The notes below the pieces were generated by a model that did not search any database, was not told the DNA's origin, and saw nothing but the letters and a program-made list of their open reading frames with translations. Below, in pieces: positions 1 to 35,070 of a stretch of DNA of 35,070 nt. The stretch is taken from assembly GCA_012517875.1 (NCBI GenBank), contig JAAYUB010000015.1, positions 1 to 35,070 on the forward strand, written 5' to 3'. The stretch is from Acidobacteriota bacterium (lineage in GTDB: Bacteria > Acidobacteriota > JAAYUB01). The position numbers and the translations under genes are program-made. Each line of letters opens with the position of its first letter. The first letter of the stretch is position 1.

Positions 1-1696
1 CATAGCGGCCGTCCGGTCCGGTGATCGCCTGGGAGACCGCGCGGAACGAGGAGTCGCCGTACGGCCGGGCGATCACGTTGACGTTGGGGCAGGGGGCGCC
101 GTCCTCGTCGGTCACCCGCCCCTCGAGCTGCGTGCCGCGGTCCACGGTGAGCGTCACGGGCACGTCCGCACCGGCAGGCACCGTCAGGTTGTCCTGTTTC
201 ACCGGCAGGATGCCGTTGGCGTTGATTTCCAGCGTCGCGATGCCGGCGGGCAGCAGGTCGAAGACGAAGCGGCCGTCGGCGTCCGATGAGGCGGAGCGGC
301 GCTGGACGCGGCCGCCGCTCTCGCGAATGGTCAGACCGACCCGGAAGTTCCTGGCGGTTGAACCGTCGGTGTTCCGGATCACGCCGTTGATCGAGGCGGC
401 ACGGTCGAGGGTGATCGCCACCTCCTGACCGGCGTCCTCGCGGAGCTCCACTGACCGCTCGGTGACGGGCAGGTAAAGCCGGCTGGCGGTCTCCACCTGC
501 ACCTGGTAGGTGCCGGCTTCCAGCCGGGTCAGCTCGCAGCGGCCCGTCGCGTCCGGTTGCGCCCGGAGCGGCCCGGCGCCGGCCGCCCGGCTCCGGGGGG
601 CATTTCGGGGACGCAGCACCACATGGAGGTCTTCGGGCAGGTCGGAGCCGTCGGAGGAGATCACCCGCACCACCAGGCGGGCCGTGCCGGCCAGCACGAT
701 TTCGACGGTGTTGGGCCGGTCGGGCACCACCTCCAGGGTGGGCCCGACGCGGGTGTAGGTCCCCGCGGCCCAGACCTGGAGGGTGACGCGTCCGGCCGGA
801 ACACCCTCGAGTTCGAAGAGCCCCGCCGCGTCGGTTTGGGTGCTGACGGTGCCTAACCGGGCTGCATCCGGCTGGGTGGACACCATGACGTCCGGCAGAC
901 CGCGGCCGGCGCCGTCGCGGACCACGCCGCTGACCACGCAGCCGCTCTCCAGCAGGAGGGTGATGCCGGACTCGTCCTCGGCCTCTTCCAGCTGGAGGTC
1001 CTTGCGCGCCGACGGCGTGAAACCGTCGGCGCGGGCGAAGAGCTGGAATGCGCCGGGGGGCGCGCCGGCGATCTGGAAGCGACCGGTTTCCGTCGTCCGG
1101 GTCACGAGGCGGACCTGCGCGTTGATCAGGTACACGAAGGCCGGGAAAATATGGCGGCCGGCGGCGTCCACCACATCGCCCGAAACCTTGCCGCTGCCGG
1201 GCAGGACGACGTCCCGCACCAGCAGCTCGCCGGCGCCCACGGGGAGCAGCTCCCGCTCGATGCCGCAGAGGAAGTAGTAGCGGTCCGGCTGCAGATCCAT
1301 GAACGCGTAATAGCCGTTGCGGTCGGTGTGCGCCTTGGTGGTGGTGAAGAACTGGCTCGGCTGACCCAGCACCATGGCGTCGATGATCTCCACCATCACC
1401 CCGGCGGCCGGGCGTCCCTGGGCGTCGTGGACGTGCCCGGAAATCCCGCCCTTGGTGGGATCGGTATAGCGGTCGCGGCGGAAGGTGGTGCCGAGCGGCG
1501 CGTCGGTGAAGATGTCCCAGTCGGCGGGACCGTCCGGTCGCGCCGGCGGCGGCGTCGGTGTCCGGGCGGGGACGTCCGTGACGGTCGCCGGCGGGGCCGG
1601 GTCAAGCGGCGGCTCGCCGTCGCGGAAGATGACCAGCAGGGTCACCACCGCCAGCAGGATGATCAGGAGGTAGAGCCAGACGGTGCGCAGTCGCAT
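1..1696 (-). CDS. Membrane-anchored protein with tandem carboxypeptidase-regulatory-like (transthyretin-fold) repeats, partial
   Basis: The open frame runs from an ATG at 1696 to the left edge, so 565 residues are visible and the C-terminus is missing. Residues 6-24 form one hydrophobic segment (signal anchor or uncleaved signal), followed by a Pro/Thr-rich linker to about residue 60. The rest is a string of about 90-residue units. Each carries the CarboxypepD_reg signature: G-x-V-x-D-x-x-G at the start, then D-x-x-G-x-F/Y and a L-x-P/A-G-x-Y/A motif (for example HTDRNGYYAFMDLQPDRYY and SSDADGRFVFDLLPAG). These domains are beta-sandwiches found in cell-surface proteins and TonB-receptor extensions, so a structural or adhesive role outside the membrane is inferred. 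No enzyme domain is visible. The SD is GGGGGAA, 4 bases before the start. It is transcribed divergently from the lipoprotein gene at 1853. Confidence 0.85.
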   Translation of the reverse strand, partial: MRLRTVWLYLLIILLAVVTLLVIFRDGEPPLDPAPPATVTDVPARTPTPPPARPDGPADWDIFTDAPLGTTFRRDRYTDPTKGGISGHVHDAQGRPAAGVMVEIIDAMVLGQPSQFFTTTKAHTDRNGYYAFMDLQPDRYYFLCGIERELLPVGAGELLVRDVVLPGSGKVSGDVVDAAGRHIFPAFVYLINAQVRLVTRTTETGRFQIAGAPPGAFQLFARADGFTPSARKDLQLEEAEDESGITLLLESGCVVSGVVRDGAGRGLPDVMVSTQPDAARLGTVSTQTDAAGLFELEGVPAGRVTLQVWAAGTYTRVGPTLEVVPDRPNTVEIVLAGTARLVVRVISSDGSDLPEDLHVVLRPRNAPRSRAAGAGPLRAQPDATGRCELTRLEAGTYQVQVETASRLYLPVTERSVELREDAGQEVAITLDRAASINGVIRNTDGSTARNFRVGLTIRESGGRVQRRSASSDADGRFVFDLLPAGIATLEINANGILPVKQDNLTVPAGADVPVTLTVDRGTQLEGRVTDEDGAPCPNVNVIARPYGDSSFRAVSQAITGPDGRY

Positions 1697-1714
1697 GGTG
1701 TTCCCCCGGCTTTC

Positions 1715-1743
1715 GTTTTACCCGAAACATCTCCGTGGGACAA
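1715..1743 (-). promoter_or_regulatory. Putative sigma70 promoter of the regulatory-repeat protein
   Basis: Reading the minus strand, TTGTCC (1743-1738), a 17-bp spacer and TAAAAC (1720-1715) precede the ATG at 1696. The matches to consensus are moderate (about 3/6 and 4/6). It predicts a leader of roughly a dozen bases that still contains the GGGGGAA ribosome site. Confidence 0.4.
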
Positions 1744-1852
1744 GCGTAAAATTGGAAACCGCCGATTGAGAACCGATCCACCGCCTGCGCTGCGGGGAAT
1801 GTCAGTGGCTTCCGGCGGACACCGGGGCGGTTGCAGCAGGGAGAGACTCGCC

Positions 1853-3568
1853 ATGATCCCGATGGGTGTGGGACGACTGCTGGCGGCGGCTGCGGTATTG
1901 CTTGTGCTCGCCGCGGCGGGAGGATGCGGGTCAGCACCGGATCCGTCGCCGCCGCCCGCCACCGCCCCCGCTTCCGCCAAGACACCGGTGCCGAAGCCTC
2001 TGCCTGACGTGCGCCGCCGGCTCGCCGCGTATCAGCCGGTGCAACTCCAACCCGACCTGGGGGCGCTTGACGACGGGGAGCGCGCAGTGCTCCGCCACCT
2101 GGTGCGCGCGGCCCGCCATATCGACGAGATCTTCTGGCGCCAGGTATCCCCCGACAACATCCGACTGCGTGACTGGTTGGCCCAGTCCGCCGATCCGGCC
2201 AGCCGTCACGCCTACGAGTTTTTCCAGATCAACTACGGTTGCTACGACCGGATGCACCAGCACACCCCCTTTCTGGGCAACGCCGCCAAGCCGCGCGGCG
2301 CCAACTTCTATCCCGCCGACATGACCCGCAAGGAGTTTGAGGAGTGGGTCGCGGCGCATCCTGAGGACGCCGCCGCCTTCCGGATCCGCACCACCGTCAT
2401 CCGTCGCGACGGCGGCCGCCTCGTGGCGATGCCGTTCAGCCGGGAATACCGCCTCCTGCTGGAGCCGGCAGCGGCCGAGCTGCGCCTGGCCGCGGCCGCG
2501 GCAGTCAACCCGAGCCTGAAGCGCTTCCTGACGCTGCGCGCCGATGCGCTGCTCACCGACGACTACACCGCCAGCGAACTGGCCTGGCTGGATCTGGCGG
2601 GCACGCGCATCGAGCCGCTGCTGGGGCCGTACGAGGTGTACGAGGACCGGCTATGCCACACCAAGGCCGCCTTCGAGGCGTTCATCACGGTGCGCCTGCC
2701 GGATCTCACCGACCGGATCGCCGCTTACTCCCGGCACCTGCCCGGGCTCTACCGCCGGATGCCCGCGCCGCGCGGCGCCGTTTTACCTCCCTGGCGGCAG
2801 GGAGCGCCCATCGTTGTCGCCGACGCGGTGGAGACCGCTGGCGACGCCCGCGCCGGCATCCAGACCGCCGCCTTCAACCTGCCCCTCGACGGGCGCGTCC
2901 GGCGCGAACGGGGCGCCAAGGTGGTCATGCTGCACAACATCATGGCGGCCAAGTTCCGGCACAACATCCGGCCCGTCCTGGAACGCCTGCTCGCCGCCGA
3001 CGAGATGCGGTATGTCGGCTTCGATGCCTTTTTCCACTTCATCCTGTTCCATGAGCTGAGCCACAGCCTGAGTCCCAACCAGCACGTACTGGACACCACG
3101 TGGGCGACACTGGGCGCAAGCGGTCCGCCCATCGAGGAGGCCCAGGCGGATGTGCTCGGTGTCTGGAGCCTGCTGCGCCTGTCGGACGCCGGCGTGGTCC
3201 CCCTGGGACGGCGCGAGCTGATGACCGCGTACCTGGCCAACATGCTCCGGGGCGCCCGGTTCGGCACGTTCAGCCCCCACGGCCAGGCCAACCTCATCGA
3301 ATTCAACTACCTGCGCGCTCATGCGGCAATCGTGCTGGACGACGCCACCGGCCGCTACCGGGTGGACCCGGTGCGGCTGCCGGCCGTGGTGCGGGAACTG
3401 GCCCGGGCGTTGATCCGGCTGGAGCTGACCCTGGACCAGCCGGCGGCCGACGCCTTCGTGCAGCGCTACATGATCATCCCGCCGGAGCTCCAGCGCGCCC
3501 TGGCCGGCGTATTGGACATTCCCGCCGACATCCGCCCGGAGTTCGCCCCCGTTCCGCCGCTGGATTGA
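1853..3568 (+). CDS. Dipeptidyl-peptidase III-like (M49-related) zinc peptidase lipoprotein
   Basis: The protein has 571 residues. The start ATG at 1853 has AGGGAGAG about 9 bases upstream and opens a hydrophobic signal ending in AAGGC, so Cys25 is the likely lipidation site. A low-complexity Pro/Ala linker follows to about residue 50. The body matches the bacterial dipeptidyl-peptidase 3 family in its block FFQINYGCYDR (123-133), in PRGANFYPADMT (147-158), and in a zinc motif HELSH (400-404) with a downstream EEAQAD (428-433) expected to give the third ligand. Classical DPP III has HExxxH with one extra residue; here the spacing is HExxH. It probably hydrolyses short peptides at the outer membrane or periplasm, but substrate and activity are inferred. 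It converges on the gene at 3816-4976 and is divergent from the gene ending at 1696. Confidence 0.78.
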   Translation: MIPMGVGRLLAAAAVLLVLAAAGGCGSAPDPSPPPATAPASAKTPVPKPLPDVRRRLAAYQPVQLQPDLGALDDGERAVLRHLVRAARHIDEIFWRQVSPDNIRLRDWLAQSADPASRHAYEFFQINYGCYDRMHQHTPFLGNAAKPRGANFYPADMTRKEFEEWVAAHPEDAAAFRIRTTVIRRDGGRLVAMPFSREYRLLLEPAAAELRLAAAAAVNPSLKRFLTLRADALLTDDYTASELAWLDLAGTRIEPLLGPYEVYEDRLCHTKAAFEAFITVRLPDLTDRIAAYSRHLPGLYRRMPAPRGAVLPPWRQGAPIVVADAVETAGDARAGIQTAAFNLPLDGRVRRERGAKVVMLHNIMAAKFRHNIRPVLERLLAADEMRYVGFDAFFHFILFHELSHSLSPNQHVLDTTWATLGASGPPIEEAQADVLGVWSLLRLSDAGVVPLGRRELMTAYLANMLRGARFGTFSPHGQANLIEFNYLRAHAAIVLDDATGRYRVDPVRLPAVVRELARALIRLELTLDQPAADAFVQRYMIIPPELQRALAGVLDIPADIRPEFAPVPPLD

Positions 3569-3815
3569 TGCAATCTCGTCTCCGGCGTAGGCGGCGTTCG
3601 GCCGAACGCGGCCCATTGAATCGGCACGGTCCGTCGTGAAGCGGCGCATTGGGCTGGAGTGCGGCGGCATGACGCCGTTTTGGATGGGCGCGGGACGCGC
3701 GCACGGCGCAACCGCGACATACGGTTAGTCGCAGAAAGCCAGATCCCGGCACCGGCTCCGCAGGCAATCAGAGCGCAGACGTGTCTGCGCACCCAAACCC
3801 CATCCGCGATGATTC
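3569..3815. repeat. Convergent intergenic gap with two perfect palindromes
   Basis: This 247-base gap between convergent genes has no convincing ORF. It contains GCGTTCGGCCGAACGC (3594-3609), a perfect 16-bp palindrome, and GCGCAGAC-GT-GTCTGCGC (3773-3790), an 8-bp stem with a two-base centre. Neither is followed by a clear T-run. They may act as bidirectional transcription stops or protein-binding palindromes; which of these is not decidable from sequence. Confidence 0.6.
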
Positions 3816-4976
3816 TTATTCGGCGGCGCGGCGGTGGAGAAGCCCCGGGTGATACACCGCCAAACGGCGCAGGACGGACCGATAACGGGCCATGTCTCCT
3901 TGGCTGCCCTGGACGTCGGCGCGGTAGAGGCGGACCAGATTCTCGAACCAGGGATGTCTGGCCAGCGCGGCGAGCTCCACCGCGGGCAGGTCGCGGACCA
4001 GCTTGGGCAGCAGGTGATGGCGGATATAAAACTGGACTTCCTCGACGAGCTCCGGCTCGAAGCCGAGGCGCCGCAGGATCCGCCCGGCCATGGCCGCTCC
4101 GGCGGGGGAGTGGCCGGGGAACGAGACCGTCTTTTCCACCACCAGGGTGGCCGGCTTGGCGATGTCGTGGAGCAACAGCCCCAGGGCCAGCCCCAGCGGC
4201 AGCCGCCGGCAGCGGCGGAAGCACTCGAGGGTGTGCACCCAGACGTCGCCTTCGGGGTGGTACTCCTTGTCCTGGGGGCAGCCGCGCAGCGCCGCCAGCT
4301 CCGGGATGATCCGCTCCAGCGCGCCCAGCTCCCCCAGCAGCTCCAGGCCGGCCATGGGGCGGCGGGCGGTGAGCACGGCGGCCAGCCCCGCGCGCACCGC
4401 CGGGAGCAGCTCGCGGGTCAGCGTCACCGACTCGGCCCGCAGTTCCTCCAGCAGGGCCGGATCGGGCTCGAGGGGTTCGTCCGCTACCAACGCCGCGGCG
4501 GACAGAAGGCGCTCCAGCCGGGCGGCGGGGCGCGGACCCGGCGAGGCAAGTGCCCGAAGCACGCCGCGGCGGATGTCATCACGGCAGCCCAGCGGGTCGA
4601 GGTAGCGATCGCGCGCCGGATCGTACAGCAGACCGTGGACGGTGAACCACGCCTGGCCTGCCACGCGGCGAGAGTCGAGAACGGAACCGGCGCTCCGCCG
4701 GCGGGCGCCGGCGGCCAGCGGATCGCACGCCAGCAGCAGCCGGATGGCGCCGAGCGCTGCCGAGGCGCTCCAGCGCCCCTCGCCGCACGGGTTCACGTCG
4801 TCGAGGGCGCGGGCGAGGTAGATGACATCGGCGTCGGCCCAGAGGCGGATCTCCGTTGTCTCGCGCCGGCGGTAGAGCCGCCGGGCGGTTTCCTCGACCA
4901 CGTAGAGGCGGTAGCCGTCGCGCTGAAAGCGCCGCGCCAGTTCGCCCAGCTGCTGCCGCATCGCCGTTTCGGTCAT
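3816..4976 (-). CDS. CCA-adding-enzyme/poly(A) polymerase-like protein with degenerate catalytic head and intact HD domain
   Basis: The protein has 386 residues, close to the length of bacterial CCA tRNA nucleotidyltransferases, and keeps their architecture. The head region is at about 20-150, the helical neck follows, and the HD phosphohydrolase domain lies at about 238-325 (HPEGDVWVHT, then LLLHDIAKP with His270-Asp271, then FPGHSPAGA). The head is eroded: the expected G-G-x-V-R-D strand reads VVEETARR (26-33), and the metal-binding D-x-D position reads EIRLW, so both carboxylates are gone. The FTVHGLLYDP block (111-120) and the LDPLG block (126-130) remain as landmarks. Nucleotide transfer to tRNA is therefore unlikely. 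A phosphatase or phosphodiesterase role of the HD domain, or a tRNA-binding role, is possible. The ATG at 4976 was preferred because a -10-like box sits 7 bases before it. The next ATG is at 4961. Confidence 0.8.
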   Translation of the reverse strand: MTETAMRQQLGELARRFQRDGYRLYVVEETARRLYRRRETTEIRLWADADVIYLARALDDVNPCGEGRWSASAALGAIRLLLACDPLAAGARRRSAGSVLDSRRVAGQAWFTVHGLLYDPARDRYLDPLGCRDDIRRGVLRALASPGPRPAARLERLLSAAALVADEPLEPDPALLEELRAESVTLTRELLPAVRAGLAAVLTARRPMAGLELLGELGALERIIPELAALRGCPQDKEYHPEGDVWVHTLECFRRCRRLPLGLALGLLLHDIAKPATLVVEKTVSFPGHSPAGAAMAGRILRRLGFEPELVEEVQFYIRHHLLPKLVRDLPAVELAALARHPWFENLVRLYRADVQGSQGDMARYRSVLRRLAVYHPGLLHRRAAE

Positions 4977-4983
4977 GCTCTCA

Positions 4984-5012
4984 GTTGTAGCGCATTCGGG
5001 ACGGAAATGGAA
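4984..5012 (-). promoter_or_regulatory. Weak promoter candidate 7 bp before the HD-protein ATG
   Basis: On the minus strand, TACAAC (4989-4984) lies 7 bases before the ATG at 4976, with a poor -35 (TTCCAT, 5012-5007) at 17-bp spacing. The geometry would give a leaderless or nearly leaderless transcript. A repetitive word tract starts immediately upstream of the -35 position. Confidence 0.35.
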
Positions 5013-5117
5013 TTGGGGAGTCGGTGAATCGGGAGACGGGAGACGGATCAATTCTCAACGATCACCCATCACCCATAACCCGTTGCGAGCTTTCAAACAT
5101 TCAAGCACCGGTTGACT
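5013..5117. repeat. Intergenic word tract A
   Basis: The tract lies in the 185-base gap between two minus-strand genes. It runs from GGTGAATCGGGAGACGGG-type sequence (5021-5047), through ATCACCC/ATAACCC-type repeats (5048-5092), to three 8-bp units TGCGAGCT, TTCAAACA, TTCAAGCA (5094-5117). It is visibly poorer in G+C than the flanking genes. The same words recur in the other tracts of this window. It has no coding signature. Confidence 0.7.
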
Positions 5118-5161
5118 GGCTCATCTCATGGGATCGGGAACGCGCCTCGAACCCTGACGAA

Positions 5162-5704
5162 TCAGAGAAACCGCCGGCAGCGTTCAGCGGCTTTCTCCAG
5201 CATCTGACCCGCCAGGATGCCGAAGGTGAGGGTGGCCTCGAGATCGGGTAGCTCGGGAAGCTGTTCGGCCAGGGCGGCCAGCAGATCCTGGAAGGCGGCG
5301 CGGTCGCCCAGCCGATCCCGGTACCGGGCGGCGAGGACGCTGGGGACGACAGCCGCCTCGCCCGCGGCCGCGGCCAGCGCGTCCAGTCGGGCCCAGGCGC
5401 CGGTGCCCGGATCCGGCAGGCCGGCCTCCAGCTCCAGCCCCGCCAGGCATGCCGAGAACAGCGTGAGGAAGATCCGCCGGCCCCCCTCCGGATTCAACTG
5501 TGCGAGATGCGCGCGGAACAGTGAGCCGGCGTTCAGGAACAGCCAGTGATCCATCTCCTGGGCGCTCAGCGCGGCGGCCAAAGCACGGGCGCGCAAAGCC
5601 GTCGGGACCAGACGGCGGCACTGTCGCACGAAGCGGCGCTCCAGCCGTCCGATGCGCGCCTCGTAGTTGCGGTCCCCGGTGCCGAAGATGGACTCGGGCC
5701 ACAT
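5162..5704 (-). CDS. Hypothetical helical protein, 180 aa
   Basis: I do not recognise this protein. It is predicted to be mostly alpha-helical and soluble, rich in Ala, Leu and Arg, with no signal peptide, membrane segment or obvious catalytic motif. The N-terminal part (MWPESIFGTGDRNYEARIG) is followed by a basic stretch (residues about 24-45), and the remainder alternates hydrophobic helices with acidic residues. The frame stays open to 5881, but the ATG at 5704 was chosen because a good promoter (TTGGCA, 17 bp, GACAAT) ends 6 bases before it. That would make the transcript leaderless. An alternative ATG lies at 5761. The same-strand gene downstream starts 185 bases away beyond a repeat tract, so the two probably have separate promoters. 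Confidence 0.6.
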   Translation of the reverse strand: MWPESIFGTGDRNYEARIGRLERRFVRQCRRLVPTALRARALAAALSAQEMDHWLFLNAGSLFRAHLAQLNPEGGRRIFLTLFSACLAGLELEAGLPDPGTGAWARLDALAAAAGEAAVVPSVLAARYRDRLGDRAAFQDLLAALAEQLPELPDLEATLTFGILAGQMLEKAAERCRRFL

Positions 5705-5710
5705 GCGTCC

Positions 5711-5739
5711 ATTGTCGCCGTAAGGGGCGCCGCTGCCAA
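5711..5739 (-). promoter_or_regulatory. Sigma70-type promoter of the 180-aa hypothetical gene
   Basis: On the minus strand, TTGGCA (5739-5734, 5/6 of consensus), a 17-bp spacer and GACAAT (5716-5711, 4/6) end 6 bases before the ATG at 5704. Transcription would start at or next to the A of the ATG, giving a leaderless message. Confidence 0.5.
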
Positions 5740-5789
5740 GTGAATTCTGCGAGCAGCCCATCGTCCGGCCGGGTCCCGGTTCTTGGCCG

Positions 5790-5897
5790 GATAAACGAAT
5801 CATGTTGATGGTTGATGAATCGGTGAATTGGTGCATCGAAAGACAAGAGACGGATCGACTGTCAACCTCAACAATCAACAATCAACAATCAACAGTT
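5790..5897. repeat. Intergenic word tract B
   Basis: The tract lies between two divergent genes. It contains GATGGTTGATGAATCGGTGA-like words (about 5808-5835), AGACAAGAGACGGATCG (about 5842-5858) and a tandem of the 7-mer ATCAACA repeated three times (about 5873-5896). The tract ends 5 bases before the -35 hexamer of the rightward gene. Word order (GGTGAATC/GAGACGG, then ATCAAC) matches tracts A and H. Confidence 0.7.
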
Positions 5898-5902
5898 TCT
5901 TC

Positions 5903-5931
5903 TTGGCGGCCGGCCGGCTTTGCGTGACAAT
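5903..5931 (+). promoter_or_regulatory. Putative promoter of the basic-tailed membrane protein
   Basis: TTGGCG (5903-5908), a 17-bp spacer and GACAAT (5926-5931) lie 32 bases before the ATG at 5964. The predicted leader carries the GGGAGGAAT ribosome site. The match is moderate (3/6 and 4/6). Confidence 0.4.
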
Positions 5932-5963
5932 GGGGGGCAATCCACGTCGGGAGGAATTGCAGC

Positions 5964-6671
5964 ATGGCGGGACCGAAAGCGGGCAAGGCCGGAACGGGCA
6001 AACGGCTCAGCGGATCCGGGCAGGGTGGAAAGCGGGGCGCCACCGCCCGCGCCGCCGCCAAGGCCACGGCGGGCAAGGCCGGGGCGCTCACCGGTTCGGA
6101 CCTGGCGGTGGCCGGGGTGTTTCTCAGCGGGGTCATCGTCGCCCTGGTGGCGTTCTCCACGGCCGTCCACCCCCTGAACGAATGGTTCATCGTCAAGCCG
6201 GCCCTCGTCGGCATGGCCATCGGTGCGGTGGCCGCGGTGATCCTTCACCGGATCAAGCGGCAGGAGAGCTTCTTCTTCGTCCTGGCCGTGGTGGCGTTCA
6301 GCATGGCGCTCTGGGCCGTCGGTGTCACCCTGGCATTGAACCGCCCGCTGGACCGGAGCCCGATCAAGCATCACTTCGTCTCCGTGGTCAACAAGTACGA
6401 GCGTGGCTCGGGCCGCAACGCCGAGTATTACCTCGAGGTCGACGGCTTCTCCGAAGACGGCGTGACACTGCGCCATCTGCAGGTTCCCGAGGACGTCCAT
6501 ACCGGTGTCACCGCCGGCGGCCGGGTGGACGTGCTCACTCGGAACGGTTTCTTCGGCCTGAGCTACCTGGAGCAGGTGCAGCTTGTGGGGCTTGACCTGC
6601 CGACGGTGGATGAGCAGATGCTACCCGCCGTGCCGCCCACCATCCCGGTGGACAGCCTGCCGGGGAAATGA
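5964..6671 (+). CDS. Membrane protein with Lys/Ala-rich basic N-terminal tail
   Basis: The protein has 235 residues. The start ATG at 5964 has a strong SD (GGGAGGAAT, 6 bases away). Residues 1-42 are a flexible, strongly basic Lys/Ala/Gly-rich tail resembling histone-H1-like or nucleic-acid-binding tails. Hydrophobic segments lie at about 46-66, 76-95 and 103-122. A soluble beta-rich domain of about 100 residues follows (HHFVSVVNKYERG onwards), ending in a Pro-rich C-terminus. I do not recognise the family. The overall plan (short membrane core plus an extracytoplasmic domain) resembles small uncharacterised membrane proteins. The gene is followed 43 bases later by rlmB on the same strand, so the two may be co-transcribed. 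Confidence 0.75.
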   Translation: MAGPKAGKAGTGKRLSGSGQGGKRGATARAAAKATAGKAGALTGSDLAVAGVFLSGVIVALVAFSTAVHPLNEWFIVKPALVGMAIGAVAAVILHRIKRQESFFFVLAVVAFSMALWAVGVTLALNRPLDRSPIKHHFVSVVNKYERGSGRNAEYYLEVDGFSEDGVTLRHLQVPEDVHTGVTAGGRVDVLTRNGFFGLSYLEQVQLVGLDLPTVDEQMLPAVPPTIPVDSLPGK

Positions 6672-6714
6672 CGGCGCGCGGCCGCGCGGGATTCGGCGAC
6701 AGGTGAGGTGCGGC

Positions 6715-7440
6715 ATGCCCGTGATCTGCGGGATCCATCCGGTGAAGGAAGCCCTGGCGACGGGCGGGGTGGAGCGGCTGCTGGTCGCGGAGGGGAAACA
6801 CCACCCGCGGATCCACGAGCTGGTGACGGCGGCCCGCGGGCGCGGGATTGAGGTGCGCGCCGTCCCGCGGGCGGTGTTGGACCGCCACGCCCCTGGCGCC
6901 AACCACCAGGGCGTGGTGGCGTTCTCCGCCGGCCGGGCGCTCTGCGACCTGGCGGAGCTGCTCCGGCCGGAGGCAGGCACACCGCTGCTGCTGCTGCTGG
7001 ACGGCGTCGAGGACCCCCACAACCTGGGTGCCATCCTGCGGAGCGCCGACGGCGCCGGCGCCACCGGCGTCATCCTGCCGAAACGCCGCTCCGCCCCGCT
7101 GTCGGATGCGGTGTGGCGCGCGTCGGCCGGCGCCGCCGCCTACGTGCCGGTGGCCCGCGTGGTCAACGTGGCCGAGACCATCCGCACCCTGCAAGCGGGC
7201 GGCGTCCGCGTGGTGGGGGCCGATGCGGCGGCCGGACGGCCGTTCTTCGCCGAGGACCTCACCGGTCCGGTGGCGCTGGTGCTCGGTCGGGAGGGACAGG
7301 GGCTGCACCGGCTGGTGCGGGAGCGCTGCGACGCGCTGGTGAGCCTGCCGATGCGCGGCCGGGTGTCGTCGCTCAATGTGTCGGTGAGCGCGGCGATCCT
7401 GCTGTACGAGGCGGTGCGCCAGCGGGCGACGGCACTGTAG
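6715..7440 (+). CDS. rlmB: 23S rRNA (guanosine-2'-O)-methyltransferase RlmB (TrmH/SPOUT family)
   Basis: The protein has 241 residues, the usual RlmB length. The N-terminal substrate-binding domain starts with CGIHPVKEAL (5-14) and includes the APGANHQGVVA segment (59-69). The SPOUT catalytic domain shows all the knot motifs: LLDGVEDPHNLGAILRSAD (94-112), VLGREGQGL (189-197) and LPMRGRVSSLNVSVSAA (211-227). The family 2'-O-methylates a guanosine in 23S rRNA (G2251 in E. coli), using S-adenosylmethionine bound in the trefoil knot. The start at 6715 was chosen over upstream in-frame positions because AGGTGAGGTG precedes it and because the family begins at this motif. RlmB and other TrmH-family members are hard to separate by eye, but the N-terminal domain favours RlmB. 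Confidence 0.9.
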   Translation: MPVICGIHPVKEALATGGVERLLVAEGKHHPRIHELVTAARGRGIEVRAVPRAVLDRHAPGANHQGVVAFSAGRALCDLAELLRPEAGTPLLLLLDGVEDPHNLGAILRSADGAGATGVILPKRRSAPLSDAVWRASAGAAAYVPVARVVNVAETIRTLQAGGVRVVGADAAAGRPFFAEDLTGPVALVLGREGQGLHRLVRERCDALVSLPMRGRVSSLNVSVSAAILLYEAVRQRATAL

Positions 7441-7450
7441 CGTGGCATGG

Positions 7451-7469
7451 CGCAGGCGTCCCGCCTGCG
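7451..7469. terminator. GC-rich hairpin after rlmB
   Basis: CGCAGGCG, loop TCC, CGCCTGCG forms a perfect 8-bp stem 10 bases after the rlmB stop. No T-run follows, so it is either a factor-dependent or weak stop, or a REP-like element. The hairpin at 13090 shares the GCAGGC/GCCTGC arms. Confidence 0.5.
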
Positions 7470-7474
7470 AGTGG

Positions 7475-7697
7475 AATCACCACAAAGCCTCGAAGGACAC
7501 AAAGAAGCCATTCCATTTATCATCGATCATCGGTCATTTAGCATTTGTCATTGGTCTGCGAACCTGCGAACCTGTGAACCTGCGAACTTGTAAACGTTAT
7601 AAACCTTCAATCCGCTCGATGACGATTACGAGCACGATTACGATTACGAATTACGAGCACGATATCCGATGTCCGAAGTCTGATGTCCGCTGTCCGT
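7475..7697. repeat. Intergenic word tract C
   Basis: This is the richest tract. It begins with CACAAAG...GGACACAAAG (about 7479-7504), followed by ATCATCGATCATCGGTCAT-like words (about 7519-7553). Five 8-bp units come next: TGCGAACC, TGCGAACC, TGTGAACC, TGCGAACT, TGTAAACG (7557-7596). A hexamer-like run of CGATTA/CGAGCA follows (about 7618-7663), then a run of GATGTCCG-type words (7666-7697) that flows straight into the extended -10 box of the next gene. Base composition is markedly lower in G+C than the flanking genes. No ORF or RNA gene is visible. Confidence 0.75.
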
Positions 7698-7705
7698 GGT
7701 AGAAT
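7697..7705 (+). promoter_or_regulatory. Extended -10 promoter giving a probable leaderless transcript
   Basis: TG-G-TAGAAT ends 6 bases before the ATG at 7712, and only a TCCCCC stretch without SD separates them. No good -35 is visible, which fits an extended -10 promoter. Transcription would start on the initiation codon. Confidence 0.5.
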
Positions 7706-7711
7706 TCCCCC

Positions 7712-8602
7712 ATGATCCACATCGCCGACAACCTCTACCTCGACGCGGCGCCCGACTTCGGGCCGGGGCCGGCGTGCGAGGCCCGGCTCATGGAGTACAT
7801 CCGCTCCGGCATCGAAGTGGTGGTGTCGCTGCGGTCCTGGGAGCCGCTCGAGGCGGCCTACACCGTCCTGCAGTTGGAGTTCCACCACATCCCCATCGAC
7901 GATTTCGAAACACCCACCGGCGACGACGTCCGCCGCTTTGTGGATATCGTCACCCGCAACCACGGCCGCAAGGTGCTGGTCCACTGCAAGGCCGGCCGCG
8001 GCCGATCCGGCACCCTGGCGGCCCTGTATCTCAAGAGCCGCGGCATGGACGGGCCGGAAGCCATGCGGCTGGTGCGGGACGTGCGCCCCGGCGCCATCGA
8101 GACGCCTGAGCAGGAGGCGCTGGTGCTGGACTTCGTGTTCCCGGAACCGGTGCCGCTGGCGCGCCCCGCCACCCCGCCGGCACCGCATCCGGCGGCGCTG
8201 CCCCTGCCGGTGGTGGCGGCGGTCATCGTGCGTGACGGTCGGGTCCTGTTGGCCCGCCGCCGCGCCGGCGACCACCAGGGCGGGCGCTGGGAGTTCCCCG
8301 GCGGCAAGCTTCATCCCGGCGAGGCGCCGGCGGCGTCGCTGGCGCGCGAACTGGCTGAGGAGCTGGCCATCGCCGTGGCGGTGGAGAAGCCGCTCACGTT
8401 CGTCTACTATGAATACCCGGAGAAGCGGATCCTGCTGCTGTTCTACCGCTGCCGCATCACCGCCGGGGAGCCGCGTGCCGTGGAGTGCGCCGCGGTGGAC
8501 TGTTTCTTGCCGGCCGATCTGGAACACCTCGACCTGGCCGAGGCCGACCGCGCCGCGCTGCCGGCCCTGCGGCGGGCGATCGCGGAGAACAGTGAACGAT
8601 GA
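7712..8602 (+). CDS. Dual-specificity protein phosphatase-Nudix (MutT-like) hydrolase fusion
   Basis: The protein has 296 residues in two domains. Residues 1-145 are a small dual-specificity/tyrosine-phosphatase fold: the P-loop HCKAGRGRSG (91-100) supplies Cys92 and Arg98, and Asp63 or Asp64 is the candidate general acid. A Pro/Ala linker (145-164) leads to a Nudix domain (165-290). Its box is G198-x5-E204-x7-R212-E-L-A-E216-E217-L-A, complete except that the last Gly is Ala. The region RRRAGDHQGGRWEFPGGKL (182-200) is typical of MutT-type 8-oxo-dGTP diphosphatases. One polypeptide could therefore hydrolyse an oxidised or signalling nucleotide and remove a further phosphate; substrates are not known. 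No SD precedes the ATG. The gene stands alone between two repeat tracts. Confidence 0.88.
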   Translation: MIHIADNLYLDAAPDFGPGPACEARLMEYIRSGIEVVVSLRSWEPLEAAYTVLQLEFHHIPIDDFETPTGDDVRRFVDIVTRNHGRKVLVHCKAGRGRSGTLAALYLKSRGMDGPEAMRLVRDVRPGAIETPEQEALVLDFVFPEPVPLARPATPPAPHPAALPLPVVAAVIVRDGRVLLARRRAGDHQGGRWEFPGGKLHPGEAPAASLARELAEELAIAVAVEKPLTFVYYEYPEKRILLLFYRCRITAGEPRAVECAAVDCFLPADLEHLDLAEADRAALPALRRAIAENSER

Positions 8603-8786
8603 ACAGTGAGCAGCGAACCGTTTGGAGACGGGGAAAGGGGAGCGGGAACATCCCGCCAGCCGTTTGTTGAGCCGCGAACCTGCAAACCTTCAAACGGCTC
8701 GATTCCGATCACGGTTACGAATTACAATTCCGAATCACGATCCCTCAACCTTTACCCCTCGGTCTCAAATCCCTAATCCGTCAATC
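8603..8786. repeat. Intergenic word tract D (convergent gap)
   Basis: The tract fills the gap between two converging genes. It contains GAACAGTGAACGATGAACAG-like words overlapping the end of the phosphatase gene, then 8-bp units CGCGAACC, TGCAAACC, TTCAAACG (8673-8696). A CGATCACGGTTACGAATTAC-like run follows (about 8705-8745), then CCTCAACC/TTTACCCC-type words. No promoter is expected here, which shows that the tracts are not confined to promoter regions. Confidence 0.65.
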
Positions 8787-10277
8787 TTAATCATTCAGAC
8801 TGGTCAACGCTCGCCGGGCCGCCGCCGCCGCATCGCGATCGTCACCGGTGAGCGCCGCTGCCTTGGTATAAGCACGGCGAGCCTCGTCGATCCGGTTGAG
8901 CCGGACGAGGCTGTGGCCGGTCTTGACCAGACTCCAGCCGCGGATCCACACGGGGAGATCGGGCTGTTCCAGGGTGCGGGCGTAGTAGCCGAGAGCGCCC
9001 GTCCAGTCGCCGCGGGCATACAGCGCCTGGCCCATGCCGAACAGGGCGCTCGCGTCGTCTGGATGGGCGGCCAGCACCGTCTGGAGTTTCACCTCGGCCT
9101 CCAGGGTCCGTCCCTCCTGGAGCAGATTCTCTGCTTCCCGCAGGGCCGTCTCGCGCACGTCGGGCGGCGCGGGGGCTGGAGGGGCTGCAACAGGGGCAGG
9201 CGGCACCGGCGGGGCGGGCTCGTCGTGGGGGTAGGCGCAGAGGGCGTCCGGGGACGATTTCGCCAGCAGCGCGGCGACGAACTCCGTCAGCGGCTGCCCC
9301 GAGGCGGGGAAGGCGGCGAGGTGCTCGCGGAAGTAGCGCTGGAAAGGGGAGTCGGGGCGCTGCCCTTCGGCGGGACGGTCCGGCTCCAGCCGGGCCATGA
9401 CCGCCGCCTGGACGGCGTTGACGAGCGACTCGACCACCGCCCGCGACGGCGCGTCGAGCACCGCCGCCGGCACCAGCCGTGCGCCGAGGCAACGGCGCAG
9501 CTCCACACTCAGGTCGTAGTCCTCCGCCAGCGGCGCGAGCAGGGGATCGAGGAGCAGGTGGGCGTACTCGTGGACGAAAAACGTGCGGTAGCGGTTCCAG
9601 TCGCGCGCCGGCGAGGCGAGGATGTAATAAGTCCCCTCGGCATGGACGGCGTTCAGGATCCCCGGCGCGTTCACCAGATCCGGAATCAGCACCAGCCGGC
9701 GGTTCAGGTAGAGCTGGGCGGGGACGCGGCTGTAGTCGATGGCCGCGTGAATGGCGTCCTTCATGGCGTCGTGCTGTCCGAGCTGCTCGCGGCCGAGCGC
9801 CGCCTGCCACTTGAGCCAGAGGTCGCGGATGCGCGCCTCTTTGTAGAAGGGGCGAAGCAACCGCTCGAAACCGGCCAGGTTGGACACGGCGGCGCCGGGG
9901 AGCCGGTCGCGGTCGCGCAGGGCGAACTCCGGCGGCGGACCCAGCAGCAGGGCGAAGGCGCCGTACTTCGATCCCTGGGCGAAGGTGTCCAGCTCCACGT
10001 TGTGGACGCGGTAGAAGTCGCGGAGCTTCTCCCGCAGCGAGGCCTGGACCGGGGCGGCCTCGAGCTCGCGGACGATGCGGGCGCGGGCGCTGTCGGGCGC
10101 CTCCTGGTCCAGTTCCCAGTTGTAACCGGCCACGTGCAGGGCGCACATCACGGTGAAGACGCGCTCGTCGAGGCGGAACTCCACGTTGGCAATGTTGCCC
10201 ACGGACTGGCCGGCCGCGGCGCCGGCGCCGAGCGCCGCCAGTAGGGCTGCACTGATGATGATCCTCGGGTGTCGCAT
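8787..10277 (-). CDS. Secreted HExxH metallopeptidase-like protein with C-terminal TPR repeats
   Basis: The protein has 496 residues. An N-terminal signal peptide (residues 1-23, cleavage after AAAG) indicates export. The middle region contains FFVHEYAHLLLDPL, with the zinc-type motif HEYAH at 236-240. The downstream metal ligand is not certain; Glu252 and Glu259 are candidates. A Pro/Ala-rich linker at about 355-375 separates this from a C-terminal TPR module (about 376-490: ENLLQEGRTLEAE, FGMGQALYARGDWTGALGYYARTL, and so on). The family is not one I can name; a gluzincin-like periplasmic peptidase with a protein-docking tail is inferred. The start has a good SD (GGGGGTGA, 6 bases upstream) and a promoter at 10342-10370. 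It is divergent from the transporter gene at 10436. Confidence 0.72.
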   Translation of the reverse strand: MRHPRIIISAALLAALGAGAAAGQSVGNIANVEFRLDERVFTVMCALHVAGYNWELDQEAPDSARARIVRELEAAPVQASLREKLRDFYRVHNVELDTFAQGSKYGAFALLLGPPPEFALRDRDRLPGAAVSNLAGFERLLRPFYKEARIRDLWLKWQAALGREQLGQHDAMKDAIHAAIDYSRVPAQLYLNRRLVLIPDLVNAPGILNAVHAEGTYYILASPARDWNRYRTFFVHEYAHLLLDPLLAPLAEDYDLSVELRRCLGARLVPAAVLDAPSRAVVESLVNAVQAAVMARLEPDRPAEGQRPDSPFQRYFREHLAAFPASGQPLTEFVAALLAKSSPDALCAYPHDEPAPPVPPAPVAAPPAPAPPDVRETALREAENLLQEGRTLEAEVKLQTVLAAHPDDASALFGMGQALYARGDWTGALGYYARTLEQPDLPVWIRGWSLVKTGHSLVRLNRIDEARRAYTKAAALTGDDRDAAAAARRALTSLND

Positions 10278-10341
10278 GCGGTATCACCCCCGCCGGAAGT
10301 GCCGCGGCGCGCGCCCCGCGCCGGGTTCGCCGCAGCGAGCC

Positions 10342-10370
10342 ATTGTAGCACACCGCCGCTGCCGCGGTAA
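10342..10370 (-). promoter_or_regulatory. Extended -10 promoter of the metallopeptidase gene
   Basis: On the minus strand, TTACCG (10370-10365), a 17-bp spacer and TACAAT (10347-10342) with an upstream TG form a good candidate. The leader to 10277 would be about 58 bases and very GC-rich. Confidence 0.5.
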
Positions 10371-10395
10371 AAGAGTGCCGCCGCCGCCGGCCGTT

Positions 10396-10404
10396 TGGTA
10401 TAAT
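10396..10404 (+). promoter_or_regulatory. Extended -10 promoter (TGGTATAAT) of the metal/arsenical exporter gene
   Basis: TG-G-TATAAT is a perfect -10 hexamer with the extended TG. The -35 region is GC-rich and poor. The leader to the ATG at 10436 is about 25 bases and carries GGAAAGGTG as ribosome site. No metal riboswitch fits in so short a leader. Confidence 0.6.
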
Positions 10405-10435
10405 GACGCACCCATCGACGGAAAGGTGACACGCG

Positions 10436-11296
10436 ATGCTGGACATTCTGCTCGAGTCGGTGAAAATCACCCTGCTGGTGTTTGTGCTCATGGTGGTGGT
10501 GGAGCTGCTGGAACTGCGCGTGGGCGGGTTCCTGAGGCGCCACATCACCGGGAACCGGTGGGTCCAGCACCTGCTCGGCACCGTGCTGGGACTGATTCCG
10601 GGGTGCAACGACGCTTTCATCATGGTGACCTTCTACATCTCGGGCATCGTCACCTTCGGGGCGCTAGTCAGCGTCATGGTGTCCACCTTCGGCGATGAGG
10701 CGTTCGTGCTCATCTCCTACATGGGCGACCCGGCCATGCAAGTGGACCGCGGCCGCGTGGCCGCGCTGCTGGGGGTGCTGTTCGTCGCGGGGCTGGTTGG
10801 CGGAGCGCTGGCCGACTGGCTGGCCCGGCGGTTCCGCCTGCCGCTGGCGGCCAAGTGCGAGATCGCCCACCATGACGAGTTTCACGCGCAGCACTTCCGC
10901 TGGGGCCACTTCTTCACCGAGCACGCCTTCCGGCACGTGTTCCTGAAGCACATTCCCTCGCTGTTCCTCTGGATGCTGGGGTCGCTTCTGGCGCTCCACC
11001 TGCTGGAGCAGCACCTGCAGATCTCCGGCTACATCCAGGGCACCCCCGCGGTGATGATCCTGACGGGCGCCGCGGTGGGCCTCCTCCCCTTCTCGGGGCC
11101 GCATCTGGTGTTCATCACCCTGTTCGCCAAGGGGACCATTCCCCTGTCGGTGGTGGTGGCCAACTCCATCGTTCAGGAAGGCCACGGCCTCCTGCCCCTG
11201 CTGAGCTATTCCCTCATCGACGGTATCAAAATCAAGCTGTTCAAACTGGTGTTCGGACTGGCCATCGGATTCGGCCTGCTGGCCGCCGGTTTTTGA
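10436..11296 (+). CDS. Putative manganese transporter / arsenical efflux permease (ArsP_2-like)
   Basis: The protein has 286 residues and is polytopic, with about eight hydrophobic segments. The sequence shows two internally similar halves built around LLGTVLGLIPGCNDAFIM (46-63) and AVGLLPFSGPHLVFITLFA. Both have the Gly/Pro-rich loop followed by a polar residue pair seen in the ArsP_2 (formerly DUF2899) family annotated as putative manganese transporter or arsenic efflux protein. Further family features are VTFGALVSVMVSTFGDEAFVL and a His-rich cytoplasmic stretch (CEIAHHDEFHAQHFRWGHFFTEHAFRHV, about residues 142-169, written here in pieces: CEIAHHDEF, HAQHFRWGHF, FTEHAFRHV) that may bind metal. 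Substrate cannot be settled from sequence. It is a single gene with its own promoter, divergent from the metallopeptidase. Confidence 0.72.
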   Translation: MLDILLESVKITLLVFVLMVVVELLELRVGGFLRRHITGNRWVQHLLGTVLGLIPGCNDAFIMVTFYISGIVTFGALVSVMVSTFGDEAFVLISYMGDPAMQVDRGRVAALLGVLFVAGLVGGALADWLARRFRLPLAAKCEIAHHDEFHAQHFRWGHFFTEHAFRHVFLKHIPSLFLWMLGSLLALHLLEQHLQISGYIQGTPAVMILTGAAVGLLPFSGPHLVFITLFAKGTIPLSVVVANSIVQEGHGLLPLLSYSLIDGIKIKLFKLVFGLAIGFGLLAAGF

Positions 11297-11385
11297 ACAG
11301 TCCTGAAACTTTCCCGAAACCTCGGACGTAATAGTGGATTGAATTCACGAACGTGTCGAATCCACGCATCACTTGAGGAGTGCGT

Positions 11386-13077
11386 ATGAGCAGAAGCGGT
11401 TTCATCCAACAGACATTTGCAATCATTATCGTGGCCGCGCTGGTGCTGGCCTACGTGCCCCCGGTCCAGGCCCAGACCGAGGCCCAGGCCCAGACGGCCG
11501 CGGAAGACACCACCTTGCTGTACACGACCATTCTGGAACGTGCGGTCAAGGACGGCAAGGCCCGCGACCTGCGCCTGAACGACTGCATCGACCTGGCGTT
11601 GCGGAAGAATCTGAGCATCGAAATCAACAGTTACCGGCCCCTGGTGCAGCAACAGAGCTTGCTGGCCGCCAACGGCGTGTACGACTACACGATGAACGTC
11701 GACGGGACCTACCAGAACATGGAGGCGCCCATCACGGATATCCTCCGCCAGGAGGTGCTGGGTATCTCCGAGTACAAGAGCTCGGCCTACGACCTGAACT
11801 TCACCTTCTCCCGCTACCTTCCCACGGGCGGCACCGCCACCCTGAGTTTCCTGAACTCGCGCGACGCGTCCAACACCAACCTGTACAACCCGACCTACTC
11901 CGGCCGGATGACCGCGCAGTTCGTCCAGCCGCTGCTGAAGAACCGCGTCCTGGACGCCAACCGCCGGACGATCCAGCTGGCGAGGAAGGACCAGAAGATT
12001 TCGGACATCGATTTTGAAAACCAGGTATCCACCGTCATCAAATCGGTGGAGGACACCTACTGGGATCTGGTCAATGCCATCGAGCAGCAGCGAATCCAGA
12101 TCCAGAGCGCGGAGCTGGCCATGATCCAGCTGCGCGACAACCAGAAGCGCGTCGAGATCGGCACCCTGGCGCCCATCGTCATCACCCAAACCCGCGCCGA
12201 GGTCGCCCAGGCCATCCAGCGCGTGATCGCGGCTGAAGCTTCCATCATTCAGACCGAGAATGGGCTCAAAAACGCCATCACCGACGACCCCAACGACCCG
12301 ATCTGGGACGAGTTTCTGATCCCCGTGGACAAGCCGGAAATTCCATCCGAAATCCCCGACCTGCAGGGTGCGGTGGAGCTGGCCTACAAGAACCGGCCGG
12401 AGATTCGTTCCTTGAACGTCGAGCTCGAGAAGGATGACATCGATATCAAGTACTACAACAGCCAGACGAAACCGCGGCTGGACTTCACGGCTTACATCGG
12501 CCCCAACGGCGCGGCCTCGCCCAACCTGAAGGTCGCGGTGCTGGACGAATACGGCAATCCGGTCCTGGGCCCGGACGGCCAGCCGCTCTACCAGGACAGC
12601 GACCAGTTCACCGGCGGCCTGGGCAAGGTGTATGAACAGATCTTCGGCTTCGACTACCTGGACTGGTCCCTGAAGTTCAACTTCCAGTACATCTTCGGTA
12701 ACGACGCGGCGAAGGCCCAGCTCGCCATCGCCCGGCTGGGCAAGGACCAGAACCGGGCCAACCTGAAACAGACCTTCCAGAATGTCCGGGTGGACGTGCT
12801 CAACGCCATCCAGACCATCGAGGTCAACCGCAAGAGCCTGTATTCGGCCACCATCGCCCGGCAGTTCCAGGAGGAGCAGCTCACCGGCCAGAACAAGCGC
12901 TTCCAGGCCGGCCTGGCTACCAACTTCGAGGTGCTTCAAACCCAGCGTGACCTGGCGGACGCCCGGGCGGCCGAGCTGCGCTCGCTCATCAACCTGAAGA
13001 AATCCATCGTGGCCCTCAATAATTCCACCTTTACCCTCCTCACCCAAAACCAACTCGAAATCGCACTCACCCGCTGA
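11386..13077 (+). CDS. TolC-family outer membrane efflux protein
   Basis: The protein has 563 residues. The ATG at 11386 has GAGGAG 5 bases upstream; a GTG two codons earlier (11380) overlaps the SD and is disfavoured. Residues 1-30 are a signal peptide ending VPPVQAQ. The mature part has the two-repeat outer-membrane-efflux-protein layout: LRLNDCIDLALRKNLSIEI opens repeat 1 and DLQGAVELAYKNRPEIRSL opens repeat 2, each followed by long amphipathic helices (for example RIQIQSAELAMIQLRDNQKR) and the conserved G-x-x-x-x-x-x-x-L-Q-T-Q-x-D-L-A block near the C-terminus (FQAGLATNFEVLQTQRDLADA). It should form a trimeric outer-membrane channel with a periplasmic tunnel. No inner-membrane pump or adaptor gene is adjacent, so the partner is unknown. 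The upstream transporter is of a type not known to use TolC. Confidence 0.9.
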   Translation: MSRSGFIQQTFAIIIVAALVLAYVPPVQAQTEAQAQTAAEDTTLLYTTILERAVKDGKARDLRLNDCIDLALRKNLSIEINSYRPLVQQQSLLAANGVYDYTMNVDGTYQNMEAPITDILRQEVLGISEYKSSAYDLNFTFSRYLPTGGTATLSFLNSRDASNTNLYNPTYSGRMTAQFVQPLLKNRVLDANRRTIQLARKDQKISDIDFENQVSTVIKSVEDTYWDLVNAIEQQRIQIQSAELAMIQLRDNQKRVEIGTLAPIVITQTRAEVAQAIQRVIAAEASIIQTENGLKNAITDDPNDPIWDEFLIPVDKPEIPSEIPDLQGAVELAYKNRPEIRSLNVELEKDDIDIKYYNSQTKPRLDFTAYIGPNGAASPNLKVAVLDEYGNPVLGPDGQPLYQDSDQFTGGLGKVYEQIFGFDYLDWSLKFNFQYIFGNDAAKAQLAIARLGKDQNRANLKQTFQNVRVDVLNAIQTIEVNRKSLYSATIARQFQEEQLTGQNKRFQAGLATNFEVLQTQRDLADARAAELRSLINLKKSIVALNNSTFTLLTQNQLEIALTR

Positions 13078-13089
13078 TCCCCTCTCACC

Positions 13090-13118
13090 GGACGGGCAGG
13101 CTCCGCGCCTGCCCGTCC
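13090..13118. terminator. Strong hairpin after the TolC-like gene
   Basis: GGACGGGCAGG, a 7-base loop CTCCGCG and CCTGCCCGTCC form a perfect 11-bp stem 12 bases after the stop codon. There is no T-run, so it may be an atypical or factor-assisted terminator or a 3'-end stabiliser. Its GGCAGG/CCTGCC arms resemble the hairpin at 7451. Confidence 0.6.
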
Positions 13119-13201
13119 CGGCCCACCCTTAAGTGATGAGTTTGCAGTTGGGAGCAGGTTGCGGCGGAGCCCCGCTAATAGTCTCTTATCTCTTTTTAAA
13201 A

Positions 13202-13221
13202 TGGGGAGCTGGGAGTTGGGG
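13202..13221. repeat. Left inverted word arm of tract E
   Basis: GGGGAGCTGGGAGTTGGGGA is a purine-rich word. Its reverse complement closely matches the CTCCTATCTCCCAACTCC-type sequence at 13743-13773. Together the two arms flank the broken four-helix-bundle gene. A further related word (AGTTGGGAGCAGGTTG) lies at about 13145-13160. Confidence 0.55.
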
Positions 13222-13251
13222 ACATCCCACGGTGGAGTCTACTTCGATTTC

Positions 13252-13640
13252 CTATCTCTGATCTTTCCCTTTTTGGGGTGGAAGAAGCCTTCGGATGTGA
13301 CGGCGGAGGCCGAAGAGCAGACGGTTCACTTCGGCCAACTGAGCATCCAGTATTTCCCATGTCTTCTGATCCTATTAACCCGTCCGGATGCTGACTTCGA
13401 GAAGAGTGTCCGGCTCGCTGGCGGAGCCGGCGGCGATCCGGATACAATGAAGGTACTCGCGCGGATTACACCGCGCAGAGTCTTCAGCGAGGTTGGCGAC
13501 GATGGAAACAGCCGCCCGGCGGATCTGCCCGGTTATACCGTATCGCTCGGCGGCCGGGAATGCACGGGTGGCGTCATACACGAGGCGGACCAGATCCATG
13601 CCCTTGCGCCATGCGTGCAACTTTTGTGAGGCTGATCCAT
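13252..13640 (-). pseudogene. Broken four-helix-bundle protein gene (23S rRNA intervening-sequence protein / S23 family)
   Basis: The family signature is plain in the minus frame ending at 13620: LHAWRKGMDLVRLVYDAT, RYGITGQIRRAAVSIVANL, AEDSARCNPREYLHCIRIAAG, SASEPDTLLEVSIRTG. The natural start is the ATG at 13640 (MDQPHKS), which lies in a different frame. Restoring one lost base near 13623-13625 joins it as MDQPHKS-LHAWRKG. After IRTG the frame meets TAA TAG (13377-13372), yet beyond these stops the same frame continues with family-like helix four (ILDAQLAEVNRLLFGLRRH) to a TAG at 13252. The reconstructed length, about 128 residues, fits the family (115-130). Two independent lesions make it a pseudogene. 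Intact relatives are small helical proteins of uncertain function, encoded inside 23S rRNA insertions or alone. Confidence 0.8.
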
Positions 13641-13742
13641 GCGCCCTGCTTTGCCTCTCCTGCTTTCCCCTCTCTATCCATACAAGCGAACTGCACCCGT
13701 CTCCGTTTGAATATTTCTTCGTTTTTCTCTGCTCCCTTCTTC

Positions 13743-13773
13743 CTCCTAACTCCTATCTCCCAACTCCTAACTC
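13743..13773. repeat. Right inverted word arm of tract E
   Basis: This is a tandem of CTCCTAAC / TCCTATCTCC / CAACTCCTAACTC type words that ends exactly where the -35 box of yacG begins (13774). Its reverse complement resembles the left arm at 13202-13221. The rest of the 733-base gap 13078-13810 holds the terminator hairpin, the pseudogene and T-rich low-complexity sequence; I see no intact gene in it. Confidence 0.6.
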
Positions 13774-13803
13774 TTGAGTGGGCTGCCCCCGGGATGCTAC
13801 ACT
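13774..13803 (+). promoter_or_regulatory. Promoter of yacG-pgpA-cinA, probably leaderless
   Basis: TTGAGT (13774-13779), an 18-bp spacer and TACACT (13798-13803) end 7 bases before the ATG at 13811. The intervening CTGGCCC has no SD. Transcription would begin at or beside the start codon. Confidence 0.5.
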
Positions 13804-13810
13804 CTGGCCC

Positions 13811-14023
13811 ATGAAGCGCACTGTGCATTGCCCCACCTGCCGCCGGCCCGTGTCCTGGGAGGACGCGCCGTACCGCCCGTTCTGCAGCGAGCGCTGCCGG
13901 CTCATGGATCTCGGCCGCTGGGCGGACGGAGTCTACCGGGTCGCCGGAGAAGATGCCGGGCCGGATGCGGCGGCGCCCAACCCCGCGAGCGAGACGCCCC
14001 ATGAGCCTGAACCCCGTTCGTAG
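13811..14023 (+). CDS. yacG: DNA gyrase inhibitor / zinc-binding protein YacG
   Basis: The protein has 70 residues. The zinc ribbon has the YacG arrangement: CPTC (8-11) and FCSERC (24-29), followed by the conserved helix [15 protein letters not shown]. YacG of E. coli binds GyrB and inhibits gyrase. The acidic, Pro-rich C-terminus is also typical. The ATG at 13811 lacks an SD and sits 7 bases from a -10 box, so a leaderless message is likely. An in-frame ATG 33 bases upstream would extend into the promoter and is rejected. The last 23 bases overlap the start of pgpA, which indicates translational coupling. gyrA itself lies at the far right of this window. Confidence 0.9.
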
Positions 14024-14504
14024 AATCTGGCGGGCGCTGGCGTACGCGGTGGCCACCGCCCTGGGGCTCGGCTATTCGCCGGTGGCCCCCGGCACAGTGG
14101 GCGCCGCCGCCGCCGTGGGGTTTTACCTCCTCTTCCGGGATGCGCTGGGCGCGCAGCCGGTGCTCTTCGGCGGGATCATCCTGACTGTCAGCCTGGCCGG
14201 TGTCCTGGCCGCACGCGAGGTGAGCCGGGCCGAGAACAACCCGGACCCGAGCCATGTGGTGGTGGACGAGGTGGTGGGCCAGTGGCTGGCGTTCTTCGGG
14301 GCGCCCGACAGTTGGCCGGCGCTGCTGGCGGCGTTCCTTCTCTTCCGCCTGTTCGACATCTGGAAACCGTTCCCGGTCCGGCAGGTGGAGCGGTGGGGCG
14401 GCGGTTGGGGTGTCATGATGGACGACATCCTGGCCGGTCTCTACACTCGGCTCCTGCTTGCCGGGGCGCTGGCCGTGCCGGCGATCCGGGTCTGGCTGGC
14501 CTAG
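14001..14504 (+). CDS. pgpA: Phosphatidylglycerophosphatase A
   Basis: The protein has 167 residues, normal for PgpA. Conserved blocks are present in order: [17 protein letters not shown] (near residues 19-35), [20 protein letters not shown] (the Asp/Glu metal-binding block) and [18 protein letters not shown] followed by [15 protein letters not shown]. The protein has several hydrophobic helices and acts at the inner membrane, removing the phosphate of phosphatidylglycerophosphate to give phosphatidylglycerol. The ATG at 14001 follows GCGAGCGAGACG and overlaps the end of yacG. It is followed 9 bases later by cinA, so yacG-pgpA-cinA forms an operon; pgpA-cinA adjacency is seen in other bacteria. 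Confidence 0.92.
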
Positions 14505-14513
14505 CGAGGCGCC

Positions 14514-15764
14514 ATGGTCAAGGCCCATCTCATCGCCGTGGGTTCGGAGCTGTTCCTGCCGGGACACGAAGACTCCAACTCCGTGTTTCTCCGCCACCGC
14601 CTGTTCGAGCTCGGGATCCCGGTGACCGGCGTCTCGGTGGTGGGCGATGACGAGACCGCCCTGGTACGGGTGCTGGAAGCCGTCCCCCGCGGCGCCAATG
14701 TGATCATTCTGACCGGTGGGCTGGGCCCCACCGAGGACGATGTCACCAAGAAGGCGGTGGCCCGCTGCCTGCACAAGAGCTTGCGCTACGACGACAAGGT
14801 TCAGGCTCAGCTGGAGCAGTTCTTCGCCTCCCGCAAGCGGAAGATGCCCGAAAACAACCTGCGCCAGGCGCTCATCCCGGTGGGATCCCGGGTGCTGGAC
14901 AACGCCGTGGGCACAGCCCCCGGCATCCTGCTGGAGGAGCGCGGCTGCCTGTATTTTCTCCTGCCGGGGCCGCCTCGCGAGATGGAGCCGATGTTCGAGG
15001 CCCAGGTGGTGCCCGTGCTGAGGCAGAAATACGGGGCGCGGCGCATCGTCCAACGCCACTTCCGCCTCACCGGGATCCCCGAGTCGGCCGCCGACCAGAT
15101 CGCCGCGCCCATCTATCGGCGCTACGCCGACGTCACCACCACGATCCTGTCCAAACCGGGCGATATTCAGCTCATCCTCACCGCCGCCGACGATGCCGGC
15201 GGCGGCGCCGCCAGCCTGGAGCGGCTGTCGGGCGAGCTGGCCCGGGTGTTGCAGGAGTACATCTACTCCCCCGACGGCGAGCCCCTCGAAGCGGTGGTGG
15301 GGCGCCTGCTGGCGGAGCGCCGCATGCGGTTGGTCGCGGCCGAGAGCTGCACCGGCGGCCTGCTGGCCAAGCGGATCACCGACGTCCCCGGTTCCTCGGC
15401 GTACTTTCTCGGGAGCGTCGTCTGCTACGACAACGCGCTGAAGCAGGAGCTGGCCGGCGTGCCCGCGGAGATCCTGGACCGCCACGGCGCAGTGAGTTCC
15501 CCCACGGCTTCGGCGCTGGCCGCCGGGATCCGCCGCCGGACGGTCGCCGATCTCAGCGTGGCCATCACCGGCATCGCCGGTCCGGGCGGCGCGACACCCG
15601 ACAAGCCGGTGGGCCTGGTGTACATCGGGCTGTCGTACGCCGACAAGCTCGCCGTCAAGAAGTTTCAGTTCTACGGCGACCGGGAGCGGATCCGCTTTCA
15701 GGCGACCCAGATGGCCATGGAACTGCTCCGTCGGGTGCTCCTGGCCCGCCCGGTGGGTGACTGA
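14514..15764 (+). CDS. cinA: CinA family protein (competence/damage-inducible; nicotinamide-nucleotide amidase)
   Basis: The protein has 416 residues, the standard two-domain CinA. The N-terminal MoCF/molybdopterin-binding-like domain (COG1058) begins MVKAHLIAVGSELFLPG and shows ILTGGLGPTEDD (65-76) and the GTAPGI and FLLPGPPREM blocks. The C-terminal amidase domain (PncC) shows RLVAAESCTGGLLAKRIT and SVAITGIAGPGG. In characterised members the N-domain acts as an ADP-ribose/NAD pyrophosphatase and the C-domain deamidates NMN, so it recycles pyridine nucleotides. The start ATG at 14514 follows GCGAGGCG and is nine bases downstream of pgpA. No recA follows, unlike the arrangement in some competent bacteria. 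Confidence 0.93.
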   Translation: MVKAHLIAVGSELFLPGHEDSNSVFLRHRLFELGIPVTGVSVVGDDETALVRVLEAVPRGANVIILTGGLGPTEDDVTKKAVARCLHKSLRYDDKVQAQLEQFFASRKRKMPENNLRQALIPVGSRVLDNAVGTAPGILLEERGCLYFLLPGPPREMEPMFEAQVVPVLRQKYGARRIVQRHFRLTGIPESAADQIAAPIYRRYADVTTTILSKPGDIQLILTAADDAGGGAASLERLSGELARVLQEYIYSPDGEPLEAVVGRLLAERRMRLVAAESCTGGLLAKRITDVPGSSAYFLGSVVCYDNALKQELAGVPAEILDRHGAVSSPTASALAAGIRRRTVADLSVAITGIAGPGGATPDKPVGLVYIGLSYADKLAVKKFQFYGDRERIRFQATQMAMELLRRVLLARPVGD

Positions 15765-15922
15765 TCCGGCAGCCCGCGGCCCCGGCGAACTGAAACAACC
15801 GCCGCCTCCCGCCGTATCACCAGAGACGCCGCCCGATGACCATCGCAGGCAGCCGCGCGTTCAGCCGTCGCCGGACCCGGTCGACGGCCGGCCGGCGCCG
15901 CTGCCGCAACGGGAAAAAACGC

Positions 15923-15951
15923 TTGCTTTCACGACATCCCTCGCATAGAAT
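15923..15951 (+). promoter_or_regulatory. Sigma70 promoter of the secreted TPR gene
   Basis: TTGCTT (15923-15928), a 17-bp spacer and TAGAAT (15946-15951) form a good promoter, predicting a leader of about 98 bases. The leader contains a small hairpin CAGCAC-CCGC-GTGCTG (16023-16038) just upstream of the SD. The 291-base gap 15765-16055 otherwise shows no gene. Confidence 0.6.
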
Positions 15952-16055
15952 CGCCGCTTTGCTGCGAGCACGCTCTTTTCCTGAAACTTGCACCCCCAGA
16001 TCCTATCTTAGTCGAATGAAATCAGCACCCGCGTGCTGAACCGAATGGAGGTCAT

Positions 16056-16907
16056 ATGAACAAGATCCTGTCCCTCATCCTGGTCATCCTGCTGGCCGGC
16101 TTCGCCGCCGCACAGGCCGCCCAGACGCAGCCGGCGGAGAAGACGCCGGAGCAGCTCGCCCAGGAGCGGCAGCGGGCCGAAATGGCCCTGATCCAGCAGA
16201 TCCAGGCCAACGCCAACAATCCGCAGGCCCAGGCCCTGGCGGCGGACGAGTTCGTCCAGAAATTCGCCGACTCGCCGAATATCGCGTTTGTCCGCTTTCA
16301 GGCCACGCTTGCCAATCAGCGGCTGAATAACTTCGACAAGATGGTGGAGCACGGCAACGCGTTCATGGCGCTGGTGCCCAATCACCCGGTCATCCCCGTC
16401 ATCCTGGCCAACGGGTACGCCGAGAACAACAAGTCGGAAGAAGCCGAGGTGCTGGCCACCAAGGCCCGCACCCTGCTCAACGCCATGACCAAGCCCGAGG
16501 GCGTGCCCCAGGAGCAGTGGGACGCCCAGATCGGCGAGCTGAAGGGCACCCTGTCGTCGACACTCGGTTACGTCCATCTCCAGAAGGCCGGCAAGCTGGA
16601 CAAGAAGGATAACGCCCGCGAGACCGAACTGAACCAGGCGGTGGACGAATTCAAGAATGCCGTGGCCGCCAACAAGATGGATGACATCTCCTGGTACCGG
16701 GTCGGCATCGCCTACGCCCTGCTGAACAAGGTGGACGAGTGCCTGGACGCCTACGCCAAGGCGATCGCCATCAACCAATCGGTGGCCGAGCGGGCCAAGA
16801 CCGACATGGGCAAGATTCTGGACACTCTCAAGGAAAACAACCAGCTTGGCGACCGCACCCTGGACGGTCTGGTGGCCAAGGCCAAGCAGGATCTCGGCAT
16901 CGCCTAG
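16056..16907 (+). CDS. Secreted TPR-repeat protein
   Basis: The protein has 283 residues with a clean signal peptide (residues 1-20, MNKILSLILVILLAGFAAAQA). The mature chain is a helical repeat protein: TPR-like units are visible at about 60-95 (ALAADEFVQKFADSPNIAFV), 110-150 (VIPVILANGYAENNKSEEAEVLATKARTLL, given here as two pieces: VIPVILANGYAENNK and SEEAEVLATKARTLL), 170-205 and 208-240 (SWYRVGIAYALLNKVDECLDAYAKAI, the best match: SWYRVGIAYALL then DECLDAYAKAI). It probably works as a periplasmic scaffold; no catalytic motif is present. Expression is likely strong: it has a good promoter and an ideal SD (GGAGGT, 4 bases from ATG). The next gene, rnc, is separated by a hairpin-containing gap. 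Confidence 0.8.
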   Translation: MNKILSLILVILLAGFAAAQAAQTQPAEKTPEQLAQERQRAEMALIQQIQANANNPQAQALAADEFVQKFADSPNIAFVRFQATLANQRLNNFDKMVEHGNAFMALVPNHPVIPVILANGYAENNKSEEAEVLATKARTLLNAMTKPEGVPQEQWDAQIGELKGTLSSTLGYVHLQKAGKLDKKDNARETELNQAVDEFKNAVAANKMDDISWYRVGIAYALLNKVDECLDAYAKAIAINQSVAERAKTDMGKILDTLKENNQLGDRTLDGLVAKAKQDLGIA

Positions 16908-16952
16908 ACGACGCTCACGTCAGGGACGGAAGATCTCCCGAGACCTTCCGCG

Positions 16953-16995
16953 CCCCACACGCATTCCGGAGCCCGGCTCCGGGATGCCTGTGGGG
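16953..16995. repeat. Long hairpin (20-bp stem, 3-base loop) between the TPR gene and rnc
   Basis: The arms 16953-16972 and 16976-16995 pair over 20 positions with one G-U pair and one mismatch around the loop CCG. It lies 45 bases after the TPR stop and 120 bases before the rnc start. No T-run follows. It may be a transcription stop, a REP-like element, or, if included in the rnc transcript, a double-stranded RNase III substrate. Confidence 0.75.
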
Positions 16996-17115
16996 AGGCC
17001 TCCCGGCCGGTACCGATTGCATCCGTCACCACCATCGATTCTGGGGGCGGCGCGTCGCCGTATTCGGAACTTCACCCGCGGGTGCACCGGGCTGTCCGAG
17101 CGGTAGCGAGCGGCA

Positions 17116-17850
17116 ATGGAATTCATCTCCGAACATCACGACCGGCGTCTGAATGAACTGGAGACCAATCTCGGCTACACGTTCCGGGACCGCCGTCTGC
17201 TGCGTCAGGCGGTCACCCACAAGTCGTTCACCAACGAAAACCCCTCGCTGAATCTGCAGCACAACGAGGCGCTGGAATTCCTGGGCGATTCGGTGCTGAA
17301 CTTCACCATCAGCACGCGCCTCTACGAGCTGTTCGCCGGATCCACCGAAGGGGAGCTGTCCCGCTTCCGCAGCGTGCTGGTGAGCGGTCAGCACCTGGTG
17401 GAGTTGGCCCGGACTCTGGGTCTGGGCGGCTTTCTCCTGCTGGGCCGCGGCGAGCAGAAAACCGGTGGCGAAGCCAAACCCAACATCCTCATCGACACGC
17501 TGGAGGCGGTGATCGGGGCGATCTATCTCGACAGCGGCATCCGCCCGGCGCGGGCGTTTGTCCACCGGATTTTCTCCGGCTCCCTCCGCCGCCTCAAGCA
17601 GCACGGCTTCCTGCTGGTGGACTTCAAAACCCAGCTTCAGGAATACCTGGCCGACACCGGCCGCGTGCCGCCGCGCTACGTCAAGGTGTCGGAGGAAGGG
17701 CCCGACCACGACAAGATTTTCGCCATGCGGATCGAGGTGGGCGGCGAGACCTTGGGGGAAGGGCAGGGACACTCCAAGAAGGAAGCTCAGCAGGCGGCCG
17801 CGCGACAGGCGCTGGAGATTCTCCAGGGGCGAGACGAGGAGAACAGTTAG
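17116..17850 (+). CDS. rnc: Ribonuclease III
   Basis: The protein has 244 residues with the full RNase III layout. The endonuclease domain (about 1-155) contains the signature HNEALEFLGDSVLNF (49-63) and the second acidic cluster DTLEAVIGAIYLD (127-139); Glu54, Asp58, Asp127 and Glu130 are the expected metal-binding residues. The double-stranded-RNA-binding domain (about 163-240) has DFKTQLQEYLA and the helix GHSKKEAQQAAARQALEIL. It processes rRNA precursors and other duplex RNAs. The SD is weak (GAGCGGC). E. coli rnc is autoregulated by cleavage of a stem in its own leader, and this gene too has a long stem upstream. Here acpP/fabF (a frequent upstream neighbour) and era are absent. Confidence 0.96.
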   Translation: MEFISEHHDRRLNELETNLGYTFRDRRLLRQAVTHKSFTNENPSLNLQHNEALEFLGDSVLNFTISTRLYELFAGSTEGELSRFRSVLVSGQHLVELARTLGLGGFLLLGRGEQKTGGEAKPNILIDTLEAVIGAIYLDSGIRPARAFVHRIFSGSLRRLKQHGFLLVDFKTQLQEYLADTGRVPPRYVKVSEEGPDHDKIFAMRIEVGGETLGEGQGHSKKEAQQAAARQALEILQGRDEENS

Positions 17851-17916
17851 GCGAGCCGGTTCGGAACATGTGGGATCTCGGCCATCGGAGATCGGGATTC
17901 AGGCAGCCTGATTCAC

Positions 17917-18180
17917 AACAAAGGCACAGGGGACACAAAGGTTTTGTTGAGTTCTGAACCCTGACCAAGGACCGTCTCCCGATCCCGATTCACCCATTCA
18001 CCGATCAACCGTCCCCGAACCTGCGAACTTGCGAACCTGGCTCCGGTGACCCGTCTCCCTGTTCACCCGTCCACTCTCAGCCACGATCACGATCACGATT
18101 ACGAACACGAACTATCAACCATCAACTCCTCTTTCAAGCTGCGAACCTGCGAACTTGAGAACCCCTCGCCATCCTGAACC
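17917..18180. repeat. Intergenic word tract F
   Basis: The tract lies in the 417-base gap 17851-18267. It holds ACAAAGGCACAGGGGACACA-like sequence (about 17918-17939), then CGTCTCCCGATCCCGATTCA-type words (reverse complement of the GGTGAATC/GAGACGG words of tracts A, B and H). Units TGCGAACT, TGCGAACC follow (18022-18037), then a CGATCA/CGATTA/CGAACA run (about 18083-18112), ATCAACCATCAACTCC (about 18113-18128), and TGCGAACC, TGCGAACT, TGAGAACC (18140-18163). No coding signal is seen in the gap apart from the promoter at its right end. Confidence 0.75.
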
Positions 18181-18229
18181 ATCCCCTTCCGGTTCCTGAC
18201 TGGTGACAAACGGCGGTCAGCGGTTGGGC

Positions 18230-18258
18230 TTGACGTCCGTTTCCAGCTCCGCTAGTCT
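18230..18258 (+). promoter_or_regulatory. Sigma70 promoter of the hydrolase gene, near-leaderless
   Basis: TTGACG (18230-18235, 5/6), a 17-bp spacer and TAGTCT (18253-18258) end 9 bases before the ATG at 18268. The leader would be at most a few bases, and GTAGGCACC contains no proper SD. Confidence 0.55.
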
Positions 18259-18267
18259 GTAGGCACC

Positions 18268-19782
18268 ATGACACGCTTGTCGCGACAGCGTAGCGAACGA
18301 CAGCGGGCGCTGTCAGGCTGGGCCGTCGTCGGACTGGGTCTGATCCTGATGGCCGGGTCGGGCCGGGCCGAGAGCTGGGAGGTGCTGAACGAGGAGCTCC
18401 GCGGCCCGCTGACGGCGTTGACCCGCAGTTATTTCGGTCCCGACGCGAACCCGTCCGCCGACGCGGTGGCTGCGACCGCGCCGTCTTCGCACCTGTGGAT
18501 GGTGGTGGTAGGGTTCATCGGCGGGATCGAACCACGGGACAGCTCGGCGTCGGGAGTGGTGGCCATCGAAAAGCACCTCGATGTGCAGTTGGAACCCCGT
18601 GAGGACATCCTGTACCTCGCGTATAACAACCTGCGGTGGCGCCGCGCCGCCGACGAGGTCGCCGCCGCCGTCGTGACGGCCCGCGCCGACGGCCGACTAT
18701 GGCCCGGACTCCGCCAGCCCCTGATCGTGGCGGTGGGGCACAGCTGGGGGGCCGGCGCCATCGAGGGTCTCGCCGAGCGGCTGGCCCAACACGGACTGGA
18801 CGTTTCGCTGGCGGTATTTCTGGATGGCTTCGGCTGGAGCCGTCTGCAGATTCCCTCCAGCGTCCGGTTCGCGGTGAATTTTTATCAGCGGTCGGGCATC
18901 TTGGGCGGGTTCCCCCTGCGAGGCAAGAGCGAGCTGGTCATCCAGGACCCCGCGCGCACCTGCAACCTGGGCAGCTTTCGGATCAAGCCCCGGGCCGATC
19001 ACTGGGGCTGGAGCTGGACCCTCGTGCAGCCCCTGGTGTACCGCTGGCACCACCTGCTGGCTCATGATTACCGGGTGAAGGGCTTTCTGGTGGATTTCGT
19101 CCGCCTCAGCCATCAGGTGCTGGCCCGGACCGTCCCCGGGCCGCCGCCCGTTCCCGACCGGCTGTTCGAGCGGGTGGTGGTCCTCGACAGTGACGAGCCG
19201 GCGCCGCCGGAGGTCTCACCCGGCGTGCAACTGGCCCGCCGGGCCGGCACGCCCGAAGCGGAGATCGTTTCTTTGGCCGGTCCGGGGACTGATGGCGCCG
19301 ACTGCCTGGAGCGGATGGCGGAGATCAAAGCTCTTCGCCCGTCGCTGGTCGTGGCTCTGGAGCTGCTCGACCGGCGCTTTCCCGATCCGCAGGAGTTTTC
19401 TGAAAACCAGCGACGGCAGGTGGACCGCCTGGTACGCCATCTGACGAGCACCGGCGCGATCGTGGCGGTGGGTCTGCTGCCGGACGCGGATGCGGGACCG
19501 TCGGCGCCCGTCAACCGATATCTCCGGCGGATTCAGGGTCATTACCCCAACCTGTTGCTGGTGAACCGGGCGCAGACGGCCGGTCCCTGGTCCCGGGACC
19601 AGGACGAGTCGGCAACCGGCCGCACGATCGCTCCGGGACCCGACCGCATGGCCGAGTTGCTGCTGGGGCAACTCCATGCCTATTGTCCGGAACGGATCCC
19701 GCCCGGACTCACCGCCGCCGGTTCGTCTTCCGTCGCCACCGCCCCGGCCGCCGCCGCTCCGGCCGGAACACCCGAACGATGA
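18268..19782 (+). CDS. Exported alpha/beta-hydrolase fused to a degenerate SGNH-like domain
   Basis: The protein has 504 residues. A basic N-terminus and hydrophobic stretch (residues 16-34) form a signal peptide ending GRAES. The first domain (about 75-285) has the nucleophile elbow AVGHSWGAGA with Ser159 in G-x-S-x-G; Asp186 (FLDGFG) and His245 are candidate partners. The second domain (about 300-475) follows the block order of SGNH/GDSL esterases: VVVLDSDE in place of GDS, IKALRPSLVVALELLD in place of the G-x-N-D block, and TIAPGPDRMAELLL in place of the DxxH block. The usual Asn and the catalytic Asp-x-x-His are missing, so this half looks like a non-catalytic, perhaps substrate-binding, descendant. 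The C-terminus is Ala/Pro low complexity. Substrate is unknown; a lipid or glycan ester is plausible. Confidence 0.65.
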   Translation: MTRLSRQRSERQRALSGWAVVGLGLILMAGSGRAESWEVLNEELRGPLTALTRSYFGPDANPSADAVAATAPSSHLWMVVVGFIGGIEPRDSSASGVVAIEKHLDVQLEPREDILYLAYNNLRWRRAADEVAAAVVTARADGRLWPGLRQPLIVAVGHSWGAGAIEGLAERLAQHGLDVSLAVFLDGFGWSRLQIPSSVRFAVNFYQRSGILGGFPLRGKSELVIQDPARTCNLGSFRIKPRADHWGWSWTLVQPLVYRWHHLLAHDYRVKGFLVDFVRLSHQVLARTVPGPPPVPDRLFERVVVLDSDEPAPPEVSPGVQLARRAGTPEAEIVSLAGPGTDGADCLERMAEIKALRPSLVVALELLDRRFPDPQEFSENQRRQVDRLVRHLTSTGAIVAVGLLPDADAGPSAPVNRYLRRIQGHYPNLLLVNRAQTAGPWSRDQDESATGRTIAPGPDRMAELLLGQLHAYCPERIPPGLTAAGSSSVATAPAAAAPAGTPER

Positions 19783-20013
19783 ATGACCGCTGCATTCACC
19801 GGCCCGCCGGTTCAGAAATTTGCACATTCACACGCCAACGCCGGGCATCGAGTATCTTGGACTGACGCGACACGCCGCATTTCGAATGCCGACGTCCGCG
19901 CGTGCCGCTGACCGGGCCTTTGCGGCGGTCTTCGGCCGCGAGTCAGGAACTGTTCGACTATGCCAGCCGCCGCGGCATGCTGCTCGATTCGCGCCGAGTC
20001 GATTCCTGCTCCG

Positions 20014-21384
20014 CTATCGCACCTTGACCAGCAGGTAGCTTCCGCCTCGATTATCGTTCAGGTGGAGCAACCGCCCGTTGCGCACCGCCTGGAAGTGGGC
20101 GGCGAAGGTGTCCGTCCGGCCCTGGTAGCGATTCGTGGCGGTGAGCTGCCAGTTGGTGACCGTGTACCTGCCCCGGAACTCCTGCTGGAAGGTGCTCATG
20201 CCGCCGACCACGGCGCCGCTGGCGCCGCTGTGGACGCTGGCGTAGCTGCCGTCCCGGTTGAACGTGAACACGGCGCCGCTGGCCGCCATCGTGACGCCGG
20301 CCGCCAGACCCGTCACGGAGTCGTACCACTGGGTGGTGGTGCTGCCGCCGCTCTGCCAGGTGCCCACGATGTCGGAGGCGGCCAGGGCGAACTTGTTGTA
20401 GCGGCTCATGGCGATGAGCGCGTCGGGCGAGGGGAACAGGCGGCAGGAGGTGTCTCGATCCGGGCTGGCCGCCAAATAGAAATTGCCGTCCCAGACCATG
20501 GCCAGGTACACCCGTTCGCCGGTCTGCCGGTCGACGGCCTCGCCTTCTTTCCATTCGTGGATCATGGTCTTGCGGTTTTCGTTTTCCGAGACGACGGTGT
20601 ATCGGGGCTTCACAAACCGGTGCCACAGATTGTCCCTGATATTGCCGTTGGGGGGGCGCATGTCCGCGCCCACGGGGAAGTAAAAGTAGAGATAGACCCG
20701 GGTGGTCTCCCTCTGCACCAAGACCCAGTCGGCCTGCACGCTGGCGGTCCAGCCGTCGTCGAAGTTGGAGGAGGTGAACTGGAAGGCGCTTCGCGCCGCC
20801 GGCGCGGGCGGCCGGGAGGGCGGGAGAGCGGCGACCGGCTCAGTGGACGACGGCCCAGCCAGGGTGACGGAGCGCAGGAATTTCTGAATTGTCGGGACGT
20901 AACTGTTCTGGTTGGTCAGTCCGATGGATGTGAGCCGCTTGCCGTTTCCCGAAAATGTTTGGAAGAGGAGGGTGCCCGGCTGGCCCCCATGGGTGAACGT
21001 ACCGGTGGCGGACCGGCACTTCCAGCCGTTGGCGGCGGGAATATCCGCGACATTGGCAGGCCCGGAGGCGGACAGCTTCTGAACCGCCACGGCCTGCCAC
21101 TCGGCCCTGAAGTCCTGCTCGAGGCTCCCCGAAGTAGCGAGGCTGTTGTACACGATGAGCTGGCACCAGCCCTGGTTCTGGTCGACCCGGCTGTACATGA
21201 CGGAGGAGTTCGGCGACACGCTCCGCTGCCATCCGGCCGGCGGCGTGAAGCGGGCCAAATCGTACGATTGGACTGTTGCCGAACCGCCGCCGCTGGCCGC
21301 GTTCTGAGCCGCCGTGTTGGTGGGTCCCAAAAGACATACCAAGAGCAGCACGATGCCCAAGCTGAAATGGCTGGATGGTTTCAT
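20014..21384 (-). CDS. Secreted two-domain protein with C-terminal lipocalin-like beta domain
   Basis: The protein has 456 residues; the ATG at 21384 (SD GGAG, 7 bases away) gives a signal peptide (MKPSSHFSLGIVLLLVCLL, cleavage near TNTAAQ). Residues about 40-205 form a domain of the type 'aP-x-GW ... C-x-I-x-V/I-Y ... Fl-x-s-v' (FTPPAGWQRS, GWCQLIVYNS, FLRSVTL). A Pro/Ala linker (about 210-230) separates it from a region with FDDGWTASVQADWVLV. The last 130 residues resemble a lipocalin-like beta-barrel (DIVGTWQSGG, FTFNRDGSYASV, GRYTVTNWQLTATN, LHLNDNRGG). I know no function. The gap 19783-20013 to its convergent neighbour holds no repeat tract and no evident gene. Confidence 0.72.
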   Translation of the reverse strand: MKPSSHFSLGIVLLLVCLLGPTNTAAQNAASGGGSATVQSYDLARFTPPAGWQRSVSPNSSVMYSRVDQNQGWCQLIVYNSLATSGSLEQDFRAEWQAVAVQKLSASGPANVADIPAANGWKCRSATGTFTHGGQPGTLLFQTFSGNGKRLTSIGLTNQNSYVPTIQKFLRSVTLAGPSSTEPVAALPPSRPPAPAARSAFQFTSSNFDDGWTASVQADWVLVQRETTRVYLYFYFPVGADMRPPNGNIRDNLWHRFVKPRYTVVSENENRKTMIHEWKEGEAVDRQTGERVYLAMVWDGNFYLAASPDRDTSCRLFPSPDALIAMSRYNKFALAASDIVGTWQSGGSTTTQWYDSVTGLAAGVTMAASGAVFTFNRDGSYASVHSGASGAVVGGMSTFQQEFRGRYTVTNWQLTATNRYQGRTDTFAAHFQAVRNGRLLHLNDNRGGSYLLVKVR

Positions 21385-21639
21385 GGGGAACTCCGTTCGT
21401 TTGCAGAAATTCAAAACGCCGGGATGCCGGTGCTCATTAGAGTGGATTAAAAACGAAATGGATGCGGCGGGGCGAGGGTGCTGTTGCATTTCGCGGCCGG
21501 GCGGCCGGATCGCGCGTTCGATGAAGGCGCGCCCGAAGCATCATGCGGTCTTCTCGCGGTCTCCGGCCGGGAGTTCCATTAGCGGAATGTTGAGCAGTAA
21601 ATGAGTTGAAGGTTGAGAATGAGCCCCAAGCTCCAAGCC

Positions 21640-21664
21640 TCGAACCCCGATTACGGATTACGAG
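21640..21664. repeat. Short intergenic word tract G
   Basis: CTCGAACCCCGATTACGG plus ATTACGAG lies just beyond the 3' end of rpiB. It reuses the CGATTACG and CGAACC words of the larger tracts, and GAGTTGAAGGTTGAGAATGA just to its left is of the same character. The 286-base gap 21385-21670 shows no gene. Confidence 0.45.
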
Positions 21665-21670
21665 GCCGAT

Positions 21671-22126
21671 TCACCGTGTCCCCTTCAGCCGCTCCTCGAG
21701 GAGGCGGATCTTCTCCAGCCGGCGGGCGTGGCGGCCGCCGTCGAACGGCGCGTCCAGCCAGGCGCGCACCATGGCCAGGCCCGTCTCCACGCTGACGAAT
21801 CGGCCCGGCAGGACCAGGATGTTCGTGTCGTTGTGCCGGCGGCTCAGCTCGGCCATCTCCGGGGTGAAGCAGAGCCCGGCCCGGATGCCGCGGAACTTGT
21901 TGGCGGTGATGCTCATGCCGATGCCGCTGCCGCAGATCAGGATGCCGCGGTCGAACTCGCCGGCGGCCACCCGGCCGGCCACGGCGGCGCCGAAATCCGG
22001 ATAATCCACGGACTCGGCCGTCGTCGGTCCGGCGTCGGCCAGATCCACGCCGAGGCGGCGGCATTCGGCCCGGATGGCTTCCTTGAGATCGAATCCCGCA
22101 TGGTCGCTGCCGATGATGAGGCGCAT
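21671..22126 (-). CDS. rpiB: Ribose-5-phosphate isomerase B
   Basis: The protein has 151 residues, the usual RpiB size. It begins MRLIIGSDHAGFDLKEAI, which contains the phosphate-binding SDHAG motif. DYPDFGAAVAGRV follows, then the catalytic loop GILICGSGIGMSITANK with the active-site Cys. RRHNDTNILVLPGR near the C-terminus completes the site. It interconverts ribose-5-phosphate and ribulose-5-phosphate; some relatives act on allose-6-phosphate. The ATG at 22126 has an ideal SD (GGGAGGAACG). The frame remains open upstream, but that part overlaps rpsU on the other strand and is not coding. It is divergent from rpsU and the nucleoside-salvage genes whose products feed ribose phosphates. Confidence 0.95.
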   Translation of the reverse strand: MRLIIGSDHAGFDLKEAIRAECRRLGVDLADAGPTTAESVDYPDFGAAVAGRVAAGEFDRGILICGSGIGMSITANKFRGIRAGLCFTPEMAELSRRHNDTNILVLPGRFVSVETGLAMVRAWLDAPFDGGRHARRLEKIRLLEERLKGTR

Positions 22127-22154
22127 CGTTCCTCCCGTCCCGGATCTCGGCGGT

Positions 22155-22183
22155 ATTGTTCCCGATAACGGCCGGCGGGTCAA
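22155..22183 (-). promoter_or_regulatory. Promoter of rpiB
   Basis: On the minus strand, TTGACC (22183-22178, 5/6), a 17-bp spacer and AACAAT (22160-22155, 4/6) predict a leader of about 22 bases carrying GGGAGGAA. It lies 11 bases back to back with the rpsU -35 box. Confidence 0.55.
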
Positions 22184-22194
22184 CGCAAAACTGC

Positions 22195-22223
22195 TTGACA
22201 GCGCAAGGGCCTGTCCATATACT
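22195..22223 (+). promoter_or_regulatory. Near-consensus sigma70 promoter of rpsU
   Basis: TTGACA (22195-22200, 6/6), a 17-bp spacer and TATACT (22218-22223, 5/6) form the best promoter in the window. The predicted leader is about 32 bases and contains AAAGGGAGGTGA. Confidence 0.85.
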
Positions 22224-22261
22224 GCCGTTTTCGAGTTTGCGCCCAAAGGGAGGTGAGTCGT

Positions 22262-22468
22262 TTGGCATACATCACCGTGCAGGACGGGGAAAGCCTGGAG
22301 AGCGCCCTGCGCCGGTTCAAGCGGAAAGTCCAACAAGAAGATATCATCAAGGAAGTGAAGAAGCATTCCTTCTTCCTGAAACCCGGCGAGAAGCTGCGCA
22401 TCAAGCAGGCCTTGGCCCGCAAGCGCCTGAGAAAGAAGATGCGCAACATCCAGCGCCGGCTGGACTGA
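22262..22468 (+). CDS. rpsU: 30S ribosomal protein S21
   Basis: The protein has 68 residues and matches S21: AYITVQDGESLESALRRFKR, then KVQQEDIIKEVKKHSFF, and a Lys/Arg-rich tail (RKRLRKKMRNIQRRLD). S21 sits on the 30S platform near the anti-SD end of 16S rRNA. The start was placed at the TTG at 22262, because GGGAGGTGA (22248-22256) lies at ideal distance and the protein then begins M-A-Y as in relatives. The in-frame GTG at 22253 lies inside that SD. It has its own near-consensus promoter and a downstream rho-independent terminator, so it is largely monocistronic. Confidence 0.95.
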   Translation: MAYITVQDGESLESALRRFKRKVQQEDIIKEVKKHSFFLKPGEKLRIKQALARKRLRKKMRNIQRRLD

Positions 22469-22479
22469 GTCACACCCCA

Positions 22480-22511
22480 GGGCTACCGGATCTCCTCCGG
22501 TAGCCCGTTTT
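22480..22511 (+). terminator. Rho-independent terminator of rpsU
   Basis: GGGCTACCGGA, a 5-base loop TCTCC and TCCGGTAGCCC form a perfect 11-bp stem, followed by GTTTTGTCTTT. It lies 12 bases after the rpsU stop. Confidence 0.9.
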
Positions 22512-22592
22512 GTCTTTACGGCAGCCGGCGCGGACGGGCCGGCCCCCTGCCGGAGACGGCGGACAGACGATCGGCCCGAAAGCGAGGTCCCC

Positions 22593-23897
22593 GTGAATTC
22601 CCTTGAAATCATCAAGAAGAAGCGCGACCGCTCGGCCCTGACGGCGGACGAGATCCGCTTCATGGTGGACGGCTACACCGCCGGCGAGATCCCGGACTAC
22701 CAGATCAGCGCGCTGCTCATGGCCGTACTCATCAACGGCATGGACACGGCCGAGACGCAGGCGCTCACCGAGGCGATGCTCCACTCCGGCGACGTGCTGG
22801 ATTTTTCCGACATCCCCGGCGTCAAGGTGGACAAGCACAGCACCGGCGGCGTCGGCGACAAGACATCGCTCATTCTGGGGCCCATCGCCGCCGCCGCGGG
22901 CGTCCGCGTGCCCATGATCAGCGGCCGCGGCCTGGGGCACACCGGCGGCACGCTGGACAAGCTGGAGGCGATCCCCGGCTTCGACGTGAACCTGTCGGTG
23001 GAGCGCTTCCGCGAGGGCGTCGAACGGATCGGCCTCTGCCTCATCGGCCAGACCGCCCGGATCGCCCCCGCCGACAAGAAGATCTACGCCCTGCGCGATG
23101 TCACCGGGACCGTGGAGTCCATTCCCCTGATCACCGCCAGCATCATGAGCAAGAAGCTGGCCGAGGGGATCGACGCCCTGGTGCTCGACGTCAAGACGGG
23201 CCGCGGCGCCTTCATGAAGACGCTGGACGATTCCCGCCGGCTGGCCCGCAGCTTGGTGGACACCGGTCTGCGGGTGGGTAAGCGGATGTCGGCCCTCATC
23301 ACCGATATGAACCAGCCGCTGGGCCGGTGGGCCGGCAACGCCGTCGAGGTGGCCGAGTCGGTGGCCACGCTGCGCGGCGAGGGACCGGCGGATCTGGAAT
23401 CGCTCTCGGTGGAACTGGCCGCGGAGATGATCCGACTGGCCGGGCTGGCGCCGGACATCGACGCGGCGCGGGGTGTCGCGCGCCGGCAGATCGCGACGGG
23501 GCGGGCCCTCGAAGTGTTTGCCCGCTGCATTGAATTCCACGGCGGCGACCCGCGGGTCACCGAATCGGATCAATACCTTCCCCGGGCGGCGCAGCGACAC
23601 GTGGTCACGGCGCCGCAGGCCGGCTGGGTGGCGCAGCTCGACGCCGAGGCCGTCGGCATGGCCATCGTCGTTCTGGGCGGCGGCCGCCTGCGCAAAGAGG
23701 ACGGAATCGATCCGGCCGTCGGTGTCCGGCTGCACCGCAAGATCGGCGACCGCGTCGAAACGGGCGAGCCGCTGGCCGAGATTCAATACAACGACGCCGC
23801 CCGCTTCGACGACGCTCGCCGCCGAGTCGAGACGGCCTACGCCATCGCCGAAGCGCCGGTGGCGGCGCCGGTGCTCATCCGGGAACGGCTGGAATAG
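22593..23897 (+). CDS. deoA: Thymidine / pyrimidine-nucleoside phosphorylase
   Basis: The protein has 434 residues, full length for COG0213. The N-terminal helical domain has ADEIRFMVDGYTAGEIPDYQ. The phosphate-binding segment KVDKHSTGGVGDKTSL is intact, and the family signature appears as SGRGLGHTGGTLDKLEAIPG. The Lys/Arg/Ser ligands of the pyrimidine site follow in RDVTGTVESIPLITASIMSKK. It cleaves thymidine, deoxyuridine or uridine with phosphate to base and (deoxy)ribose-1-phosphate; the Pdp and DeoA subgroups are not separable here. The start is a GTG at 22593 with GCGAGG upstream. No strong promoter is seen in the 81 bases after the rpsU terminator hairpin, so expression may depend on read-through or an unusual promoter. 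It heads the salvage run. Confidence 0.93.
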   Translation: MNSLEIIKKKRDRSALTADEIRFMVDGYTAGEIPDYQISALLMAVLINGMDTAETQALTEAMLHSGDVLDFSDIPGVKVDKHSTGGVGDKTSLILGPIAAAAGVRVPMISGRGLGHTGGTLDKLEAIPGFDVNLSVERFREGVERIGLCLIGQTARIAPADKKIYALRDVTGTVESIPLITASIMSKKLAEGIDALVLDVKTGRGAFMKTLDDSRRLARSLVDTGLRVGKRMSALITDMNQPLGRWAGNAVEVAESVATLRGEGPADLESLSVELAAEMIRLAGLAPDIDAARGVARRQIATGRALEVFARCIEFHGGDPRVTESDQYLPRAAQRHVVTAPQAGWVAQLDAEAVGMAIVVLGGGRLRKEDGIDPAVGVRLHRKIGDRVETGEPLAEIQYNDAARFDDARRRVETAYAIAEAPVAAPVLIRERLE

Positions 23898-23934
23898 CGC
23901 ACCGGCACGAAACGCTCCGTCTGGAGGTCACCGC

Positions 23935-25203
23935 ATGCATCTCACCGGCTTGATCGGTCTGGTCGTCATCCCCCTGATCGCCTTCCTGCTCTCCACCAAC
24001 CGCAAGGCCATCCGCTGGAAGACCGTGGGATGGGGATTCGGCCTCCAGATCGGGTTCGCCCTCATCGTGCTCAAATGGCCGCCGGGAGTGCGCCTGTTCG
24101 AATACCTCGGCCAGGGAATCAACCACCTGCTGTCCTACTCCCAGTACGGTTCCAACTTTGTGTTCGGACCGCTCGGGTCCCGGGCCGCCATGACCAAGTT
24201 CCTGGAAGCGGTCACGGGTCGGACACTCGCGGCGAACGACCCGCTGTTGAGCGGCGTCAGCATCTTCGCCCTGCAGGTGCTCCCCACCATCATCTTCATC
24301 GCCGCCCTGTTCGCCATCCTGTACTACCTGGGCGTGATGCAGTTCATTGTCCGCATCTTCGCCTGGGTGATGGCGCGGCTCATGGCCGCGAGCGGCGCCG
24401 AGTCGCTCAACGTGGCCGCCTCCATCTTCATGGGCCAGACCGAGGCGCCGCTCACCATCCGTCCGTACCTCAACGACATGACCGACTCCGAGCTCATGTG
24501 CGTCATGACGTCGGGCATGGCGCACATCTCGGGCGGGATCATGGCCGCCTACATCGCCTTCGGCGCGCGGCCGGAGCACCTGCTCACCGCCGTGATCATG
24601 ACCGCGCCGGGCACCATCATGATGGCCAAGATGCTGGTGCCCGAGACGGGCGAGCCGAAGACCTTGGGTCAGGTGAAGCTGGAGGTGGAGAAGACCGACG
24701 TCAACATCATCGACGCCGCCTCCCGCGGCACCGGCGAGGGGCTCCACTTGGCCATGAACGTGGCGGCGATGCTGATCTCCTTTATCGCCCTGATTTACCT
24801 GATCAACGGGCTGCTGGGACTGATCCCCATCGGCGGGGCGCCGCTGTCCATGCAACGGATTTTCGGAGTGGTGTTCGCGCCGGTGGCCTGGATCATGGGC
24901 GTGCCGTGGCACGACGCCGCCAACATCGGCAACCTGCTGGGCACGCGGCTGGTGCTCAACGAGTTCATCGCCTACAGCGGTCTGGGCGAGCTCAAGAGCA
25001 TGCTGGAGCCCCGTTCCTTCACCATCGCCACCTTCGCCCTGTGCGGCTTTGCCAATTTCTCGTCGATTGGCATCCAGATCGGCGGCATCGGTGCCCTGGC
25101 GCCGGCGCGCCGTCATGACTTGGCCCGGCTGGGCCTGCGGGCGGTGATGGCTGGGACCATGGCCAATTTCCTGACGGCGAGCATCGCCGGCATCCTCATT
25201 TGA
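23935..25203 (+). CDS. Concentrative nucleoside transporter (CNT/NupC family)
   Basis: The protein has 422 residues and is hydrophobic throughout, with the CNT order of segments. Hallmarks are MGQTEAPLTIRPYL (the helical-hairpin substrate site with the G-Q-T/S-E-A-P motif), MTSGMAHISGGIMAAYIAFG, TAPGTIMMAKMLVPE, and NEFIAYSGLGELK with the C-terminal GFANFSSIGIQIGGIGALAP. CNT proteins import nucleosides by Na+ or H+ symport at the inner membrane. The ATG at 23935 has GGAGGT 7 bases upstream. The gene lies 37 bases after the pyrimidine phosphorylase and 49 before the purine phosphorylase, consistent with one operon. Confidence 0.93.
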   Translation: MHLTGLIGLVVIPLIAFLLSTNRKAIRWKTVGWGFGLQIGFALIVLKWPPGVRLFEYLGQGINHLLSYSQYGSNFVFGPLGSRAAMTKFLEAVTGRTLAANDPLLSGVSIFALQVLPTIIFIAALFAILYYLGVMQFIVRIFAWVMARLMAASGAESLNVAASIFMGQTEAPLTIRPYLNDMTDSELMCVMTSGMAHISGGIMAAYIAFGARPEHLLTAVIMTAPGTIMMAKMLVPETGEPKTLGQVKLEVEKTDVNIIDAASRGTGEGLHLAMNVAAMLISFIALIYLINGLLGLIPIGGAPLSMQRIFGVVFAPVAWIMGVPWHDAANIGNLLGTRLVLNEFIAYSGLGELKSMLEPRSFTIATFALCGFANFSSIGIQIGGIGALAPARRHDLARLGLRAVMAGTMANFLTASIAGILI

Positions 25204-25252
25204 GGCCGCCGCGGACGGACGCCGCCGGACACTGCTTCTGCGGAGAGACACC

Positions 25253-26077
25253 ATGATGTATGAACAGGTCATTGAACTCGTCGTCCAGTACCTGTCGGAG
25301 CGCGCCCCGACGCCCCGTCCCCTCGGGGTGATCCTGGGGTCCGGCCTGGGGGCGTACGCCGACGCCGTCGAGGACGCGGTGCGCATCCCGTTTTCCGAGA
25401 TCCCCCATTTCCCCGCCAGTTCCGTCGCCGGACATGCCGGCGTGCTGGTCGCGGGAAAGCTGCACGGACACGCCGTGGCGCTCATGCAGGGCCGCGTGCA
25501 CTACTACGAGGGTCACGATCCCGACGACGTGATTTTCCCGGCCCGGGTGCTCCACGGCCTGGGTGTCCGGACGCTCATCGTCACCAACGCCGCCGGCGGG
25601 ATCAACCCGGAGTACCGCCCCGGTGACCTGATGATCATCCGCGACCACATCAACTTCATGGGCTTCAACCCGCTGCGCGGCCGGGTAGCCGAGCGCTTCG
25701 GTCCCCGCTTCCCCGACATGAGCTACGCCTATCACCCGGAACTGCGGACGCTGGCCCGCGAAGCAGCGGGCCGCTTGGGTCTCGCCGTCCGAGAGGGTGT
25801 GTACCTGGGGTTGTCGGGCCCGTCGTACGAGACGCCCGCCGAGATCCGCATGTTTCGCGCCTGGGGCGCCGACGCGGTGGGTATGTCCACGGTCCCCGAG
25901 GTCATCGCCGCCAACCAGATGGGGATGCGGGTGCTGGGGATCAGCTGCATCACCAACATGGCGGCGGGCATCCTCGACCAGCCCCTGACCCACCAGGAGG
26001 TGCTCGACACCACCGAGCGGGTCAAGGACCAATTCACCCGCCTGGTGGACCGGATCATCGCGGAGGTGCGGCTGTGA
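25253..26077 (+). CDS. punA: Purine-nucleoside phosphorylase (trimeric PNP family)
   Basis: The protein has 274 residues, typical of the low-molecular-mass trimeric PNPs. Visible elements are GVILGSGLGAYAD (phosphate loop), SSVAGHAGVLVAGKL, QGRVHYYEGHD, VTNAAGGINPEYRPGDLM (with the substrate-loop His following in RDHINF), SGPSYETPAEIR with the purine-site Glu, and GISCITNMAAG with the purine-site Asn. It converts inosine, guanosine and their deoxy forms to base plus (deoxy)ribose-1-phosphate. Two consecutive ATG codons open the frame; the first, after GGAGAGACACC, is taken. Its stop overlaps the start of cdd by four bases, so the two are translationally coupled. Confidence 0.94.
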   Translation: MMYEQVIELVVQYLSERAPTPRPLGVILGSGLGAYADAVEDAVRIPFSEIPHFPASSVAGHAGVLVAGKLHGHAVALMQGRVHYYEGHDPDDVIFPARVLHGLGVRTLIVTNAAGGINPEYRPGDLMIIRDHINFMGFNPLRGRVAERFGPRFPDMSYAYHPELRTLAREAAGRLGLAVREGVYLGLSGPSYETPAEIRMFRAWGADAVGMSTVPEVIAANQMGMRVLGISCITNMAAGILDQPLTHQEVLDTTERVKDQFTRLVDRIIAEVRL

Positions 26078-26463
26078 ACGACGAGCTGGTTCGCGCGGCC
26101 ACCGCCGCCCGGGAGCACGCCTATGCCCCGTATTCCCGCTTCCGGGTCGGCGCGGCGCTGCAGGGCGAATCGGGCACCATCTACAAGGGCTGCAACGTGG
26201 AAGGCGCATCCTACGGCCTCACCGTGTGCGCCGAGCGGGTGGCCATCTGGAAGGCGGTCAGCGAGGGCGAGCGCCGTTTCCGGGCGATCTGCGTGGTGGC
26301 CGACACGGCGGAGCTGACGCCGCCCTGCGGGGCCTGCCGGCAGATCATCTGGGAGTTCTGCGGCGACATCCCCGTGATCCTGGCTAACCTGACGGGGAAT
26401 CGGGTGGTATACTCGATGGCAGAGTTGCTGCCGCGTCCGTTTGACGGGGGCTTTCTCGGCTGA
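26074..26463 (+). CDS. cdd: Cytidine deaminase
   Basis: The protein has 129 residues, the normal tetrameric CDA size. The active site is complete: CNVEGASYGLTVCAERVA with zinc ligand Cys52 and proton-shuttle Glu54, and PPCGACRQ with Cys85 and Cys88. APYSRFRVGAAL near the N-terminus is also conserved. It deaminates cytidine and deoxycytidine to uridine and deoxyuridine, which the pyrimidine phosphorylase encoded upstream can then cleave. The start is the GTG in GTGA at 26074, overlapping the purine-nucleoside phosphorylase stop, with GCGGAGGTGCGG upstream as SD. Confidence 0.95.
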   Translation: MNDELVRAATAAREHAYAPYSRFRVGAALQGESGTIYKGCNVEGASYGLTVCAERVAIWKAVSEGERRFRAICVVADTAELTPPCGACRQIIWEFCGDIPVILANLTGNRVVYSMAELLPRPFDGGFLG

Positions 26464-26521
26464 GACCGCCTCTGTCCGGCCGTCCGGCCGGAACGTCGGC
26501 GCCGCGTCCGGAGGGATGCCC

Positions 26522-28558
26522 ATGAATCCAGAGTGCGCGGACGATCCGCTCCTCGAGGTGCTGCGGCACCTGTTTCCGACCTGTCCCGCCTTCCGCCTGC
26601 GAGTGGACGACCCCGGCCGAAGCGGGCCGTGGGAGTGCGAACTGCGAGTGAAACGAACCCTGCCGCTGGCCCCGCGCGGCGGCCGGCAGGCCGCTCGGAC
26701 CGGGCCGCGGTCGGGCGAGATCAGTCTGGGCGGCCTGGAACGCGGCGTCACCGTGAGCCTTTCGGGCCCGGGTCTCCCCGCCGGCGAGGCGAAGCTGTCA
26801 GCCGACCAGGCGGCGCTGCTCCGCCAGGCAATCCGGCTGTTCCTGATCCGGCAGGGGTACGAGCGACTGGCGCGCCAGTTCGACGTCCTGTGCGATATCA
26901 ACCGCGAAATCAATTCCCAGTCCGAGCTCAAGCCGCTGGTGGAGACCATCGCCGAGAACACGGCCCGACTGCTGGACGCCGACGCCGTCTCGGTCATGCT
27001 CTACGACGAGCGCCACGAGCGGTTTCGGACGTTCGCCGGCTGGCGTTCCTGGGCCACTGATTCGGGCGCGGTGGTCTTCTACGCCACCGAGGGCATCATC
27101 GGCAAGGTGGCGGCCACCCTGCAGGGGGTGCGCGTGGCCGACACCGCCCGGAGCCCCGACTTCAAGCCGTCGGCTGACACCACGCAGCCGCCCATCAAGT
27201 CGATGCTCTGCGTGCCGCTGGTGGACATGGCCGGCGCCCGGCCCGTCCTGATCGGCGTCATCAACGCGTCGCGGCGCCTGTTTCCCGACCGGCCGTCGAA
27301 GGAGGGCTTCTCCGAGGGAGATCTGTCGCTCTTCGAGAAGTTCGCCGTGCAGGTCACGGCGGCGATCCAGCGCTCCCGCGTGTTCGAGGAGACCCGCCGG
27401 CGCACCCTCCAGCTACAGATCGTCAACCAGATCGGCACCATCCTGGGCAGCTCCCTGGAGCGGAGCGACAACTTCCAGCGGGCCCTGGACCTGCTCGCGC
27501 GGTCCTTTGCCCTGTCGTACGCCCAGCTGCTCATCGTCAGTGGCGAGGAACTGAAATACAACGTCAACACCCGGCGGAACCCGGATTTCATCCCGCCCGG
27601 CCTGGCGGGACTGCTGCGGCGGGGGAAGTGGAACACCCGGTCCCGGTTCGTCGAGCGGGAGTCGCGCGCCAAGTACCTGTTCAGCCTGGGGCAGACCCCC
27701 CGCTCCATGACCTACCTGTACGTCGAGAGCGGCGACGCGCTGCTGTTCGAGGACGAGCACAACCGGCGGGTCATGGAAACGGTGCTCGACCAGCTCTCCA
27801 TCGCGTTGGAGAACTACGCCCTGTTTGCCGATGTCTCCGCGAGCAACCGGAAGATGGCCGAGCTCGACCGGATGAAGAACGAGCTAATCAGCATCGTGTC
27901 CCACGACTTCCGGACGCCGCTCACCGTGATCCACGCCTACTCCGAGCTGCTGCTGCTGCAGCCGGAGATGGGGACCGAGAACCGGCGGGAGTACCTGAAC
28001 TCCATCTTCGAGCAGATCGGCCACCTGCGTCGCCTGGCCGAGGGGCTGCTCAAGATCACCCGGATCGAGTCGGGCGAGATGACCTACACGTTCGAAGCCA
28101 TCGACTTCGCGGTGCTGGCCGAGAAGATCGGCTCCCGGCGCCTGCCCCGGCACCAGATCCGCTTCGAGGTGGAGGCCGGACTGGCGCCGCTCAACGCCGA
28201 CTACGACAAGCTGTTCGAGGTGCTGGACAACCTCATCTCCAACGCCATCAAGTTCTCGCCCGACGGCGGCGAGGTGGTGGTCCGGGCGCGGCGTCACAAG
28301 GACGGCTGTGCCCTTATCGAAGTGCGCGACCAGGGGATCGGCATTCCGCCCGAGCAGCTCGGCAACCTGTTCCGGAAGTACAGTCGCGTCTACAACGAGC
28401 AGACCAAGCACATCCGCGGCACGGGCCTCGGCCTGTACATCTGCAAGAAGCTGGTGGAGGGGCACGGCGGCAAGATCTCCGTGCGCAGCAAGCCGGGCGA
28501 AGGGTCCACCTTCAGCATCACCATCCCCTTTCACCAGCCGGTCCCGGTCACCCCGTGA
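26522..28558 (+). CDS. Soluble GAF-domain sensor histidine kinase
   Basis: The protein has 678 residues with no membrane segment. Residues 1-110 are an unrecognised N-terminal region. A GAF domain occupies about 135-285 (LLDADAVSVMLYDE, IIGKVAATLQGVRVADTA, MLCVPLVD, GVINASRR). A second, more diverged GAF-like region (about 310-435) follows. A coiled-coil leads to the HisKA domain with the H-box SHDFRTPLTVIHAYSELL (His461), and then an HATPase domain: N-box NLISNAIKFSPDGG, G1 DQGIGIPPEQL, G2 GTGLGLYICKKL. The ATG at 26522 has GGAGGG 6 bases before it; another ATG at 26516 directly follows that SD. It lies 58 bases after cdd. No response-regulator gene is adjacent, so it is an orphan kinase. 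Ligand unknown. Confidence 0.88.
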   Translation: MNPECADDPLLEVLRHLFPTCPAFRLRVDDPGRSGPWECELRVKRTLPLAPRGGRQAARTGPRSGEISLGGLERGVTVSLSGPGLPAGEAKLSADQAALLRQAIRLFLIRQGYERLARQFDVLCDINREINSQSELKPLVETIAENTARLLDADAVSVMLYDERHERFRTFAGWRSWATDSGAVVFYATEGIIGKVAATLQGVRVADTARSPDFKPSADTTQPPIKSMLCVPLVDMAGARPVLIGVINASRRLFPDRPSKEGFSEGDLSLFEKFAVQVTAAIQRSRVFEETRRRTLQLQIVNQIGTILGSSLERSDNFQRALDLLARSFALSYAQLLIVSGEELKYNVNTRRNPDFIPPGLAGLLRRGKWNTRSRFVERESRAKYLFSLGQTPRSMTYLYVESGDALLFEDEHNRRVMETVLDQLSIALENYALFADVSASNRKMAELDRMKNELISIVSHDFRTPLTVIHAYSELLLLQPEMGTENRREYLNSIFEQIGHLRRLAEGLLKITRIESGEMTYTFEAIDFAVLAEKIGSRRLPRHQIRFEVEAGLAPLNADYDKLFEVLDNLISNAIKFSPDGGEVVVRARRHKDGCALIEVRDQGIGIPPEQLGNLFRKYSRVYNEQTKHIRGTGLGLYICKKLVEGHGGKISVRSKPGEGSTFSITIPFHQPVPVTP

Positions 28559-28582
28559 GCGGTCCGGCCGGCGGCCCCCCGT

Positions 28583-28611
28583 TTGCACCCCCCGGACCGG
28601 TGTGGTATAGT
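28583..28611 (+). promoter_or_regulatory. Sigma70 promoter of the CtpA-type protease gene
   Basis: TTGCAC (28583-28588), a 17-bp spacer with terminal TGG, and TATAGT (28606-28611, 5/6) form an extended -10 promoter. The leader is about 20 bases and includes GGAAGGAG. Confidence 0.65.
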
Positions 28612-28637
28612 GCCTGCCGGAAGCGGAAGGAGCCCCG

Positions 28638-30281
28638 ATGAAGAAACATTTCACTCTATTCGCGGTTATTTTCCTGGTGGGTGCCGCGCTGGTGGGCGGC
28701 CTGCTGGGGCGGAGGGTCAGCGCCGACTCCGGCCAGACCGATGAGCGAACCGAGCTGTTCCGCCGGTACTCGCTCGTGCTGAGCACCATTGAGCAGAACG
28801 CCGCCGACTACCCCGGCAGCGCCGAGCTGATCTACAGCTCGGTCCGCGGGATGCTCCAGCGGCTGGATCCTCACAGCAGCTTTTTCTCCCCCAAGGATTA
28901 CAAAGCGGTGGAGGAGGAGAACAGCGGCCGGTATTTCGGCCTTGGCATCCGCATCCGGGCGCTGATGCCGGGCAGCGGCCGGATTGTGGTGATCGAACCG
29001 CCGGCGCCGGGCACCCCCGCGGCCCGGGTGGGTCTGCAGGCCGGCGACGTGATTTTCAAGGTCAACGACAAGCCCATCGACGACTGGGATGTCGACGACG
29101 TCATTGATCACCTGAAGGGGCCCAAGGGCACGAAGGTGCACATCACCGTGAATCGTCGTGGCGAGGCCGAACCCCTCGAACTGGATGTGATCCGCGACGA
29201 GATCCCCAAGCTCACCATCAACTTCGCCTACCGGGTTCGGCCGGGCATCGGCTTCATCAAGATCGAGCGGTTCTCCGAAACCACCCACCGCGAGATGATG
29301 GACGCGCTGCAGCGCATCGGCATCGATTCGCTGGATGGCCTGATTCTCGATCTGCGCGACAATCCAGGCGGCTATCTGACTCAGGCGATCCGGGTCTCGG
29401 AGGAGTTCCTACCCAAGGGCGCGCCCATCGTCAGCACCCGCGGCCGCAACGGCGCCGACGAACAGCGCTATGCGGTGCGGGAGGGGGGCGATCTGAAGAT
29501 CCCGCTGGTCATCCTCATCAACGCCAGTTCCGCCAGCGCGTCGGAGATCGTGTCCGCCGCGGTCCAGGACAACGATCGCGGCTTGCTTGTGGGCGAGCAG
29601 AGCTTCGGGAAGGGGCTGGTCCAGTCGGTGTACCGGCTGGCCGACGGTTCCGGCCTGGCGCTCACGACAGGGCGCTACTACGCGCCCAGCGGGCGCTGCC
29701 TGCAGCGGCCGTTCAACGGCTCGGTATATGACTACTACAACCAGCGCAACCGCAAGGCCGTCAAGCCCGACGAGTCGGAGGTCAAGTACACCCTGAGCGG
29801 GCGCAAGGTGTACGGCAGCGGTGGCGTGCAGCCCGACATCGTCCACGTCTCCCGCAAGCTGAACCGCTTCGAGCTGACCCTGCTGTCGAAGGACGTGTTC
29901 TTCAAATTTGCCAACCAGGCGGCGCAGGGGAAGGTCCCGTCGGTGAGCATTCTGGCCAACGGGAGCGCCGCCGCCGATCACGCCCGCCAGTTCGAGGTCA
30001 ACGAGGCGGTGCTGCAGGACTTTCGGAAGTATCTCGACAACCTCGAGATCAACTATACCGACGAGGAGTTTCAGCAGAACGTCGCGTTCAGCCAACGGGG
30101 CATCAAGGCGGAGCTGTTCACCCGCATCTTCGGCGTGCTGGACTGTTTCAAGATCCGCGCCGAAGGCGACGACCAGATCGCCAAAGCCCTGGAGGTGATG
30201 CCGGAGGCCCGCAGCATGCTTGTCAAAACGAAGGAGATCTTGGCCACCATCGGCGACCGGAAACGACGGGGCGGCATATGA
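28638..30281 (+). CDS. ctpA: C-terminal processing peptidase (S41 family, CtpA-like)
   Basis: The protein has 547 residues. An N-terminal hydrophobic signal or anchor (5-24) exports it to the periplasm. A short helical region with [13 protein letters not shown] (76-88) is followed by a PDZ domain (about 97-180: [22 protein letters not shown]). The S41 core comes next: [31 protein letters not shown] with nucleophile Ser300, and SFGKGLVQS with Lys325 and Gln329. The 25- and 4-residue spacings match the Ser/Lys/Gln triad of Prc and CtpB. A C-terminal extension of about 150 residues, mostly helical, follows. It should trim or degrade periplasmic proteins. It has its own promoter and SD (AAGGAG), and its stop overlaps the next start (ATGA). 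Confidence 0.93.
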
Positions 30282-31312
30282 GCGACACGCGGGTCTGGTA
30301 CATCACGGTGGACGGCGCCACGCAGGGTCCGTTCACCGCCGGCGAGGTCCGCGGCCAGCTGCAGGCGGGCAACATCAATCCCCAGACGTACGTGTTTCGG
30401 CAGGGACTCGGAGGCTGGATTCCGCTGGCACAGGCGCCCGAGTTGGGGGCTGCGGCGCCGGTCCCCCCGCCGCCCCGAGCCGTCGCGCCGGCGCCCGCTG
30501 CGGGGGCGTCCGCCGGCCGGCGCTGCCACGAAATCGACTACCAGATCCACGGCGACGACATGCAATTCGTGGACGTGGTGCTGGACCCCGGCGAGGCGGT
30601 GATCGCCGAAGCCGGCACCATGATGTACATCACCAACGGCATCCAGATGGAGACGCGCTTCACCGACGGCAGCTCGCCCGACAAGGGATTCATGGGCAAG
30701 CTCCTCGACGCCGGCAAGCGTGTCGTCACCGGTGAAAGCCTGTTCCTGACCCTGTACACGAACCGCGGCGCGGGCCGCGAGACAGCGGCCTTTGCCGCAC
30801 CCTATCCCGGCAAGATCATCGTCGCCGATCTCAAGGAACATGACGGCACCCTGATCTGCCAGAAGGACTCCTTCCTCTGCGCTGCGTACGGCACTGCGCT
30901 TGGCATCGCCTTCACCAAGCGGCTCGGCGCCGGCTTCTTCGGGGGCGAGGGGTTCATCCTCCAGAAGATGGAGGGGGACGGCAAGGTGTTCATTCACGCC
31001 TGTGGCACCATCGTCAAACGGGTGCTGGGGCCGGGTGAGACCCTGCGCGTGGACACCGGCTGTCTCGTGGCCATGGACCGGAGCGTGACCTACGACATCC
31101 AGTTTGTGGGCAGCGTCAAAACGGCGGTCTTCGGCGGCGAAGGCCTGTTCTTCGTCACCCTGACGGGCCCCGGTCAGGTGTTCCTGCAGTCGCTCCCCTT
31201 CAGCCGGCTGGCTGACCGGATCTATTCGCACGCTCCGAGCGCCGGCGGCTCCCGCAAGGAGGAGGGATCGGTGCTGGGCGGGTTGGGCAGCCTCCTCGGA
31301 GGGGACCGTTAG
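30278..31312 (+). CDS. AIM24 / TIGR00266 family protein with N-terminal GYF_2 domain
   Basis: The protein has 344 residues. Residues 6-55 are a GYF_2 domain: [19 protein letters not shown], then [14 protein letters not shown] Pro/Ala linker (56-80) joins it to an AIM24 domain (about 84-300), a double-stranded beta-helix protein with [31 protein letters not shown], a long glycine-rich middle and [17 protein letters not shown]. Bacterial members are uncharacterised; the mitochondrial AIM24 homologue has a role in inner-membrane organisation. The C-terminus is Gly/Ser-rich. Start and stop of neighbours overlap (ATGA with the protease gene), so the two are co-translated and possibly act together at the membrane. 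Confidence 0.85.
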
Positions 31313-31340
31313 GCGGCGGATCGTCGAGCCGGCGAAGCGG

Positions 31341-31430
31341 CGAATTGGTGAGTCGGGAGACGGGAACCGGAAGACGGAAGTCGGCCAAACGCAGACGAAT
31401 CGATCCTCAACCATCAACGATCAACATTCC
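31341..31430. repeat. Intergenic word tract H (convergent gap)
   Basis: GAATTGGTGAGTCGGGAGAC-type words with GGAAGACGGAAGTCGG (31341-31383) are followed by ATCCTCAACC, ATCAACG, ATCAAC units (about 31401-31427). The order (GGTGAATC/GAGACGG then ATCAAC) is the same as in tracts A and B. It fills the 130-base gap between convergent genes, where no promoter is expected. Confidence 0.65.
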
Positions 31431-31442
31431 AAGCGCCCCGTC

Positions 31443-32546
31443 CTAATCGCCGGACAGCCGCTCGATGAGCTGCTTGATCTCCGACTCGATCCGGTTTTTC
31501 TGTGCTTCGCCCAGCAGCTCGCGGGCGGCTTTCATCTGTGACGTGAGGATCCGGAGGTAAACGTTGTAGACGTAGTCCGTCTTGTGGGGGGTGGACAGAT
31601 TCATGATGTTGAGGTCGAGCAGATCAGGGTCCAGCCAGCCCTTGCTGTTCATTTCCACATTGTGGAGGAGGGTCTTCTCTTCCTGCCGGATCTCCTCGTA
31701 GTAGTTGCGCAGGATCTTTTCGGCCATGGGACCGGCGCCGGTTTTGAGCGTCTGGAGGATGCTCTCGAAAATCTGGTTGAAGAGCACCTGCATGCGCTTG
31801 AGTTTGTCAATCTCCATGTCCAGCACCGGCTCCAGGACGAAGCTTTGGTGGTGCTGGATCCGGAACAGGTCGATGGTGATCAGTCCGGCCAGCAGGCGGC
31901 AGGTTTCGAAATCGTTCAGCAGGCTGTAGTGAAGCACCTCGCGGATCGATTTGCCGCGGGCGTAGTTCATGATGTCCACTTCCTGGTCCGAGAGCTGGAT
32001 TTCCTGGCGTTTCTGTTCGAACTCGGGGGATTCCTCCAGCGCGTTGTCGATGCTCCCGATCATCCGTTCCAGGAAGAACCAGTCGGTGATCCGCTTGATG
32101 CCCGCCAAGATCAGGTCGGCCGACGTGATGTTGAGCTTGATGGTCTCGATCTGCTTTTCTTCCTTCTCGAACTCGAACAGGCCCTCGACCCACTCGAACA
32201 CCGAGAAGATGATCTCTTTGACCTGCTGGTGGACGGCGGAGATGAGCTCCTGCGTGCTGATGTACCCTTCGCGGAGCAGGATCTGGCCGTGGCGCAGGCC
32301 CGGCCGGATCTGGTTGGCGGTTTCCAGATACTGCTCCAGGGTGATGATGCCGTTGCGCAGCAGGATGTCGCCCAGCGAGTCCTTGCGCTGATTGGAGTAA
32401 GCGAACGCGATCTTGCCTTCCTCGAGGTAGATCTTTTTCTTGATGTTGAACTGCTGCAGCGTCAGGATGCCGGTCTCTTTGCTGATGCAGATGGAGTGCA
32501 GGATCTCGGGGAGGGTGGTGACCTTCAGGCTGCCTTTCAGAAGCAT
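31443..32546 (-). CDS. DUF4388 (PATAN-type) domain protein
   Basis: The protein has 367 residues. The N-terminal region matches the DUF4388 pattern: MLLKGSLKVTTLPEILHSI, then SKETGILTLQQ, KKKIYLEEGKIAFAYSN, LGDILLRNGIITLEQYLE, GQILLREGYIS and the WVEGLFEFEKEE block (to about residue 140). The rest is mostly helical, including long charged helices towards the C-terminus (SQMKAARELLGEAQKNRIE). DUF4388/PATAN proteins are often linked to two-component and surface-motility or gliding systems; a role here is inference. The ATG at 32546 was chosen for its GAGGAG SD 6 bases away. The frame upstream overlaps the cyclophilin gene end and lacks family similarity. It is the last gene of the leftward gyrA cluster. 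Confidence 0.85.
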   Translation of the reverse strand: MLLKGSLKVTTLPEILHSICISKETGILTLQQFNIKKKIYLEEGKIAFAYSNQRKDSLGDILLRNGIITLEQYLETANQIRPGLRHGQILLREGYISTQELISAVHQQVKEIIFSVFEWVEGLFEFEKEEKQIETIKLNITSADLILAGIKRITDWFFLERMIGSIDNALEESPEFEQKRQEIQLSDQEVDIMNYARGKSIREVLHYSLLNDFETCRLLAGLITIDLFRIQHHQSFVLEPVLDMEIDKLKRMQVLFNQIFESILQTLKTGAGPMAEKILRNYYEEIRQEEKTLLHNVEMNSKGWLDPDLLDLNIMNLSTPHKTDYVYNVYLRILTSQMKAARELLGEAQKNRIESEIKQLIERLSGD

Positions 32547-32598
32547 GGGTGCTCCTCGTGCCGGACGCGGCGGGATCGCATGGTCAGGCCCGCCGGGC

Positions 32599-33237
32599 TC
32601 AGCGGAATTCGATCCGCTGGATGGTTTGCTTGACGATCGGGCGCTCGGCAAGATCGCCGGTGCCCACGGCGGCGGCGGCGATCTTCCGCACCGCATCCAT
32701 GCCCTCGACCACGTGACCGAACACGGTGTACTCGCCCTGCCACTCGGGGTGGTTCTTGACGCAGATGAAAAACTGGCAACTCGCCGAGTTCCGGTCGTCC
32801 GCCCCGCGGGCCATGGCCACCGCGCCCTCGGTCATGGGCAGATCGTTGGCCTCGAACGGAAGGAACTCGCCGGTGGTGCCGATGCCGTCGTTGTACGGAT
32901 CGGCGTCGCGGCTCAGGGGGTCGCCGCCCTGGATCAGGCTGCCGGCGATGACCCGGTGGAACGTGGTTCCGCTGAAGAAGCCGTCGGCCGCCAGCCGCTT
33001 GATCCGGGCGACGGTCTGCGGCGCCTGGTCGGGCTTCAGCTCGATGGTGAACGCGCCGGCCGCGGTTTCGACGACCATGCGGTCGGACGCGGGCAGGGGT
33101 GGCGGCTCGGGTGACGCGGCCGGGGCCGGCCCGGGGGCCGGCTCGGTTTCGGCGGGCGACGGCCCGCCGCAGGCGGCGAGCGCCACCAGGAGCAGGAGGG
33201 CGACAAGACCGTGGCGGATGCGCCGGGCACAGATCAT
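32599..33237 (-). CDS. Cyclophilin-type peptidyl-prolyl cis-trans isomerase, lipoprotein
   Basis: The protein has 212 residues. Residues 1-22 are a lipoprotein signal with the lipobox LAAC (Cys23), then a Pro/Glu/Ala linker (24-50). The cyclophilin domain shows TTFHRVIAGSLIQGGDP, the Q-x-F-F-I block SASCQFFICV, and YTVFGHVVEGMDAVRKIA. GSLIQGGD keeps the Gln of the active site, and FHR keeps the catalytic Arg. It should accelerate proline isomerisation in periplasmic proteins while anchored to a membrane. The ATG at 33237 has GAGGTG at the right spacing; a GTG 9 bases earlier is less favourable. It lies 52 bases before the DUF4388 gene and 64 after the small upstream gene. Confidence 0.92.
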   Translation of the reverse strand: MICARRIRHGLVALLLLVALAACGGPSPAETEPAPGPAPAASPEPPPLPASDRMVVETAAGAFTIELKPDQAPQTVARIKRLAADGFFSGTTFHRVIAGSLIQGGDPLSRDADPYNDGIGTTGEFLPFEANDLPMTEGAVAMARGADDRNSASCQFFICVKNHPEWQGEYTVFGHVVEGMDAVRKIAAAAVGTGDLAERPIVKQTIQRIEFR

Positions 33238-33301
33238 GGGCGACACCTCATGATGGCGATGAAGGCACGGGGCGGCCGCGTCGGAACGGCCGGCCCGACG
33301 G

Positions 33302-33634
33302 TCACTGCAGCGTGTCCTGGTCGGGACGCTTGACCAGCACGCCCTGTTTCTCCAGGTTTTGGAAAATCTGGTCGATCTGTTGCTTGAGCTTGATGAAGGA
33401 GGTGATGCTCATGCCGAAGCGCTGGATGATGACCGCCTCCAGGTGGTCGTCGGGCTGGAGGGTGCGCGACTGGATTTTCTGGTTCATGTCCAGTACCAGC
33501 TTCGGGTCCACGACGCCGACGTCGACCACCACGTCCGTGTCGATCTGTGCGAACGCGAACTGGTTCACGAACCGGATGTTCTCACGGCCCTCCGGGTAGA
33601 CGAACTTGACCGGGATGTTCTGACGGTTGCTCAT
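33302..33634 (-). CDS. Small conserved hypothetical protein (DUF3467-like)
   Basis: The protein has 110 residues, soluble, with no signal peptide. The layout, a short N-terminal tail, a strand-rich part (FVNQFAFAQIDTDVVVDVGVVD) split here as FVNQFAFAQ and DTDVVVDVGVVD, then IIQRFGMSITSFIKLKQQ and a final amphipathic helix (IDQIFQNLEKQGVL), resembles DUF3467 proteins, but the match is by general pattern only. No catalytic residues are recognised. The ATG at 33634 follows GAGGTGGAG and starts 10 bases after the TPR gene ends, so the two are co-transcribed. Function unknown. Confidence 0.75.
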   Translation of the reverse strand: MSNRQNIPVKFVYPEGRENIRFVNQFAFAQIDTDVVVDVGVVDPKLVLDMNQKIQSRTLQPDDHLEAVIIQRFGMSITSFIKLKQQIDQIFQNLEKQGVLVKRPDQDTLQ

Positions 33635-33644
33635 CGGCTCCACC

Positions 33645-34508
33645 TCACCGCGTCCCTCCGCCGGACGGGGCCGACGGTACGAACTGCTTTTTAATGCTGG
33701 AGATACGGGCCTGCTTCTTTTCTTCCGAGAGGATATTATCGGGGATTTGCCCCAGGATTTCAATGGCTTTGTCGTAATCCTCCTGGATCTCCAGGATGTC
33801 GGACATCACCATCAGCGCCAGATGGCGGCAATCGTCGCAGTGGGGCGCGCGGGTGACCGGCTCCAGGAATTCCCGCGCCCGCTGGTAGTTCTTCTGGTTG
33901 TAGTAGATCATGGCCAGCTGGATCACCGCCTGCTGCCGGGTGTGCGGATCGGTCACCGTGCCGATGAGGTTCTTCAGCTCGATGATCGCCACCTCCGGCC
34001 GCTCGGTCTTGACGTAGCAGCGGGCCAGCTCGAGACGCAGGTGCGGGATGTCCGCGTGCCTTGGGTGGCGGGCGATGAGGTACTTCAATTCGGCCTCGGC
34101 CCGCGGCAGGTCGCCGATGACGTTGAGGTGGATCTCGGCCAGCCGCCGGTGGATCTCGAAGTCGTGGGGGCTGGCGGGGTCGGTCGCAAGCGCCCGCTGC
34201 CAGAACTCCATGGCGCCGTACAGGTTGTTCTCGTGGAAGTACAGGATGTTGCCCTGGAGGTAATACACCTCCGCCATCCGCTTCCAATGGGGATACTCGC
34301 GCTCAATGGCGCGCAGGGTGTCCGCGGCGGCCCGGGGTTGGTTCGTGCCGATTTGCTCCTGAGCCAGCCGGAAGAGATCTTCGGCGTCCTTCTGGTTGAG
34401 CACCAGCAGGATGCATGAGGTCACGAAAGCGGTGGCGATCACCAGGACAATGAAGGTGAGGTGCTCGGACAGGAACCGGACGACGCCGTTAATCGCTTCC
34501 GTTCTCAT
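33645..34508 (-). CDS. Membrane-anchored TPR-repeat protein
   Basis: The protein has 287 residues. A single hydrophobic helix at about 18-37 (FIVLVIATAFVTSCILLVL) anchors it, probably with the repeats in the periplasm. The remainder is TPR-like: AEDLFRLAQEQI, RMAEVYYLQGNILYFHENNL, EFWQRALATDP, RRLAEIHLNVIGDLPRAEAE, LELARCYVKTERPEVAIIEL, IQLAMIYYNQKNYQRARE and VMSDILEIQEDYDKAIEIL. It likely scaffolds protein assembly. The ATG at 34508 lies inside the last codons of gyrA (20-base overlap), with GAGGACGAAAACGG as the upstream sequence, so translation is coupled to gyrase. The C-terminus is a short disordered Gly-rich tail. Confidence 0.85.
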   Translation of the reverse strand: MRTEAINGVVRFLSEHLTFIVLVIATAFVTSCILLVLNQKDAEDLFRLAQEQIGTNQPRAAADTLRAIEREYPHWKRMAEVYYLQGNILYFHENNLYGAMEFWQRALATDPASPHDFEIHRRLAEIHLNVIGDLPRAEAELKYLIARHPRHADIPHLRLELARCYVKTERPEVAIIELKNLIGTVTDPHTRQQAVIQLAMIYYNQKNYQRAREFLEPVTRAPHCDDCRHLALMVMSDILEIQEDYDKAIEILGQIPDNILSEEKKQARISSIKKQFVPSAPSGGGTR

Positions 34509-35070
34509 CGCCGTTTTCGTCCTCGGCGCCCAGCAGCGTGATGGAGGTGACCAGGTCCTCCGGCGCCAGCTCGATGAGCTTGACTCCCATGGTCGCCCGG
34601 CCGGCGGTGCGGATGGTGCCGGTGTTCATCCGGATGATCTGGCCGCCGGCGCTCACGAGGATCAGGTTGCAGTCTTCCTTCAAAAAGCGCGCGTCCACGA
34701 CCGGGCCCGTCTTGTCGGTGACCTTCAGGTTGATGATCCCGCTGCCGCCGCGGGACTGAACACGGTACTCGGTGGGGGGGGTTTTTTTGCCGAAGCCGTG
34801 CTGGGTGACGCTCAGGAATTCGCCCTCGGTGGTGCAGGTGGTCATGGAGACCACCTGATCGCCCTTGCGCAGGCGGATGCCGATCACGCCCTGGGCCGCC
34901 CGGCCCATGGGGCGGACGTCGGTCTCGGCAAAGCGGATGCTGTGGCCCAGCCGCGTGGACAGGAACAGGAAGTGATTGCCGGTGGTCTTGGTTGCGGCGA
35001 TGAGACGGTCCGTCTCGCGGACGGTCTGGGCGATGATACCGGCGCTGCGCGGGTTGGAGAATTCAGACAG
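34489..35070 (-). CDS. gyrA: DNA gyrase subunit A, C-terminal part (runs off the right edge)
   Basis: The open frame continues to the end of the window; 193 C-terminal residues are visible. They are the last blades of the GyrA C-terminal beta-propeller, which wraps DNA: SEFSNPRSAGIIAQTVRE, HFLFLSTRLGHSIRFAETDV, RPMGRAAQGVIGIRLRKGDQ, EYRVQSRGGSGIINLKVTDK, and RTAGRATMGVKLIELAPEDL. The repeated G-R-A-x-x-G-V element marks successive blades. The catalytic tyrosine and the GyrA box needed to separate gyrase from topoisomerase IV with certainty lie outside the window, but the blade density and the regular R-x-x-G-R-A-x-G-V motif favour GyrA. The acidic tail (EDENGDENGSD) is typical. Its end overlaps the TPR gene by 20 bases. 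Confidence 0.9.
   Translation of the reverse strand: MSEFSNPRSAGIIAQTVRETDRLIAATKTTGNHFLFLSTRLGHSIRFAETDVRPMGRAAQGVIGIRLRKGDQVVSMTTCTTEGEFLSVTQHGFGKKTPPTEYRVQSRGGSGIINLKVTDKTGPVVDARFLKEDCNLILVSAGGQIIRMNTGTIRTAGRATMGVKLIELAPEDLVTSITLLGAEDENGDENGSD

Follow-up and report, generated by a model that had tools for sequence, protein, structure and literature searches.

The window, that is, the whole 35,070-nucleotide stretch of acidobacterial DNA analysed here, probably harbours a dead copy of the IVP unit, a putative one-gene transposable element of roughly 400–650 bp that consists of a word arm, an IVP gene, and an inverted word arm, and for which a mechanism is proposed below. IVP genes are widespread in sequenced bacteria, where annotations name them no further than “four helix bundle protein” or “S23 ribosomal protein”. 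As a rule, they lie between inverted arms of a degenerate word, mostly of 7 bp. At one plasmid site (site A), arms and gene were inserted together into an otherwise identical site, and gene-less hairpins and solo tracts of the same word families are dispersed in genomes with a matching IVP gene. Sequence comparisons lead to the conclusion that IVP units can be regarded as a one-gene transposable element that is widespread and has miniature derivatives with matching words. These units seem to be the source of long-known scattered short-word repeats. If IVP is the mobility gene of such an element, three puzzles would be answered together: the function of IVP, the origin of heptanucleotide repeats, and the entry of intervening sequences (IVSs) into rRNA genes.

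The decayed copy in the window

The IVP pseudogene (23S_rRNA_IVP, four helix bundle protein) occupies positions 13255–13640 of the minus strand, with its start codon at 13640, and lies between a yacG-like and a tolC-like gene. The PF05635 profile matches positions 13312–13626 of the minus strand with about 92 bits (91.9–92.2; cut-off 33.8) across one internal TAG and one internal TAA, and the TIGR02436 match reaches 81.7 bits (cut-off 24), which places the pseudogene above both curated cut-offs; intact relatives have profile scores of up to 134.8 bits. Alignment with the intact copies at the same yacG–tolC site in two congeners locates a 1-base frameshift directly after the start codon and an in-frame TAA TAG pair where the congeners read TTA CTG. 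Profile match and alignment together confirm the sequence-only reading, which had described a decayed IVP gene with one frameshift near its start and a TAA TAG pair. A search for rRNA families found no match in the window, and the unit does not lie inside an rRNA gene. The copy is a dead remnant and an ordinary dead member of its kind, which carries little information alone.

The 5′ arm (in gene direction) comprises the CTCCTAACTCCTATCTCCCAACTCCTAACTC tract at 13742–13773, which is G-rich on the minus strand, consists of the degenerate 7-bp words AGTTAGG, AGTTGGG, and AGATAGG, and matches the 5′ arm of a related unit (G001:C24). The same word recurs in inverted orientation in a decayed 3′ arm on the plus strand (GGGGAGCTGGGAGTTGGGGA; 13203–13222), which pairs with the 5′ arm, and in a second remnant of the 3′ word tract (GAGTTTGCAGTTGGGAG; 13138–13154, plus strand), which is 88% complementary to 13757–13773. 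An inverted-repeat search pairs 13206–13220 with 13759–13773 (15 nt, 87% complementary, 538 nt apart). The unit extends approximately from 13130 to 13771 on the minus strand; beyond these limits, the flanks can again be aligned with those of the different units present at the same site in G001 and G002. A perfect 12-bp inverted repeat (GGACGGGCAGGC/GCCTGCCCGTCC; 13090–13118) adjoins the unit, is kept in the congeners, and resembles a terminator of the tolC-like gene.

Taken alone, the pairing of the arms is borderline, with an arm-to-arm score of 12.0 that is equalled or exceeded at 4.7% of 3000 positions in the same genome. The 5′ tract, however, scores 19.5 against the 5′ arm of G001:C24, compared to 9.5 for the best of 850 other pieces of the window, and the window arms are convincing because this match lies well above background; the match of the 3′ arm to the relative is weak (10.5). 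The imperfect inverted arms about 500 bases apart that the sequence-only reading had proposed are therefore present as letters, and the 5′ arm is supported by relatives, but their pairing is borderline by itself and the 3′ arm is weak. Comparison with intact relatives, which carry much stronger arms, identifies the window arms as the decayed ends of such a unit. The terminal inverted repeats around the S23p ORF, a feature shared with IVSs, are likewise borderline in the window copy but clear in its intact relatives.

Arms and insertion sites of intact units

The window genome contains three further IVP genes, each located between inverted tracts of its own degenerate short word (GGGACCT, TCGTNN, and TCATTNN). 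IVP is present in 30 of 60 relatives, and 58 of 66 IVP loci in related genomes have an arm score above the 99th percentile of same-locus controls (median 22.5 vs. 9.5). The same threshold is exceeded at 68 of 104 loci from the same phylum and at 38 of 77 loci from named genomes of many phyla; at the 95% level, the numbers rise to 92 and 62, respectively. These two sets form the summary census of 181 IVP loci across bacteria, most of which have inverted arms. An absence of such flanks from other IVP copies, which the sequence-only reading had named as evidence against a mobile unit, is not what these loci display.

Among the 142 units with a clear word period, a period of 7 bp is most frequent (106 units), followed by 8 bp (28), 6 bp (5), and 9 bp (3), and G exceeds C in the 5′ arm (gene direction) of 131 of 145 units. 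Mismatches between the arms are G·U in 140 cases and A·C in 163 (p = 0.21). Because G·U is no commoner than A·C, the arms look like a feature of the DNA rather than an RNA stem; there is no sign of selection for RNA pairing, and an RNA stem under selection was rejected on this ground. Word similarity tracks the similarity of the IVP proteins (Mantel r = 0.13; 0 of 500 permutations), albeit only with the arms in the same orientation; the correlation is gone once one arm is reverse-complemented. Some words (AGTGAGG, AGTGCTG, and AGTTTCA) are common to related IVPs from different families of the phylum, yet at the yacG–tolC site of the window, the 70% identical IVP protein of the congeners is surrounded by GTGAACA words. 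A strict recognition of one word by one protein was rejected: the Mantel correlation, although significant, is weak, and the words of related IVPs are often different, which points to a fast turnover of words. The presence of the same word in both arms of a unit implies that the arms must be made or corrected together. Exceptionally long arms, with GGTGGAC words and an arm-to-arm score of 161.5, enclose the IVP unit of a Planctomycetota MAG (L155, around 2501–2815).

The clearest insertion is found at site A of cyanobacterial plasmids. The filled sites in plasmids of Trichormus variabilis and Scytonema contain inserts of 423 and 409 bp, respectively, which consist only of arms and IVP, are located between two copies of GTAAT, and differ in length by 14 bp, i.e., by two words. 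The empty sites in plasmids of Aulosira and Tolypothrix have flanks that are about 97% identical, a single GTAAT, no insert, and no word tract. These are the filled and empty sites with precise ends that are typical of transposable elements. A truncated unit in another plasmid and a gene-less hairpin of the same word in a third also occupy site A, and the same word and IVP family occurs at plasmid sites E and G, i.e., at three different sites in total.

A clean 5-bp duplication (GTAAT) is present at site A and a TTCTA-like one at site G, whereas duplications are not clean at sites B–F and H, where sequence was lost or changed at the junction. IVP-free counterparts also exist in nrdB–nrdA, integrase operon, tra operon, and cas6–cas4 pairs, with blurred junctions. 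Of the empty sites and target duplications to be looked for according to the sequence-only reading, empty sites exist in near-identical plasmids without the insert, one of them with a clean 5-bp duplication. In the window genome and its two congeners, no yacG–tolC or kbl–tdh site is empty, and the units that fill them partly differ; a duplication therefore cannot be read there. The kbl–tdh intergenic site (L074, L077) is occupied in two species by a GGGACCT unit and in the third by another IVP, whose words are GAGGCTC, as if some sites were reused. No IVP was found in 50,697 phage records searched for possible carriers.

IVP genes inside cas loci have been reported as an oddity (PMC3936711). 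In plasmid pANA02 of Anabaena sp. 90 (L378, 1119–1896), an IVP gene is located between cas6 and cas4, behind a GGTGACAGGGAACA tract of about 300 bp; a plasmid of Dolichospermum UHCC 0315A, whose flanks are 99.3% identical to those of pANA02, has cas6–cas4 without IVP. An insertion as in pANA02 probably explains the reported cases.

Gene-less pairs and dispersed word tracts

Word tracts without a gene occur in the window genome at a density of 8.5 per 100 kb (417 kb sampled), whereas three IVP-free genomes, with 305 kb sampled, contain a single one. Almost no tracts are obtained with control periods in the same sampling; the census is based on genome samples. In genome G033, 109 of 140 dispersed tracts (78%) match an IVP arm of the same genome, compared to 3.7% for the arms of other genomes; an excess of own words has the same direction in 11 of 12 genomes. 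Gene-less pairs with 8–233 bp between the arms have the orientation of IVP units in 30 cases, the reverse orientation in none, and a direct orientation in five. In a congener of G033, one hairpin is missing at the matching site, where divergence is too high for reading the junctions. No dispersed tracts are present in the 30–90 kb sampled of the IVP-rich genomes G014 and G041; dispersal is thus not a universal feature.

Within this group of elements, the gene-less hairpins represent the non-autonomous members. The sequence-only reading had suggested a small non-autonomous mobile unit; flanks and empty sites support the mobile unit, and the term non-autonomous fits the gene-less hairpins, whereas gene-bearing units have a likely determinant in their IVP gene. 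The suspected link between word tracts and the spread of IVP genes is supported: tracts without an IVP gene show the same words as IVP units elsewhere in their genome, and the IVP-free genomes sampled have almost none of them.

The dispersed tracts of the window genome are often mosaics of several word families. A gene-less mosaic of solo tracts at 7511–7690, between two genes, combines four families (TCATTNN, CTGCGAAC, ACGATT/ACGAGC, and GATGTCC), two of which are also used by the IVP units located on contigs C104 and C117; in the congeners G001 and G002, dozens of further places contain its CTGCGAAC and ACGATT parts. A gene-less inverted TTGATGG pair at 5801–5895 is kept in three species (also L300 and L301). 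The enclosed stretch measures 50 bp in the window and about 400 bp, consisting of other word tracts, in G001 and G002, so that elements are nested in elements. Samples of the window genome (G000; L257–L276) also contain word families, including TCGGACA, ATCAACT, and CTGCGAAC, that have no IVP gene there, which may reflect lost source genes or another origin.

Degenerate short-word repeats have long been known from other bacteria, among them the STRR repeats of cyanobacteria. In Luteimonas salinisoli, both arms of the IVP unit have the word GGGAATC, of which the genome contains 99 pattern hits, and many IVP arms of its family read GGGAATC or GGGATTC. Among 79 genomes of this family, 35 of which have IVP, at least 13 GGGAATC hits are present in 15 of the 35 IVP-bearing genomes but in none of the 44 IVP-free ones (Fisher p = 6 × 10⁻⁷, for related genomes and uncorrected for phylogeny). 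GGGAATC heptamers of Xanthomonas (186 and 183 tracts, with 70–75 convergent pairs) are a published puzzle (PMC4692102); GGGGA(C/T)T heptamers are described for Nostoc (PMC4692102). In the case of the TAACTGA heptamers of Beggiatoaceae, a repeat-binding protein has been suggested as a possible mobile element, with none named (PMC4679880). No paper linking IVP to dispersed heptamers was found in the literature searched, mostly outside subscription journals and preprints.

Proposed mobility of the units and their relation to known systems

IVP is a protein of about 120 residues. The sole relative with a solved structure is XCC0516 (2gsc), a small helical bundle known as a pentamer. In an alignment of 14 IVPs, the invariant residues include W6, Q34, R37, N45, E48, G49, R52, S68, and E71, and no known nuclease or catalytic motif is recognised. 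Weak matches below the cut-off indicate a relationship with Avd of diversity-generating retroelements. A reverse transcriptase (RVT_1) has no match in the genome of the window, and its action in trans was rejected on this ground. Genes of Y1 (HUH) transposases occur in eight of nine IVP-bearing genomes; the exception, G016 (95% complete), lacks a Y1_Tnp match despite its seven IVP genes, strong arms, and word tracts.

As the only gene in the insert, the IVP gene looks like the determinant. In the proposed mechanism, the IVP protein would recognise, at the DNA level, the word arms that belong to its family and direct their movement, with cutting and joining carried out by host enzymes or by a still unrecognised activity of IVP. 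Gene-less hairpins may be mobilised by IVP in trans, in analogy to the mobilisation of REPINs by RAYT. Slippage would lengthen or shorten the tracts by whole words, and copying between the two arms may keep them alike. Units that inserted into rRNA helices, and that RNase III removes from the transcript, would be the classical 23S rRNA IVSs with S23p ORFs; rRNA IVSs are probably a subset of IVP units. The most far-reaching version of this proposal, in which IVP proteins are the mobility proteins of an unrecognised pan-bacterial class of elements, each reading its own periodic word, and the source of both the degenerate heptanucleotide repeats of xanthomonads, cyanobacteria, and many others and the rRNA IVSs, has about an even chance of being correct.

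Several observations weigh against movement directed by IVP: the lack of a recognised catalytic motif, the single site with a clean 5-bp duplication, the absence of dispersed tracts from the sampled parts of G014 and G041, the word families of the window genome without an IVP gene there, and the Y1 genes in eight of nine IVP-bearing genomes. The last point leads to the main rival, in which the word hairpins are substrates of HUH (Y1/RAYT-like) transposases encoded elsewhere and IVP is cargo lying by chance between two hairpins. Such a role would agree with the fixed orientation of the gene-less hairpins, which resemble REPINs mobilised by TnpA-REP (PMC3116915, PMC8266576), but it is unlikely in view of G016, of the presence of IVP as the only gene inside inserts, and of the match between the words of a genome and its own IVP units, which would not be expected from a common transposase acting in trans. 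Movement or persistence of the unit as an RNA hairpin, in the manner of rRNA IVSs or via reverse transcription in trans, with the arms as its stem, appears rather improbable: the Coxiella IVS with its terminal stem of 28 bp, its GACAGAT heptamers in tandem, and its excision by RNase III (PMC4990558), the relationship of IVP to Avd, and the co-directionality of most plasmid units with the flanking operon speak for it, but the mismatches between arms and the lack of RVT_1 in the window genome speak against it.

Mosaics and nested clusters of tracts, together with the occurrence of units with different words at the same site in congeners, would also fit a model in which the tracts are ordinary slippage-prone repeats and IVP units spread by homologous exchange between them or are otherwise static selfish or useful genes. 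There is little probability of this, because plasmid site A lacks a word tract when empty and has a 5-bp duplication when filled, and because the dispersed hairpins are of one orientation and match the IVP words of their own genome. A chance location of the decayed gene between unrelated short G-rich and C-rich stretches could be argued from the 4.7% level of the window arms alone but is extremely improbable given the match of the 5′ tract to the arms of relatives (19.5 vs. a background maximum of 9.5) and the clear arms of all three other IVP genes in the same genome.

Among the known systems considered, the IVS resembles the IVP unit, as proposed here, most closely. S23p-bearing IVSs have been described for Coxiella and Leptospira (Ralph and McClelland 1993, as cited in PMC4990558). 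The 23S rRNA IVS of Coxiella, a suspected selfish element of about 430 bp, has the S23p/IVP gene as its sole ORF, terminal repeats of 28 bp, and, upstream of the ORF, GACAGAT heptamers that vary in number between strains (PMC4990558); an earlier proposal cited there holds that the IVS ORF serves mobility. IVSs share with IVP units the sole ORF, a similar size, terminal inverted repeats, and heptamers. By contrast, the units described here are located between protein genes and have filled and empty sites with a target duplication as well as word-matched gene-less derivatives, and the published account treats the heptamers as incidental.

Like REPs and REPINs with their RAYT (TnpA-REP), IVP units form dispersed, intergenic gene-less pairs of fixed orientation that are linked to a gene present in one copy and bordered by these same sequences. 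However, the gene of the unit encodes a four-helix-bundle protein rather than an HUH nuclease, and there is no Y1 gene inside the units; their words are short (6–8 bp), degenerate, and tandem and change completely between families, and their solo tracts vary in word number. The heptameric repeats of Xanthomonas, Nostoc, and Beggiatoaceae and the STRR repeats are likewise degenerate 7-bp tandem words between genes, and IVP units of the bacterial family to which Xanthomonas belongs have GGGAATC as an arm word, but the published accounts name no source gene and propose G-quadruplex or regulatory roles. MITEs and insertion sequences resemble IVP units in their inverted ends, short target duplications, and small non-autonomous derivatives; IVP units differ by having no recognised transposase and by the conservation of the periodic organisation of their ends, rather than of the sequence, between families. 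Diversity-generating retroelements share a distantly related protein (Avd), but there is no reverse transcriptase in the genome of the window, and none was noticed near the units read. The unit lies outside rRNA and has neither an HUH nuclease, a known transposase, nor a reverse transcriptase, and so belongs to none of these systems; one instance of the proposed class, the IVS in rRNA, has nevertheless been described for decades.
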